DNA of 64,000 nucleotides, taken from NCBI RefSeq assembly GCF_900182905.1, contig NZ_FXUF01000019.1, forward strand, positions 1-64,000, written 5' to 3'. Position numbers and translations under genes: made by a program. Source of the DNA: Anoxynatronum buryatiense. GTDB taxonomy: Bacteria; Bacillota; Clostridia; Peptostreptococcales; Tindalliaceae. The notes beneath the pieces are model-generated. The model was not told where the DNA came from, did no database searches, and saw only the letters and a program-made list of their open reading frames with translations. Below, one piece after another: positions 1 through 64,000 of the stretch; positions within the stretch are counted from its first letter, which is position 1, and each line of letters starts with the position of its first letter.

Positions 1-57
<57 letters not shown>

Positions 58-120
58 TTTTTTCCCAAACCCAGTCTCTTTTCAGATTCTGGCTTCTTTT
101 GGTTCTCTTCGCTTCTTCCT

Positions 121-142
121 GCTGTTCAGTTTTCAAAGAACG
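121..142 (-). promoter_or_regulatory. boxA-like antitermination element of the rRNA leader
   Basis: On the minus strand this reads TTCTTTGAAAACTGAACAG, the block commonly found upstream of 16S genes in Firmicutes that contains the boxA site for Nus-factor antitermination. It lies about 65-85 nt before the 16S start, between the leader hairpin and the gene. Function is inferred from family knowledge; the sequence match is direct. Confidence 0.75.
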
Positions 143-146
143 TTAA

Positions 147-194
147 AGCCGCTTATCGCTTTGGGCTTCGTCCGCCAAAGCGTTTTTAGCGGCT
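147..194 (-). promoter_or_regulatory. Hairpin at the 5' end of the rRNA leader
   Basis: The rRNA leader begins with a two-tier stem: AGCCGCT (194-188) pairs with AGCGGCT (153-147), and inside it CGCTTTGG (182-175) pairs with CCAAAGCG (164-157). The -10 box ends at 200, so the transcript should start almost exactly at this hairpin. It could protect the 5' end or take part in pre-rRNA processing. No T-tract follows, so it is not an intrinsic terminator. Confidence 0.7.
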
Positions 195-199
195 CATTT

Positions 200-228
200 A
201 ATATACCATTTTTACCTGGGGGTGTCAA
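200..228 (-). promoter_or_regulatory. rRNA operon promoter
   Basis: A perfect -35 TTGACA (228-223) and -10 TATATT (205-200) are separated by exactly 17 bp. This is a strong vegetative-sigma promoter reading toward the 16S gene. Its -10 side, ATGGTATATT, is shared with the promoter in front of rpmG at 46431-46459. Confidence 0.9.
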
Positions 229-412
229 CTGATTCTATCGATTTTTTTGCCTGGTATTTGACTTTGTATTCATGCCGCATATGGTTAATACCCATATAAT
301 TTAACATTAAAAGGAAGGTATTGATTTATTTTTCATTTTGGATTTCTTTTTCTTCATTTCTCCAAGTCGTTTAGCGCTTCACGACATCTGCTTTCGACAA
401 CCAGCAGTCCTC
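229..412. other. Intergenic spacer between rrn and folT promoters, nothing assigned
   Basis: This AT-rich stretch separates the rRNA promoter (minus) from the folT promoter (plus). It contains a TATAAT at about 295-300 without a matching -35 and no open frame with a ribosome site. I see no gene, repeat or structured RNA in it. Confidence 0.5.
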
Positions 413-441
413 TTTACATATGATGACGGATACGATAAGAT
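413..441 (+). promoter_or_regulatory. folT promoter
   Basis: TTTACA (413-418) and TAAGAT (436-441) are separated by 17 bp. Transcription would start near 448, immediately before the first paired base of the tetrahydrofolate riboswitch at 451. That fit of promoter to aptamer supports the call. Confidence 0.75.
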
Positions 442-450
442 AAGGACAGA

Positions 451-546
451 GGCAGAGTAGACATTATGCGTTAAGTGTTGGGAGATGGGAAGTTGCTCTC
501 AAACGAAGAATGACATGATTCGCGGTATAATGTTGCATCCGCTGCC
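451..546 (+). promoter_or_regulatory. Tetrahydrofolate (THF) riboswitch
   Basis: The segment carries the conserved blocks of the THF riboswitch in order: GAGTAGA (455-461), GCGTTAAGTG (469-478), GATGGGA (484-490), ACGAAG (503-508), GCGGT (532-536) and TTGCATCCGCT (533-543 region). Its ends pair as GGCAG (451-455) with CTGCC (542-546). THF riboswitches are known to control folate synthesis and folate transport genes in Firmicutes, and the next gene is a FolT-type S component. The 3' strand of the closing stem overlaps an alternative hairpin (CCACAT 545-550 with ATGTGG 587-592), which suggests the ligand decides between two folds. Confidence 0.92.
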
Positions 547-600
547 ACATTTGAGAAGCAGTGTCGTTTTTGTACTTCTTTCTCTGATGTGGGGTCATCG

Positions 601-618
601 CCTCACTACAGTGAAAGG
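601..618 (+). promoter_or_regulatory. Hairpin that can mask the folT ribosome binding site
   Basis: CCT (601-603) plus CAC (604-606 with one shift) can pair with GTG (611-613) and AGG (616-618), closing a TACA loop. The 3' arm is part of the AAAGGAGG Shine-Dalgarno at 614-621. With the riboswitch upstream and no T-tract after the intervening hairpins, this fits translational rather than transcriptional control. The pairing is short, so the role is inferred. Confidence 0.45.
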
Positions 619-628
619 AGGTGTGCAC

Positions 629-1198
629 ATGGTTCAATCAAACGGTTTTCGCATTTCGACAAAGGCACTGGTGCTGGCTTCGTTTTTTGTGGGGATTAAC
701 ATTATCCTCTCCCGGGTCGGCGCAATCATGCTCTTTAACAACAGCGTCCGGCTTAGTTTTGGCAACATTCCACTGATTCTGTCAGGGTTATTGCTGGGGC
801 CTGCCGCCGGTTTGATGACCGGTATCGTCAGTGATTTGCTGGGTTTTCTCATTAACTCCCACGGCGGCGCCTATCATCCGGGATTCACTCTCAGTGCCGG
901 CTTAACCGGTTTAATTCCAGGGCTGGTCATGCTTTGGAGTCTTAAAGTTGGAAAAAGCCGGTTTTCTCTGCTGAATGTGGTGGTTGCCAACCTGTTGGTG
1001 TATCTGCTGATTTCCGGCTTACTCAACACCATCTGGTTGACTCACCTGTTGGGAACGGGTTTCAGCATCTTATTCCCGGCACGATTAGCCAGTCATGGCA
1101 TTGTCACAATCATCAATACCGTGCTGACGTATGCATTGATTAAAAGCTTTCAGCGTTCCAACCTGGTGCCCGCAAGTGTCTTGTCTTTAAAGACTTGA
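629..1198 (+). CDS. folT: Folate-specific ECF transporter S component FolT
   Basis: Integral membrane substrate-binding subunit of an energy-coupling factor (ECF) vitamin transporter, 189 aa. The protein has about six hydrophobic segments and the S-component pattern near the N terminus (ALVLASFFVGINIIL) followed by RLSFGNIPLILSGLLLGP, typical of the FolT family. The ATG at 629 is chosen because AAAGGAGG lies 7 nt upstream; an in-frame ATG at 485 lies inside the riboswitch and is rejected. The THF riboswitch directly upstream independently points to folate as substrate. It has no ATPase or T subunit beside it, so it probably shares the EcfA1-EcfA2-EcfT module encoded at 11.8-14.3 kb. A terminator follows at 1307. 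Confidence 0.92.
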   Translation: MVQSNGFRISTKALVLASFFVGINIILSRVGAIMLFNNSVRLSFGNIPLILSGLLLGPAAGLMTGIVSDLLGFLINSHGGAYHPGFTLSAGLTGLIPGLVMLWSLKVGKSRFSLLNVVVANLLVYLLISGLLNTIWLTHLLGTGFSILFPARLASHGIVTIINTVLTYALIKSFQRSNLVPASVLSLKT

Positions 1199-1306
1199 TA
1201 ATCATGCAGCTGTTTCAGTCATTTTGTCGCCAGGTATTCAACATGATGCGTAAGCACGTCTCACACGCAAGTACCATCACCAGCCTCACAAATACTCTCA
1301 AAACAG

Positions 1307-1348
1307 GCAACCGCTTGCCCCTAATCATCGGGGAAGCGGTTGCTTTTT
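1307..1348. terminator. Intrinsic terminator between folT and malQ
   Basis: A strong stem, GCAACCGCTT(G)CCCC (1307-1321) with GGGGAAGCGGTTGC (1330-1343), is followed by TTTTT on the plus strand. On the minus strand the stem is followed by TGTTTTGAG, so it may also end the malQ transcript that converges from the right. Confidence 0.88.
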
Positions 1349-2882
1349 ATTGTCTTCCGTTAACGCCACTTTTCGAATGACGCTGTGCTTCTTCGATCAC
1401 TTGGTAAATGAAATGCTGCAAGGCTGAATCTGACAGTTGCTCTTCTGTCGCCCGCCATTGCCAGTTGGTTCCACCAATGGTTCCGGGATAATTCATTCTG
1501 GCAGCCGTTCCCAGGCAAAGGTAGTCCTGCAGTGGAATGACAACCGTTTTTGCATTTGTATGCATCAGCAGCCGAATCAGTTGTTGACAGTTTTCTTCAG
1601 ATGTTTTTTCCGGATTAATGCGATGATAGCGTTTCAATATTTCCCGAATCCCCACATCCGAAAATGCTTTTTCTTTCAGCCAGCCGACCAGGGTGTCATT
1701 ATCGTGGGTGCCTGTGTAGGCCACCGTGTGTTTTTCGTAGTATGCCGGCCTTTCTTTCTTTTTTGTCTTTTTACCGAAAGAAAACTGCAGAATTTTCATG
1801 CCAGGAAATCCAAAGGTTTTTTTCAGCGCCTCCACTTCCGGAGTAATGACTCCCAGATCTTCAGCAATCAGCGGCAGTTCCCCCAGGTGCTTTTCCAGCG
1901 AGCGAAAGAGTGCCATCCCCGGCGCCTTCACCCAACGGCCTCTTACTGCCGTGGGTTCAGTTGCATGAATTTCCCAGTAAGCTTCAAATCCCCGGAAATG
2001 ATCGATGCGAATCATATCCACAGATTCCATCAAATGTTGCAAGCGCTTTCGCCACCAGCTAAAATCGTCTTTCATCATTTTATCCCACCGATAGTGGGGG
2101 TTGCCCCACCGCTGTCCTGTTCTGGAAAAATAGTCGGGAGGAACTCCTGCAACCACCGCCGGTGTGCCATCTGGATTCAGTTGAAAAAGTTGTGGGTCAG
2201 CCCACACATCCGCACTGTCATGAGCAACAAAGATGGGAAGATCACCAATGAGCCGTATGTTGTTCTCCCAGAAAACCTTCTTCATTTCCTGCCACTGGGT
2301 GTGAAAACAATATTGCAGAAATTCAACGTATTCCAGTTCATTCAGGTGTTGTTCCTGAAAAAGGCGCAACCCCTTCACCGACCGGTTTCTCAACTCTTCA
2401 GGCCACTCTTGCCAGGGTCGCAGTTTTTGATTTTTTTTAATGACCGCGAAGAGCGCATAGTCCTCCAGCCACCATCGTTGTTCTTCAATAAACCGGTGGT
2501 AGTCGTTGGGCTTATTTTGTCTCTTGAATCGTTGATAGGCCAGATGATACAGCTGACTTTTCCATTCTCTCATTCGGAGAAAATCTACTCTGGTTTCAGG
2601 AAAGTCAGGCGGTTCTGCCATCTCCTCACAGTGCAACCAGCCCCGAGCGGTCAACTTCTCAGGGCTGATAAAATCTTCGTTGCCTGCAAAGGCAGAAAAA
2701 CTCTGGTAAGGAGAATCACCGTACCCCACCGGATTCAAAGGCAGTATCTGCCAGAAACGATTCCCTGTCTTTTTCAGAAAAGGGAGGAGCATTCTTTCTG
2801 CAGCGCCGATGTCACCCACACCATGGGGTGACGGGAGTGAAGAGATATGCAGCAGCAATCCTGCATTAGCGTCTTTGGTCAT
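1347..2882 (-). CDS. malQ: 4-alpha-glucanotransferase (amylomaltase)
   Basis: Disproportionating enzyme of glycoside hydrolase family 77 that transfers maltodextrin segments and releases glucose, acting with the phosphorylase just upstream. The 511-aa length is normal. The N-terminal GLLLHISSLPSPHGVGDIG and GYGDSPYQS motifs are family hallmarks. Catalytic residues are visible: the nucleophile Asp294 in IRIDHFRGF, the acid/base Glu341 in AEDLG, and the transition-state Asp394 in GTHDND. It is cytoplasmic. It starts 116 bp after glgP, with a weak AAAGGG ribosome site 10 nt before the ATG, and is probably co-transcribed with glgP. It ends at the shared terminator next to folT. Confidence 0.96.
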   Translation of the reverse strand: MTKDANAGLLLHISSLPSPHGVGDIGAAERMLLPFLKKTGNRFWQILPLNPVGYGDSPYQSFSAFAGNEDFISPEKLTARGWLHCEEMAEPPDFPETRVDFLRMREWKSQLYHLAYQRFKRQNKPNDYHRFIEEQRWWLEDYALFAVIKKNQKLRPWQEWPEELRNRSVKGLRLFQEQHLNELEYVEFLQYCFHTQWQEMKKVFWENNIRLIGDLPIFVAHDSADVWADPQLFQLNPDGTPAVVAGVPPDYFSRTGQRWGNPHYRWDKMMKDDFSWWRKRLQHLMESVDMIRIDHFRGFEAYWEIHATEPTAVRGRWVKAPGMALFRSLEKHLGELPLIAEDLGVITPEVEALKKTFGFPGMKILQFSFGKKTKKKERPAYYEKHTVAYTGTHDNDTLVGWLKEKAFSDVGIREILKRYHRINPEKTSEENCQQLIRLLMHTNAKTVVIPLQDYLCLGTAARMNYPGTIGGTNWQWRATEEQLSDSALQHFIYQVIEEAQRHSKSGVNGRQ

Positions 2883-2998
2883 CTGTTGTCAGCCCTTTGC
2901 TTCCATTTTTTACCAGCTGTTTAATGTCATTCAGTCCTCGGGTGATGTTATCTTCGTTTATATTCATGTCTTGTTGCTATTGGCAATAGCCTGGCATA

Positions 2999-4657
2999 TT
3001 ATTCTTGAGCCAAGTGATACAGCTCCCTGCAGTAGGCCTTGATCATGCGTTCCGCTGAAAAAGCTTCTCTGGTATCCATGATACTGGCCACCATCATTTC
3101 CGACCATCGTTCATGCTGGTCTTCGAAACAGGGGAGCACCTCTTCCAACAGCACCTGATAAAGCGCTTCCGCATCCCGCTGGTCCTGGGCTGTTTCTGTG
3201 GCAGGCACCTGTTCATCACCAATAGCCCAGCCATTCACACCATGGCGACAGGCTTCGGGCCACCAGCCGTCAAGTATGCTCACGTTCATCACGCCGTTCA
3301 TGGCTGCCTTCATTCCAGACGTGCCACAGGCTTCCTTGGGTCTTTGTGGATTATTAAGCCAGATATCGCACCCTCGTGTGAGGAGAGCCCCCAGTGCCAT
3401 GTCATAGTCTTCCAGAAACACCACCGACTGGGGATGCTGTTGTTGAACCTTCGCCAGTTTCTTCAACATTTCCTTTCCTTTACTGTCCATGGGATGTGCC
3501 TTGCCGGAAAAAATCAGTTGCAGCCGCTGCTGCTTCAGTAAAGGTTCAATGCGTTCCATCTGTGAAAAAATCAGATCGCTTCGTTTATAAGGGGCTGCCC
3601 GTCTGGCAAAACCCACCACCAGTCCCTGTGGGTTCAACTGGATGCCCTTTCGTTCTTTCACCAGCTCCAGCAGTTCACTGCGATTTTCTGAATGAACCCG
3701 CTTGACATGGGCCACCGTCAGTGAGGAACGATTCAGACGCTCATCCATCCAGGTGGGCACATGAACACCATTCGTGATGTTGATAAGGGGTGCTTTTCCT
3801 TTGACGCTGCGCCACATGGATTTCGTCGTTTCCAGATGCAACGCTGCCACCGAATTTGCCTGTCGCGAAAGACGCAGACCTGCAACGGTCATGTTGAAAG
3901 GAGTACCTCCAATTTCTGCCAGTTGCTCAATGGTGAGTCCCTGATGGGCACTCATGTACCTCAGCCGGGCAAGTGGATGGGATTCATTGCCTGCAGGTAT
4001 GGGGGTATGGGTGGTAAACACGATTTGTTGCCGGGTGTCACTCCATGCACTATGAAAATCTGCTCCCCTATCCATTTTGTCCCGTAGCAGCGCCAGCCCC
4101 GCCAGCACCGCATGACCTTCATTGAAATGATAAGTTATCACTGGTATTTTAAGCGCCTGCAAAGCCCGCAGACCACCTACTCCCAATACGATTTCCTGGG
4201 CCACCCGTTCTTCTTCGGTGCCACCATAAAGCTGTCGGGTCACCCAGTGGTAGGGCGATTCAGAAACCGCTGTATCCAGAAGATAGAGGGGAACATTGCC
4301 AAAGGCTTCTGTTTTCCATACTTTCACCGGTACCCGGTCTTCTCTGATGGTGACATGCACAATGATCCCCGTATCTTCAAGGGATGATCCTTCTAACGAT
4401 CGGTAGCAGTCAACCACCTGGCCCTCCGGCGTCATGCGTTGTTCCACATAACCCTGCTGCCATTTAATGCCAATACCCACCAACGGAACTCCCGCATCTT
4501 TTGCTGCTTTCAGGTGATCTCCAGCCAAAATGCCCAAGCCACCGGAATAAATCTTGAAATGGGATGCCAGTCCATATTCCATACAAAAGTAAGCGATGTA
4601 TTTATCTTTTTCGTATGGTTCGCCATGTCGTTTCGGCTTATCTGTTGCCACCATCAT
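2999..4657 (-). CDS. glgP: Alpha-glucan (glycogen/maltodextrin) phosphorylase, short form
   Basis: Pyridoxal-phosphate enzyme of glycosyltransferase family 35 that splits alpha-1,4-glucans with phosphate to give glucose-1-phosphate. At 552 aa it belongs to the shorter phosphorylase type rather than the ~800-aa enzyme. The N-terminal motif YFCMEYGLASHFKIYSGGLG and the cofactor site EACGTSGMKAAMNG, with the Schiff-base lysine near residue 450, are intact. Two ATGs start the protein (4657, 4654) after GGAAAGGAATG. malQ follows, so the pair degrades storage glucan or imported maltodextrin. The leader upstream is unusual: a structured RNA with its own terminator lies 264-586 bp before the start. 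No glycogen synthesis genes are nearby. Confidence 0.93.
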   Translation of the reverse strand: MMVATDKPKRHGEPYEKDKYIAYFCMEYGLASHFKIYSGGLGILAGDHLKAAKDAGVPLVGIGIKWQQGYVEQRMTPEGQVVDCYRSLEGSSLEDTGIIVHVTIREDRVPVKVWKTEAFGNVPLYLLDTAVSESPYHWVTRQLYGGTEEERVAQEIVLGVGGLRALQALKIPVITYHFNEGHAVLAGLALLRDKMDRGADFHSAWSDTRQQIVFTTHTPIPAGNESHPLARLRYMSAHQGLTIEQLAEIGGTPFNMTVAGLRLSRQANSVAALHLETTKSMWRSVKGKAPLINITNGVHVPTWMDERLNRSSLTVAHVKRVHSENRSELLELVKERKGIQLNPQGLVVGFARRAAPYKRSDLIFSQMERIEPLLKQQRLQLIFSGKAHPMDSKGKEMLKKLAKVQQQHPQSVVFLEDYDMALGALLTRGCDIWLNNPQRPKEACGTSGMKAAMNGVMNVSILDGWWPEACRHGVNGWAIGDEQVPATETAQDQRDAEALYQVLLEEVLPCFEDQHERWSEMMVASIMDTREAFSAERMIKAYCRELYHLAQE

Positions 4658-4920
4658 TCTTCATTCCTTTCCAATGGTTGCTGCGAAAATGTCAATTCAT
4701 CCGCCAAGAAGTGATCCACCTTCTCTTTCCTGAAATCCCTCTGATCTTGAAACAGGTTCCCACAAACGAGAAGCCCAAAAGTATCATCGCTTCTCATTTT
4801 CCATGGTTCTTTCATCGTCATCAACTATGGTCCTTTTACCCAATCACCTTCAAAAAACACAAAAGCCGGCAGTAAACCCCATCATTTCCACCGGTTTCAT
4901 AAAAGGCAAAAAAGAAAAGG
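4658..4920. other. Spacer between the structured RNA's terminator and glgP
   Basis: No gene is seen here. On the minus strand I find only weak promoter-like strings (for example TTGAAG-17/18-CATAGT around 4805-4830) and a TTGACA near 4700 without a -10 box. Whether glgP has its own promoter here or depends on readthrough of the terminator at 4921-4964 cannot be told from the sequence. Confidence 0.4.
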
Positions 4921-4964
4921 ACAAAAAAAAGGAACAGGATTCATTGTTGGTACAACAAACCCTG
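4921..4964 (-). terminator. Intrinsic terminator of the structured RNA upstream of glgP
   Basis: On the minus strand CAGGGTTTGTTG (4964-4953) pairs over its full 12 bp, counting G-T wobbles, with CAATGAATCCTG (4946-4935) around a TACCAA loop. It is followed by TTCCTTTTTTTT. It begins 2 nt after the 3' strand of the long-range stem of the RNA upstream. Confidence 0.85.
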
Positions 4965-5243
4965 TCAACTGCAGAGACCTCTTCTATTGCCTTTGTATTC
5001 AGTTGTGTCCAGGTTTGTATCCAGGATATCACATACCTCCTGACTTTTCAGTTAGGATCAAATAACCGATGCTGCTTTGGTGTTGCTCGGATCTTGCTTT
5101 GATGGTGCTTAAAACCAGATATGCGTTTTCGTCATTTTAAGGAAGTGACGAACTTCATGTGTCTTATCTGCGAACGCCAATTCGCATCTTCAGACGTCTC
5201 TGCAGTTAAGGTATTGGCCTCAAGGCTTCGGCCACCTTTCCTT
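4921..5243 (-). ncRNA. Structured RNA of unknown family (small RNA or attenuating leader of glgP)
   Basis: Between the GGDEF gene and glgP lies a ~320-nt transcript unit with promoter and terminator and no plausible reading frame. Seen in the minus-strand RNA: a 5' hairpin (5238-5208, AAGGT/ACCTT around GGCC/GGCC); then AACTGCAGAGAC (5207-5196), which is perfectly complementary to GTCTCTGCAGTT (4978-4967), 217 nt away; directly abutting it a hairpin 5195-5161 (GTCT/AGAC plus TGCGAA/TTCGCA with an asymmetric internal loop); a hairpin 5152-5128 (TTCGTCA/TGACGAA); and weaker stems at 5093-5056 and 5056-5036. The 12-bp helix thus closes a multi-branched domain 2 nt before the terminator hairpin. 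I do not recognise hallmarks of 6S, RNase P, SRP, tmRNA, T-box, lysine, c-di-GMP or c-di-AMP RNAs. It may be a stand-alone small RNA or an attenuator of glgP-malQ. Confidence 0.7.
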
Positions 5244-5249
5244 ACTCAT

Positions 5250-5279
5250 ATAATACCACATTCTTGCAGGCTTAATCAA
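5250..5279 (-). promoter_or_regulatory. Promoter of the structured RNA / glgP leader
   Basis: TTGATT (5279-5274) and TATTAT (5255-5250) are separated by 18 bp, placing transcription start near 5243. The promoter begins 30 bp after the stop codon of the upstream GGDEF gene, so this is a new transcription unit. Confidence 0.65.
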
Positions 5280-5309
5280 TTGTTTTTTGAAGAAACCGCC
5301 GATGTCGGT

Positions 5310-7589
5310 CTATGAAGGTTTGCAAAAAAGAGAAGCTTTGCGATCGTTGTTTCCAGCACTCAGCTCATCAAAGTGAACCGCGCAGTTTCTTCCTCGATCC
5401 TTCGCCTGATAGAGGGCCAGATCAGCCGCATGAATCAGTTGATCCGGAAAATACAAGCTTGATGGTATGAGCGTGGCCACACCCAGCGTCACCGTCAAAC
5501 AGTTTTGCTCGTGCTTTTCTCCCAGAGGGATGGCCAGATCATCAATGTTATCAACGATTTTCTCTGCCAGCTGAACCGCACCTCCTCTGTCGGTATTATG
5601 TAATACCACAGCAAACTCGTCACCGCCGTAGCGCCCAATAAAATCTGTTTTCCGCCGCAGTGATTGTTCCAATGTTTTTGCCACATCCACCAGAATACGG
5701 TCACCCGTCTGGTGTCCAAACTGATCGTTGAAAGCTTTAAAATAATCCACATCTACCAATATCAAAGAAACTGGCAGCTGATCACGCCGAGAGCGTTCCC
5801 ATTCCTCTTGCAGATACGCATCTAATTTTCGGCGGTTTGCAATACCTGTCAGACTGTCGATCTCTGACAGTTCTTTCAGCTGGCGATTCAGTTTTTCAAG
5901 TTCTTGTTGTGTCTTTTGGCGAATGGTCACTTCCTGAGCCAGTTCCTGAGACTGTCTGGCATTGTTAATGGCGATGGCAGCATAAGATGCCAGTATGCGC
6001 AAAGTGTCAAGATTATATTGCGTATAGGCATCTTTTCGCCGGCTTTGTACTGTCATCACACCAATCACCTGTTCGTTGACCATCAACGGGCAGAATAACA
6101 GCGAGGGCATGAGTTCTCCGCTGGTGCTTTCATACCCCTTGATATAGTGCTGATACTCATTTTCAAGGTCGTTGACAAAAACTTCCCGACGATTTTTTAA
6201 ACACCAGACTGCATAACTTGTTTCACTGGACAGCGGGATGGAAAACGTGGGGATCACTTGTCCTTTTTCCATGTAAAAAGGGTATTCCAACACATCTTCA
6301 TTATTCCGGTAAACACCAATCCCCAGCACATCCGCCTCCATAAGGCTATTGGTGTGTTGGTATATCTGTTCAAAAACATGGTTAATGTTCAAAGTTGCCG
6401 TGATCTTTTGACCAATTTCACTGATAATCTGCATTTGCTCATAGGACTGCTTCAATGCTTTCGACTGCAGTTCCAATCTACTGGCCTGTTCTTTCAATTG
6501 TTCGGTCAAAACCTCGTAGGCCCGGTGCTTCTCCAGATATTCATCAGCTTCCATTTGGAAGGCAATGCTTCTCAGCTTATTCTGTTGCTCAACCTCTGCC
6601 ATTTGTTTATGGATGTTATGATATTTCTTATAATAAAGCACGCTTTTGCCCAAGTCGCCCTCTGCCTCATAATGTGTGGCAATCAGGCTGTAAAACTTCA
6701 CTATGAGAATATCAATCTCAAGCCCTTTGGCAATACTTAATCCGCGAAGAAGATAAGTAAGTGCCTGATGCGAATCGCCGGCCTCTTTTGTTGCATGATA
6801 CAAATCAACGCATAGATCAAGGCGAAGGTTCACGTCTGCTGTTTCAGAGAGGATATTTAAACATCGCTGGTATAGTTCAATTGACTCCTCCAGCAAGCCT
6901 TGACGGTGGGCGATCTTTCCCATGAGATGAAGGCTGTAGCCCTCCCCCACAAAATGATCTTCCAGCCTGCTTACCTGAAGACTTTCCCCGGCGTACTGCC
7001 GGGCTTTTTCCAGATCTCCCATCTCACAATAAACCATCCCAATGTTCACCAAAGGGAATGCCATGTCAGCTCTTCGCTGATGACGTTTATGACGGGATAA
7101 ACTTTCATGGTAATACATCAGGGCCGTGCCGTAGTCTTTGAGTATTTTGTACACTTCTCCAAAGTTGTTCAGCAACCCGGCAGCCATCCGTTCATAATGA
7201 ATGGCATCTGCCAACTTTAAACCTTGGCCGTAGAATTCCAGGGTACGATCAAAGTTTTGCATATATAAATAAACATTCCCCAGGGCATTTAGAATCTCTA
7301 CTTCCAACCGGTGTTCTTCAACCGCTTTTGCAAGTTCCAGCCCTTTTGTCAGCTCCTGAACAGCTTGATTAAGCTTCCCACCCAGCCAATAGCTGCGCCC
7401 TATGTTCAGCAAGCTCTTCATTTGCCCGGAAAGATCGCCGCTTTCCACTGCCAGTGCATAGGCTTTCTGTGCATAGGCCAAAGAATCAGCAGGGTTGCTT
7501 CTTTCCACTTTTTCCGCCAGTGCATTCAGCTCGCCAACAGATTTTTCGGCATATCTATCCAGATGATGACCATCTGTGGACTGTTGCAT
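5310..7589 (-). CDS. TPR-GAF-GGDEF protein, probable diguanylate cyclase
   Basis: A 759-aa soluble signalling protein predicted to make cyclic di-GMP. The N-terminal half (about residues 30-370) is a series of tetratricopeptide repeats, for example LLNIGRSYWLGGKLNQAVQE and ALGNVYLYMQNFDRTLEFY. Next come a coiled-coil stretch (~375-410), a GAF sensor domain (~415-565), a second short coiled coil, and a C-terminal GGDEF domain. The active-site motif GGDEF is intact at about residue 655, and an inhibitory RxxD (RKTD) sits exactly five residues before it, so product feedback is likely. There is no EAL domain, transmembrane segment or signal peptide. The ATG at 7589 is chosen because AAGGAG lies 9 nt upstream; an in-frame ATG at 7640 lacks a good ribosome site. 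The neighbouring glucan-degradation genes suggest a carbon-storage link, but this is not shown. Confidence 0.9.
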   Translation of the reverse strand: MQQSTDGHHLDRYAEKSVGELNALAEKVERSNPADSLAYAQKAYALAVESGDLSGQMKSLLNIGRSYWLGGKLNQAVQELTKGLELAKAVEEHRLEVEILNALGNVYLYMQNFDRTLEFYGQGLKLADAIHYERMAAGLLNNFGEVYKILKDYGTALMYYHESLSRHKRHQRRADMAFPLVNIGMVYCEMGDLEKARQYAGESLQVSRLEDHFVGEGYSLHLMGKIAHRQGLLEESIELYQRCLNILSETADVNLRLDLCVDLYHATKEAGDSHQALTYLLRGLSIAKGLEIDILIVKFYSLIATHYEAEGDLGKSVLYYKKYHNIHKQMAEVEQQNKLRSIAFQMEADEYLEKHRAYEVLTEQLKEQASRLELQSKALKQSYEQMQIISEIGQKITATLNINHVFEQIYQHTNSLMEADVLGIGVYRNNEDVLEYPFYMEKGQVIPTFSIPLSSETSYAVWCLKNRREVFVNDLENEYQHYIKGYESTSGELMPSLLFCPLMVNEQVIGVMTVQSRRKDAYTQYNLDTLRILASYAAIAINNARQSQELAQEVTIRQKTQQELEKLNRQLKELSEIDSLTGIANRRKLDAYLQEEWERSRRDQLPVSLILVDVDYFKAFNDQFGHQTGDRILVDVAKTLEQSLRRKTDFIGRYGGDEFAVVLHNTDRGGAVQLAEKIVDNIDDLAIPLGEKHEQNCLTVTLGVATLIPSSLYFPDQLIHAADLALYQAKDRGRNCAVHFDELSAGNNDRKASLFCKPS

Positions 7590-7691
7590 CTTTGTAGACT
7601 CCTTCAACTGGGTACACCTCCGTACCGGTCTATCTTTCATTTCGCCGTTTATCTCTGCAGGGCATTTAGACCCCTAGGGAATTATATATCC

Positions 7692-7720
7692 ATTATACGG
7701 TGAATCGAATCATCATTCCA
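7692..7720 (-). promoter_or_regulatory. Possible promoter of the GGDEF gene
   Basis: A perfect TATAAT (7697-7692) lies about 100 bp before the start codon at 7589. The best -35 at 17 bp spacing is TGGAAT (7720-7715), which matches the consensus poorly. The -10 is convincing, the -35 is not. Confidence 0.4.
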
Positions 7721-7853
7721 GTACTTTTTACCTATTTTATTTGGCGAGAAAAATAATATGCAACATTCACTTACATTAATTGCATTTAAGCTGTTTCACC
7801 GGCCAGCACCCTATGTGAAGATTCATTTTCACAGCAGCACACCCGGCAGTTCT

Positions 7854-8699
7854 TTATCGCCACATCAGCGCTGCAGCAATGGTCCCCAAGCCGATGGCCC
7901 ATGTATAAAAGGAGAAATAGTACAAACGCTCTTTTTTAATGAGATTAATCAGTGCCCGTATGGCAAAGACCCCCGCCAGGAAAGAAGCCAGAATTCCCGC
8001 CAACAGCACCGGCACTGTCACATCCCCCATGCCGTAGGTAAAAGCATCTTTGGTTTCCAGCAGCGTCGCCGCCAGAATCGCCGGAAAAGACAGCAGGAAA
8101 GAATAGCGCGTGGCCGTTTCTTTATTGATTCCCTGAAAAAGCGCACCGGCAATGGTGGATCCTGAACGGGAAATTCCCGGAGTGATGGCAAAACCCTGGA
8201 AGACACCCACTGCAAAAGCATTTTTCCATGTCATTTGCTGCAACGATTTGCGGGTTCGGGTTTTGATTGGCTGCGACCTTTCTGCCATCCACAGCAAGGT
8301 TCCGGTGATCAGCAGCGAAAATCCAATCACCAGCCGAGAAGTGTAAAAGGCTGAAAAAACGTCTTTCAGCAAAAGTCCCATTACTCCCGTTGGAATGGTT
8401 CCCACAATGATAAAGAGTCCCAGGCGGCGGTATTCATTTTCAAGGCCCAAACCCCGTCGATGAACCAGATCGTTGCACATCTGAAAAAAAGCCACCACGA
8501 TACGATAAAGATCCTGGCGGTAAACCACCAATACCGAAAAAAGCGTTCCCACATGAAGCATCACGGTTAAAAAGAAAATTCGGTCTTCAGGTACATTTAA
8601 CAGCAGTTGGGTGATGGCCAAATGGCCGGAACTGCTCACTGGTAAAAATTCTGTCAATCCCTGAACAATTCCCAAAACAATCGCTTTCCATAATGCCAT
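7854..8699 (-). CDS. uppP: Undecaprenyl-diphosphate phosphatase UppP
   Basis: Polytopic membrane enzyme (281 aa) that recycles undecaprenyl diphosphate to the monophosphate lipid carrier for cell-wall synthesis and gives bacitracin tolerance. The two catalytic signatures are present: GLTEFLPVSSSGHL near residue 14 and PGISRSGSTI near residue 173. About eight hydrophobic helices follow the family pattern. AGGAGG lies before the ATG. It follows yjbQ by 26 bp on the same strand and is probably co-transcribed with it. No terminator is obvious before the GGDEF gene downstream. Confidence 0.97.
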   Translation of the reverse strand: MALWKAIVLGIVQGLTEFLPVSSSGHLAITQLLLNVPEDRIFFLTVMLHVGTLFSVLVVYRQDLYRIVVAFFQMCNDLVHRRGLGLENEYRRLGLFIIVGTIPTGVMGLLLKDVFSAFYTSRLVIGFSLLITGTLLWMAERSQPIKTRTRKSLQQMTWKNAFAVGVFQGFAITPGISRSGSTIAGALFQGINKETATRYSFLLSFPAILAATLLETKDAFTYGMGDVTVPVLLAGILASFLAGVFAIRALINLIKKERLYYFSFYTWAIGLGTIAAALMWR

Positions 8700-8725
8700 G
8701 AATAATCCTCCTATTAGTCAGTATG

Positions 8726-9130
8726 TCAGTTGTTGATGACTGGCTGAAACTGAATCCATATTTTCCGTTGCCGCGGTCCGTCAAACTCACAAAAGTAAAG
8801 GCCCTGCCAGGTTCCCCGCTGCCATCTGCCATTTTTCACCAGCAGGGTCTGTGATGCGCCCATTAGGCTGGCCTTCAGATGGGCCGCTGTATTACCTTCG
8901 GCGTGACGGTAGTTGTCTTCCCAGGGAACAAGTTTTTGCAGCACTTGAATCAGATCGGCAGTCACATGTGCATCTGCATTTTCATTGATGGTCACACCAG
9001 CAGTGGTATGGGGCACATAAATGATCACTGTCCCGTCTTTCCATTGATGCTGCTCAATGATTCTTTCCACTTCGCCGGTGATTTCCAGCCAGTGATCCCG
9101 ATGCCGGGTGGTCAGATTCAGTTCAATCAT
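8726..9130 (-). CDS. yjbQ: YjbQ/UPF0047 family protein
   Basis: A compact 134-aa cytoplasmic protein of the YjbQ (UPF0047) family. Members have been described as secondary thiamine-phosphate synthases, but the physiological role is not settled. The family pattern VPHTTAGVTINEN, with a conserved His and Glu/Asn near residues 41-51, and HLKASLMG and GTWQGLYFCEFDGPR near the C terminus are visible. The ribosome site GGAGGGAGG precedes the ATG. It is the first gene of a yjbQ-uppP unit and diverges from cobO. Confidence 0.9.
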   Translation of the reverse strand: MIELNLTTRHRDHWLEITGEVERIIEQHQWKDGTVIIYVPHTTAGVTINENADAHVTADLIQVLQKLVPWEDNYRHAEGNTAAHLKASLMGASQTLLVKNGRWQRGTWQGLYFCEFDGPRQRKIWIQFQPVINN

Positions 9131-9240
9131 GTGGTTCCTCCCTCCTTGGATTGCTGTCGATGTTCATGCGGTTCTCTTGGCATTCCGGCTCATGATGAAT
9201 CCCTTGTTTTCTTCATGCAGGCGCGTTGTATTACCTTCTT

Positions 9241-9269
9241 TTGATTTCCTGCCCGGATCAGGCTATAAT
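9241..9269 (+). promoter_or_regulatory. cobO promoter
   Basis: TTGATT (9241-9246) and a perfect TATAAT (9264-9269) are separated by 17 bp, about 55 bp before the cobO start. No cobalamin riboswitch is visible in the short leader. Confidence 0.8.
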
Positions 9270-9323
9270 GAATATGAATACTCGTGATTGCTCATTCAGG
9301 AAAGATCATCAAGGAGGAATATC

Positions 9324-9866
9324 ATGTCTACCAACGAACGTGAGCCCGTTAAAGATCAAGGTTATATTCAGGTGTATACCGGAAACGGAAAAGGGAAAAC
9401 CACCGCCGCTCTTGGACTGGCCCTGCGCGCCATTTGCGCGGGAAAAAAAGTGTTTATGGGTCAGTTTATCAAGGGGATGGTCTACAGTGAATTAAATGCC
9501 GTTCAGTGGCTTCCAGGGCTTGTCATTGAACAGTTTGGGCGAGACTGCTTCATTCGCAACAACCCCACCGAGGAAGATACACGCATTGCACTTCAAGGGC
9601 TGGAAAGAGCCCGGGAAATACTTAAAGCCGGCGAATACGATGTGGTCATTCTGGATGAAATCAATGTGGCCCTCTATTACCAGCTGTTTACTCAAGAGGC
9701 CGTATTGGCTCTCATGGCTGAAAAACCAGCCCATGTGGAGTTGGTGCTTACCGGAAGATATGCACCGGAAACCATCATGAACGCAGCAGATCTGGTAACC
9801 GAAATGAAGGAAGTCAAACACTATTATACCAAAGGTGTCAACGCCCGCAAAGGCATCGAAAACTAA
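9324..9866 (+). CDS. cobO: Cob(I)yrinic acid a,c-diamide adenosyltransferase
   Basis: ATP:corrinoid adenosyltransferase of the CobA/CobO/BtuR family (180 aa) that attaches the adenosyl group to cobalt in the synthesis or salvage of coenzyme B12. The P-loop GNGKGKTTAALG (about residues 18-29) is characteristic, and the Walker-B-like VVILDEINVALYY and the C-terminal VTEMKEVKHYY(T)KGV match the family. The ATG at 9324 is chosen because AAGGAGGA lies 5 nt upstream; an upstream in-frame ATG at 9288 has no ribosome site. It is a single-gene plus-strand unit with its own promoter and terminator, among minus-strand genes. No other cobalamin genes are nearby, which suggests a salvage role. Confidence 0.93.
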   Translation: MSTNEREPVKDQGYIQVYTGNGKGKTTAALGLALRAICAGKKVFMGQFIKGMVYSELNAVQWLPGLVIEQFGRDCFIRNNPTEEDTRIALQGLERAREILKAGEYDVVILDEINVALYYQLFTQEAVLALMAEKPAHVELVLTGRYAPETIMNAADLVTEMKEVKHYYTKGVNARKGIEN

Positions 9867-9918
9867 ATCAACGATGCGCCTATACATTGATAATATGAAA
9901 CGAAAGTCATCAAAATCG

Positions 9919-9955
9919 AAAACCCCCAACCGATACAGGTTGAGGGTTTTGTTTT
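9919..9955. terminator. Bidirectional terminator between cobO and rpsI
   Basis: AAAACCCCCAACC (9919-9931) pairs with GGTTGAGGGTTTT (9938-9950) with one mismatch around GATACA, followed by GTTTTG on the plus strand. The stem ends are A/T runs, so it can serve converging cobO (+) and rpsI (-) transcripts. Confidence 0.85.
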
Positions 9956-9966
9956 GTCTGATAGGC

Positions 9967-10359
9967 TTAGCGCTTGGAGAACTGTGGCGCACGCCGGGCT
10001 TTCTTAAGACCGTATTTCTTACGTTCAACCATTCTGGCATCACGTGTCAGGAATCCGGCTTTCTTAAGAATATCTTTCAGTTCACCGTCTGCTCTTACCA
10101 GCGCACGGGAGATCCCATGGCGCAGAGCACCTGATTGACCGGTGAAACCGCCACCGTGTACGCGGGCAAGTACGTCGTACTTGTTCAGTGTATTGGTGAT
10201 GGTCAGCGGGCTTCTCACTTCACGGCGAAGAGTTTCATAATCCATGTATTCTTCAAGATCTTGATCATTAATGGTGATTTTGCCTTGTCCAGGAACCAGT
10301 CGAACTCTGGCCACAGAGGTTTTACGACGGCCTGTTCCCCAGTAAACAACATTTGACAT
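9967..10359 (-). CDS. rpsI: 30S ribosomal protein S9
   Basis: 130-aa small-subunit protein whose C-terminal tail reaches the P site of the ribosome. The tail motif [17 protein letters not shown] with terminal SKR is diagnostic, as are [12 protein letters not shown] at the N terminus and [19 protein letters not shown] mid-protein. It follows rplM by 27 bp, the usual two-gene operon, and ends next to the bidirectional terminator. Confidence 0.98.
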
Positions 10360-10386
10360 TATATTCGCTCCTTTCCTGAAAAATGA

Positions 10387-10815
10387 CTACAGTTCCAGCA
10401 TTTCAGGCTTTTGTGCCTGATGCTGATGTTCGGTGCCGGCATAGACTTTCAGCTTTTTGTACATTTGCCGACCCAACCGGTTTTTGGGGAGCATGCCTTT
10501 CACAGAATGCTCGATCAAACGCTCCGGATGTTTCTGCAGCACTGTTCGCAAAGAAACCTTTCTCTGCCCGCCGGGATATCCAGTGTGACGTACATGAAAC
10601 TCCTGGTCCCATTTTTTACCGGTAAGTGTGACTTTGTCTGCATTGATGACAATCACATAATCACCGGTATCCACGTGGCTGGTATATTCAGGCTTGTGTT
10701 TTCCCATCAGAATCATGGCGATTTGAGTTGACAAACGACCGAGGGTTTTGCCTTCGGCATCAACGACAAACCATTTTTTTTCAATTTCATTTGCTTTTGC
10801 CATATATGACTTCAT
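10387..10815 (-). CDS. rplM: 50S ribosomal protein L13
   Basis: 142-aa early-assembly protein of the large subunit. Family motifs include [37 protein letters not shown] and [19 protein letters not shown]. The ATG at 10815 follows GGGAGGTTAATC. It is the first gene of the rplM-rpsI operon and has its own promoter and a structured leader. Confidence 0.98.
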
Positions 10816-10945
10816 GATTAACCTCCCTTATAAAGACTGCTGAATGGTATCATTCTGTGTGATACCTGGCATCTCTTGCAGCGCTTCACCGACGCTGCTG
10901 TGTTGCTTTATACTAAAGACCCGGGGCGGGATCTTTTAGACACAC
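10816..10945 (-). promoter_or_regulatory. L13-type leader RNA of rplM-rpsI
   Basis: The ~130-nt 5' leader contains three clear hairpins in the minus-strand RNA: AAAGA-CCCG with CGGG-TCTTT at about 10938-10916; GCAGCG with CGCTGC near 10898-10876; and GGTATCA with TGATACC at about 10869-10849. The last one lies upstream of the GGGAGG ribosome site. L13 leader RNAs that bind L13 for autogenous control are known in Firmicutes. The match here rests on position and hairpin count rather than on a covariance search. Confidence 0.6.
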
Positions 10946-10951
10946 TCTCAT

Positions 10952-10980
10952 ATTCTAATACACGGATCCTGCTGTGTCAA
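10952..10980 (-). promoter_or_regulatory. rplM-rpsI promoter
   Basis: TTGACA (10980-10975) and TAGAAT (10957-10952) with a 17-bp spacer lie between truA and rplM. The -10 sequence TAGAAT is the same as in the str-operon promoter at 35255-35283. Confidence 0.88.
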
Positions 10981-10990
10981 TAGTGGAACG

Positions 10991-11749
10991 CTAAAATAAT
11001 GGCAATTCTTCGGCCTCATAATACACCTTGTCCAAAAAGAGTCCCTGTGGCGGTGCCGTCAGCTTCCGGTAGTCTGCTGCCGGATGGTTTAATCGCTCCC
11101 GGATCGCTTCCAGGGGCATTTTCCCCAGGCCAACCTGTACCACAGCCGCTGACAACATGCGCACCATCTTGTAAAGGAATCCGTTACCCTGGTAGGTGAT
11201 CCTCAGATGCGGTTCTCTGTGATATAGGCTTGCTTTCCAAATTGTACGCACCGTGTCTTTCACATCGCTGTTGGCAGCCCGAAAAGCCGCAAAATCATGA
11301 GTGCCTGTGATCATCTCCAACGCAGCTTCCATCTTTGCTGTATCTGGCCACTGGCGCAGCTGCCATGCGGCATTTCTCAACAGGGCGCTTCCTTGGGGAT
11401 GCACATGAAGATGATAACTGTATGCCTTGCCCAGGGCACTGTATCGGGCATGAAAGTCTGGTGATGCCTCACGGGTTTCCAGCACACAAATGTCTGGCGG
11501 AAGATGTGTGTTCAGTGCCGGCGCAAACCGGTTCGCCGGGATGCGGCTTTTGGTTTTGAAACTGGCACACTGCCCCCGGGCATGAACACCTGCATCTGTG
11601 CGTCCTGAGCCATGAACAGTGACTTTTTCTCCTGTAACAGCTGTCAGAGCATCTGTCAGTTTTTCCTGTATGCTGATCCCATTGGGTTGTATCTGCCAGC
11701 CGCAATAACCTGTTCCATCATATTCAATGATCATCCGAATGGTCTGCAT
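10991..11749 (-). CDS. truA: tRNA pseudouridine(38-40) synthase TruA
   Basis: Converts uridines 38-40 of the tRNA anticodon arm to pseudouridine. The catalytic aspartate is in GSGRTDAGVHA, about residue 54, and the N-terminal IIEYDGTGYCGWQ is typical. The ATG at 11749 (252 aa) is chosen because AGGAGG lies 11 nt upstream and this gives normal family length; a longer frame to 11818 would overlap ecfT. It starts 28 bp after ecfT and is the last gene of the ecfA1-ecfA2-ecfT-truA run, an arrangement common in Firmicutes. Confidence 0.95.
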   Translation of the reverse strand: MQTIRMIIEYDGTGYCGWQIQPNGISIQEKLTDALTAVTGEKVTVHGSGRTDAGVHARGQCASFKTKSRIPANRFAPALNTHLPPDICVLETREASPDFHARYSALGKAYSYHLHVHPQGSALLRNAAWQLRQWPDTAKMEAALEMITGTHDFAAFRAANSDVKDTVRTIWKASLYHREPHLRITYQGNGFLYKMVRMLSAAVVQVGLGKMPLEAIRERLNHPAADYRKLTAPPQGLFLDKVYYEAEELPLF

Positions 11750-11777
11750 CTCTTCTGCAACCTCCTGCTCACGGGCT

Positions 11778-12575
11778 CTAATACCACCGGAGCCAGAGCA
11801 TGATGCCCATAAAGGCACTCATCAGCACCAGTCCTGCTGCATCTGCCTGTTGCCACTTCAACGCTTTCATCCGGGTACGGTTTTCGCCTCCCCGGTAGCA
11901 CCGCGCTTCCATGGCCATTGCCAGGTCATCAGCACGTCTGAAAGAGCTGATGAACAGCGGCACCAACAGAGGCACCAGGCTTTGCGCCCGGTGAATGAGA
12001 TTTCCACTTTCAAAATCGGCGCCTCGTGCCATCTGTGCTTTCATGATTTTATCTGTTTCTTCCAGGAGTGTGGGGATAAATCTGAGAGCGATGGTCATCA
12101 TCATGGCCAGCTCGTGAGCAGGTACCCCCACTCTTTTCAGTGGATTCAGCAAATGTTCAATGCCATCTGTGAGGGTGATGGGTGAAGTGGTGAGGGTCAA
12201 CATAGAGGTTCCCATGATCAAAAAGATCAGGCGCAAGGCCATAAAAACCCCTTGACGCAAGCCTTCCCATGTCATGTTGACTGGTCCCAGCTGAAAAAAA
12301 ACGGTTCCTCTGGTCATAAACAGATTGATGAAAAAGGTAACCATAATCAGCACCATCAGTGGTCGAAGTCCTTTGAGCACATACCGCAAGGGCACTTTGG
12401 AACCCGTGATAACCATCAGCAGAAGTGCCATCACCACCAGGTAGGCTTTAAAGTCGCGGATCATAAAGAGCCCGGCCATGAACACAAAGGTACCGATGAT
12501 CTTTGTCCGGGGATCCAGTCTGTGAATCAGGGATCCCGTGGGATAATGTTGTCCGATGGTGATGTCTTTAAGCAT
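11778..12575 (-). CDS. ecfT: ECF transporter transmembrane subunit EcfT
   Basis: Integral membrane scaffold (265 aa) that links vitamin-specific S components to the EcfA1-EcfA2 ATPases. The N-terminal HRLDPRTKI motif, several hydrophobic helices, and the two conserved Ala-Arg-Gly-type coupling motifs (ARGADF and [12 protein letters not shown], roughly residues 178 and 216) are present. It overlaps the end of ecfA2 by 8 bp, implying translational coupling. No S component is adjacent, as expected for a shared group II module; folT at 629 is one likely partner. Confidence 0.95.
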
Positions 12576-13431
12576 GCTGACTCCCTCTCAAATAACTCAG
12601 AATGACTTCTTTTGCCTCTTCAACGGTAAACACATCTTCTGGCAATGCGCATCCCCGTTGGTTCATGGATTTCATTAAATGAGTGATCTGCGGCACTCCC
12701 AATCCAATTTCCTCCAGCATTTCTGCCTGTTGAAAGATGGTGCGGGGGCTGCCTGTCAAGGCAACGGTTCCCTGATGCATGACAATGATACGATCCACTA
12801 ATCGCCCGATGTCTTCCATGCTGTGAGAAACCAAGATGACCGTCAATTGTTGCTGGCGATGCAGGGTTTTTATCTGGTCCAGAATTTCATCCCTGCCCCG
12901 TGGGTCCAGGCTGGCCGTCGGTTCGTCCAGAATCAATATGTCCGGTTTCATGGCCAGCACACCTGCAATGGCCACCCGGCGACGCTGCCCTCCGCTCAAA
13001 TCAAAGGGAGATCGGTCTTTCAGACCTTCATAGGGGAGCTTGACCATTTCCATTGCTTCTTTGACACGCTTCTGAATCTCCTGCTCATCAAGGTTTAGAT
13101 TGGCCGGTCCAAAGGCAATGTCTTTTGCAACCGTCTCTTCAAAAAGCTGATATTCCGGGTACTGAAAAACCAGTCCCACTTTTTTGCGAATATCTTTCAG
13201 TTTAATCCCTGGTTTCGTAATATCCGTCCCGTCTATCCAGATACTGCCGGAAGTGGGCTTCAAAAGACCGTTCAGGTGCTGAATGAGGGTGGATTTCCCT
13301 GATCCGGTGTGACCTATGAGCCCTATGAACTCTCCGGGCTCAATGGTCAAATTGATATTCTTCAGGGCATGGGTTTCAAACGGGCTTCCAGGGTTATAGG
13401 TATGTGTCAGTTCTTGGATTTTAATTGACAT
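12568..13431 (-). CDS. ecfA2: ECF transporter ATPase EcfA2
   Basis: ABC-type ATPase of 287 aa, one of two non-identical subunits powering vitamin uptake. Visible motifs are Walker [10 protein letters not shown] (about residues 37-45), Q-loop [10 protein letters not shown], signature [13 protein letters not shown], Walker [12 protein letters not shown] and the switch HSMED. It overlaps ecfA1 by 25 bp and ecfT by 8 bp, so the three are translated together in a fixed ratio. Confidence 0.96.
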
Positions 13432-14270
13432 AAATGGTTCACCATCTCTTCCACCGTCAGCACATCCTCAGGCAAATCAATGCCTTCACTTCGGAGTTCA
13501 GCTGCCAAATCTGTCATCTGAGGCACATCCAACCCCAGGGCTTTCAACTCATCCACCCGTGCAAACACTTCCCGGGGAGTACCCTGCATCACCAGCTGTC
13601 CGTCTTCCATGACCACCACCCGGTGTGCTTCAACGGCTTCTTCCATAAAGTGAGTGATATGAATCACCGTAATGCCTTCTTCCCGATTGAGGTTTCTAAT
13701 GGCGTTCACCACTTCTCTTCTCCCGGAAGGATCCAGCATGGCCGTCGGTTCATCAAATATGATGCAGGCCGGTTTCATGGCTATCACACCGGCGATGGCA
13801 ATGCGCTGCTTTTGCCCCCCTGACAAGAGGTGTGGTGCTTTATGCCTGTAGTCGCTCATGTCTACCCGGTGCAGGGCATTGGTTACCCTGATTCCAATTT
13901 CAGCAGGATCAATCCCCAGATTTTCAGGCCCGAAGGCAACGTCTTCTTCCACAATGGTGGCCACAATCTGATTATCCGGATTTTGAAAGACCATGCCTGC
14001 CGTCTGTCGTATTTCCCAGAGCAGTTCCTGTTTTTTCGTGTCCATGCCAGCTACCAGAACCGTTCCGGCAGTCGGGAGCAACAGTGCATTTAGATGCTTT
14101 GCCAGCGTGGATTTTCCTGATCCATTGTGGCCAATCACCACAAGGTGCTCACCCTTTGAAACGTTCAGGGTTACCTCTTTAAGGGCAATCAGATCGGCTT
14201 CATCATGACTTCTGTATTCAAAGGTCAAACCTTTGACTTCTATGATGGGTTTCTGTTGATTCATTTCCAT
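13407..14270 (-). CDS. ecfA1: ECF transporter ATPase EcfA1
   Basis: ABC-type ATPase of 287 aa and first gene of the ECF module. Motifs are Walker [11 protein letters not shown]-loop [11 protein letters not shown], signature [13 protein letters not shown], Walker [12 protein letters not shown], and the His switch in HITHFMEE. The ATG at 14270 follows TAGGAGA at 8 nt spacing; a second in-frame ATG lies two codons in. It begins just after the rplQ terminator. No promoter is evident, so it may depend on partial readthrough from the alpha operon. Confidence 0.96.
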
Positions 14271-14291
14271 CGACGATTCTCCTATACCCTA

Positions 14292-14326
14292 AAAAAACAG
14301 GGACTAAGCATGATGACTTAATCCCG
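14292..14326 (-). terminator. Terminator of the S10-spc-alpha cluster after rplQ
   Basis: On the minus strand GGGATTAAG (14326-14318) pairs with CTTAGTCCC (14309-14301, one G-T pair) around an 8-nt loop, followed by TGTTTTTTT. It sits 10 bp after the rplQ stop and 22 bp before the ecfA1 start. Confidence 0.85.
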
Positions 14327-14335
14327 AGTTAGTGT

Positions 14336-14677
14336 TTATACCAGTTCCAATACGACCATTTCTGCACCGTCACCTTTGCGCGGTTCCAATCTTAAAATAC
14401 GGGTATATCCGCCATTGCGTTCCTGATACTTGGGTGCAATTTCATCAAAAAGGTTTTTGACAATGGTTTCTTCTGTGATGAAGGCAAGTGCCTGTCGACG
14501 GGCATGTAAGTCGCCACGTTTTCCAAGGGTGATCATTTTTTCAGCCAGTCTGCGGGCTTCTTTCGCTCTGGTGACAGTTGTTTGAATCTTGCCGTGCTTC
14601 AACAGACTTGTCACCATATTTCTGAGCATCAGATCGCGGTGCGCACTGACACGTCCCAGCTTTCGATATGCTGCCAT
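14336..14677 (-). CDS. rplQ: 50S ribosomal protein L17
   Basis: 113-aa large-subunit protein at the polypeptide exit region. The family opening [21 protein letters not shown] and the closing [17 protein letters not shown] are intact. The start follows GGAGGGAAAAGC. It is the last gene of the alpha operon, 43 bp after rpoA, and is followed directly by an intrinsic terminator. Confidence 0.98.
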
Positions 14678-14720
14678 GCTTTTCCCTCCTTACGATACAG
14701 TATCAAATCGATGCACCTGA

Positions 14721-15668
14721 CTATTCTTCTTTGGATTTCAGACCCAGGCCCAATGCAATCAGCTTTTTCTGAACTTCTTCCAAAGATTTCTTGCCCAGGT
14801 TGCGAACTTTCATCATTTCTTCATCATTCTTTTGGGTCAGCTCTTCCACCGTATTGATGCCTGCCCGCTTCAGACAGTTATAGGAACGTACGGAAAGATC
14901 CAGTTCTTCAATGGTCATTTCCAGTACTTTTTCCTTTTCATCGTCTTCCTTCTGCACCATGATTTCAACAGCACTCACGTGCTCAGTCAGGTGAATGAAC
15001 AGATTCAGATGCTCCGTCATAACTTTCGCAGAAAGAGACAGGGCTTCTTCAGGTTTGATGCTGCCATCAGTGTACACTTCCATGGTCAGTTTGTCGTAGT
15101 CGGTCATTTGACCCACACGGGTGTTGCCCACGGTATAACTGACCTTCTTCACCGGAGTAAAGATGGAATCCACCGGAATGACGCCGATGGGCATGGCTGG
15201 CGTTTTATTGCTTTCTGCCGCCACGTAGCCTCTGCCCTGTAACACATTCATTTCCATGTTTAAGCGCGCGCCTGCTGCTAAAGTGGCGATGTGCATTTCC
15301 GGATTGAGTATTTCAACATCCGCGTCTGCAATCAAGTCACCTGCCGTAACAGCTCCTTCGCCTTCCGCTTCGATACGCAGGGTTTTGGGTTCATTTCCAT
15401 GTACCCGGATTGAAAGGTCTTTAATGTTCAGAATGATCTCTGTGATGTCTTCTTTTACCCCTTCAACATTGTCAAACTCATGCAGAATACCCTCAATGTG
15501 GACAGATGTCACTGCTGCTCCCGGCAGGGAAGACAGCATAATGCGTCGCATTGAGTTGCCCAGCGTTGTGCCGTATCCGCGTTCCAGCGGTTCAACAACA
15601 AACTTGCCATACGTGTTGTCCTCGCTGACTTCCACAATCTCAATCTTAGGTTTTTCCATTTCGATCAT
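14721..15668 (-). CDS. rpoA: DNA-directed RNA polymerase subunit alpha
   Basis: 315-aa alpha subunit that dimerises to assemble the polymerase core. The N-terminal domain (about 1-230) has [20 protein letters not shown] and the assembly motif [13 protein letters not shown]. After an acidic linker (~235-245) comes the C-terminal domain with helix-hairpin-helix features ([32 protein letters not shown]) that contacts UP elements and activators. The ATG at 15668 follows GGAGGGTACG. It lies between rpsD and rplQ in the standard alpha-operon order. Confidence 0.98.
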
Positions 15669-15740
15669 TCGACTCGTACCCTCCTTTTGACTCCCTGGTC
15701 ACTCTGGCTCGTTGAGGGGATCAGTATCCGTTCTAACGGA

Positions 15741-16364
15741 TTATCTGGAGTATAGCTCAACAATCAGGTTCTCGGAAATCGGCAGGTCAATATCTTCGCG
15801 GTTCGGCATGGAAACCACTTTCCCCTGCAGGTTTTCAAGATCAGCAGACAGCCACTCAGGCGCGTTTCCTTTTGCTTCTTCCACCTGGGCCTTGAACTTG
15901 GGAAGGCCTTTGGATCTTTCAGATGCTTTAATTTCATCACCTACAGATACCAGGTAGGAAGGAATATCTACCTTCTTACCATTTACCGTGAAATGACCGT
16001 GGACTACCAGTTGTCTGGCTTGTGCCCGTGAAGCGGCAAAACCCAGTCGGAATACCACATTGTCCAGTCTCGTTTCCAGGATTCGAAGCAGATTCTCACC
16101 AGTAATCCCTTTCTGATGATCAGCCATTTCATAATATTTTCTAAACTGAGTTTCCAAAACACCATAATGGCGCTTGGCTTTCTGTTTTTCACGCAGCTGG
16201 ATTCCATAGTTAGACAGCTTTTTACGGCTGGTTCCATGTTGTCCAGGCGCCATGTTGCGCTTGTTGATTGCACATTTATCGGTATAGCACCGGTCGCCTT
16301 TTAAGTAAAGCTTCATTCCTTCTCTGCGGCATAGTCTGCACACAGCTTCGGTATATCTTGCCAT
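15741..16364 (-). CDS. rpsD: 30S ribosomal protein S4 (zinc-binding type)
   Basis: 207-aa primary 16S-binding protein and, in many bacteria, a translational repressor. Unlike the cysteine-free form, it keeps four cysteines near the N terminus (CRLC ... CYTDKC within residues 9-31), the zinc-binding variant common in clostridia. An S4 RNA-binding domain follows ([21 protein letters not shown]). It lies 28 bp after rpsK with GGAGGTGTC before the ATG. Confidence 0.98.
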
Positions 16365-16392
16365 CGGTTCATGACACCTCCTTAAATATCAA

Positions 16393-16791
16393 TTAGACTC
16401 TTCGTCGTTTCGGTGGTCTGCAGCCATTATGCGGAATCGGTGTTTCATCCTTAATCATGCTCACTTCAAGGCCTGCTGCCTGCAGTGAGCGGATGGCTGC
16501 TTCTCGGCCCGCTCCGGGTCCTCGCACAAAAACTTCCACAGTTTTCAGCCCATGTTCCATGGCTGCTTTAGCTGCAGATTCTGCTGCCATCTGGGCAGCA
16601 AAAGGAGTGGATTTTCGGGAGCCTTTGAATCCCAGCTGGCCTGCACTGGCCCAGGCAATGGTGTTGCCGCTGGTGTCTGTCAGTGTGATGATTGAATTAT
16701 TAAAAGTGGACTGAATATGTGCATGACCACGTTCGATATTCTTGCGTTCTTTTCTTCTTCGGCTGACTTTCTTGCGTACTGCTTTTGCCAT
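16393..16791 (-). CDS. rpsK: 30S ribosomal protein S11
   Basis: 132-aa protein of the 30S platform. Motifs include [31 protein letters not shown] and the C-terminal [16 protein letters not shown], near-universal in the family. It follows rpsM by 22 bp in standard order. Confidence 0.98.
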
Positions 16792-16813
16792 TCGCTCTTC
16801 CCTCCTTACTTAA

Positions 16814-17185
16814 CTATTTTTTCTTCTTGCGTCCAACAGTCTTTTTGGGACCTTTACGTGTTCTCGCATTGGTTTTGGTCTTTTGTCCATGCACCGGCAA
16901 TCCTTTAATGTGTCGGATCCCACGATAGCATCGAATTTCTTTTAGACGTTTAATGTTCAGCGCAATTTCCCGGCGCAGATCACCTTCTACATGGTAGTCG
17001 GTGTCAATGGTCTTACGAAGTGAGCTAACTTCTTCTTCGGTCAGATCCTTAATGCGGGTATCCGGGTTAATGTTGCAGCTTGCCAGAATTTTATTGGATG
17101 TGTTGCGTCCGATTCCAAAAATATAGGTCAGTCCAATTTCAACGCGTTTATCTCTGGGTAAATCCACACCAGCAATACGTGCCAT
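16814..17185 (-). CDS. rpsM: 30S ribosomal protein S13
   Basis: 123-aa protein of the 30S head that contacts the P-site tRNA and L5. The start [19 protein letters not shown] is canonical. The ATG at 17185 is preferred over an in-frame GTG at 17197 because the GTG overlaps the AGGAGGTG ribosome site. The helix-two-turn-helix [13 protein letters not shown] and the basic tail [12 protein letters not shown] are present. Confidence 0.98.
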
Positions 17186-17326
17186 TAACAAATACACCTC
17201 CTAAATCAGTTCCTTAAGTTTATTCAACGTTAATTTATATGTGACGGTGATAACTGCGAAGTGTCCTTCGCTCTATTGCACAGGGAATCAGGTAAACCTG
17301 ACAGCCGCTCCCTGAAATCCATAGGG

Positions 17327-17440
17327 TTATCCTTGTTTTTGTTTATGCTTGGGGTTCTGGCAAATCACCATAACTTTCCCACTGCGGCGAATCACCTGAC
17401 ATTTTTCACAGATAGGTTTTACGGAAGCTCTCACTTTCAA
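17327..17440 (-). CDS. rpmJ: 50S ribosomal protein L36
   Basis: A 37-aa zinc-binding protein of the large subunit, easily missed because it is short and starts with TTG. The translation begins [19 protein letters not shown] and ends in NPKHKQKQG, matching the L36 family. Zinc ligands Cys11, Cys14, Cys27 and His33 are all kept. GGAGGG lies 6 nt before the TTG. It sits between infA and rpsM as usual. Confidence 0.96.
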
Positions 17441-17482
17441 CCTAATCCCTCCTTCTTCAACGTTCACTTGTGGATTAGCCGG

Positions 17483-17701
17483 TTACTTTTTACGCCAGGT
17501 GATGCGGCCTCTCTTTAGGTCATAAGGAGACAGTTCCACAGTCACCTGATCTCCCGGAAGAATTCGGATAAAATGCATTCGGAGTTTTCCGGAGATATGG
17601 GCCAAAATTTCATGACCGTTTTCCAGCTGTACAATAAACATGGCATTCGGTAATGCTTCTTTGACGGTACCTTCTACTTCAATGACATCTTTCTTTGACA
17701 T
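17483..17701 (-). CDS. infA: Translation initiation factor IF-1
   Basis: 72-aa single S1/OB-fold factor that binds the 30S A site during initiation. The sequence [19 protein letters not shown] ... [17 protein letters not shown] is typical. The ATG at 17701 gives the standard length; an in-frame ATG six codons upstream overlaps the ribosome site. It overlaps no neighbour and lies between the KOW protein and rpmJ. Confidence 0.98.
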
Positions 17702-17708
17702 GCAGCCA

Positions 17709-18005
17709 TCACCCTCCATTCTTCCCCGGCTCGTTGTCCGTCAATCTTTCCAGTTCAACTCTTATCAGGGCATTGTTCATTTTCTTCTCCGACAGAATGC
17801 GTTGTCGAATCTCTTCGGAGATCAGGCCCGCCGAGACGAAATGCTTGCTCTTTTTCTTCTTGGGCCTGTCAAGTCTTCGCAGCTTGCCGTCAACCAGCAA
17901 AGCGTGGGTTTCATCCAGTACATCGATGACAACCAGATATCTTCCTTTGTCCCGACCCTGAATCGACCTGACTACCTGCCCAATTTGAAGTGGTTCCTGT
18001 TTCAC
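17709..18005 (-). CDS. KOW-domain RNA-binding protein (L14e-like)
   Basis: A 98-aa basic protein with an N-terminal KOW motif ([22 protein letters not shown], of which the core is [10 protein letters not shown] at about residues 17-26) and a lysine-rich patch RPKKKKSK. It resembles the short L14e/L6e/L27e-type proteins found between map and infA in many clostridia. The precise role is unknown; binding to rRNA or ribosome precursors is inferred from the domain and the location. It starts 12 bp after map and ends 7 bp before infA. Confidence 0.8.
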
Positions 18006-18017
18006 AATGTCACCTCT

Positions 18018-18773
18018 TTACCCGGCATTCAGCACTGTCAGCAATTCTGGTTCTCCATCAGTGATGGCGATGGTATGCTCATGATGTGAGGAGCATTCGC
18101 CATCTGCAGTGATGACCGTCCATCCGTCAGGCATGACGTTTACTTGGTATGTTCCCTGATTGATCATGGGCTCAATGGCCAAAACCATACCTGATTTAAG
18201 TCTCGGTCCTTTTCCCGCCAACCCGAAATTGGGAATCTGGGGTTCTTCGTGCAGCGCTGTCCCAATGCCATGTCCCACATAATTTCGAACCACTGAAAAG
18301 CCTGCTGCTTCTACATAAGACTGGATCGCATGGGAAATATCTGACAATCGATACCCTTCCCGGGCATATCGGATTCCCTCATAAAAGCTGTTCCTTGTGA
18401 TGTCGATGAGCCGTTGTGTCTGGGTACTGATGGTACCCACCGGATAGGTTTTGGCAGCATCTGCAAAGTATCCGTTAAGTTGAACGCCTGTATCAATGCT
18501 GATCATGTCGCCTTCCACAAGTTGAACTTGGCCTGGGATTCCGTGGACCACCTGGTGGTTAATGGAGCTGCAGATGGAGGCTGGAAAACCGCTGTAACCC
18601 TTAAAAGCAGGCACACCACCTCTGGAACGTATGTGGGCTTCCGCCGCTTCGTCCAGTTCTATGGTGGTAATTCCCGGCCGTACCATCTGTTTCATGAGGT
18701 CGTGGACTTCTGCCACAATGACCCCGGCCTTTCTGATCTGTTCAATTTCCTGTCGAGATCGGATGTTTATCAT
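18018..18773 (-). CDS. map: Methionine aminopeptidase, type I
   Basis: Metalloprotease (251 aa) that removes the initiator methionine from new proteins. Metal ligands of the pita-bread fold are visible: Asp in ISIDTGVQLNGYFAD, His in GHGIGTALHEEP, Glu in LAIEPMI and the final Glu in SSHHEHTIAIT. The ATG at 18773 follows AAAGGA at 9 nt and lies 2 bp past the adk stop codon; a TTG two codons earlier overlaps that stop. It lacks the N-terminal zinc finger of type Ia SEC-C variants. Confidence 0.97.
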   Translation of the reverse strand: MINIRSRQEIEQIRKAGVIVAEVHDLMKQMVRPGITTIELDEAAEAHIRSRGGVPAFKGYSGFPASICSSINHQVVHGIPGQVQLVEGDMISIDTGVQLNGYFADAAKTYPVGTISTQTQRLIDITRNSFYEGIRYAREGYRLSDISHAIQSYVEAAGFSVVRNYVGHGIGTALHEEPQIPNFGLAGKGPRLKSGMVLAIEPMINQGTYQVNVMPDGWTVITADGECSSHHEHTIAITDGEPELLTVLNAG

Positions 18774-18775
18774 GA

Positions 18776-19423
18776 TCAAGCGTCCTTTAATGCTTCGTAT
18801 ATGGCTGTTGTTACCGCTTCAATGCTCTGTTCTCCATCGATGGTGACCAATAAATTCTGTGACTGGTAGAATTCAATGAGCGGAGCTGTTTCGTTCTCAT
18901 AAACCTGGATGCGTTTTTCAGCCGTTTCCCGCTGATCATCCTTGCGTTGAATCACTTCGCCCCCGCAGGAATCGCAGATCCCCTCGGCGGCTGTTGGTTT
19001 AAAGGCAACATGATAAGTTGCGCCACACCGTTGACACACACGCCGGCCGATCGCCCTCTCAATGAGAGTTTCTCTGGCCACATGTATGTTGATCACCCTG
19101 TTAAGGGCACTGCCATCTTCCTTTAAAAACCGTTCCAGCGCCTCCGCCTGAACAACAGTGCGTGGAAAGCCATCCAGTAAAAATCCCTTCTGGCAGTCCT
19201 CCTGCTTTAACCGGTCCTGGACGATGGCAACCACCAGCTCATCGGGCACCAGCAGCCCCTGATCCAGATAGCTCTTTGCTTCTTTACCCAGGGGGGTTTC
19301 CTGCTTGATGTTGGCCCGGAAGATATCACCGGTGGAAATTTGTGGAATGTGATACTTGTTTATCAACGATTGTGCCTGTGTTCCTTTTCCTGCGTTGGGC
19401 GGTCCCAGCAGAATGAGTCTCAT
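18776..19423 (-). CDS. adk: Adenylate kinase
   Basis: 215-aa enzyme that interconverts ATP + AMP and 2 ADP. The P-loop GPPNAGKGT opens the protein. The LID domain holds a four-cysteine zinc site (CQRC ... CDSC, about residues 130-153), typical of Gram-positive enzymes. The ATG at 19423 follows GGGAGATGATAAG; longer in-frame starts would overlap the secY end. It is positioned between secY and map as in Bacillus. Confidence 0.98.
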   Translation of the reverse strand: MRLILLGPPNAGKGTQAQSLINKYHIPQISTGDIFRANIKQETPLGKEAKSYLDQGLLVPDELVVAIVQDRLKQEDCQKGFLLDGFPRTVVQAEALERFLKEDGSALNRVINIHVARETLIERAIGRRVCQRCGATYHVAFKPTAAEGICDSCGGEVIQRKDDQRETAEKRIQVYENETAPLIEFYQSQNLLVTIDGEQSIEAVTTAIYEALKDA

Positions 19424-19468
19424 CTTATCATCTCCCATGGAGTCTGTTGACAATCGAGGCACAAGGAA

Positions 19469-20743
19469 TTACTTCAGAAAACCCTGGTAGTGACGCATCA
19501 TCATTTGCGCTTCGATTTGCTTCACCGTTTCAAGGGCAACCCCGACAACAATCAGTAAGGCTGTGCCTCCGAAAGATACCGGCATGCCTGTGAAATTAAG
19601 AATGATCATCGGCATCATGGCAATGGCAGCCAAAAAGACAGCTCCAGCCAGTGTAATGCGATTCAGCACTTTTGCCAGGTAATCGGAAGTGGGTTTTCCA
19701 GGGCGAATGCCTGGGATAAAACCACCATTTTTCTTCATATTAGATGCAATTTCAACAGGATTAAAAGTGACTGCTGTGTAAAAATAAGTAAAGAAGATAA
19801 TCAGCAGCGCACTCATCAGCGCATAAATGTAAATCCCCGGGTTGCCACTGGGTGAAAGCCATTTGGCAATGAACAGGGCAAACCCACTGTTTTCACCCAC
19901 AAAGAACGCAATGGTCTGTGGAAATGCCAGAATTGACATGGCAAAGATCACAGGAATAACACCTGCCTGATTCACCTTCAGCGGAATATGAGTGCTTTGT
20001 CCGCCGTACATTTTTCGGCCAACAACGCGTTTTGCGTACTGTACAGGAATCTTGCGCTGGCCTTCCTGAATAGCTACAACACCTGCAACGATGAACATCG
20101 CCACAATGGCAAAAATGACAAGTGTGATGATGTGAATTTCTCCCTGTCTGGTAAGCATAAAGGTGCGGTACACCCCGTCAGGAATCCCTGCCACAATACC
20201 AGTGAAGATCAGAAGAGAAATTCCGTTTCCAATGCCATGCTCTGTAATCTGCTCACCTAACCACATGAGGAACGCTGTTCCAGCCGTCAGAGTTAAGATC
20301 ACCACGATAATGCTGAAGGTGTCACGCCGAATCAGGGCTCCCCGGAACAGTCCCACACTGATACCAGTAGCCTGGATCAACGCAAGGACCACTGTTCCAT
20401 AACGGATATACTGGGCAATTTTCTTTCTTCCCTCTTCGCCTTCCTTTGACAACTCTTCCAATGCAGGGATCGCAATGGTCAAAAGTTGCATGATAATGGA
20501 AGCGGTGATGTAAGGTGTGATACTGAGAGCAAAAATGGTCATGTTTCCAAAAGCTCCGCCGGAAAACATATCAAACATTGACAGGAGCCCTGCATTCTGA
20601 ACGATATCTCGAACATAGTCAATGTTCACACCTGGCACCGGAATAACTGCCCCGAGGCGGAAGATCATCAGCATCAACATTGTGAAAGTCATTTTTTTGC
20701 GCAGGTCCGGGATTTTCCAGGCATTTCTCAGGGTAGCGAGCAA
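19469..20743 (-). CDS. secY: Preprotein translocase subunit SecY
   Basis: 424-aa channel subunit of the Sec translocon with ten hydrophobic helices. Family motifs include the cytoplasmic opening WKIPDLRKKMTFTMLML, MDMFSGGAFGN-like plug region (MFDMFSGGAFGNMTIFALSI), and VNQAGVIPVIFA. It begins directly after the rplO stop, so translation is probably coupled. SecE is encoded at 46 kb. Confidence 0.98.
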   Translation of the reverse strand: MLATLRNAWKIPDLRKKMTFTMLMLMIFRLGAVIPVPGVNIDYVRDIVQNAGLLSMFDMFSGGAFGNMTIFALSITPYITASIIMQLLTIAIPALEELSKEGEEGRKKIAQYIRYGTVVLALIQATGISVGLFRGALIRRDTFSIIVVILTLTAGTAFLMWLGEQITEHGIGNGISLLIFTGIVAGIPDGVYRTFMLTRQGEIHIITLVIFAIVAMFIVAGVVAIQEGQRKIPVQYAKRVVGRKMYGGQSTHIPLKVNQAGVIPVIFAMSILAFPQTIAFFVGENSGFALFIAKWLSPSGNPGIYIYALMSALLIIFFTYFYTAVTFNPVEIASNMKKNGGFIPGIRPGKPTSDYLAKVLNRITLAGAVFLAAIAMMPMIILNFTGMPVSFGGTALLIVVGVALETVKQIEAQMMMRHYQGFLK

Positions 20744-21187
20744 TTAAATCACCTCAGCCTTTCCGCCGGCATTTTCGATCTTCTCAATGGCGGATTTGGT
20801 AAACTTGGCAGCTTTTACCGTCACTTTTTTTGTCAGTTCGCCATCGCCAAGCACTTTCAATCCGTCTTTTTCGATTTTTTTGATGGCGCCAATTTCTTTC
20901 AGCAGTTCAGCACTGACTTCTGTCTGATCTTCAAAACGGTTGAGATCGTCCACATTGATAAGATTGTACTGCTTTTTGAAGATGTTTGTAAAGCCTCTTT
21001 TGGGAATTCGTCTTGCCAGGGGCATTTGGCCACCCTCGAATCCAATACGAACGCCGCCGCCGCTACGGGAACGCTGTCCGTCGCCGCCTCGGCCGGCACT
21101 TTTTCCAAGTCCTGATCCGGTTCCACGGCCTTTACGCTTGGTTTTATGAACACTGCCTTTGGCAGGTCTGAGTTCATGCAGTTTCAT
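20744..21187 (-). CDS. rplO: 50S ribosomal protein L15
   Basis: 147-aa late-assembly protein of the large subunit. The glycine/arginine-rich N-terminal arm ([20 protein letters not shown] then [14 protein letters not shown]) and the C-terminal globular domain are typical. The ATG at 21187 is chosen over an in-frame GTG at 21193 that is part of the AGGAGGTG ribosome site. Its stop codon abuts secY. Confidence 0.98.
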
Positions 21188-21204
21188 GGTCACACCTCCT
21201 GTGC

Positions 21205-21384
21205 TTAAATCTCTTCCACTTGAACCATGTGCTTAATAACTTCTATCATCCCATTCAAAGATGGGGTCATTTCTTTTTCCACTGATTGCCCAATCTTTTT
21301 CAGGCCAAGGGCCGCCACGGTTTTACGCTGCTTGGGCAGTCTTCCGATCAGGCTTTTGGTCAGTTTAATTCTCACTGTCGCCAT
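21205..21384 (-). CDS. rpmD: 50S ribosomal protein L30
   Basis: A 59-aa protein read from ATG at 21384 to TAA at 21205. It begins [19 protein letters not shown] and continues with [19 protein letters not shown], the conserved L30 core. It fills the gap between rpsE and rplO, the expected position. AGGAGTGAAACATC precedes the start. Confidence 0.96.
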
Positions 21385-21396
21385 GATGTTTCACTC

Positions 21397-21903
21397 CTAA
21401 CCCATAATTTCTTCTACGGTTTTACCCCGCAGACGAGCGACGTCTTCGGCCCGCTTCAGCTGTTTTAATCCTGCCATGGTTGCATTTACCATATTGCGGG
21501 AGTTATTTGATCCCAGAGATTTGGCTCGAACATCTTTAAGTCCAGCCAGTTCCAATACTGCACGTACAGGGCCGCCGGCAATGATTCCGGTACCTTCAAC
21601 CGCAGGCATAATTAGGACTCTGCCTGCACCAAAGTGGCCTTTGACTTCGTGGGGTATGGTGGTTCCCAGAATTGGCACCTGAATCATGTTCTTCTTGGCA
21701 TCTTCAATGCCTTTTCGAATGGCATCCGGAATTTCCATTGCTTTACCGGATCCAATGCCTACACGACCGTTTTCATCACCGACGACAACAATGGCTGCGA
21801 AACGGAAGTTCCGACCACCTTTGACAACTTTGGTGACGCGTCTAATATCAACAACTTGCTCTTTAATGTCAAGTTGTGAAGCATCAATTCGAACTTTCTG
21901 CAT
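21397..21903 (-). CDS. rpsE: 30S ribosomal protein S5
   Basis: 168-aa fidelity-related protein at the mRNA entry channel. Motifs include [20 protein letters not shown] (the loop where spectinomycin-resistance changes occur) and [20 protein letters not shown]. It starts 15 bp after rplR, with GGAGGG before the ATG. Confidence 0.98.
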
Positions 21904-21918
21904 GGTTTTCCCTCCCTC

Positions 21919-22287
21919 CTAAAACTTCAGACCGGATTCCCGTGCGCCTTCGGCGAGGGCTTGCACCCGTCCATGATAGATGTAACCGCCACGGTCAAAG
22001 GTAACGGTCTCAATGCCTTTTTCTTTGGCGCGTTCTGCCACCAGCTTTCCGACAATTGCGGCTGCTTCTTTGGAACCCGTGGACTTCACCTGTCCTTTTA
22101 CCGGTTGTTCCATGGAAGAGGCGGATACCAGTGTAATGCCTCTTGCATCATCAATTACCTGTGCATAAATGTGGCTCAGGCTGCGATAAACATTTAATCT
22201 AGGCCGTTGTGCCGTACCGGCAACCTTGTTGCGCAGGCGCATATGCCTTTTTAAACGTAAGCTATTTTTACTGGGCTTCTTAAGCAA
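21919..22287 (-). CDS. rplR: 50S ribosomal protein L18
   Basis: 122-aa 5S rRNA-binding protein. The arginine-rich start [20 protein letters not shown] and [18 protein letters not shown], then [23 protein letters not shown], are diagnostic. Standard spc-operon position between rplF and rpsE. Confidence 0.98.
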
Positions 22288-22309
22288 CGTGTGACACCCC
22301 TTTCATTGA

Positions 22310-22849
22310 CTATTTGCCGGTTTTTCCTTCTTTACGACGAATGATTTCGCCGGCATATCGAACACCTTTGCCTTTGTATGGCTCAGGCTTGCGGTAAGCT
22401 CTGATTTTAGCGGCATAGTTGCCGACCAGTTGCTTATCAATTCCTTTAACAATAATTTCTGTTTGAGAAGGCACATCAAGTGTAATGCCGTCTGGCTCTG
22501 TCAACTCAACGGGATGAGAGTAACCGAGGCTCAAAACAACCTGACTGCCCTGCTTGTTGGCACGATATCCAACACCAACAATTTCCAGCTTCTTTTCAAA
22601 TCCTTTGGTGACACCTTCAACCATGTTGGCCACCAGTGACCGCGAAAGGCCATGCAGGGATTTATGTTTTTTAAGATCGGATGGCCGGGTAATGGTAACG
22701 ACACCATCTGCCACTTCGACCGAAATCTCTTTGCTGATTTGCTGGGAAAGTATTCCCATAGGTCCTTTAACCGTTACCAGGTTTTTTTCGTCGACTTTAA
22801 TCTCAACGCCCTGTGGCAAATCAATTGGTTTCTTTCCAATTCTGGACAT
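22310..22849 (-). CDS. rplF: 50S ribosomal protein L6
   Basis: 179-aa protein made of two repeated domains near the GTPase-associated centre. [16 protein letters not shown] opens it and the C-terminal signature [14 protein letters not shown] is intact. It follows rpsH by 29 bp. Confidence 0.98.
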
Positions 22850-22878
22850 GCTTCCACCTCCTGTTCGATCGCCGGAGA

Positions 22879-23277
22879 TTACCAGACGTAAGCGATGACT
22901 TCGCCGCCTACACCTTGCTCTCTGGCTTGTTTGTCAGTAATCAGACCTTTTGATGTTGAGATAATGGCAACACCCAGGCCTCCAAGTACTTTGGGAACGT
23001 CATCTTTGTTGGCATAAACCCGGAGTCCCGGTTTTGAAATTCGCTTGATGCCGGTGATGACTTTTTCGTTTTCACGGCTGTATTTCAACTGAATGCGGAT
23101 GATTCCCTGTTTGCCGTCTTCGATGACGTCAAAGCTTTTAATGAAGCCTTCCGCCAGCAAAATTCGCGCAACTTCCTTTTTGATGTTGGAAGCAGGAACG
23201 TCTACCGATTCATGCTTTACTGCACTCGCATTTCTGACTCTTGTCAGCATATCCGCCAATGGATCAGTCATTGTCAT
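22879..23277 (-). CDS. rpsH: 30S ribosomal protein S8
   Basis: 132-aa primary 16S-binding protein and, in enterics, the repressor of the spc operon. [17 protein letters not shown] and the C-terminal [20 protein letters not shown] are family hallmarks. The ATG at 23277 follows GGAGGGTAATGCC. Confidence 0.98.
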
Positions 23278-23298
23278 GGCATTACCCTCCTTCCTGGT

Positions 23299-23484
23299 TT
23301 ACCAGCTGGCTTTGCGAACCCCTGGTATTTGTCCTTTGTATGCCAGTTCTCTGAAACAAATCCGACAAATGCCGAACTTGCGTAGTACTGCGTGCGGTCT
23401 TCCGCAACGCTTGCAACGTGTATAGGCACGTGTGGAATATTTCGGTTGTCTCGATTGCTTCACTTTAAGCGATGTTTTAGCCAC
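23299..23484 (-). CDS. rpsN: 30S ribosomal protein S14, zinc type
   Basis: 61-aa short S14 with a complete C4 zinc finger ([11 protein letters not shown] ... CRICF). This zinc-dependent form is the standard one in Gram-positive bacteria; the longer zinc-free paralogue is not in this window. It sits between rplE and rpsH. Confidence 0.98.
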
Positions 23485-23506
23485 CGGCTTGTCCCTCCTT
23501 TAATTA

Positions 23507-24046
23507 CTACTTTGCAAACGGCATACCCATTAATCGAAGCAGTTCACGACACTCTTCATCTGTTTTGGATGTGGTGACAAAGATAATATCCATGCCGCGG
23601 GTGGTTTCCACTTTATCATAGTCAATTTCCGGGAAGATCAGATGCTCTTTGATTCCCAGTGAGTAGTTACCCCGTCCGTCAAACGCTTTTGCACTGACAC
23701 CTCGGAAATCTCGTACGCGGGGAAGGGCAATGTTCATCAGGCGATCAGCAAACTCATACATCTTTTGGCCCCTCAGGGTTACTTTTGCTCCCACCGGCAT
23801 TCCTTCACGTACTTTAAAGTTTGAAACTGATTTTTTTGCCCGGGTGACAACAGGTTTTTGTCCAACGATGAGTGTTAGTTCACCGACTGCCGACTCCAGT
23901 GCCTTGGCATTGTCTTTTGCATCGCCAAGCCCCATGTTGACTACAATCTTTTCAAGTCTTGGAATTTCCATGACTGATTTATATTGAAATTTCTCTTTCA
24001 TCGCAACGGTAACTTCGGTGTTATACTTTTCTTTCAATCTTGCCAT
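23507..24046 (-). CDS. rplE: 50S ribosomal protein L5
   Basis: 179-aa 5S rRNA-binding protein forming a bridge to the 30S head. Motifs include [37 protein letters not shown] and the C-terminal [20 protein letters not shown]. Standard position after rplX. Confidence 0.98.
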
Positions 24047-24075
24047 CGGTGGTCGTACCTCCCTTCTCCATCAAA

Positions 24076-24387
24076 TTAATCAAGTACTTCTCCGGTTTTT
24101 TTGCTTACACGCACTTTCTCACCGCTATTGAGCATTTTGAATCCAACCCGAACGCCTTGGTTGGCTTTCTTTTCAAAATACATGACGTTTGATACATGAA
24201 CGGGAGCTTCCTGGGTAACAATACCACCCTGCTGGATTTTTTGAGTCGCTTTCTGGTGCTTTTTAACCATGTTGACACCTTCAACGATAACCCGTTGCTC
24301 TTTCGGGAACACTTGGAGAATCTGGCCTTTTTTGCCTTTATCCTTACCGGCGATCACCACAACGGTGTCTCCTTTTTTTACTCGCAT
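24076..24387 (-). CDS. rplX: 50S ribosomal protein L24
   Basis: 103-aa assembly-initiator protein with an N-terminal KOW motif ([20 protein letters not shown]). The ATG at 24387 has GGAGG at 8 nt; an in-frame GTG three codons upstream overlaps that site. It lies 15 bp after rplN. Confidence 0.97.
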
Positions 24388-24402
24388 GCAGCACACCTCC
24401 TT

Positions 24403-24771
24403 TTATAATACTTCCGGTGCCAGCGAGACAATTTTCATGAATTCCTTGTCCCGAAGTTCTCTGGCCACGGGTCCGAAAATACGGGTTCCCACAGGTTGTT
24501 TGTCGTCTTTAATAATGACTGCCGCATTCTCGTCAAAACGGATATGAGTTCCGTCTTTACGACGTACAGTGGCATTGGTGCGAACAACCACAGCTTTGAC
24601 AACCGTTCCTTTTTTGACAACTCCGCCGGGTGTTGCGCTTTTAACAGAACAAACGATAACGTCACCAATTCTTGCATATCTTCTTCTGGTACCGCCAAGC
24701 ACACGAATGCAAAGCAGTTCTTTTGCACCTGAGTTGTCAGCAGCTTTCAGCCTGGATTCCTGTTGAATCAT
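24403..24771 (-). CDS. rplN: 50S ribosomal protein L14
   Basis: 122-aa protein at the subunit interface. [19 protein letters not shown] and the signature [20 protein letters not shown] are clear. The ATG at 24771 gives family length and follows GGAGGGGCCGCA; the frame is open upstream into rpsQ but that extension is not used. Confidence 0.98.
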
Positions 24772-24797
24772 TGCGGCCCCTCCTTCCAATGTAAGTC

Positions 24798-25052
24798 TTA
24801 CTTCGCTTTTTCGATGATTTGAACCAACCGCCATCTTTTATCTTTTGACATGGGTCTGGTTTCCATGATTCGAACGCGATCACCAGCTTGACACTGGTTC
24901 AGTTCGTCATGGGCTTTGAATTTTTTGGTCCGCTTCACTGCTTTTCCGTACAGCGGATGTCTTTCTTTATTCACAACGGATACGACAATGGTCTTATCCA
25001 TTTTATCGCTGGTAACCATACCGACTCTTGTTTTTCTGGCTTTTCTTTCCAA
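24798..25052 (-). CDS. rpsQ: 30S ribosomal protein S17
   Basis: 84-aa primary 16S-binding OB-fold protein. Translation starts at a TTG (25052) with GGAGG 8 nt upstream, giving [20 protein letters not shown]. The signature [20 protein letters not shown] is intact. It follows rpmC by 46 bp. Confidence 0.97.
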
Positions 25053-25098
25053 GACAAGGGCCTCCTTTCACGTAAACTCCGTATGGGATCAAAGCGGA

Positions 25099-25296
25099 CT
25101 ATCCTTCGTTGATTTCACGCTCACGCAAAACAGTTTTCACACGTGCGATATCTCTTTTGACATGGCGGATCCGCAAAGGGTTTTCCAGCTGACCGGTTGC
25201 TAACTGAAAGCGCAGGTTAAACAGTTCACCTTTATGATCGGTCAGTTTCTGTGTCAATTCTGCACTTGTCATATCTTTCAAAGCATTAGCTTTCAT
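25099..25296 (-). CDS. rpmC: 50S ribosomal protein L29
   Basis: 65-aa helical protein at the exit-tunnel surface where trigger factor and SRP dock. [18 protein letters not shown] and [19 protein letters not shown] match the family. The ATG at 25296 overlaps the end of rplP by 11 bp, so translation is coupled; an in-frame GTG at 25308 is less likely. Confidence 0.96.
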
Positions 25297-25729
25297 CAGC
25301 TTCACCACCTATTCCTTCTAATTCTCTTCTGGAAACAACTTTGCATTTCACCGGCAATTTATGCATTGCCAGACGCATTGCTTCCCGGGCTTTTTCTTCA
25401 GATACGCCGGCAATTTCAAACATTACCCGGCCCGGCTTAACAACTGCAACCCAAAACTCGGGAGCACCTTTACCAGCACCCATGCGGGTTTCAGCTGGCT
25501 TCTTGGTTACCGGCTTATGTGGGAAAATTTTGATCCATACCTTACCACCACGTTTGATGGATCGGGTCATGGCAATACGTGCTGCTTCAATCTGATTGGA
25601 GGTGATCCACGAGGCTTCAGTTGCCATCAGGCCAAAATCACCGTATGAGACTGTATTTCCTTTCATCGCGCGGCCTTCCATTTTACCCCGGAAAACACGG
25701 CGGCGTTTAACACGTTTAGGCATTAACAT
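25286..25729 (-). CDS. rplP: 50S ribosomal protein L16
   Basis: 147-aa protein at the A/P-site region. It starts [17 protein letters not shown], as in other Firmicutes, with GGAGG 8 nt before this first ATG. The signatures [20 protein letters not shown] and GRVMFEIAG are present. Confidence 0.98.
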
Positions 25730-25796
25730 GCACGATTCCTCCTTCCTGTCACATGTTGCTCAGGCTGACACCTGTATCATGATGACGCTGCGTCAG

Positions 25797-26468
25797 TTAT
25801 TGAGCCGCAGCTTCCTTTTTTTTGTCTGTTTTCTTTTCAGGAAGTATTTCACCCTTGTAGATCCAGACTTTCACACCCAGTTTTCCATAAGTGGTAGTGG
25901 CTTCGTGAAATCCATAATCAATGTCTGCCCGCAATGTGTGCAGCGGCACATTTCCTTGATTATAGCCCTCAGTACGAGCAATTTCAGCACCGCCCAAACG
26001 ACCTGCGGTTGCAACCTTAACACCTTTTGCTCCAGCACGGAATGCCCGTTGCATTGCCTGCTTCATGGCTCGGCGGAAAGCAACACGACGCTCAAGTGAT
26101 AACGCAATGTTCTCAGCTACAAGCTGTGCATCGATTTCGGGGTACTTGATTTCAACTACGTTGATCAGCGTGCTTTTCCCTGTCATTTTCTCCAGGTCTT
26201 TGCGCAGCTCTTCAACACCCTGTCCACCTTTGCCGATAACCATGCCCGGTTTTGCTGTATGAATGTTAACTTTCACCCGATTGTTGGCTGCACGTTCAAT
26301 TTCAATCTTTGACACGCCTGAAGTAAACAGTTTGTCTTTGACATACTTTCGAATGTTGCAGTCTTCAATCAGAATGTCGCCAAAATCTTTTTTGTTGGCA
26401 TACCATTTGCTATCCCAGTCTTTAATAATGCCAACTCGTAACCCATGAGGATTTACCTTTTGACCCAT
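25797..26468 (-). CDS. rpsC: 30S ribosomal protein S3
   Basis: 223-aa protein at the mRNA entry with helicase function. [20 protein letters not shown] is canonical, followed by a KH domain ([19 protein letters not shown]) and the C-terminal signature [16 protein letters not shown]. The ATG at 26468 follows GGAGGGATAGA; upstream in-frame starts overlap rplV. Confidence 0.98.
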
Positions 26469-26469
26469 T

Positions 26470-26817
26470 CTATCCCTCCTTACCCGGTTTTTCCCGTAAT
26501 ACGACACCAATATGGCTGGTTCGTTTCAGGATCTGTGAAGCCCTTCCCTGAGCGCGGGGTCTGAAACGCTTCAGCGTGGGGCCCTGATTTGCATAAATTT
26601 CTGCCACATACAGGCTGTCTTTATTCATCTGGTGATTGTTCTCTGCATTGGCAATGGCAGATTTCACAATTTTTTCAATGACCGGCGAAGCACCACGGGG
26701 GGTAAACTTCAAAATGGCCAACGCTTCATCTACCTTTTTGCCTCTGATCAGATCGGCAACCAGCTTTGCTTTTCTCGGAGCAATGCGTACATGTCTGGCT
26801 ACTGCTTTTGCTTCCAT
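26470..26817 (-). CDS. rplV: 50S ribosomal protein L22
   Basis: 115-aa protein lining the exit tunnel; its long hairpin is a site of macrolide-resistance changes. [20 protein letters not shown] and [20 protein letters not shown] are conserved. The ATG at 26817 has GGAGG at 8 nt, better than the ATG two codons upstream (3 nt spacing). Confidence 0.97.
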
Positions 26818-26851
26818 AGCCATAAACCTCCTTTCGTCGCTTTCAGTTTAT

Positions 26852-27133
26852 CTATTTCCGTTTGCTGCTTTTTTCGGAATCGTCATGGCCACGGTAGGTA
26901 CGTGTCAACGCAAATTCTCCCAGCTTATGACCGACCATATCCTCCGTTATGTACACGGGGATGTGTTTGCGCCCATCATGCACCGCAATGGTGTGTCCGA
27001 TCATTTGCGGAAAAATAGTGGATGCCCGGGACCATGTTTTGATTACTTTTTTGGATCCGCCATCGTTCATTTCTTCAATTTTTTTCAACAGTTTTTCATG
27101 GACAAAAGGTCCTTTTTTTGAAGATCTGCTCAT
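26852..27133 (-). CDS. rpsS: 30S ribosomal protein S19
   Basis: 93-aa protein of the 30S head. [19 protein letters not shown] and the signature [20 protein letters not shown] are intact. Standard position between rplB and rplV, with GGAGGAACAAGA before the ATG. Confidence 0.98.
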
Positions 27134-27171
27134 TCTTGTTCCTCCCTTCGGCAGCTTAACGTGCGCTCTGC

Positions 27172-28002
27172 TTACTTCTTGCGCCGTTTGACAATCATCT
27201 TGTCAGATGCTTTGTTCTTTTGGCGGGTTTTGTATCCCAAAGCTGGTTTTCCCCAAGGAGTTACCGGCCCTGGACGTCCAATGGGTGCTCGACCTTCACC
27301 ACCACCGTGAGGATGGTCATTGGGGTTCATGGCAGAACCGCGCACTGTTGGACGAATGCCCATATGCCTGGTACGTCCCGCTTTACCGATGCTGATATTC
27401 TCATGATCAAGGTTGCCCACCTGCCCGATGGTTGCACGACACTCAATCAAAATATAACGAATTTCTCCGGAAGGCAAACGCAACAGCGCGTACTTCCCTT
27501 CTTTTGCCATCAACTGAGCTGAGTTGCCGGCAGCACGGGCAATCTGCCCGCCTTTTCCGGGTTTCATTTCAATGTTGTGCAACACAGTACCGACGGGAAT
27601 GCTTTTCAATGGAAGCGCATTGCCAACTTTAATATCGGCACCTTCACCTGACTCAACTTTGTCTCCCACTTTCAAGTGGTTTGGAGCCAGAATGTAACGC
27701 TTGTCACCATCCGCATAATGCAGCAACGCAATGTTGGCACTACGATTGGGATCATACTCAATGGTAGCCACTTTTGCCGGCACACCATCTTTGTTTCTTT
27801 TAAAATCAATGATTCTGTATTTTCTCATGGCACCGCCACCGCGATGGCGAACCGTGATTTTACCCTGTGCATTTCTTCCCCCACTCTTTTTCAGGGGTGC
27901 CAGAAGAGATTTTTCCGGTTCTACTTTTGAAAGCTCCTCAAAGGTGGATACGGACATATGTCTTCTGGCCGGGGAAGTGGGTTTGTATTTTTTTATCGCC
28001 AT
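27172..28002 (-). CDS. rplB: 50S ribosomal protein L2
   Basis: 276-aa protein required for subunit association and peptidyl-transferase structure. The N-terminal [18 protein letters not shown] and the signature [19 protein letters not shown], with the conserved histidine, are present. It follows rplW by 28 bp. Confidence 0.98.
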
Positions 28003-28030
28003 AACTTTACCTCCTCCACAAAGCCGTTAA

Positions 28031-28321
28031 TTACATGCCTTCAAAGAATTCAATTTCTTTGCTTTCTGCTGTCAGTTGAACAATGGCTTTTTTCCAGTCT
28101 GGGCGTTTGCCAACGTGGCGGCCCATTCTTTTGGTTTTGCCTTTCATGTTCATGGTGTTGACGCTGTCAACCTTCACCGAAAAGATTTTTTCGATGGCAT
28201 TTTTAATCTCGGTCTTGTTGGCATTTTTGCGAACCACAAAGGCGTATTTTTTATCAGCCAGGCCGCTCATGCTCTGTTCAGTGACCAGAGGTCTTAAAAT
28301 CACGCTGTACGGATCAAACAT
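28031..28321 (-). CDS. rplW: 50S ribosomal protein L23
   Basis: 96-aa exit-tunnel protein that docks trigger factor and [23 protein letters not shown] and [20 protein letters not shown] match the family. Its ATG overlaps the rplD stop codon in a TAATG, so translation is coupled. Confidence 0.98.
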
Positions 28322-28944
28322 TATGCGTACACCTCCTCCACTTTCTCAACGGCATTTCTGGTGATGATGAAGCGGTCATACTTCAGAATGTCGTAGACGT
28401 TCAGGGTATTCACCAGTGTTGTTTGTACGCCGGGAATATTTCTGGCTGAACGGATTACACTGTCATTTACCTGCTCCATAACGATGAGCGCTTTGCCGTC
28501 AACTTTAAGGTTTTTAAGAATGTTGGTCATTTCTTTTGTTTTGGGCTGTTCCATTTGCAGATCATCCAAAACAATCAGCGTTTCACTGAGTACTTTTGAT
28601 GAAAGTGCCGATTTCAGCGCCAAACGTCTCACCTTTTTGGGCAGCTTATAGCTGTAATCCCTGGGTTTGGGTGCAAAGACAGTTCCTCCACCAACCCAGA
28701 TGGGTGAACGGCTGGACCCATGACGGGCACGACCGGTTCCCTTTTGACGCCAGGGCTTTCTGCCGCCGCCTCTTACTTCTGCGCGGGTTTTGGCAGACTG
28801 TGTTCCTTGTCGCTTATTGGCTAGCTGATTCTTAACAACAGCATGCATGACATGCGTGTTAATCTCTACGCCGAAAATGCTGTCGTTCAGCTGAATTTCA
28901 CTGACTTTTTCTCCAGATACATTGTAAACGGGTACTGTAGGCAT
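28321..28944 (-). CDS. rplD: 50S ribosomal protein L4
   Basis: 207-aa protein with a long tunnel loop ([20 protein letters not shown], the site of macrolide-resistance changes). In enterics L4 also represses the S10 operon; whether it does so here is not shown. It lies between rplC and rplW. Confidence 0.98.
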
Positions 28945-28964
28945 TTAAGCTCCTCCTTTCCAAC

Positions 28965-29600
28965 CTATTTTTCCTGAGTTTTTCGAGCTTCTTTCATGAA
29001 TACCATGCCTTTTTTGGGGCCGGGAACGGCACCTTTAACCAGAATGGCGTTTCTTTCAGCATCGACTCGAACCACTTCCAGATTTTGCATTGTAACGCGT
29101 ACGGAACCCATTTGTCCTGGTAACTTTTTACCTTTAAATACGCGGCTGGGAGAAGAAGATGCTCCCATGGAACCTGGATTTCTGTGATAGTGAGAACCGT
29201 GGGTCATGGGGCCGCGGCTTTGGTTGTGCCGTTTGATAACACCCTGGAAGCCTTTACCTTTGGAAGTACCGGTAATGTCAACCTTGTCACCCGCCACAAA
29301 GACATCAGCATTTAATTCCTGTCCAACTGTGTAGGTGGATGGGTCTTTCACTTTGAGTTCACGCAGGTACTTGCGATAAGCAACGCCCGCTTTATCAAAG
29401 TGGCCTTTGGCCGGTTTAATGGTGCGATTCTCTTTGGTGGTGCTGAAAGCTATTTGAACTGCAGTATAGCCTTCTTTTTCTTTTGTTTTGATCTGTGTGA
29501 CCTGGTTGGTTTCGACAGCGATGACAGTCACCGGGATCACGTTCCCCAGTTCATCAAACACCTGGGTCATACCAACTTTTCTACCCATTAATGCTTTCAT
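28965..29600 (-). CDS. rplC: 50S ribosomal protein L3
   Basis: 211-aa early-assembly protein. [19 protein letters not shown] and the signature [20 protein letters not shown] are canonical. The ATG at 29600 has AGGAGGTG 11 nt upstream; in-frame starts further upstream are in the intergenic region and are rejected. Confidence 0.98.
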
Positions 29601-29697
29601 GTTCAAAACACCTCCTGTTAATCTTACAGCGGATTGCGTCAGCAATCATACTAAGATTGATCCTCTATAAAAGATCGATCAAACAATCGCTGCTTTC

Positions 29698-30012
29698 CTA
29701 TAACTTGATTTCAATATCCACGCCCGCCGGCAGATCCAGTTTCATCAGTGAATCAACGGTTTTGGGTGTGGGGCTCAGAATGTCAATGAGACGTTTGTGA
29801 GTGCGCATTTCAAACTGTTCTCTTGAATCTTTGTGTTTGTGTACTGAGCGCAGGATGGTAACGATCTGCTTTTCAGTAGGCAGGGGGATTGGCCCTGACA
29901 CATCTGCACCACTTCTTTTAGCAGTGTCGACAATCTTTTCTGCCGATTGGTCCAGCACCTTGTGATCATACGCCTTCAATCTGATTCTGATTTTTTGTTT
30001 TGCTTTAGCCAT
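29698..30012 (-). CDS. rpsJ: 30S ribosomal protein S10
   Basis: 104-aa protein, also the NusE partner of NusB in antitermination. [20 protein letters not shown] and [19 protein letters not shown] are conserved. It is the first gene of the S10-spc-alpha cluster, with GGAGGAGGTTAGCAA before the ATG. Confidence 0.98.
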
Positions 30013-30264
30013 TTGCTAACCTCCTCCATTCGCACGTTTTCGTGCGACAGGACATGAACACTGCTCCGGGTGTGTTGCATTTTTTTAAATCCGAAACATT
30101 TCTATCCAGTCGCCTGATTCTTAGATCCGACATTCTCCACGGAAATTCCCCTTCGAAAGGCCACCTTCCGCTTCATCGCATAAAATGGGACACTTAAGTA
30201 TTTTATAATACAATTGCAAGAAAAGCAAGATGGTTTGACTATTTTTTTCTGCAAAAACCATCTT
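30013..30264 (-). promoter_or_regulatory. S10-operon leader region and probable promoter
   Basis: This gap between tuf1 and rpsJ has a TATTAT/TATAAA -10 region at 30202-30210 with no good -35, and a ~190-nt leader. Hairpins seen on the minus strand are CGCACG/CGTGCG around a 4-nt loop (30046-30031) just above the ribosome site, and CGGAA/TTCCG (30170-30140) enclosing CCTTTCGAAGG. A 10-bp stem AAGATGGTTT/AAACCATCTT (30264-30227) lies just upstream of the -10. The leader may carry autogenous control, but no known motif is recognised. Confidence 0.45.
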
Positions 30265-30311
30265 TATTGACTCCTTTTTTTATATACCTGCGCATTATCA
30301 GCAATTAAGGC

Positions 30312-30340
30312 AAAAAAGGACCAGGCTTTTGCCTGGTCCC
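30312..30340 (-). terminator. Terminator of the str operon after tuf1
   Basis: GGACCAGG (30339-30332) pairs with CCTGGTCC (30325-30318) around CAAAAG, followed by TTTTTTT on the minus strand. It lies 34 bp after the tuf1 stop codon. Confidence 0.93.
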
Positions 30341-30373
30341 TAAGCTGCTTCACATTGTGATCGGCTACAGCAA

Positions 30374-31567
30374 TTACTCGATGATCTGAGCGACAACACC
30401 GGCTCCTACTGTTCGGCCGCCTTCACGAATGGCAAATCGCAGGCCTTCTTCGGTGGCGATGGGGCTGATCAGTTCGATGTCCATGGTGATGTTGTCTCCA
30501 GGCATAACCATCTCTACGCCATCCGGCAGTTTGATGCTTCCGGTAACGTCGGTGGTTCTGAAGTAGAACTGGGGACGGTAGCCGTCAAAGAAGGGGGTGT
30601 GTCGGCCGCCTTCTTCTTTTTTCAGTACGTAGACTTCTGCTTTGAACTTGGTGTGGGGATGGATGCTGCCGGTCTTGGCCAGTACTTGTCCACGCTCAAT
30701 TTCTGTTCGCTGAATGCCGCGAAGCAACAGGCCGATGTTGTCGCCTGCCTGGGCGAAATCCAACAGTTTGCGGAACATTTCCACGCCGGTTACAATCAGT
30801 TTGCGGGGCTCTTCGGAGAGGCCCACCAATTGTACTTCTTCCTGTACTTTAACGGTTCCTCTTTCCACACGTCCGGTGGCTACTGTGCCTCGGCCGGTGA
30901 TGGAGAAGACGTCCTCTACGGGCATCAGGAAGGGTTTGTCCACGTCTCGCTCGGGCTGTGGAATATACTCGTCGATGCCTTCAAACATTTCAACGATTTT
31001 ATCTGCCCATTCGCTGTCCGGATCTTCCAGTGCTTTTAATGCGCTGCCTTTGAAGATGGGGGTGTCGTCGCCTGGGAACTCGTACGCGCTCAACAGGTCG
31101 CGGATTTCCAGCTCAACCAGTTCCAGCAGTTCTTCGTCATCCACCATGTCGCATTTGTTCATGAAGACCACGATGTAGGGTACGCCTACCTGTCTGGACA
31201 GCAGGATGTGCTCTCTGGTTTGGGGCATGGGGCCGTCGGCTGCGGATACCACCAGGATGGCTCCGTCCATTTGGGCGGCTCCGGTGATCATGTTTTTAAC
31301 ATAGTCGGCATGGCCGGGGCAGTCTACGTGGGCGTAGTGGCGGTTCGGGGTTTCGTACTCAACATGTGCTGTTGAGATGGTGATTCCTCTTTCTCTTTCT
31401 TCAGGCGCTTTGTCGATCATGTCGAAGGCCACTGCTGATCCGGTGCCGAATCGCTTGTTCAGTACTGATGTGATGGCCGCTGTCAGCGTGGTTTTGCCAT
31501 GGTCAACGTGACCAATGGTTCCAATGTTTACGTGGGGTTTTGTTCTTTCAAATTTTGCTTTTCCCAT
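30374..31567 (-). CDS. tuf1: Elongation factor Tu, copy 1
   Basis: 397-aa GTPase that delivers aminoacyl-tRNA to the ribosome. G1 GHVDHGKT, G2 region with RGITIS, G3 DCPGH, G4 NKCD and the later G5 are visible, followed by domains II and III ending [10 protein letters not shown]. It is the last gene of the str operon, 47 bp after fusA, with a terminator behind it. The nucleotide sequence from 30374 to 31581 is repeated at 46628-47835 with a single difference that I can find (near 30594), so the two copies are evidently kept alike by gene conversion. Confidence 0.98.
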
Positions 31568-31614
31568 TTTCGTTCCTCCCTAAATTGTTTATTCATAGTT
31601 TGAAATGCAACAGG

Positions 31615-33684
31615 CTAGCCCTTCATAATCTTTTCTGCAATGCTGTTGGGCACCTGCTCAAAGTGATCAAAGTGCATGGTGTAATTGGCACGTCCCTGTG
31701 ATTTTGAACGAAGGTCTGTGGCATATCCAAACATTTCCGCCAGCGGCACCTGAGACTTGATCACCTGAATGCCATTGGCACGCGGTATCATTCCTTCAAT
31801 TCTGCCGCGTCGGGAGTTCAGGTCGCCGATCACGTCGCCCATATATTCTTCAGGGGTTACCACTTCCACACGCATGTAAGGTTCCAGCAATACCGGCTTG
31901 GCTTTCTTCATACCGTCTTTGAAAGCCATGGATCCTGCAATTTTAAAGGCCATTTCAGAAGAATCCACTTCGTGGTAGGAACCATCCAGCAGTTCAACCC
32001 GGAAATCCACCACTTCGTAGCCAGCTAGAATACCATTGCTCATACTGCCCTGAATCCCCTGATCTACTGCAGGAATGTACTCTTTGGGAATTGATCCGCC
32101 GACAACCTTGCTTTCGAACAGGTATCCGGCTCCAGGTTCCTGGGGAATCATTCGCATCTTAACATGACCGTACTGACCTTTACCACCAGACTGACGAGCG
32201 TATTTGGCTTCCACATCAACAGTTTCAGTGATGGTTTCTTTGTAAGCCACCTGTGGTTTGCCCACATTGGCTTCCACTTTAAACTCGCGCATCATTCGGT
32301 CAACAATGATTTCAAGATGCAGCTCTCCCATTCCGGCAATAATAGTCTGGCCGGTTTCGGTGTCTGTATAGGTTCGGAAAGTGGGATCCTCTTCTGCCAG
32401 TTTCTGCAGTGCAATCCCCATTTTTTCCTGGCCTGCTTTTGTTTTTGGCTCGATGGCAACATTAATAACCGGCTCAGGAAACTCCATGGATTCCAGGAGA
32501 ATCTGATGATCAGGATCGCACAGGGTATCCCCCGTGGAAGTATCTTTCAATCCCACGATGGCGGCAATGTCGCCGGCATACACTTCAGAAATCTCTTTTC
32601 GGGTGTTGGCATGCATTTGAAGAATGCGGCCAACACGTTCTTTTTTCCCTTTTGTTGCATTGTAAACATAAGAACCCGACTTCAGAACTCCGGAATAAAC
32701 CCGGAAGAAAGCCAGTTTACCCACAAAGGGGTCTGCCATGATTTTAAAGGCCAGGGCAGAGAAGGGTTCTTCATCACTGGGGTGGCGCTCCATTTCCGCT
32801 TCACCATCAAGGTCAGTACCTCGAATGGCTTCAACATCCAGCGGTGAAGGCATGAGTTGGACAATTCTGTCCAGCAGCATGGTGACGCCTTTGTTCTTGT
32901 AGGAAGAGCCGCACAGTACAGGTGTCATGGAGGTTTGAACAGTGCCTCTTCTGAGACCTTGAACCACCTCTTCCAAAGTGAGGGCTTCACCTTCCAGATA
33001 TTTCATCATCAGCTCTTCGCTGGTTTCTGCAACAGCTTCCAGCATTTTTTCACGATACATCTGTGCCTTTTCTTCCATTTCGGCTGGAATGTCTTCCACT
33101 CGAATGTCTTGACCCAAATCATCCAGGAAAATGTGCGCTTTCATATCCACCAGATCGATAATACCGACGAAATCAGCTTCACTGCCGATGGGCAGCTGAA
33201 TGGGTACCGCATTGGTTCCCAGACGTTCTTTCATCATGCTCACTGCCTGGTAAAAGTCTGCACCCATAATGTCCATTTTGTTGACGAAAGCCATGCGGGG
33301 AACCTTATATTTATCAGCCTGACGCCAGACTGTTTCTGATTGAGGTTCAACGCCGCCTTTAGCACAGAAAACTGCAACGGCACCATCAAGCACTCGCAAA
33401 GACCGTTCAACTTCAACCGTAAAGTCAACGTGTCCTGGTGTGTCAATTATGTTGATACCATGGCCATTCCATTCACAACTGGTGGCCGCGGAGGTGATAG
33501 TAATACCGCGCTCCTTTTCTTGCTCCATCCAGTCCATTTGCGAGGCCCCGTCATGGGTTTCACCAAGTTTTCTGATGCGGCCTGCATAAAACAGAATCCG
33601 TTCAGTGGTGGTGGTTTTACCTGCGTCAATATGTGCCATGATTCCAATGTTTCTTGTTTTTTCAAGCGTAAACTGCCTTGGCAC
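31615..33684 (-). CDS. fusA: Elongation factor G
   Basis: 689-aa translocase GTPase. The G domain has [32 protein letters not shown] and NKMD; domains II-V follow, including [17 protein letters not shown] and the C-terminal [11 protein letters not shown]. The length is normal. It lies between rpsG and tuf1 in the classic str order. Confidence 0.98.
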
Positions 33685-33788
33685 CGTGATCCTCCTTCCA
33701 ACATGCCGACAAACAAAAACTCTGAAATGAACTGTGCATTCGCCATTTTACCGATGCAAATGCACAGATGATTCCCTGATTGCCGGTA

Positions 33789-34295
<507 letters not shown>

Positions 34296-34399
34296 TCACC
34301 GGTACTCGACATTCATTGAATGCCGTTGTGCGTTCTCAGCGTGATGAGACTCAGGAAATGACTCCTATTGATCATCTATGCTAAAACGCGATCACGTCA

Positions 34400-34816
34400 T
34401 TATTTCTTTTTGGGTCGTTTCGCTCCGTACTTGGAACGGCCCTGCATTCTGTTGGCAACGCCAGCGGTATCCAGAGTACCACGAACAATGTGGTAACGAA
34501 CACCAGGAAGGTCTTTCACTCTTCCCCCACGAATCAGAACGACACTATGTTCCTGCAGGTTGTGTCCCATTCCGGGAATATAAGCAGAAACCTCGATCTG
34601 GTTTGTGAGACGTACCCTTGCCACTTTTCGAAGTGCAGAGTTTGGTTTCTTAGGCGTCACTGTTTTAACGGATGTGCAGACACCTCGTTTTTGTGGAGCA
34701 CTCTGATCTGTGGATGTTCTGTTCAAAGAATTAAAACCTTTCAGCAACGCAGGGGCATCTGACTTTTCCATTTCAACTTTTCGGCCTTTTCGAACCAGTT
34801 GGTTAATGGTTGGCAT
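34400..34816 (-). CDS. rpsL: 30S ribosomal protein S12
   Basis: 138-aa decoding-centre protein. [20 protein letters not shown] and [20 protein letters not shown] are present; lysines at the positions tied to streptomycin sensitivity (in TPKKPN and in [10 protein letters not shown] context) appear wild type. It follows the L7Ae-like gene by 38 bp. Confidence 0.98.
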
Positions 34817-34854
34817 GTTTTCACCTCCTTTTCATTTGATCATTTGATTCTCAT

Positions 34855-35100
34855 TTATTTTAGAACCGCAACCACGGTTGCTCCCACATCAATGCCGCAA
34901 AACTTGCCCAGTTTTTTTCGGCTTTCCACCGGCACAACTTCCACTTGCTTTTCCAGTGCCAATTGGCGCATTTTATCCAGCAGGTGCGTTTCCGCATCTG
35001 ATGCCAGGTACACACACTTGACGTCCTGGCCCTCTGTGAGTGAGCGGGTAACCTGTTTAATCCCCACCACTTTTTTTTCATGTTGAAGCAACTCCAACAC
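34855..35100 (-). CDS. rplGB: L7Ae-family ribosomal protein (YbxF-like)
   Basis: Small RNA-binding protein of the L7Ae/L30e/S12e family, which recognises kink-turns. The core GIKQVTRSLTEGQDVKCVYL and KKLGKFCGIDVGATVVAVL match YbxF-type proteins that open the str operon in Firmicutes. The start is taken as GTG at 35100 (81 aa), because GGAGGAGGAG lies 6 nt before it; an ATG at 35145 would give 96 aa but has no ribosome site. It is the first gene behind the str promoter and its structured leader. Confidence 0.88.
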   Translation of the reverse strand: MLELLQHEKKVVGIKQVTRSLTEGQDVKCVYLASDAETHLLDKMRQLALEKQVEVVPVESRKKLGKFCGIDVGATVVAVLK

Positions 35101-35162
35101 TTTTTTCTCCTCCTCCGTGCTCCTGATCTGCCGAATACACCACATGCTTATGCGGGTGAACC

Positions 35163-35212
35163 AGACACATCAGGAAGGCCGCCGGAGCCTCAACTCCGGC
35201 GAAGTCCTGTCT
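35163..35212 (-). promoter_or_regulatory. Long hairpin in the str-operon leader
   Basis: On the minus strand AGACA and CAGGA (35212-35205) pair with TCCTG and TGTCT (35175-35163), enclosing a perfect CGCCGGAG/CTCCGGCG stem (35200-35179) with a TTGAGG loop. The outer stem has a three-base ATG bulge. No T-tract follows, so it is not a simple terminator. It lies in the 5' leader of the L7Ae-type gene, whose product binds structured RNA. Confidence 0.65.
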
Positions 35213-35254
35213 TTTGAAGGGTTTAAGCCCTTTTACCAGCTAACACACTTAATT

Positions 35255-35283
35255 ATTCTAACACTTGGCAAAATGAGTGTCAA
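35255..35283 (-). promoter_or_regulatory. str-operon promoter
   Basis: TTGACA (35283-35278) and TAGAAT (35260-35255) with a 17-bp spacer lie 22 bp past the rpoC stop codon. The pair has the same -35 and -10 as the rplM promoter. Confidence 0.88.
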
Positions 35284-35305
35284 CAATAAGTTGATGAAGA
35301 TTGTG

Positions 35306-38300
35306 TTAAAACGTATCTGCTGAATCTGCATCCATCTCCGATATATCTGTTTCTTTCAGATCAAGAGCCACATCCATATACCGTTTCATACCCGTTCCTG
35401 CCGGTATTAGCTTGCCAATAATCACATTTTCTTTCAGGCCGATGAGGAAATCCTCTTTCCCTTTAATGGCCGCTTCAGTGAGCACTCGAGTGGTTTCCTG
35501 GAATGACGCTGCTGACAAAAAGGACTCAGTTGCCAGAGAAGCTTTAGTGATTCCCAGCAGCACGCGCTTGCTTTGAACCGGTTCCCGCCCCTCTTCAACG
35601 GCCTTCTTGTTAATATCTTCGAGGGTGTAAACACTTTCCAGAGTGCCTGGCAGCAGGTCAGCATCACCGTCATCTTCGATTCTCACTTTACCCAGCATTT
35701 GTCGCACAATCACTTCAATGTGTTTATCGTTAATATCAACACCCTGCATTCGGTAAACGCGCTGCACTTCTTTAATGATATAGTTCTGCACGCCGCCCAC
35801 ATCTTTGATACGCAGGATATCATGAGGGTTGACTGAACCGTCTGTAATTTCTTCAGCAGCCTCAATCATTTGCCCTTCTTTAACCCGTATGCGGGAACCA
35901 TAGGGAATCTCATACACCTTTTCTTCTTCTGCGTTGCGTACATGTACTTCCCGTTTCTTTTTACTTTCAACCAGACTCACCGCACCGTCAATCTCGCTGA
36001 TGATAGCCAGTCCTTTTGGCTTTCGGGCTTCAAAGAGTTCTTCGACACGGGGAAGACCCTGGGTGATATCTGCTCCAGCAACACCACCGGTATGGAAGGT
36101 TCTCATGGTCAACTGAGTTCCAGGTTCTCCAATGGACTGGGCGGCAATAATACCAACAGCTTCTCCCACTTCCACCTGCTTGCCGGTGGCCAGATTGCGG
36201 CCATAGCAGACTTTGCAGATACCGTACTTGGTTTTGCAGTCAAGGATGGATCGGATTTCAGCCCGCTGAACACCTGCTTCAATAATGCGCTCGGCATCCT
36301 CTTCCATGACCATTTTGCCTTTTTCCAGCAGCACCGCGCCGGTTTCAGGATGAAGAATATCTTTTAGAAGATAACGGCCCACCAGTCGATCGTACAACTC
36401 TTCAATCATCTCGTTGCCGTCTTTGAAGGCTTCCACTGTCATGCCCACTTCAGAGCCGCAATCCTCTTCACGAATAATCACATCCTGAGATACATCCACC
36501 AGGCGGCGGGTCAGATAACCTGAATCCGCTGTTCGAAGAGCCGTATCGGCAAGTCCTTTTCGGGCACCATGGGTTGAAATAAAATATTCCAGCACGGTCA
36601 GACCTTCACGAAAGTTTGATTTAATGGGAACTTCCACTGTGTGTCCACTTGCATTTGACATCAATCCACGCATACCGCCCAGCTGTCGAATCTGGTTTTT
36701 ACTTCCCCGGGCGCCTGATTGAGCCATGATAAAGACGTTGTTCATCCGGTCAAGTCCGTTCATCAAGGCATCTGTCACTTTTCCGGTCGTTTCTTCCCAA
36801 ACAGCCATAACTTTCTCGTAACGTTCGTCATTGGAAATCAGTCCCCGACGGAAAACCTGCTCGTACTGATCCACTTTCTCTTCTGCCTGAGCGATTAAGC
36901 CGGCTTTTTCTTCGGGAACCTCCATATCTGAAACAGCGATGGTGACAGCACCCCGGGTGGAGAATTTGAATCCGATAAATTTGATATAATCCAGCATTTC
37001 TGCGGTTGCAAGATTCCCATATTTGCGATAGCACTTGGAAATAATCTTACCCAGCGCCTTTTTGTCGCAGACGAAATCCACTTCAAGGGAATATGCGTCT
37101 TCTTCACGATCCACAAAACCCAGGGACTGGGGCAGTTTTTCATTGAAAATGAAGCGTCCCACCGTACTTTCAACCAATGCTCTCTCTGCTTTTTCAGGGT
37201 GCTTCATGCGCACCTTCACCATGGCATGCAAGTCAACTTTGCCGGTGTCATACGCCATTAGCATCTCTTCAAAATCTTTGAAAATCATCCCTTCCCCTTT
37301 TGATCCGGGAATATCGATGGTCAGGTAGTAGCTTCCCAGTACCATATCCTGAGTAGGCGTGGTAATAGGCTGACCATCTTTGGGTGCCAGAATGTTGTTG
37401 ACTGACAGCATGAGATCGTGGGCTTCTGCCTGGGCCTTTGCCGATAGCGGAACGTGTACCGCCATCTGGTCACCATCGAAATCAGCGTTATACGCAGTGC
37501 ACACCAGAGGATGGAGTTTAATCGCCTTTCCTTCCACCAGTACCGGCTCGAACGCCTGAATTCCAAGTCTGTGAAGGGTTGGGGCCCGGTTTAAAAGCAC
37601 CGGATGATTTTTAATGACCTCTTCAAGCACATCCCACACCTCGGGTCGCACTTTTTCCACCATGCGCTTGGCACTTTTGATGTTATGGGCATGCCCATCT
37701 GCCACCAGCGTTTTCATGACGAAAGGTTTAAAGAGTTCCAGAGCCATCTTTTTCGGCAGACCACACTGATGGAATTTCAGCTCCGGTCCTACCACGATGA
37801 CAGAACGTCCAGAATAGTCCACACGTTTCCCCAGCAAATTCTGACGAAAACGCCCCTGTTTTCCTTTCAGCATATCTGACAGCGATTTCAACGGGCGGTT
37901 GCCTGGTCCAGTTACAGGTTTGCCCCGTCGGCCATTGTCGATGAGCGCGTCCACCGCCTCCTGAAGCATGCGTTTTTCATTGCGTACAATGATATCAGGC
38001 GCGCCAAGGTCCAGCAATCTTTTGAGACGATTATTGCGGTTAATCACCCGGCGGTACAAATCATTAAGATCAGAGGTGGCAAATCTGCCGCCATCCAGCT
38101 GTACCATCGGTCGCAGATCCGGCGGAATCACCGGTACCACATCCAGAATCATCCAGTCTGGTTGATTTCCTGATCTCCTGAAGGCTTCCACCACTTCCAG
38201 ACGCCGAATGGTTCGCACTCTTTTTTGCCCCGAACTATCCTGCAGGCGTTGTCTCAAGTCTTGGTTCAGTTCTTCCAGGTCAATTTGCACCAATAATTCT

Positions 38301-38836
38301 TTAATGGCTTCTGCACCCATGGCCGCCGTAAAATATTGCCCTGATTTACGGGCGTGATCCATGGCTTCGCCAAATTCTTTTTCTGTCAGAATCTGCTTGT
38401 GGCTCAGGTGGCTGTCGCCGGGATCTGTCACCACATATGCCGCAAAGTACAGCACTTTTTCAAGGGAACGGGGCGACATGTCCAGCAGCAGACCCATTCG
38501 ACTGGGAATTCCCTTAAAGTACCAGATATGAGACACCGGTGCCGCCAGTTCAATGTGGCCCATTCGATCACGACGCACTTTTGACTTGGTGACTTCTACG
38601 CCGCACCGATCACAAATAACGCCTTTATATCGCACCCGTTTGTATTTTCCGCAGTGACATTCCCAGTCTTTCGTGGGACCAAAGATCTTTTCGCAGAAAA
38701 GGCCTTCTTTCTCTGGCTTAAGGGTACGGTAATTGATGGTTTCTGGTTTTTTGACTTCTCCCTTTGACCATTGCCGGATTTTCTCAGGCGAGGCCAGGGA
38801 TATTCGCAGTGATTTAAAATGATTCAATTCAAACAA
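35306..38836 (-). CDS. rpoC: DNA-directed RNA polymerase subunit beta'
   Basis: 1176-aa catalytic subunit. The N-terminal zinc ribbon (CHCGKY ... CDRCGVEV, about residues 60-78), the active-site magnesium motif [16 protein letters not shown] (about residue 450), and the second cysteine cluster (CGSEVGM ... [15 protein letters not shown]) are intact. Length is typical for Firmicutes, without the large proteobacterial insertion. It follows rpoB by 56 bp. Confidence 0.98.
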
Positions 38837-38892
38837 GGAGCTTCTCCCCTTTCAGTTCTTGCTGGTCTGAACCTGTTGCCGAAAGCAGTTGA

Positions 38893-41800
38893 TTACAGAT
38901 CTTCGTCATCTTCAATAACTTCATGTGTCAATGCCTCGGCATCATCTTCTTCAAATCCGGTAATGGACATCATGGACGACTCCAGCTCTTCTTCATCCAC
39001 ATCACGCGATTCGCTGATTGCCGGACCTGCATCTTCCTCATCTTCCAGGGGCTCCGGATCAGTCTCGCGCTCCGGCAAAAGATCCTTGCGATCGGTATCC
39101 AGAGATTCTATTTCATCATCAGCGGCGTCCTTGATTTCTATTTCATGATTGTCATCTGTCATCACCTGAATGTTCAGGCACAGACTCTGAAGCTCCTTAA
39201 TCAGTACTTTGAAAGACTCAGGCACACCAGGTTCCGGAATGGTTTCACCTTTGACGATGCATTCGTAGGTTTTCACACGACCCACCACATCATCGGATTT
39301 CACCGTCAGAATTTCCTGAAGGGTGTGGGCAGCACCGTATGCTTCCAGTGCCCAGACCTCCATTTCACCAAATCGCTGACCGCCAAACTGAGCCTTACCG
39401 CCCAGGGGCTGCTGTGTTACCAGTGAGTAGGGGCCCGTGCTGCGTGCATGGATTTTATCATCCACCAGATGGTGAAGTTTCAGCATGTACATGTAACCCA
39501 CGGTAACCGGGTTGTCAAAAAACTCGCCGGTGCGGCCATCCTGCAGCTGGATTTTTCCTGATCGCGGATAACCCGCCAGTTCCAGGGCCTCCATGACATC
39601 ATGTTCATTGGCACCGTCGAATACCGGTGTTGCCACTTCCCACCCAAGGGCTTTGGCTGCCAGACCCAAGTGCACTTCCAGCACCTGTCCAATATTCATT
39701 CGGGAAGGAACGCCCAGGGGATTCAATACAATATCGAGGGGAGTTCCATCCGCCAGGAAGGGCATATCTTCTTCCGGCAGAATTCTGGAAATAACCCCTT
39801 TGTTACCATGTCGTCCGGCAATTTTATCACCGACGTTGATTTTTCGTTTTTTAGCAATGTACACACGCACCAGTTCGTTAACTCCTGGAGAAAGCTCGTC
39901 GCCATTTTCCCGGGTGAACACTTTCACGTCGACAATGATACCCGATTCACCGTGGGGTACTTTCAACGAGGTGTCTCTTACCTCTCGGGCCTTTTCTCCA
40001 AAAATAGCCCGCAACAACCTCTCTTCTGCCGTCAGTTCCGTCTCCCCTTTAGGAGTGACTTTACCCACCAGAATGTCACCGGACAGAACTTCTGCGCCAA
40101 TGCGGATAATGCCGCGTTCATCCAGGTCTTTCAGAGCATCTTCTCCCACATTGGGAATATCTCGTGTGATTTCTTCCGGTCCCAGTTTTGTGTCGCGTGC
40201 ATCCGCTTCATACTCTTCGATGTGAATGGATGTCAGCACATCTTCTTTAACCAGGCGTTCATTGATGAGAATTGCATCTTCATAGTTATAACCTTCCCAG
40301 GTCATAAAACCAATCAGACAATTGCGCCCAAGGGCGATTTCTCCCTGGTGAGTGGAAGGACCGTCTGCAATGACGTCGCCTGCTTTCACCCGTTGTCCTT
40401 TGACAATAATCGGTTTTTGATTGACGCAGGTTCCCTGGTTGGAGCGCTTGAATTTCAACAGGTTATGGCGGTCGATCTGACCGTCAGCATCCCGCCTGAT
40501 GAGGATTTCAGTACCAGTCACCCGTTCAATCACGCCATCGATTTTAGCAATCACCACAACGCCAGAATCTCTGGCTGCCTTATACTCCATCCCCGTTCCA
40601 ATAACCGGAGGCTCTGCAATTAACAAGGGTACCGCCTGCCGCTGCATATTCGATCCCATAAGGGCACGGTTGGCATCGTCGTTCTCCAGAAAAGGAATCA
40701 TGGCGGTTGCCACCGAAACAATCTGCTTCGGAGAAACGTCCATGTAATCGGCTTCTTCCCGGGGAACCATGTCAATGGCGCCTTCAATTGTTCTGGAAGC
40801 AACCCGTTTGTTGATGAAATGACCTTCTTCATCCAGCGGCTCATTCGCCTGTGCGATGGTGAGCATGTCTTCCTCATCGGCCGTCAGATATTCCACTTCT
40901 TTGGTAACCCGGCCTTCTTCCTGGATGATTTTACGATAGGGAACTTCAATAAACCCATATTCATTGACACGGGCAAAGGTACTCAGCGAGTTGATTAGTC
41001 CAATGTTTGGTCCCTCAGGTGTTTCAATGGGGCACATGCGTCCATAGTGGGAGTGATGTACGTCCCGAACTTCAAATCCGGCACGTTCCCGGGACAGTCC
41101 GCCAGGTCCAAGAGCTGAAAGCCGTCGTTTGTGAGTCAGTTCAGCCAATGGGTTGGTTTGATCCATAAACTGTGACAGCTGTGAACTGCCAAAAAATTCC
41201 TTGATGGCAGCGACCACGGGACGAATATTAATGAGCGCCTGGGGGGTTACCAGATCAACATCCTGAATGGTCATTCTTTCCTTAACCACACGCTCCATGC
41301 GGGAGAGCCCGATGCGAAATTGATTCTGGAGCAACTCGCCCACCGAACGCAGACGCCGGTTGCCCAGATGGTCAATGTCATCCACCCGTCCGATTTCATG
41401 CGCCAAATTGAACACATAGCTGATGGAGGCAATGATATCGGCCACAATGATGTGCTTCGGATTCAGTTCCCGCACACGCTCTTTCAGTGCCTGTCGAATC
41501 TCATCTTCTGTTTTAAAGCTATCCAGTATTTCCTTCAGGACTGGATAGTACACTTTGTCACGCAGGCGAATGCCTGAGAGGTCAAAGGGTACATGTACTT
41601 TAACATCCACAAAATGATTGCCGATGACCTTGATCACCTGATTTTCCTCGGAATAAACCAGCGCCTGGTTAAGTCCTGTATTCTGAATAGCTTCGGCAAC
41701 ATGCCGGGTGATTTTCTTGCCGGACTCCACCAGCACTTCGCCGGTTCGGGGATCAACGATATTTTCTGCTGCCTTGCGGTACATGATGCGTGTTGCAAGT

Positions 41801-42636
41801 GCCAGCTTTTTATTGAATTTATAACGCCCAACCTTTGCCAGATCATACCGCTTCGGATCAAAGAACAGGGAGTTCAGCAGCGAAGTGGCACTTTCGACAG
41901 TCGGCGGCTCACCAGGGCGTAGACGCTTATAGATTTCCAGCAATGCTTCTTCTGTTGTGGTGGTGTTGTCTTTTTCAAGTGTCGCCAACAAACGCTCATC
42001 TTCACCCAGCAGATCAATGATTTGTTGATCTTTTGAGTAGCCCAGCGCTCGAAGCAAAATGGTAATGGGTTGCTTTCGGGTACGGTCGATACGCACCGAT
42101 ACCACACCATTTGAATCTGTTTCGTATTCCAGCCAGGCACCCCGGTTAGGGATCAGTGTCGAGGAGAAAAGCATGGTGCCGGCTTTGTCATATTCTGAAT
42201 GGTAATAAACCCCGGGAGAACGAACCAACTGACTGACAATGACACGTTCAGCACCATTGATAATAAAGGTCCCCGTCTCAGTCATAATGGGAAAATCACC
42301 CATGAACACTTCCTGCTCTTTGACTTCGCCGGTTTCTTTATTGATAAGCCTTACCTTCACCTTAATGGGGGCTGAGTAAGTCATATCACGTTCCTTGGCT
42401 TCTTCCACACTGTATTTGGCAGATTCTTCCAGTTTGTAATCCACAAATTCCAGGATCAGGTTTCCGGTATAATCTTCAATAGGGGAAATATCATTAAAGA
42501 CTTCTCCCAGTCCTTCTTCCAGAAACCAGCGATAGGATTCCTGCTGAATCTCAATCAGATTGGGGACTTCAAGAATTTCTTCAATTCTTGAGTAGGACAT
42601 TCGCTCTTTGTTGCCAATTTTGACGGGATGTGGCAT
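38893..42636 (-). CDS. rpoB: DNA-directed RNA polymerase subunit beta
   Basis: 1247-aa catalytic subunit. The rifampicin region reads [20 protein letters not shown] and [11 protein letters not shown], i.e. wild type at the usual resistance positions. GRHGNKGV and the C-terminal [20 protein letters not shown] are present. The extreme C terminus is an unusually long acidic tail (about 70 residues rich in Asp/Glu). The ATG at 42636 is chosen over a GTG at 42648 that overlaps the AAGGAG ribosome site. A promoter and a ~230-nt leader precede it. Confidence 0.98.
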
Positions 42637-42870
42637 GCCGGGCTTCACTCCTTGTGATCATAGTAAATTCTATCGTGAAATGAAAAATCCCGCATTGGTT
42701 CATTCGGTCGCCAGGACCAAAATGCTTTGAACGGAATTTTCATGAATACAGGGGTTACCTCAATGTGGAGTTTCAAACATTGAAATACGTTGACGCGGCA
42801 ACACTCTGACGGGTGATGTGCATGGGTTGCCGCCAGATTTGATGCGCAGAAAAAAAGACTTTTATGCAAT
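42637..42870 (-). promoter_or_regulatory. Structured leader of rpoBC
   Basis: The ~235-nt leader downstream of the rpoB promoter has two clear stems on the minus strand: GCGGCAAC/GTTGCCGC (42833-42795), and TCAATGT/ACATTGA (42783-42760). Neither is followed by a T-tract. I know of no named leader family that matches. The region may separate rpoBC expression from the ribosomal genes upstream. Confidence 0.5.
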
Positions 42871-42877
42871 GTATAAT

Positions 42878-42905
42878 ATTATCACAACAAAATACAAGTT
42901 GTCAA
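42878..42905 (-). promoter_or_regulatory. rpoB promoter
   Basis: TTGACA (42905-42900) and GATAAT (42883-42878) are separated by 16 bp, with a TGT just before the -10 that makes an extended -10 element. It begins 2 bp after the T-rich end of the rplL terminator. Confidence 0.78.
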
Positions 42906-42906
42906 C

Positions 42907-42952
42907 AAAAAGCGTCTTCTCAGAAATTTTATTTTCTGTCGAAGACGCTTTT
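42907..42952 (-). terminator. Terminator/attenuator after rplL
   Basis: AAAAGCGTCTTC (42952-42941) pairs with GAAGACGCTTTTT (42919-42907); inside, CAGAAA pairs with TTTCTG around ATAAAA. The run of T is short (TTTTTG). The stem lies 42 bp after the rplL stop and just before the rpoB promoter, so it can lower readthrough into rpoBC. Confidence 0.82.
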
Positions 42953-42993
42953 ACAGTCATTATTGGCGAATCATTTTTCTTCAGTAAAAAGAA

Positions 42994-43359
42994 CTACTTC
43001 AGTTCAACACTGGCGCCGGCTTCTTCAAGTTTGGCCTTGATGGCTTCTGCTTCTTCTTTTTCGGCACCTTCTTTAACTGGCTTCGGAGCATTGTCAACCA
43101 GCTCTTTGGCTTCTTTCAGTCCAAGTCCGGTCAGTTCACGCACTACTTTGATAACGCCAATTTTGGATGATCCGGGACTGGTCAGGATTACATCAAAATC
43201 AGTTTTTTCTTCTTCAACAGCTGCTGCAGCTCCGCCGCCAGCCATCATCACAGGAGCACTTGCGGATACGCCAAATTTTTCCTCTGCTGCTTTCACCAGT
43301 TCATTCAGCTCTGTAACTTTCATATTTTCAATCGTTTCAAGAATTTGTTCGATCGTCAT
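42994..43359 (-). CDS. rplL: 50S ribosomal protein L7/L12
   Basis: 121-aa stalk protein that recruits translational GTPases. N-terminal dimerisation helix region ([20 protein letters not shown]), an Ala/Gly-rich hinge around residues 35-50, and the C-terminal domain with [26 protein letters not shown] lies 8 nt before the ATG. It follows rplJ by 59 bp. Confidence 0.98.
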
Positions 43360-43418
43360 TCATGACACCTCCATTAATATTGCCCTTAAGGGGCTTGATT
43401 GATTGGTTGACTCGTTTC

Positions 43419-43925
43419 CTAGCTGGCTTCGCCTTCGGCAGTTTTCTTGTCGATCACTGCCTGCAACAGATATGCGAAATTGCTCACTGGTGCCTTCAGG
43501 CTGCCCAGCAGTTTTGCAATCAGCACTTCTCTTGCCGGGATGGAAGCCAGTTCATTCACTTTTGCTTCATCCAAGAACGCACCTTCCACAATACCTGCTT
43601 TTAACTCAAGGCTTTTGTGGGTTTTGGCGAACTCACTGCCGATTTTTGCAGGGATGATCGGATCGTCATAGCTGAAAGCAATGGCGTTGGGCCCATCCAG
43701 CAATTCTGAGAAATCACTCAACCCTTTTTCCTGAATCGCTCGCTTCACCAGTGTGTTTTTATAGACTTTATAGTCCACACCCGCTTCACGAAACTGTTTT
43801 CGCAGTTCTGTGACTTCTTCCACTGTCAGACCTCGGTAATCAAACAAAATGGCTGCAGTGGATTTTGAAAACTTATCGGCAATCTCTTCAACAATTGCCT
43901 TCTTCATCTCGATGGCTTTTGACAT
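43419..43925 (-). CDS. rplJ: 50S ribosomal protein L10
   Basis: 168-aa base of the L7/L12 stalk. MSKAIEMKKAIVEEIADKF and FDYRGLTVEEVTELRKQFRE are typical. The ATG at 43925 follows AAAAGGAGGTG; the open frame upstream belongs to the leader and is not translated. L10 (with L12) represses its own leader in known systems; that leader is present here. Confidence 0.98.
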   Translation of the reverse strand: MSKAIEMKKAIVEEIADKFSKSTAAILFDYRGLTVEEVTELRKQFREAGVDYKVYKNTLVKRAIQEKGLSDFSELLDGPNAIAFSYDDPIIPAKIGSEFAKTHKSLELKAGIVEGAFLDEAKVNELASIPAREVLIAKLLGSLKAPVSNFAYLLQAVIDKKTAEGEAS

Positions 43926-43939
43926 ACGCAATGCACCTC

Positions 43940-44090
43940 CTTTTGGTTCTGGTTCCGCTTTTACGAAACAAAGCCCCGTTGCTGGTGACAGCACGAGGCC
44001 TTTTTCTATATTTCGAAAAAGCCTCGGCAGGATGTTTAAACAGTCAACTGTCCCTGCGGTCTACGGCAGAGTATTCAATGTTGTGAACCT
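43940..44090 (-). promoter_or_regulatory. L10 leader RNA (autogenous control of rplJL)
   Basis: Between rplA and rplJ the minus strand shows the L10-binding core: GACCGCAGGGACAG (about 44063-44050), then a TTAA-containing loop, then CCTGCCGAGGC (44031-44021), in the usual arrangement. The core is followed by a 12-bp hairpin CGAGGC-TTTTTC/GAAAAA-GCCTCG (44025-43994). A known family places L10 binding here. The second hairpin lacks a clean T-tract, so control may be by attenuation or at translation. Confidence 0.85.
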
Positions 44091-44101
44091 CTGGTTCCGG
44101 T

Positions 44102-44800
44102 CTAAGACATCACTTTGTTGGGGTTGATGCGAATGCCGGGTCCCATGGTGCTTGTCAGGGTAACGCTTCTCAGGTACTGGCCTTTGGAAGCTGCGGGTTT
44201 TGCTTTCACAACCGCATCCAACAATGCTCTCAGATTATCTGTCAGCTTGTCGGCTTCAAAAGACTTTTTCCCGATGGGTACATGGATGATGTTGGTTTTA
44301 TCCAGACGGTATTCCACTTTACCGGCTTTGATTTCATTGACGGCCCGTTCCAGTTCAAACGTCACTGTTCCGGATTTCGGGTTCGGCATCAGACCCTTGG
44401 GGCCAAGCACACGTCCCAAACGGCCTACAACACCCATCATGTCAGGGGTTGCCACCACCACGTCAAACTCAAACCAGTTTTCTTTCTGGATTTTTTCAAC
44501 CATTTCGTCGCCACCCACAAAGTCGGCACCGGCTTTTTCTGCTTCGGTTACTTTTTCACCTTTTGCAAATACCAGTACTTTCTTTGTTTTGCCAGTTCCG
44601 TGGGGCAATACCACAGCTCCCCGGACTTGCTGGTCTGCATGGCGGGAGTCGACTCCCAGCTTCATGTGCAGTTCAATGGTTTCATCAAATTTTGCTGATG
44701 GAAGCTGCTTCAGCACTTCCACTGCCTCAGCGACATCATGCATCTTTGCACTGTCAAACGCTTTGAGAGCGTCTTGGTACTTTTTGGCTTTCTTTTTCAT
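44102..44800 (-). CDS. rplA: 50S ribosomal protein L1
   Basis: 232-aa protein of the L1 stalk that helps release E-site tRNA and can repress its own operon. Motifs are [34 protein letters not shown] and [10 protein letters not shown] at the C terminus. The ATG at 44800 follows AAGGAGGAAAACCA. Confidence 0.98.
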
Positions 44801-44850
44801 TGGTTTTCCTCCTTGTGGTCCCATCGGCCGAAGGGCCTCCCACTAAATTC

Positions 44851-45276
44851 CTATTCTTCCACTTCAATACCCATGCTGCGGGCAGTTCCTGCAATCATGT
44901 TCATTGCAGTTTCAACACTGGCTGCATTCAAGTCAGGCATTTTCAGCTCAGCAATTTCACGCACCTGCGCTTTTTTGATTTTACCAACTTTGTTTTTGTT
45001 GGGTTCCCCGGAAGCTTTGTCGAGTCCGATGGCCTTTTTAATCAAAACAGCTGCTGGCGGTGTTTTGGTGATAAATGTGAAAGAGCGGTCCTGATAGACA
45101 GTAATGATCACCGGAATGATCAAGCCTGCCTGGTCTGCTGTCTTGGCATTGAATTCTTTACAGAAACCCATGATGTTGACACCATGCTGACCAAGGGCCG
45201 GACCAACTGGCGGTGCCGGTGTTGCTTTGCCGGCAGGTATTTGCAGCTTGATTTGTCCCACAACTTTTTTTGCCAT
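44851..45276 (-). CDS. rplK: 50S ribosomal protein L11
   Basis: 141-aa protein of the GTPase-associated centre. [20 protein letters not shown] and [20 protein letters not shown] with the conserved prolines are present. The ATG at 45276 is chosen over an in-frame GTG that is part of the ribosome site GGAGGTGG. Confidence 0.98.
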
Positions 45277-45359
45277 TATTTCCACCTCCTTTATGGGATG
45301 GTCACACGTCCGTCAGGAGTGTGCGTCTGCCTAATGAGCGGTTTCCCCTTATCGCCGGA

Positions 45360-45878
45360 TTACAGGGTCTCCACCTGGTGAAATTCCAGCTCAACCGGTG
45401 TCTCCCGGCCAAACATGGAAATTAGTACCTTAAAAGTCTGTTTGTCCATGTTGATTTTTTCAATGCTGCCAATGAAACTCTCAAAGGGACCACTGATGAC
45501 ACGAACAGAGTCTCCCACCTGAAAATTGATGTCGTGGCGAATGATTTCCACACCCATATTACGCACTTCATCTTCTGTCAGTGGGACCGGTTTGGAGCTG
45601 GGGCCCACGAATCCGGTAACGCCACGGGTATTGCGCACCAAATACCAGGACTCATCTGTCATCACCATCTTCACGATGACATAGCCTGGAAACAGCTTTG
45701 ATTCTTTGATGCGTTTTTTTCCATTTTTAATTTCAATTTTTTCTTCCATTGGAACCCTGACTTCCAGGATCACGTCTTCCATGCCTCGGTTTTCCACCAT
45801 TTTTTCGATGTTAACCTTCACTTTGTTTTCATGGCCGGAATACGTATGAACCACATACCATTTTGCCTGTTCTGACAT
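45360..45878 (-). CDS. nusG: Transcription termination/antitermination protein NusG
   Basis: 172-aa polymerase-binding factor. The NGN domain has WYVVHTYSGHENKVK and FPGYVIVKMVMTDESWY, and the C-terminal KOW domain has GDSVRVISGPFESFIGSI. The ribosome site is weak: the nearest purine-rich run (GGGGGAAGGGG) is over 20 nt from the ATG. It follows secE by 63 bp. Confidence 0.97.
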   Translation of the reverse strand: MSEQAKWYVVHTYSGHENKVKVNIEKMVENRGMEDVILEVRVPMEEKIEIKNGKKRIKESKLFPGYVIVKMVMTDESWYLVRNTRGVTGFVGPSSKPVPLTEDEVRNMGVEIIRHDINFQVGDSVRVISGPFESFIGSIEKINMDKQTFKVLISMFGRETPVELEFHQVETL

Positions 45879-45941
45879 ATCTGAAGGATACTGCCTGTGA
45901 CAGTGTCCCCTTCCCCCCTTTGAGCCTGGATAATCTGACGG

Positions 45942-46157
45942 TTATCGGATAATCATGTTCAACCCGAAGCCAAAAACAGTGTCCAGCACCCACAGGGCCA
46001 GTGTTGCCATCAGGCAAACAGCTACAACAACCGCTGTATGGTTTTTGAGTTCTTCTCTGGTTGGCCAGTGGACTTTTTTCAACTCTGCCCGTGAGCTTCT
46101 AACATACTTGCCAATTGATTGGGATTTTGTCGGAGCCGTTACAGTCTGGTTCGCCAC
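45942..46157 (-). CDS. secE: Preprotein translocase subunit SecE
   Basis: 71-aa single-pass membrane subunit of the Sec translocon. It starts with GTG (46157), with AAGGATGTG upstream. The amphipathic segment RSSRAELKKVHWPTREELKN precedes one transmembrane helix (TAVVVAVCLMATLALWVLDT). It lies between rpmG and nusG, the standard order. Confidence 0.96.
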   Translation of the reverse strand: MANQTVTAPTKSQSIGKYVRSSRAELKKVHWPTREELKNHTAVVVAVCLMATLALWVLDTVFGFGLNMIIR

Positions 46158-46193
46158 GGTGCTTCACATCCTTTTTTCTTTATCCGCCGCTGT

Positions 46194-46343
46194 TTACTTG
46201 GTTTCACGGTGCAGTGTATGCGCACGGTCAAACTTGCAGTACTTTCTCAGCTCAATGCGGTCCGGATCATTTTTCTTGTTCTTGGTGGTATGGTAATTTC
46301 TTCTTTTGCATTCGGTACACGCCAGTGTTACTTTCACTCTCAT
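46194..46343 (-). CDS. rpmG: 50S ribosomal protein L33
   Basis: A 49-aa protein read from ATG at 46343 to TAA at 46194, starting [20 protein letters not shown] and ending AHTLHRETK. The first zinc pair, Cys9-Cys12, is present. At the second pair only the first cysteine remains: the segment reads YCKFDRAH, with Asp where the fourth zinc-binding Cys is expected. It is therefore a degenerate zinc ribbon. It is the first gene of the rpmG-secE-nusG-rplKA run, behind a strong promoter. Confidence 0.95.
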
Positions 46344-46430
46344 CCTTCACACCTCCCTGTCAGGCTCCCTAAAGCCCCCTTGCTGTTCTATCCAAGCCTT
46401 TACCGGGCTTTACAACTCGTTAACTGGTAG

Positions 46431-46459
46431 AATATACCATATTTCACCAGACCTGTCAA
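46431..46459 (-). promoter_or_regulatory. rpmG-secE-nusG promoter
   Basis: TTGACA (46459-46454) and TATATT (46436-46431) with a 17-bp spacer. The -35, the -10 and most of the -10-proximal spacer match the rRNA promoter at 200-228. Confidence 0.9.
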
Positions 46460-46494
46460 TCGTATTTCACCAGCAGACCGTTGTTTTTTGTCCG

Positions 46495-46524
46495 GCAAAT
46501 AAAGGACCAGCAGATACCTGGCCC
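46495..46524 (-). terminator. Terminator of tuf2
   Basis: GGGCCAG (46524-46518) pairs with CTGGTCC (46510-46504) around GTATCTG, followed by TTTATTTG. It resembles the tuf1 terminator stem and stands 36 bp before the rpmG promoter. Confidence 0.75.
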
Positions 46525-46546
46525 TCGGTGTTATCTCTTAATTCTA

Positions 46547-46599
46547 TTGCGGCAGGCTGTCAGATGACGGTTTTCCACCGTCGCTCCGGCCTGCCGCAA
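46547..46599 (-). other. Two-tier stem-loop downstream of tuf2
   Basis: TTGCGGCAGGC (46599-46589 on the minus strand) pairs perfectly over 11 bp with GCCTGCCGCAA (46557-46547), enclosing a second 6-bp stem GACGGT/ACCGTC. No T-tract follows, so it is not a classical terminator. It lies in the 3' untranslated region of tuf2, between the stop codon and the terminator; it could stabilise or process the message. Confidence 0.6.
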
Positions 46600-46627
46600 C
46601 AAAGTTTCGTGTTAAATAAGCAGCCTG

Positions 46628-47821
46628 TTACTCGATGATCTGAGCGACAACACCGGCTCCTACTGTTCGGCCGCCTTCACGAATGGCAAATCGCAGGCCT
46701 TCTTCGGTGGCGATGGGGCTGATCAGTTCGATGTCCATGGTGATGTTGTCTCCAGGCATAACCATCTCTACGCCATCCGGCAGTTTGATGCTTCCGGTAA
46801 CGTCGGTGGTTCTGAAGTAGAACTGGGGACGGTAGCCGTCAAAGAAGGGTGTGTGTCGGCCGCCTTCTTCTTTTTTCAGTACGTAGACTTCTGCTTTGAA
46901 CTTGGTGTGGGGATGGATGCTGCCGGTCTTGGCCAGTACTTGTCCACGCTCAATTTCTGTTCGCTGAATGCCGCGAAGCAACAGGCCGATGTTGTCGCCT
47001 GCCTGGGCGAAATCCAACAGTTTGCGGAACATTTCCACGCCGGTTACAATCAGTTTGCGGGGCTCTTCGGAGAGGCCCACCAATTGTACTTCTTCCTGTA
47101 CTTTAACGGTTCCTCTTTCCACACGTCCGGTGGCTACTGTGCCTCGGCCGGTGATGGAGAAGACGTCCTCTACGGGCATCAGGAAGGGTTTGTCCACGTC
47201 TCGCTCGGGCTGTGGAATATACTCGTCGATGCCTTCAAACATTTCAACGATTTTATCTGCCCATTCGCTGTCCGGATCTTCCAGTGCTTTTAATGCGCTG
47301 CCTTTGAAGATGGGGGTGTCGTCGCCTGGGAACTCGTACGCGCTCAACAGGTCGCGGATTTCCAGCTCAACCAGTTCCAGCAGTTCTTCGTCATCCACCA
47401 TGTCGCATTTGTTCATGAAGACCACGATGTAGGGTACGCCTACCTGTCTGGACAGCAGGATGTGCTCTCTGGTTTGGGGCATGGGGCCGTCGGCTGCGGA
47501 TACCACCAGGATGGCTCCGTCCATTTGGGCGGCTCCGGTGATCATGTTTTTAACATAGTCGGCATGGCCGGGGCAGTCTACGTGGGCGTAGTGGCGGTTC
47601 GGGGTTTCGTACTCAACATGTGCTGTTGAGATGGTGATTCCTCTTTCTCTTTCTTCAGGCGCTTTGTCGATCATGTCGAAGGCCACTGCTGATCCGGTGC
47701 CGAATCGCTTGTTCAGTACTGATGTGATGGCCGCTGTCAGCGTGGTTTTGCCATGGTCAACGTGACCAATGGTTCCAATGTTTACGTGGGGTTTTGTTCT
47801 TTCAAATTTTGCTTTTCCCAT
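46628..47821 (-). CDS. tuf2: Elongation factor Tu, copy 2
   Basis: 397-aa GTPase whose product appears identical to copy 1 at 30374-31567. It starts at the same [16 protein letters not shown]; an upstream in-frame extension belongs to the sigH gene region. The DNA match to copy 1 covers the whole gene and 14 bp of the ribosome-site region, with one substitution found (near 46849). It lies 34 bp after sigH and so probably shares its transcript, then ends at its own terminator before the rpmG promoter. Confidence 0.97.
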
Positions 47822-47855
47822 TTTCGTTCCTCCCTTTTCAATTCGCCCAATAAAC

Positions 47856-48509
47856 TCAGGCTTTTCTGGTTTCCAGGTAACGTTCGAGTTTTCGTTTGAC
47901 GCGTTGCAATGCGTTATCAATGGATTTGACATGCCGGTTCATTTCACAGGCAATTTCCTGGTATGACCGGCCATTGACGTACAGTGTCAGTACTTTCAGC
48001 TCCAGATCGCTGAGAATATCGCCAATCCGATTCTCAATACTTCCCAGTTCTTCCCTGCAAATCATCAGTTCTTCAGGATTGGTCAGCCGGTGTCCTGATA
48101 AAACATCCAGCAACGTCCGTTCAGATTCTTCGTCATACATGGGCTTATTGAGGGATATGTATGAATTCAGGGGAATGTGTTTCTGCCTGGTGGCTGTTTT
48201 TATGGCTGTTATCATCTGTCGGGTAATGCACAGCTCAGCAAAAGCTTTAAAGGAACAGGGCCTCTCGTCCTGATAATCGCGGACCGCCTTGAAAAGCCCA
48301 ATCATCCCTTCCTGAATAATGTCTTCCCGGTCAGCACCAATCAAATAATAGGACCGCGCTTTGGAACGCACAAAATTCTTGTACCGATTCATGAGAATCT
48401 CAAGAGATTTCAAATCTCCCTGTCTGGCAGCTTCGATCACCTGTTCGTCTGAAGGCAGTTGTTGGTTGACACTCGCCGTGCATGGCGCATCGCCAGTCCC
48501 TGCACCCAT
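47856..48509 (-). CDS. sigH: RNA polymerase sigma factor SigH (stationary phase/sporulation)
   Basis: 217-aa sigma-70 family factor of the Spo0H type, which in Bacillus directs early sporulation and transition-state genes. Region 2 has [21 protein letters not shown] and [20 protein letters not shown] (read in segments), and region 4.2 has [19 protein letters not shown]. The ATG at 48509 is chosen because GGGGG lies 8 nt upstream and a promoter ends at 48561; in-frame ATGs up to 48605 lie in or before that promoter. A start at 48515 is also possible. tuf2 follows in 34 bp. Confidence 0.93.
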
Positions 48510-48560
48510 CCACATCACCCCCGGCAAAGCTGGATTTGGTGCTGCATTGAAACTACCGCT

Positions 48561-48590
48561 ATTATATCCCATGCCTTCCCCTGTCGTCAA
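48561..48590 (-). promoter_or_regulatory. sigH promoter
   Basis: TTGACG (48590-48585) and a perfect TATAAT (48566-48561) are separated by 18 bp, giving a ~45-nt leader to the chosen sigH start. It lies just past the end of the rae1 gene. Confidence 0.8.
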
Positions 48591-48607
48591 CCGATGCCTC
48601 AACAACC

Positions 48608-49168
48608 TCAGCGACGACGATCATCTGAGCGGTTCCGTCGATTGGACGACGGCTTTTTTTCAGATTTATTGCGTAAAACCTCCAATTTCTGAAGTGTTTT
48701 TTCATCGATTCGATTGGAAAGAAAGTCTTTCTCGTGCCTGAGCTGACAGGCAGTTTCTCTGATACGCCCACGGGCAGCTGTGAGATCCAGCTGCAGTTCA
48801 CGCACACTTACCCGTACCGCACCGCTGCCCAACACCATCAGCTGTTCTGTCCAGTCATTGGTGACCACGATGACCTGTCTTTTTTTGGCAAGTTCCTCGA
48901 TGGATTTTTCGATATAACTGTCTGCTGTCATTTTTTCTTTTGTGAAGATCACTTCAACGCCCTGTATGATTTCACGGTGTTCCCGGGCACGAGGGGCCAA
49001 ATGGGCATCAAAAACAATGCGCACATCAATTCCCCGAAAAGTACGGTATTCAGCCATCAGATCAATGAGACGGTCCCGCGCTCCCTGAAAGTCATGTTTT
49101 ACCATTGCCTGCAGCTCAGGGAGTGCGTTCATCACATTATAGCCATCCAGAATCAGTATTTCTTTCAC
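48608..49168 (-). CDS. rae1: NYN-domain endoribonuclease Rae1 (YacP)
   Basis: 186-aa PIN-like/NYN protein. The Bacillus homologue cleaves mRNA in the ribosome A site. Acidic residues of the fold are visible in LDGYNVMNA, RIVFDAH and VVTNDWTEQ. The C terminus is very basic (KKPSSNRRNRSDDRRR). It overlaps rlmB by 4 bp and precedes sigH, as in other Firmicutes. Confidence 0.92.
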   Translation of the reverse strand: MKEILILDGYNVMNALPELQAMVKHDFQGARDRLIDLMAEYRTFRGIDVRIVFDAHLAPRAREHREIIQGVEVIFTKEKMTADSYIEKSIEELAKKRQVIVVTNDWTEQLMVLGSGAVRVSVRELQLDLTAARGRIRETACQLRHEKDFLSNRIDEKTLQKLEVLRNKSEKKPSSNRRNRSDDRRR

Positions 49169-49923
49169 CTGGCTGCCTCCGAACTCATCGTTTGCCGAAG
49201 CCGCTGCCGGGATATTTCATACAGCAGCACTCCTGCCGCCACAGAAGCGTTCAGGGAACCGGTACTGCCCGCCATGGGAATTCTCACCAGGTAATCGCAG
49301 TGTTCCCTCACCAGGCGAGAAATCCCTTTTCCCTCACTGCCGATGACTAATCCCAAAGGACCAGTCAGATCCTGATCCATGACATTGACACTGCTGCCGC
49401 CTTCACCGCCGGCAATCCAGAATCCTTCTTTTTTAAGTTGCTTCAATGTATCTGTCAGGTTGGAAACCTGTGCTACCGGTATATGTTCCAGCGCACCGCT
49501 GGCAACCTTGGATACAACCGGCGTGACGCCGGCTGCCCGGCGCTTGGGAATAACGACGCCATGCGCTCCAAAAACTTCTGCACTGCGGAGAATGGAACCC
49601 AAATTGTGGGGATCCTCCACCCCGTCTAAAATAAGAATCAACGGCGTTTTTTCTGTTTGACTTTTTCGAATCATCACTTCCATGGAAGTGTATTGAAACG
49701 CAGGCACCACCGCAATCACTCCCTGATGATTATCACTGCGGGAGATGCGATCCAGTTCCTGTCTTTCCATTAATTTGATCGGGACACGCTTTTTCTTTGC
49801 CTGGTCACGAATCTCCTGTAAAACCCGGTCTTTTCCAGAAGTCAGAAGAAAAATTTCCAGTATTTCCCTGCCTGCTCTCAGTGCTTCCCGCACAGCATTT
49901 CTGCCTTCCAGCTGATCTGACAT
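49165..49923 (-). CDS. rlmB: 23S rRNA (guanosine-2251-2'-O)-methyltransferase RlmB
   Basis: 252-aa SPOUT-family enzyme that methylates ribose G2251 in the peptidyl-transferase loop. The three knot motifs are NLGSILRSAEVFGAHGVVIP, LVIGSEGKGISRLVREHCD and PMAGSTGSLNASVAAGVLLY. The N-terminal EGRNAVREALRAG is the substrate-binding domain. It overlaps rae1 and follows thyX by 18 bp. Confidence 0.95.
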   Translation of the reverse strand: MSDQLEGRNAVREALRAGREILEIFLLTSGKDRVLQEIRDQAKKKRVPIKLMERQELDRISRSDNHQGVIAVVPAFQYTSMEVMIRKSQTEKTPLILILDGVEDPHNLGSILRSAEVFGAHGVVIPKRRAAGVTPVVSKVASGALEHIPVAQVSNLTDTLKQLKKEGFWIAGGEGGSSVNVMDQDLTGPLGLVIGSEGKGISRLVREHCDYLVRIPMAGSTGSLNASVAAGVLLYEISRQRLRQTMSSEAAR

Positions 49924-49941
49924 GTTTTTTCATTCCTTTCG

Positions 49942-50712
49942 CTACAAATTACGAAACTGCTCTGCCACTTCACGGCTTTTTCCGCAGCTCATGGCACCTT
50001 CACCACAGGGGCCGCTGACACAATCCGGTCCGGCAACCCGAAACAGATTGGGAGCAGTCTGCTTGACCTGGCGCAGCATTTCTGTAGCCATTACCCTTAT
50101 TTCCCACTGGGCTCGGTTGCAACAGCGGACATTGAAGAAATGAAGCAGGCTGCGTGCATTCATGGTCACGACAATTTTAGTTTCGCAGGCATTGGGAAGC
50201 ACATAACGGGCATCTTCGATGGCCGCTTTTTCAGCGATTCCTGCTGCTTTTTTTTCTGAAAGACCTTCATTAACAAGCTGTTTCAAATGTTTTTCTTTCA
50301 AACCATCGGCCAGCTGGTCATACGCTGCCTGCTGATCTGCCATGGCTTTCAGGTAAATGATTTTGAGGGCGTCATCTTCTTCGATTGCCTCGGGTATGAC
50401 ATAGTCAAAACCACCCTCCCTCACATAACGCTGGCTTTTCTGGGAAAAGCTGGCAATGCGGTGCCTTACCAGTTGATGTGTCAGGCTGCGGGAGACACCT
50501 TCAATGGCAAAGGTAAAACTGACATGTTCAAAAGGAGACTGGTGCCCCATGTCACTAAGAATTCCCACCAGCCGCTTGATTTCTGCATCACTCATTTCGT
50601 CCAGAAGAGTGGTCACCCCATGGGAAGAATAGCACAGGCGGGCAGCAGCCGCCACCACCTTTTCAGGTTCTGGGGTATGAGCAATCAGGTCAACTCTGGG
50701 TGTCGTTTCCAT
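49942..50712 (-). CDS. thyX: FAD-dependent thymidylate synthase ThyX
   Basis: 256-aa flavoenzyme that makes dTMP from dUMP with methylenetetrahydrofolate and a reduced flavin. The ThyX signature RHRIASFSQKSQRY (about residue 80) is intact. Unlike ThyA it regenerates tetrahydrofolate, not dihydrofolate. The ATG at 50712 follows AAGGAGG at 11 nt; a TTG seven codons upstream overlaps that site. The start overlaps the end of the small membrane protein upstream by about 23 bp. Confidence 0.96.
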   Translation of the reverse strand: METTPRVDLIAHTPEPEKVVAAAARLCYSSHGVTTLLDEMSDAEIKRLVGILSDMGHQSPFEHVSFTFAIEGVSRSLTHQLVRHRIASFSQKSQRYVREGGFDYVIPEAIEEDDALKIIYLKAMADQQAAYDQLADGLKEKHLKQLVNEGLSEKKAAGIAEKAAIEDARYVLPNACETKIVVTMNARSLLHFFNVRCCNRAQWEIRVMATEMLRQVKQTAPNLFRVAGPDCVSGPCGEGAMSCGKSREVAEQFRNL

Positions 50713-51082
50713 GGCTTTCAAGTCCTCCTTCAATCAGAATTTGTTTCACTGGCAACACAAAAAACAGATACCCCCGAACACGGGCTTCATATGTGCCGGT
50801 AAGCTGGACTTCTTCCAGTTTGTTTTCCCCGGGCACCGGATAAAGGATCAGGGTATTGCCCTCTTCCGACACCTGCTTCACACTGATGGTGCGGAAGGTG
50901 TGCAGCTTTTCCAGTAAAGGCGGCATACCGATTTGGAGCGGTGCCGCCAGCCGGGCAAATCCGGCATACTGTTCAAGGATCTTGGTTGACGGCCTGACCG
51001 GATCAAGAAAAACTGACTTCATACTCAGTAGGAGGAGCAACACCAAAACAATGCCGGCCATGCGCCGGTCATATCGCTTCAT
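50690..51082 (-). CDS. Small membrane-anchored protein of unknown function
   Basis: A 130-aa protein not recognised. It has a basic N terminus (MKRYDRR), one hydrophobic helix (about residues 9-21, GIVLVLLLLLSMK) and an extracytoplasmic domain with alternating hydrophobic residues (TLILYPVPGENKLEEVQLTG and VRGYLFFVLPVKQILIEGGL). It may be a signal-anchored protein; there is no lipobox cysteine. The gene overlaps mrnC by 14 bp at its start and thyX at its end, so it is translated as part of the operon. GAGGAGG lies 12 nt before the ATG. No function is inferred. Confidence 0.7.
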   Translation of the reverse strand: MKRYDRRMAGIVLVLLLLLSMKSVFLDPVRPSTKILEQYAGFARLAAPLQIGMPPLLEKLHTFRTISVKQVSEEGNTLILYPVPGENKLEEVQLTGTYEARVRGYLFFVLPVKQILIEGGLESHGNDTQS

Positions 51083-51536
51083 GAGAGGATCCCGCCTCCT
51101 CTCTGGTTTTTTCCAGCAGCTCGACGGCTTTTGTCATAACAGCCATTAACCGCGAAAGCTCGTTGCGATAGTAAAGCCACCCCAAAAGCGCTTCAAAGCC
51201 GGTGGCCACCCGATAGGTTGCCGGGTCTGTGTTTCGGGGCACTGTTCCCGATTTTTGGTTTCTACCCCGCCTCACCGCGTTCTTTTCCAGGTCTGTCAAG
51301 AAGGGCTGGAGCTGCCGTACCATTTCTGCCTGAGCCACTGCATTGACATATGTCACCGTGCGTCGATGCAACCGATGAATGGTGGTATGGGGTTTTCGAA
51401 TTAAGTAGTCACGCATATACATTTCAAAAATGGCATCTCCCATATAGGCCAGGGTGAGAGGTGCCATGGTTTCCACCTGATGACCCGCCGTTTCACCGCT
51501 GTCTTTCATTTGTTCCAACATTTCCTGAACATCCAT
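51069..51536 (-). CDS. mrnC: Mini-ribonuclease 3
   Basis: 155-aa RNase III catalytic domain without a double-stranded-RNA-binding domain; in Bacillus it matures 23S rRNA ends. The catalytic motif AYMGDAIFEMYMRDYL and the second block NQKSGTVPRNTDPATYRVAT then FEALLGWLY are present. The ATG at 51536 is preferred; a TTG ten codons earlier is possible. It follows cysS by 57 bp. Confidence 0.94.
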   Translation of the reverse strand: MDVQEMLEQMKDSGETAGHQVETMAPLTLAYMGDAIFEMYMRDYLIRKPHTTIHRLHRRTVTYVNAVAQAEMVRQLQPFLTDLEKNAVRRGRNQKSGTVPRNTDPATYRVATGFEALLGWLYYRNELSRLMAVMTKAVELLEKTREEAGSSHEAI

Positions 51537-51592
51537 TTTTACTATTGTGACCCCCTTTCCTTCCAAGGATTCTACTCTGGATTATAGGGGAT

Positions 51593-53011
51593 TTACCGGT
51601 CATTGACAACCCGCTTCCACTTGATTCCTTCGGGGGTGTCTTCCAGTACGATGCCCTGTTCTTTCAGCTGATCCCGTATGGCATCAGCCCGAGCAAAATC
51701 CCGGTTCTGCCGCGCCTGTTGCCGTTCGCTTATGAGCTTTTCCACAGCATCTTCCAGCGAGCCTTCTGAGGTGTCTTCTTTTTGAAGCAGTCCCAGCACG
51801 CCCGCCAGCTCCTGAAGCAGTTCCAGTGCTCGCTGCAGTACTTTTCTGCCTGGTTTTTCTGTCAGCAGTGCATTCCCGGCCTTCACCAGTTCAAAAATAA
51901 TGCCCAGTCCGTCTGCCGTATTGAAATCGTCATCCATTGCTGCCATAAATCGTTCCCGATAGTTTTCCAATGTGGCGATCTGGTTCTGGTCTTCCGTTCC
52001 TTCGGTTTCAGGGGCGTGATCATGATAGTACCGCCAGTTTTCCAGGGCAGTATAGAGTCTCTCCAGCCCGCTTCTGGCAGCAGTCATGGCTTCTCTGCTG
52101 AAGTTAATGGGATTGCGATAGTGGGCCGACAAAATGAAGAAACGCACCACTTCCAGGTCATACTCAGCAGCTATTTCCCTGGCAGTGAAAAAATTATTGA
52201 GTGATTTGGACATTTTGCGGTTATCGACGTTGAGATACCCCACATGTACCCAATAATTAGCAAAGGGTTTGCCGGTGAGGGCTTCACTTTGAGCCACTTC
52301 ATTCTCATGGTGGGGGAAGGTCAGATCCCCGCCGCCGCCATGAATGTCGATGGTTTCTCCCAGATACTTGCGGGCCATGGCGGAGCACTCGATGTGCCAG
52401 CCTGGCCGTCCTGGTCCCCAGGGGCTTTCCCAGAAAGGTTCACCGGGTTTGGCGGCTTTCCAGAGGGCGAAATCCAGGGGGCTTTTTTTCTGCTCATTCA
52501 CTTCAATTCGTGCTCCGGCCTTAAGTTCATCGAGGCTTTGTTTGGAGAGGTTTCCATAGGCAGGATACGCAGTGACATCAAAATAGACATCTCCCTGCTG
52601 TTCATAGGCAACGCCCTTTTGAATCAGCGCTTCCACGAAGGCGATGATTTCAGGGATGGTTTCTGTGACCCTGGGATGAACATCGGCCCGGCGGATTCCC
52701 AGGCTGTCTGCATCAGCAAAATACGCTTCAATGTACTTTTCACTCACCTCCACAGAAGTCAGGTTTTCTTTCAGTGCCTGTTGGATAATTTTGTCATCCA
52801 CATCTGTAAAGTTTTGCACAAAAGTGACTTCATATCCCCGGTACTCGAAATACTGCCGCAATGCATCGAAGGTGATGAAGGTACGGGCATTACCGATGTG
52901 AAAATAATTGTAGACAGTTGGCCCGCAGGCATACATGCGGATTTTACCGGGTTCAATGGGAGAGAAGGTTTCTTTTTGCCTGGTGAGCGTATTGTAAAGC
53001 ATGATGGCCAT
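51593..53011 (-). CDS. cysS: Cysteinyl-tRNA synthetase
   Basis: 472-aa class I synthetase charging tRNA-Cys. The HIGH motif appears as FHIGNAR, KMSKS as [10 protein letters not shown], and zinc ligands as Cys28 in ACGPTVYNY, then the IECSAMAR cysteine and HHENE. The ATG at 53011 has AAGGAG at 8 nt. The gene is preceded by a T-box leader with a Cys codon. cysE, which stands between gltX and cysS in Bacillus, is absent. Confidence 0.97.
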
Positions 53012-53341
53012 GGTCATTTCTCCTTTCATGATGGTCGCATGGTTTGTTTTAAAATTGATTCAAAAAAGCAAGCCGCCACTGAACAGCCTGTTCAGAGACG
53101 ACTTGCCTGTCGCGGTTCCACTCTGATTGACGGACCCTGTCAGGGCCTGCCCTCTCATAACAGCTGTTAACGGAGGCTGATCCGGCGAAAGAAACCCACT
53201 GAGGGGCCGGGTGCATTTGGCGTCACCATTAAGATGTTTTCAGCCGTGACATCTTTCTCTGTTGGGTGGCGAGGCTACTTAATCCGACTTTTCGCACCGG
53301 TGATTTCCACCGGCAGTTGAACTCATTCATCACGTTATGGC
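53012..53341 (-). promoter_or_regulatory. T-box riboswitch, cysteine-specific, controlling cysS
   Basis: The 330-bp gap between gltX and cysS holds a T-box leader. The T-box sequence AGAGTGGAACCGCG (53124-53111) is diagnostic. In stem I an AGTA bulge (about 53254) faces a loop with AAATGCACC (about 53191), giving TGC, a Cys codon, followed by a purine; the distal part shows AGAGAAAGATG ... GGCTGAAAACATC. A terminator follows: GCAAG ... CTTGC (53106-53068) enclosing CTGAAC/GTTCAG, then TTTTTT. Uncharged tRNA-Cys is expected to allow readthrough into cysS. No separate promoter is obvious; one may lie at the end of gltX. Confidence 0.88.
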
Positions 53342-54811
53342 TTACAGGTGCTGTTCAAGTCGTTTCAAAATCCGTTCTTTTCCAAGGACTTTCATCACCA
53401 GCATCAGATCTGGTCCGTGTACCCGCCCGGTAAGGGCCACACGCAGGGGTTTGAAAAACTGGGGACCCTTCAGTCCCGTTTCTTTTTGAATGGCTTTAAA
53501 CACCGGCTTGATGACTGCCTCATCCATGGACCCCAGGGCAGCAAGCTGCTCTGTCAGTACTGGCCGCAAGGTCTCAAGAGCCTCCGACACCCACCATTCT
53601 TCGGCTTCTCCCGACTCCACTTCCAGATTTTCCTGGAAAAAAACCGCTGCTTTTTCAGGGAGTTCCGACATATAATGAAGGTTTTCCCGTAATATTGCCA
53701 CCAGACTGGTCACCCATTGTCTGTTGGCTTCGGCTTCATCAGGCGTGATAAGGCCCGCTTCCTGAAGGCAGGGAATTGCAAGGTCTGTGAGCACTTCCAG
53801 ATCGGCCTCCCGCATGTAATGGGCACTCATCCAGTTGAGTTTTTTCAGATCAAAAACCCCACCGCTTTTGGAAACCCGGTCCAGGGAAAACTTTTGTTCC
53901 AGATCGGCCAGTGTGAAGAGTTCTTCATTGTCCTCAGGACTCCAGCCAACCAGCGCCAGAAAGTTCACCAGCGCCTCCGGCAGATATCCCTTTCGACGGA
54001 AATCTTCCGCTGCCACATCGCCCTGGCGCTTGCTGAGTTTTTTCCGATCGATGTTCAGGATGTTGGGCAAGTGTACGTATGTGGGTGCTTCCCATCCCAT
54101 TGCCTGGTATAAATAAACATGCTTGGGAGTGGATGCCAGCCATTCCTCTCCCCGAATCACATGGGTGATGGCCATGAGATGGTCATCCACCACCACTGCA
54201 AAGTGGTAAGTGGGATACCCGTCAGATTTGATAAGCACCTGATCGTCCAAGTCATCGGTGTTCATGGTGACGGTGCCCCGTACCAGGTCATGGAACTGGA
54301 TATCTGTGTGTGCCGGCAGCTTCAGGCGAATCACATGAGGTTCGCCGGCAGTCATACGGGCAGCGCATTCTTCAGTGTCAAGCGAACGACAGTGTCCGTC
54401 GTAACGTGAACCGCCTTTTTCCTGACGCTCTTTCTCACGCAGGGCATCCAGTCGCTCTTTTGTGCAGAAACAGGGATAGGCATGACCTGAGTCCAGCAGT
54501 GACCGAATATGGCGGCTGTAGATATCCAGGCGCTTCGACTGAACATAGGGACCTTTATCGCCTTTTTCCGTCACCTGGCCTTCTTCTGTCAGCATGACGC
54601 CCTCTGTGTGATGAACGCCTGCCCATTCAAGGGAGCGCAGCAGGTTTTCAACGGCCCCTTCCACAAAGCGCTCCTGATCGGTATCTTCTATCCTTAACAG
54701 ATAAGTGCCTCCATGGGCTTTGGCAAACAAGTAATTATACAGTGCTGTTCTGAGTCCTCCCACATGCAGAAAACCGGTCGGACTGGGTGCAAATCGCACG
54801 CGAACACTCAT
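53342..54811 (-). CDS. gltX: Glutamyl-tRNA synthetase
   Basis: 489-aa class I synthetase. The HIGH-type motif is in [18 protein letters not shown], and KLSKRQGD is the KMSKS counterpart. DTDQERF and other class Ib features match. Whether it also charges tRNA-Gln (with GatCAB) cannot be told here. GGAGG lies 8 nt before the ATG. It follows proS by 137 bp. Confidence 0.96.
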
Positions 54812-54948
54812 TAAAACGCCTCCTTTCCTTCTTGCTCGATGCCATTATCACAAACTGGCTGTTGTTTTCAAAAGACAGATATTACCCATTATCACCGGTT
54901 GGTTTTCCCAGGGGCCGTTCTGTCTGTTTTAATCAGCACCCGCTGAAA

Positions 54949-56391
54949 TCAATAGGCTTTTGCATAGTAGACCATTTGCTCTGCAGGCTTTGCGCAGAAG
55001 GGACAGGTGTCTCCCAGTTTTTCCTGTTCGAAAGGGATGCAGCGAATGGTGGCGCCGGTTTCTGCCTTGACCCGCTCTTCGCAGTCTTCATCACCGCACC
55101 ACATGGCTTTTACAAAACCAGGGGTTTCTTTCATAATCCGTTTGAAGGTCTCTTCATCATGTACCACATGAGTCTTCTGGTCCCGCATTTCTCTGGCTTT
55201 TTCCAGCAGGTTTTTCTGTATGGCTTCCAGCAGTTCACCCACCCGCTGTTTCACCTGACTCAATGAGCAGGTTTCTTTTTCAAGGGTATCTCTGCGGAAA
55301 AGCACCACCTGCTCTTGCTCCAAGTCCCGGGGGCCAATTTCAATGCGCAGGGGAACACCTTTCATTTCCCATTCGTTGAATTTCCAGCCTGGAGAATATT
55401 GCTCTCTGTCATCCAGTTCCATGCGGAACGCCGGTTTCAGTTCTTCAAAGATTTTAGCAGCAGCTTCATTGACGCCCCCCTTATGAGCGGCAATGGGAAC
55501 AATCACAGCCTGAATGGGAGCAATGCCTGGCGGCAGCGAAAGCCCGCGGTTATCACCGTGAACCATAATGATCCCGCCGATGAGACGAGTGGAAACACCC
55601 CAGGATGTATGGTAAGGATGCTGTTGCTTCCCTTCACGGTCCTGGTACTCAATTTCAAAAGCTTTGGTAAAATGTTGGCCCAGGTTGTGGGATGTGCCTG
55701 CCTGAAGCGCTTTGCCGTCATGCATCAAGGCTTCCATGGTGTATGTGGCGTAGGCACCGGCAAATTTTTCCCGATCGGTTTTACGGCCAACCACCACTGG
55801 CATTGCCAGCAGATTTTCTGCCGTTTCCCGGTAAACATTCAGCATTTTAAGGGTTTCTTCCTGCGCTTCATCATAGGTTTCGTGCAGTGTGTGGCCTTCC
55901 TGCCAAAGAAATTCAGATGTGCGCAGAAAAGGACGGGTGCTCTTCTCCCAACGCACCACATTGCACCACTGGTTGTAGAGGAAGGGCAAATCCCGGTAAG
56001 AACTCAGCCATTTGGCGTACATGGAACAGATAATGGTTTCTGAAGTGGGTCGAACACAAAGACGCTCCGCCAGCTCTTCATCGCCCCCATGGGTCACCCA
56101 TGCGACTTCTGGAGCAAAGCCTTCCACATGCTCAGCTTCTTTTTGAAGCAGGCTTTCCGGGATCAACAGGGGGAAATACATGTTTTTGTGGCCGGTTTCC
56201 TTGAAACGCCGGTCCATATACGCCTGTATGTTCTCCCAAATAGCATAACCATAGTGTTTAATCACCATAAAACCTTTCACCGGCGAATAATCCACCAGAT
56301 CGGTTTTTTTAATGACATCTGTATACCATTGGGCAAAATCCACCTCCATGGGTGTGATTTCTTCCACAAACTGCTTTTGGTTTTTTGCCAT
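54949..56391 (-). CDS. proS: Prolyl-tRNA synthetase, archaeal/eukaryotic-like (type 3)
   Basis: 480-aa class II synthetase of the ProS type 3 group, which lacks the editing insertion of the bacterial type and has a C-terminal extension ending YYAKAY. Class II motifs are seen: [16 protein letters not shown] (motif 1), [18 protein letters not shown] (motif 2) and [17 protein letters not shown] (motif 3). Cysteines near the C terminus (CGDEDC, CPFCAKP) may bind zinc. The ATG at 56391 has GAGGGG at 8 nt. Tandem 19-bp repeats lie in the leader. Confidence 0.96.
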
Positions 56392-56425
56392 TCCACTAAC
56401 CCCTCTTCTATAGTGTTTCTGTCTA

Positions 56426-56463
56426 TCATGACTATTTTCGTCTGTCATGACTATTTTTGTCTG
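56426..56463 (-). repeat. Two tandem 19-bp repeats in the proS leader
   Basis: CAGACAAAAATAGTCATGA (56463-56445) is followed at once by CAGACGAAAATAGTCATGA (56444-56426), differing at one base. A degenerate third copy (TAGACAGAAACACTATAG) follows. The repeats are 35-75 bp upstream of the proS start, within the likely 5' untranslated region. They may be operator sites, RNA-binding sites or a chance slippage product. Confidence 0.8.
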
Positions 56464-56580
56464 CCATTCATGCTTCAATTGTCGTTTGTGCCTGCATCAA
56501 CTTTCAAGTTCAGTGATGACGTCTGCGATTATTCCAACAGATCCTGTATCACTGAATTTCTTTTATTAGATCTGATATAC

Positions 56581-57078
56581 TCATTCCTGAACGGTTTTTG
56601 CAGTCACCGTTTCTTTTAGCAATGTTACCGCCTGGGCGGCAATCCCCTCTTCTCTTCCCACGAAACCCAGTTTTTCAGTGGTGGTGGCTTTCAGATTCAG
56701 CCGACTTTCAGAAATTCCCATGGTTTCGGCAAGGCGCTGCTTCATGGCATCTAAGTGAGGGGCCATCTTTGGCCGCTGGGCCATGATGACGGCATCAACG
56801 TACTCCACCATCAAACCGTGTTGCTTCAACTGGTTCATCACCTGTTTCAGCAGGAGGAGACTGTCAATGTTGAAATAAGCGGGATCATCGTCAGGAAAGT
56901 GCCTGCCGATGTCTCCCAGGCCTGCCGCTCCCAACAATGCATCCATCACGGCATGGGTGAGTACATCTGCATCAGAGTGACCCGCCAGCCCTGTTTCGTG
57001 GGGAATTTCGACTCCCCCAAGGATGAGTTTTCGGCCGGTGACCAGTGCATGAACGTCAAATCCGTTACCAATTCTCAT
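56581..57078 (-). CDS. ispF: 2-C-methyl-D-erythritol 2,4-cyclodiphosphate synthase
   Basis: 165-aa enzyme of the non-mevalonate isoprenoid pathway. Zinc ligands are in FDVHAL (Asp8, His10) and the GHSDADVLTHAVMDALLG block. The signature FPDDDP follows. The ATG at 57078 has AGGAGGCGGCACC upstream and overlaps the ispD end by 14 bp, so translation is coupled. It is the usual ispD-ispF pair. Confidence 0.97.
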   Translation of the reverse strand: MRIGNGFDVHALVTGRKLILGGVEIPHETGLAGHSDADVLTHAVMDALLGAAGLGDIGRHFPDDDPAYFNIDSLLLLKQVMNQLKQHGLMVEYVDAVIMAQRPKMAPHLDAMKQRLAETMGISESRLNLKATTTEKLGFVGREEGIAAQAVTLLKETVTAKTVQE

Positions 57079-57802
57079 GGTGCCGCCTCCTGGATTCCAG
57101 AATTGCCTCTGCCCTGCGCAAATCTTCCTGAACGGTGATCTTGATATTTTCATCGCATCCGGTCACTATCTGAACAGAAAACCCGGCCGCTTCCATCACT
57201 GCCGCATCATCCGTTGGAGCAGCTTCCCCGGGGAGCCTCTCATATGCTTGCTGAATGCCGGCTGCCGAGAATATTTGAGGCGTCTGTACGCTCCAAAGCT
57301 GTACCCGTGAAACCGTGCCTGTGATGATCCCTTTATCATCGACCCGTTTCAGGGTATCCGTCACCGGCAGTCCGGGAATTGCGCCATCTGCTTTCTGGGC
57401 AGCCTGAAAGATTCGCTGAATCAGGGCGCTTGTTACCAAAGGTCTTGCCCCGTCATGAATGCCAATGTGGGTGGCCCGAGAGTTCACTGACGCCAACCCG
57501 GCTTCCACCGATTCACGACGGCTGGCACCACCCGCAACCAGCTGCGTTACCTTGGTCATATGACCGGATACCAAAATTTCCTGCTGTACTCTTGCCAACT
57601 CATTGGGATGAGAGACCAAAATGATTTCTTTCACATTCGGGTCCTGTTGCAGCTGTTTCAGTGTCATGGCAAGCAGCACCATTCCCCCAAGGGTGGCAAA
57701 CTGCTTGCGTTGATCCATTTTCATGCGGCTGCCGGTGCCGGCTGCTGCGACAATCATTGCCAGCCATGGCTGGTCTTGGAATTGATGAGGCATGGCACTC
57801 AT
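57065..57802 (-). CDS. ispD: 2-C-methyl-D-erythritol 4-phosphate cytidylyltransferase
   Basis: Third enzyme of the non-mevalonate pathway, forming CDP-methylerythritol. The nucleotide-binding start MIVAAAGTGSRMKMDQRKQF and the IHDGARPL, DTLKRVD, TPQIF and PTDDAAV motifs are intact. The start is uncertain: the frame is open to 57889, overlapping yacL; the ATG at 57802 (245 aa, weak CAGGA) or 57793 are the likeliest. Normal family length supports either. Confidence 0.92.
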   Translation of the reverse strand: MSAMPHQFQDQPWLAMIVAAAGTGSRMKMDQRKQFATLGGMVLLAMTLKQLQQDPNVKEIILVSHPNELARVQQEILVSGHMTKVTQLVAGGASRRESVEAGLASVNSRATHIGIHDGARPLVTSALIQRIFQAAQKADGAIPGLPVTDTLKRVDDKGIITGTVSRVQLWSVQTPQIFSAAGIQQAYERLPGEAAPTDDAAVMEAAGFSVQIVTGCDENIKITVQEDLRRAEAILESRRRHHENW

Positions 57803-57863
57803 TCCTGTTTCTGTGATAGTTTCAGTTCGTTGATCGTTCCTATAACCGGCCTGTTTCAACAGC

Positions 57864-58958
57864 TCAATGTCCATTTTTGGGTTTAGCAAAAATCATGCGC
57901 CCTGCAGCCGTCTGCAACACGCTGGTAACCAGCACATCAATGGTTTCACCAATATAGCGGCGGCCGTTTTCCACCACAATCATGGTGCCGTCATCCAGAT
58001 AGGCCAGCCCCTGACCAGCTTCTTTACCGTCTTTGATCACTTCAATCTGCATTTCTTCGCCAGGAAGCACCACCGGTTTCACAGCATTTGCCAGTTCGTT
58101 AATATTAAGCACGTCCACACCTTGCAGAGATGCCACTTTGTTCAGGTTGTAGTCATTGGTTACCACTGTTCCTGCCATGGCCTGCGCCAGCTTCAGCAGC
58201 TTGATGTCCACTTCATGAACATCGGGAAAGTCATGGTCCACAATTTTCACCTGAATGGGCAGCTCCTTTTGAATAATGGCCAGCACATCCAGGCCTCTTC
58301 TGCCCCGGTTCCTTTTGAGAGCCGCTGAAGAATCGGCAATGTGGCGCAGTTCTTCCAGCACAAATTCAGGAATGATCAATGGCCCTTCCACAAACCCGGT
58401 ACGGCAAATATCGGCAATACGTCCGTCGATGATGACGCTGGTATCCAGGATCTTCGGAATACCCTCCCGAACACTTGCCGGCTTTTTGGCGTTGTCATCT
58501 GCTCGGAGCACATTTTTTTTCAGAACATTTCCCAGACTGACATATTCTCCAGCTTTTGTTGCAAGACTAATTCCCAGGTATCCCAAAAACAGGTAAACCA
58601 CCACTGAAATGATGACACTGATAAAGGGAATGGGAATATTGTTCAACAGTCCGCTGATGAGATAGGCAATAATCAGACCAACAATAAGCCCGGCCGACCC
58701 GGTGATCAGTTTCTCCACCGGAACGCCCGAGAGTTCGTTGATGATCCAGTTGGCAAGATTTCGCCCAAGATTGATTAACCAGGGGGATAGTACAAAAAAA
58801 AGGCCGCCGCTTACCATAGCAGCTGTTATGAGTCCGAATAAAAACAACCCCACGCTGTCGATCACCATCACCTGTTCATGACGTGCAATGAAAATATAGA
58901 CCGTGATGCCCGTCAGACTACCAAGAATGGTAACCACCCATTTTAAAATTTTGTTCAT
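57864..58958 (-). CDS. yacL: PIN/TRAM domain membrane protein YacL
   Basis: 364-aa protein with four hydrophobic segments (about residues 5-25, 33-58, 86-107, 111-133), then a PIN nuclease-like domain beginning [14 protein letters not shown] (about residue 172) with acidic residues in LEELRHIAD and [10 protein letters not shown], and a C-terminal TRAM domain ([18 protein letters not shown]). The PIN domain suggests a membrane-tethered RNase; substrate unknown. It sits between carD and ispD as in many Firmicutes. Confidence 0.93.
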
Positions 58959-59177
58959 GTTACCTTCACCTCCTTTCAGTCATGACGTGACAAAAGCCAC
59001 TTTTGTTGCACCTGCGTGGTCCAAATTTCATTCGAAAGCGTCTTCATCTCATTCGTACCCAAAAAAAGAAACACGCAACGAAGAAAATACCCGCAGGCAC
59101 ATATCCTGAGTATAACAGAAAATGCATCTCTCCGGGAAGTTTTTTCGCCGATGTTTCCTTGTTCCCACTAAGGGGCT

Positions 59178-59654
59178 TTATTTAATCACATTTTCAATCA
59201 TGCTGGTGGCTTCGGTCTCCGGAAGATTTCCCGCTAAAATGATTTCACTGATGAGTATTTGCCGGGCATTGTTGAGAATCTTTCGTTCGCCGGTGGAGAG
59301 GGATTTTTCGCGGTCCCGCAACACCAGATTACGTACCACTTCAGCAACTTCAAAGATATCGCCGCTTTTGATGCGATCCATATTCGCCCGATAACGCCGG
59401 TTCCAGTTCTGGGGCATTTTTGTCACATCTGCCGAAAGCACAGCAAAAACGTGGCTGAGGTCCTCAAAACTGATGATCGGTCTGACGCCGATTTCATCCA
59501 CATTCTCCATGGGAATCATCACTTTCATGTCGTTCAGCGGCATGCGCATCACATAATACCGCCGGTTTTCCCCCAGAATATTTCGTTCTTCAATGGCTTC
59601 AATCACTCCGGCTCCGTGCACCGGATAGGCAATTCTATCGCCAATTTTAAACAT
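59178..59654 (-). CDS. carD: CarD family transcriptional regulator
   Basis: 158-aa RNA-polymerase-binding protein of the CarD/CdnL family, which stabilises open promoter complexes in other bacteria. The N-terminal Tudor-like domain (FKIGDRIAYPVHGAGVIEAI) binds the beta subunit, and the C-terminal helical domain (NWNRRYRANMDRIKSGDIFE) binds DNA. Two tandem promoters lie upstream. It begins at 59654 after GGGGGGTAGGGC. Confidence 0.94.
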   Translation of the reverse strand: MFKIGDRIAYPVHGAGVIEAIEERNILGENRRYYVMRMPLNDMKVMIPMENVDEIGVRPIISFEDLSHVFAVLSADVTKMPQNWNRRYRANMDRIKSGDIFEVAEVVRNLVLRDREKSLSTGERKILNNARQILISEIILAGNLPETEATSMIENVIK

Positions 59655-59697
59655 GCCCTACCCCCCAGACTCTGCCAATCCTGTTCTCTACTCTTTC

Positions 59698-59726
59698 AGT
59701 ATAGCGCAGTCGTCAGAGCCTGTCAA
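59698..59726 (-). promoter_or_regulatory. carD promoter, proximal
   Basis: TTGACA (59726-59721) and TATACT (59703-59698) with a 17-bp spacer, about 44 bp before the carD start codon. The -35 hexamer and spacing are ideal. Confidence 0.87.
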
Positions 59727-59743
59727 CAAAGCACAAACGCAAA

Positions 59744-59772
59744 ATGTTATCATAGGGCCTCTCCAATGTCAA
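59744..59772 (-). promoter_or_regulatory. carD promoter, distal
   Basis: A second TTGACA (59772-59767) is followed after 17 bp by TAACAT (59749-59744). It is upstream of and in tandem with the proximal carD promoter. The -10 is weaker, so it may be used under other conditions. Confidence 0.6.
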
Positions 59773-59804
59773 TCATGTTTTCATACACATCAGTGGCATC
59801 TGAA

Positions 59805-61190
59805 TCATCCATGTGCCGGCTTCAGCTGAAAAACCTGTTGAATTGCCTCTTTCAGGGTGGAGACTCCCACCAGCTCCATCCCCTTCACTTTCGGCAGTTT
59901 CACCAGGTTCCGCTGAGGAATGAGGCATCGGGTAAAGCCCAGTTTCTGAGCTTCCCTTATCATTTTTTCAATTTGCCCCACCGGCCGCACCTCTCCTGTC
60001 AGACTGATTTCACCAATGGCCACCGTATTTTTTACAGGCAAGGGCTTCCCTCTGAAACTGGAGTACATGGCCAGCGCCATGGCCAGGTCAGCAGCCGTAC
60101 CTTCCAGGCGCAATCCGCCAATCACATTGAGGTATACATCCTGCTGCATGAGGGGGATCCCGATTTTTTTCTCAAGAACTGCCACCATGAGCCCCAGGCG
60201 GTTGGCATCTGCACCGATGGTGGTGCGTCTGGCAAATCCTGCATTGCAGGGTGTCACCAGGGCCTGAAGCTCCACCAGCAACGGCCTGGTTCCTTCCACA
60301 ATCGCTGCCACCATGGCACCTTCTTCTTCCTGACTGAGGGACTCCAGAAACAGCGCCGACGGATTCCCCACCTCCACCAATCCTTCCTGACGCATTTCAA
60401 ACACACCAATTTCACTGGTGGTTCCAAACCGGTTTTTCACCGACCGGAGAATCCGGTATTCCTGAGTGCGCTCCCCTTCAAAATGAAGCACCGTGTCCAC
60501 AATGTGCTCAATCACCCGGGGGCCTGCCAAATCACCCTGTTTGGTCACATGGGCCACCAGCATCATGGCAATATTGCCTTCCTTTGCCTTACGCATCAAT
60601 CCATTGACACATTCTTTGATCTGAGAAACGGTGCCCGGAGCCGAGGTCAGTTCCGGGTGAAATAATGTCTGAACGCTGTCCACAATCACAAATACAGGTT
60701 TAATCCGTTCTATCTCATCTAAAATATGCACCACATCTGTTTCTGATACCACGTAAAGTTCATCGGCAATGGCACCGGTGCGAGCTGCTCTAAAATGAAT
60801 CTGTTCCTCCGATTCTTCGCCCGTCACATAAAGCACCAATCCCGACCGCCGGGCAATTCCACTCCCAGCCTGAAGAATGAGGGTGGATTTCCCAACTCCT
60901 GGCTCGCCGGATATCAACACCAGCGACCCCTGTACCATGCCGCCGCCCAGCACTCGATCAAACTCAGCAATACCCGTTAGAAAGCGCTGCTCCTGACCTG
61001 TGGGAATATTGCCTATGGGTTTGGGACGGCGCCGTTCTCCTGCCGCTGCCTTGGCCCTATTTTTGCCTGATGAAGCTTCCTGGAATTCTTCCATGGTTGT
61101 CCATTGAAGGCATGCCGGGCATTGCCCCATCCACTTGGGGCTTTCAAAACCGCACTCGCGGCAAAGAAACACTTTTTTGGTCTTTTTCAT
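59805..61190 (-). CDS. radA: DNA repair protein RadA (Sms)
   Basis: 461-aa RecA-like helicase that aids branch migration in recombination. The N-terminal zinc finger has two Cys pairs (CRECGFESPKWMGQCPAC). The P-loop is GEPGVGKSTL (about residue 96), and the RadA-specific KNRFG motif occurs in VKNRFGTTSEIGVFEM. A Lon-protease-like C-terminal domain lacks the catalytic Ser-Lys dyad. It lies 37 bp after clpC. disA, which follows radA in Bacillus, is absent. Confidence 0.97.
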   Translation of the reverse strand: MKKTKKVFLCRECGFESPKWMGQCPACLQWTTMEEFQEASSGKNRAKAAAGERRRPKPIGNIPTGQEQRFLTGIAEFDRVLGGGMVQGSLVLISGEPGVGKSTLILQAGSGIARRSGLVLYVTGEESEEQIHFRAARTGAIADELYVVSETDVVHILDEIERIKPVFVIVDSVQTLFHPELTSAPGTVSQIKECVNGLMRKAKEGNIAMMLVAHVTKQGDLAGPRVIEHIVDTVLHFEGERTQEYRILRSVKNRFGTTSEIGVFEMRQEGLVEVGNPSALFLESLSQEEEGAMVAAIVEGTRPLLVELQALVTPCNAGFARRTTIGADANRLGLMVAVLEKKIGIPLMQQDVYLNVIGGLRLEGTAADLAMALAMYSSFRGKPLPVKNTVAIGEISLTGEVRPVGQIEKMIREAQKLGFTRCLIPQRNLVKLPKVKGMELVGVSTLKEAIQQVFQLKPAHG

Positions 61191-61227
61191 GAAATCCTCC
61201 GTTTTTCACTTGGATTTTCAACTCACG

Positions 61228-63684
61228 TCAACTCGAAGGCAACTGGGTTACAAATTGCAAGGTTTCTCCATCCGCCTCCACCTGAACCGTTCCTCCTGGT
61301 TGAACAGTGCCTTTTAGAATTTCTTCTGTCAGACGGTCCTCCAGCAGTTTCTGAATGGTTCTTTTCAGCGGTCGGGCACCGTACTGAGGATCAAATCCCT
61401 GCCTGCCGATGAGTTTTTTAGCTTCCTGAGTCAGTTCAAGATGAATGTCCATGGCTCCCAGGCGTCGCCCAAGCTCTGCCACCAGAAGTTCAACAATACC
61501 GGCAATATCTTCCTCTTCCAGCGAATGGAATACGATCATGTCGTCGATTCGATTTAAAAACTCAGGTCTAAAGGTCTTTTTTAAGTCCTCCATGATGTTG
61601 TCTTTCATCTTGTCATAATGATGCTGCTTCTCCTGGTCAGCATTGGCCGCGAATCCCAGACTCTTCTGCTTGCGGATATTATGGGCGCCCACATTGGATG
61701 TCATGATAATGATGGTGTTTTTGAAGTTTACCATTCGCCCCTTGCTGTCGGTAAGACGACCGTCATCCAGGATTTGCAGCAGGGCGTTGAAGACTTCCGG
61801 GTGCGCTTTTTCAATTTCATCAAAGAGGATCACTGAATAAGGTTTGTGCCGCACTTTTTCCGTCAGCTGGCCACCTTCATCGTACCCCACGTAGCCCGGA
61901 GGTGACCCAATGAGTTTGGAAACAGTATGCTTTTCCATGTACTCAGACATATCTACCCGAATCATTGCCTGCTCATCACCAAAAATGGCTTCGGCCAGCG
62001 CTCTTGATAGTTCTGTTTTCCCCACACCTGTCGGCCCAAGAAATATAAAGGAACCCACAGGGCGCTTGGGATCTTTCAGGCCCACCCGCGCCCGGCGAAT
62101 GGCCTTCGACACAGATTCAATGGCCTCCTGCTGGCCCACCACACGCTGATGCAGAATGTTTTCCATGTTCAGGAGCCGGTCTGATTCTTCCTGCTGTAGT
62201 TTTTTTACTGGAATCCCTGTCCAGCTGGCCACAATATCAGCTATTTCTTCTTCGCCCACAATGGGCTTTTGAGCTTCTTTCAGCTTGTACCACTGATGTT
62301 TGTGCTTTTCAATGGTTTCCCGCACTGTTTTTTCCTGATCCCGCAAGGTGGCTGCCCGTTCAAATTCCTGAAGGCTGATGGCCTCTTCCTTCTCCTTTTG
62401 AATGCGTTGCAGCTTTTCTTCCAGATCTTTCAGATCTGGCGGTGTGGTGATGTTCTGCAAACGAATTTTGGAAGCGGCTTCATCAACAAGATCAATGGCT
62501 TTGTCCGGCAAAAATCGGTCAGAGATATACCGGTGGGATAACTCCACAGCCCCCCTCAGCGCCTCATCAGTAATCTTCACGCGATGATGCGCCTCGTATT
62601 TGTCGCGAAGTCCTTCCAGAATAAGGAGGGCGTCTTCCACTGAAGGTTCTTCGATGCGAATGGGCATGAAGCGTCTTTCCAAAGCCGCATCTTTTTCAAT
62701 GTGTTTTTTGTATTCATCCACCGTTGTGGCACCGATCGCCTGGATTTCACCCCGGGCCAGCGCCGGTTTCAGAATGTTGGAGGCATCAATGGCGCCTTCA
62801 GCGGCACCAGCTCCAATGATGGTGTGTATTTCATCGATAAAAAGGATGATGTGACCAGAATTTCGTAATTCTTCCATCACTTTTTTCAGCCGCTCTTCAA
62901 ATTCTCCCCGGTATTTGGCACCAGCCACCATGCCTGCAAGGTCCAGTGTGATAATCAGTTTATCTTTCAGATTCTGTGGCACATCACCCGCCACAATTTT
63001 TTGTGCCAGCCCTTCGGCAATGGCAGTTTTGCCCACGCCGGTTTCACCAATGATGCATGGATTATTTTTTGTTCGGCGACTTAGAATCTGAATAACACGC
63101 TGAATCTCCTCACTTCTTCCAATGACAGGATCAACTTTGCCGTCTTTGACCATCTGATTCAGATTGCGGCTGTATTGATCCAGCACAGGAGTGCCACTGT
63201 TTTCTCTTCCTGTTTTCTGGCGGGGATCTCCTTCACCTGATGCTTGTCCTGCCTGCAAAATTTTAAACACTTCTTCCCGTACCTGATCTGGTTTCAAGCC
63301 CATTTCCATCAAAATTTTGCTGGCAACACCTTCTCCTTCCCGAATCAAACCAAGCAGCAGGTGTTCTGTTCCAATATAATTATGCCCCAGTTGGCGGGCT
63401 TCAGCAAAACTCAACTCGAAAATTCGTTTCGTGCGGGGTGTAAAGCCCAGTAGCTGGCCCTTTTGCTGCCCGGTTCCCACGACACGCATCACCCGGTCTT
63501 TCAGGGTATTCATGCTGACTTCCAGGTTTTTCAGTGCTTCTGCCGCCACTCCCTCATCTTCTTGAAGGAGTCCCAACAGCAGGTGTTCCGTCCCAACGTA
63601 ATGATGGCCAAGTTGTTGGGCAAACTCCTGGGAAAGCAGGATTACTTTCTGAGCTCTTTCGGTAAATCGTTCATTCATGGACAT
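61228..63684 (-). CDS. clpC: Clp protease ATP-binding subunit ClpC
   Basis: 818-aa Hsp100/AAA+ unfoldase for ClpP. The N domain has two repeats ([20 protein letters not shown] and [20 protein letters not shown]). D1 has Walker A GETGVGKT; a UVR/M region ([20 protein letters not shown]) follows; D2 has [14 protein letters not shown], and the ClpP-docking loop KSLGFA. The ATG at 63684 has AAGGAGG at 8 nt. It overlaps mcsB by 14 bp, i.e. it is the last gene of a ctsR-mcsA-mcsB-clpC-like operon. Confidence 0.97.
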
Positions 63685-64000
63685 CTGAGACGCCTCCTTC
63701 GGTTAATATCTTGCGAACCAGTTCAGCCCTGCGGCAGTCCCGCTCAACTTCGCGCAGCAGTTCTCCACAGTGTTTCTGCAGATTCGCCGGCTGTATGAGC
63801 TCAATCAGCTGGTGCAGATCGTCCAGGGTGCATGTGCTGATCATCCCCAGTGATACCCCCAGCTTAAGATCTGACAGGTATTGCATGGCTTCTTTTCGGG
63901 AAAGTCGCCGGGCATGGGTTAAAATTCCCAGCGAACGATGCACTTTATCCTCCAGGTCAATCCGTTGACGGGATAGGAGATTTTTGCGCGCCATCCGTTC
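63671..64000 (-). CDS. mcsB: Protein arginine kinase McsB, C-terminal part (partial)
   Basis: C-terminal ~109 residues only; the gene continues past the right edge of the window. The fragment matches the McsB helical C terminus: RQRIDLEDKVHRSLGILTHA, LSDLKLGVSLGMI and ERDCRRAELVRKIL. McsB phosphorylates arginines on the CtsR repressor and marks proteins for ClpC. Upstream codons (ERMARKNLL) agree with an open frame beyond 64000. Its stop overlaps clpC by 14 bp. Confidence 0.9.
   Translation of the reverse strand, partial: ERMARKNLLSRQRIDLEDKVHRSLGILTHARRLSRKEAMQYLSDLKLGVSLGMISTCTLDDLHQLIELIQPANLQKHCGELLREVERDCRRAELVRKILTEGGVSDVHE

Follow-up and report, generated by a model that had tools for sequence, protein, structure and literature searches.

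An RNA of about 320 nt encoded on the minus strand of the analysed stretch of DNA (the window, 64,000 nt of contig NZ_FXUF01000019.1 from Anoxynatronum buryatiense) belongs to a family of structured RNAs that is apparently undescribed and apparently specific to the order Peptostreptococcales. The locus lies between two unrelated genes and spans positions 5279-4923 from promoter to T-run. The transcript is placed at 5243-4923, with a 5' end estimated to a few bases and the 3' end inside the T-run, and has homologues in all seven genomes of the window's GTDB family. Sequence comparison leads us to favour, tentatively and at somewhat below even probability, a stress-regulated dual-function RNA in which translation of a mini-ORF, limited by a non-AUG start, would open the closing helix.

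Folding of the minus strand beats 100 of 100 shuffles (z -4.75). An equally good fold is obtained for the opposite strand (z -4.6), which is expected for helix-rich DNA, and the strand was therefore assigned from promoter, terminator, ORF and homologues. The earlier note had described a 12-bp long-range complementarity, local hairpins of which one abuts the long helix without a linker, and a strong intrinsic terminator; all of these were recovered. The closing helix P3 is in fact 13 pairs long (AACTGCAGAGAC/GTCTCTGCAGTT, 5208-5196 with 4978-4966; its strands are also written UAACUGCAGAGAC/GUCUCUGCAGUUG), and its 3' strand doubles as the final codons of the mini-ORF. All seven sequences of the window's family have P3 paired (100% of cells) with covariation, and its counterparts covary over 46 relatives. 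Hairpins were found at 5238-5208 (P2, the 5' hairpin, with both-side changes in 5 of 11 pairs among the seven sequences) and at 5186-5169 (P4, UGCGAAUUGGCGUUCGCA, the equivalent of which is paired in 97.5% of cells in the 46 relatives). The terminator consists of a hairpin at 4965-4934 and a T-run that extends to 4923. No linker separates the closing helix from this terminator or from the 5' hairpin.

Further pairings are supported to differing degrees. The 5' strand of P5 (CAUAUCU, 5123-5117) has the partner AGGUAUG, covers the Shine-Dalgarno sequence and the AUG behind it, and shows one-side changes only. A further pairing is possible between UCCU (4933-4930) and the AGGA at the 5' end (5242-5239). 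The P2 loop (GCCUU, 5226-5222) forms a candidate pseudoknot with AAGGC (4993-4989) that is limited to the window's family, where GCCUGG or ACCUGG in the loop faces CCAGGC or CCAGGU; it covaries, with both-side changes in 2 of 6 pairs and 85.7% pairing in the seven sequences, and is more weakly supported. The most conserved single-strand motif is ACUGAAUA (5003-4996).

BLAST detected one clear copy per genome in the window's family (7/7 genomes, two genera), and in the alignment of these seven sequences the promoter, both conserved blocks and the terminator all align. For the P1-P6 structure, 96.4% of cells are paired and 13 pairs show double changes. The covariation value is 0.283, compared to 0.171 for shuffles and at most 0.084 for slid controls. 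In an alignment of 46 sequences, 38 of 39 core pairs show changes on both sides, 92.9% of cells are paired (33-47% in slid controls) and 544 cells covary (171 in shuffles, 59-95 in slid controls), figures that lean towards the structure because this alignment was fitted to it. Two MAFFT alignments with structures drawn from the sequences (A4 and A8) agree with this result. MAFFT misaligned the 5' end of the two most distant members, for which reason the model-based alignment was used. The support that had been sought for the structure, namely homologues in related Clostridia with covariation in the helix and hairpins, is thus present and extends well past the nearest strain.

A covariance model found distant copies sharing AGGAGG and, further downstream, ACUGAAUA, and a pattern scan of named genomes yielded copies in Fusibacter, Acidaminobacter, Peptoclostridium, Tindallia and other Clostridia. 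With the models R2 and R3, copies were found in 45 of 393 genomes of the order Peptostreptococcales (25 of 158 genera), and none outside this order among the class and phylum samples. R3, which was built without the window's family, recovers the RNA of the window with E=2.5e-6, together with most of its sisters. The whole order, including Fusibacter, Acidaminobacter, Peptoclostridium and Tindallia, thereby gains a structured RNA family that is well supported. Searches of phage and plasmid collections gave no match.

Several candidates were rejected during these searches. A BLAST match in genome G017 lies inside a coding gene and is due to chance, the true copy of that genome being located elsewhere. 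Many of the 42 pattern matches are unrelated coding DNA of Bacteroidota, Proteobacteria and others. The matches L036, L037, L038, L039, L041, L112 and L113/L138 are weak, partial or short; the weak matches were left out of the evidence on frame and start codon, and L138 remains one row of the 46-sequence alignment. L136 (genome G070) is a probable but divergent, short copy.

The gene context of the RNA changes between relatives, while its own promoter and terminator are kept. In the window's genus (g1), the RNA is located upstream of glgP and in the same orientation, and in the g1 relative examined uppP takes the place of the GGDEF gene upstream of the RNA. In the sister genus (g2) it is located between pyrD and a permease gene. 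Most relatives carry a divergent PilZ or HAD-hydrolase gene on one side and a convergent NUDIX-like gene on the other, these names being taken from sequence motifs rather than a family search. Given these divergent and convergent flanking genes in most relatives, the RNA is an independent unit. The earlier note had left the choice between a stand-alone small RNA and a leader of glgP-malQ, in which the closing helix sets up the terminator. A cis-acting leader or attenuator would be in line with the position upstream of glgP in g1 and with a stop codon that abuts the terminator, as in attenuators. The downstream genes are, however, unrelated or convergent in other genera, no conserved co-directional downstream gene was found among the relatives compared, and the context differs between g1 and g2, which makes this explanation highly improbable. 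Covariation, conserved promoter and terminator and changing neighbours instead indicate that, judged from sequence, this is a stand-alone structured RNA.

The promoter TTGATT-18-TATTAT proposed in the earlier note was confirmed at 5279-5250 on the minus strand and is conserved in 7/7 family genomes. The same site also reads TGATT (5278-5274)-N15-TGGTA (5258-5254), a sigma-B-type promoter overlapping the sigma-A-like match. In Clostridioides difficile, the SigB consensus is WGWTT-N13-17-(G/T)GGTWA (PMC7494833); the window copy ends in TGGTAT and is one base off the full consensus. WGWTT-N13-17-(G/T)GGTW is present in 37 of 46 copies, with spacers of N14-16 in these copies and 0.033 matches expected per copy by chance, and the Acidaminobacter-like copies L128 and L133 are without a promoter of this type. 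A SigB/F/G-type sigma gene is present near gyrA in the genomes, adjacent to an RsbW-like gene that scores below equivalog cut-offs. No SigB/F/G-type sigma gene above cut-off was found in G007 and G090, although the RNA of G007 keeps the sigma-B-type promoter. Transcription of the RNA is probably driven by SigB, the general-stress sigma factor, and the promoter pattern points to general stress as the place to look for its role.

The statement of the earlier note that there is no credible reading frame did not hold. Behind a Shine-Dalgarno sequence (AGGAGG, 5041-5036) that is conserved across the family, a mini-ORF of 20 codons (ILDTNLDTTEYKGNRRGLCS, 5027-4965) makes up the 3' third of the RNA; read from an AUC placed 8 nt behind AGGAGG, it stops at UGA and is likewise conserved across the family. 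In relatives, AUA, AUC or AUU (AUH) at 7 or 8 nt after GGAGG is followed by a frame, 20-23 codons in length, whose stop codon lies at the foot of the terminator stem. All members tested carry it except two doubtful ones (L130 and L138), in which no matching frame was found. Of 44 members, 43 have frame 0 open over 19 codons or more; the counts for the other two frames are 6 and 4. Counted by genus, it is open in 22 of 23 as scored and in 23 of 23 when g1 and g3 are read from the AUC at +8 (20 and 21 codons, respectively). In one member (L137, genome G045) the stop is lost, with CGA in place of UGA, and the frame runs through the terminator.

The frame could be a by-product of constraint on the RNA, for example for anti-Shine-Dalgarno or ribosome binding, in which case the molecule would be a purely non-coding structured sRNA. 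Covariation is indeed far stronger than peptide conservation, the Shine-Dalgarno sequence is mostly paired (mean pairing 0.74, compared to 0.39 in the ORF, 44 members), and 9 of 23 genera have no in-frame AUG. Such an origin is nevertheless hard to reconcile with a frame that is open in all 23 genera with the corrected starts of two, when shuffled interiors keep it open in a mean of 5.4 and a maximum of 12. In addition, all three stop codons (UGA, UAA and UAG) are used at the same place, and the length of the mini-ORF varies only in multiples of three. We therefore regard a purely non-coding sRNA as quite unlikely.

Whether the peptide itself is the product that matters is a separate question. 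The RNA might be a short mRNA for a peptide of about 20-22 amino acids, its structure serving only to control translation and stability. Frame and length are conserved over 23 genera, the peptides follow the pattern I-x7-[KT][TI]EY, and changes by codon position amount to 48/63/97 (third position 97 of 208) over 29 non-independent pairs. Conservation of the peptide is weak, and this third-position excess offers only modest evidence of selection on it. Against such an mRNA, the C-terminal residues reflect the closing helix and not a constraint on the protein, and the large conserved 5' structure would be unneeded. L136 has a frame of 20 codons with an AUC start but keeps ACUGAAUA out of frame, so this motif is constrained as RNA and part of the conservation acts at that level. 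A short mRNA is accordingly a possible but doubtful explanation, with a probability below that of the dual-function RNA.

Nearly all members have an AUG 1 nt behind AGGAGG; in the window genome (5034-5032) this AUG is not in the frame of the mini-ORF. In the f2 lineage (14 of 23 genera) it is in frame, two codons upstream of the AUH, so that initiation at this AUG may be an alternative to AUH there. In the nine genera without an in-frame AUG, including that of the window, AUA, AUC or AUU invariably occupies the position at normal spacing, 7-8 nt after GGAGG, and AUG never does. Between GGAGG and the start codon, the most frequent distance at the loci of the window and of 13 relatives is 7-8 nt (28 of 67), and only 3 have 1 nt. 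Single members point in the same direction: L137 has AUC in place of the AUG, L136 has no AUG, and in L142 an in-frame UGA follows the AUG just before AUU, so only this AUU (or CUU) can start the frame. If the frame is translated, AUH would thus be the sole option at 7-8 nt spacing in several lineages.

The infC gene of this genome (L143, G000:C1) apparently uses an AUU start preceded by GGGAGG; no AUG, GUG or UUG lies in frame nearby in that region. In Staphylococcus aureus, conserved AUA and AUU starts with a strong Shine-Dalgarno sequence work at about 10-30% of AUG efficiency (PMC13009471). In the light of both, AUH initiation of the mini-ORF is plausible.

Structure, conservation, promoter pattern, conserved frame and the lack of an in-frame AUG in several lineages are supported directly, and from these we infer SigB control, AUH initiation and a switch between two states. 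The 5' hairpin, closing helix, inner hairpin and terminator would form a compact fold that partly hides the strong Shine-Dalgarno sequence, so that the RNA would normally be closed and poorly translated. The ORF ends with the 3' strand of the closing helix, its stop codon is in contact with the terminator stem, and the Shine-Dalgarno sequence is mostly paired. A translating ribosome must open this fold, and it is for this reason that the stress-induced dual-function RNA is favoured. An initiating ribosome would unzip the terminator hairpin at its base as well as the closing helix. Structure and translation of the RNA would then be mutually exclusive and could set the activity or lifetime of the RNA, with inefficient AUH initiation determining how often the fold opens. 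A more speculative and rather unlikely extension is that the whole family keeps the AUH start on a mini-ORF within the closing helix, so that initiation stringency (IF3, ribosome state) together with SigB induction switches the RNA between folded and translated states; the RNA would then act as a sensor of translation initiation. Should the AUH start prove real, this would be the first RNA family, as far as known, with a non-canonical start as a conserved part of its design, and the use of IF3-limited initiation would become directly testable.

No Rfam 15 family reached its gathering score for the RNA of the window and eight relatives, and the view of the earlier note that no known family is involved therefore holds against an all-model covariance check of that release. 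The literature, within incomplete search coverage, gave no description of the RNA family. Other structured RNAs were annotated in the window: a THF riboswitch (RF01831, 84.9 bits) at 451-546 (plus strand) upstream of a membrane-transport-like ORF, and an L10 leader (44084-43958) and an S10-Clostridia leader (30184-30110), both on the minus strand with Rfam matches above gathering.

Compared to known systems, the RNA resembles raiA/ModT (RF03072, PMC11706538) as a large structured RNA of Bacillota whose molecular role is unknown. It differs in that it does not match the raiA/ModT model and that a separate raiA RNA is encoded elsewhere in the same genome, on C15 (L084, G000:C15:65058-65260, 176.9 bits). 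6S RNA (RF00013) is likewise a stand-alone structured RNA of similar scale, but the sole match in the genome, the true 6S RNA, lies elsewhere (C3:327644-327815) and none was found at the window RNA. With tmRNA it shares a short internal reading frame within a structured RNA, but differs in having no tRNA-like domain: ARAGORN found none in L001, L086, L108, L134 and L125, and there was no Rfam match.

SgrS/SgrT, SR1/SR1P and RNAIII/hld are dual-function sRNAs. VcdRP is a further example (PMC8672173). All of these resemble the window RNA in combining a regulated, stand-alone RNA with a mini-ORF; no sequence relation was found, and in the window RNA the mini-ORF lies inside the closing helix and has an apparent AUA, AUC or AUU start. 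Conserved AUH start codons are known from infC, ccpN and cvfC1 (PMC13009471), which share with the window RNA an AUA or AUU behind a strong Shine-Dalgarno sequence in Bacillota, with translation kept low. Those genes are ordinary mRNAs, whereas here the apparent start belongs to a frame of about 20 codons within a structured stand-alone RNA.
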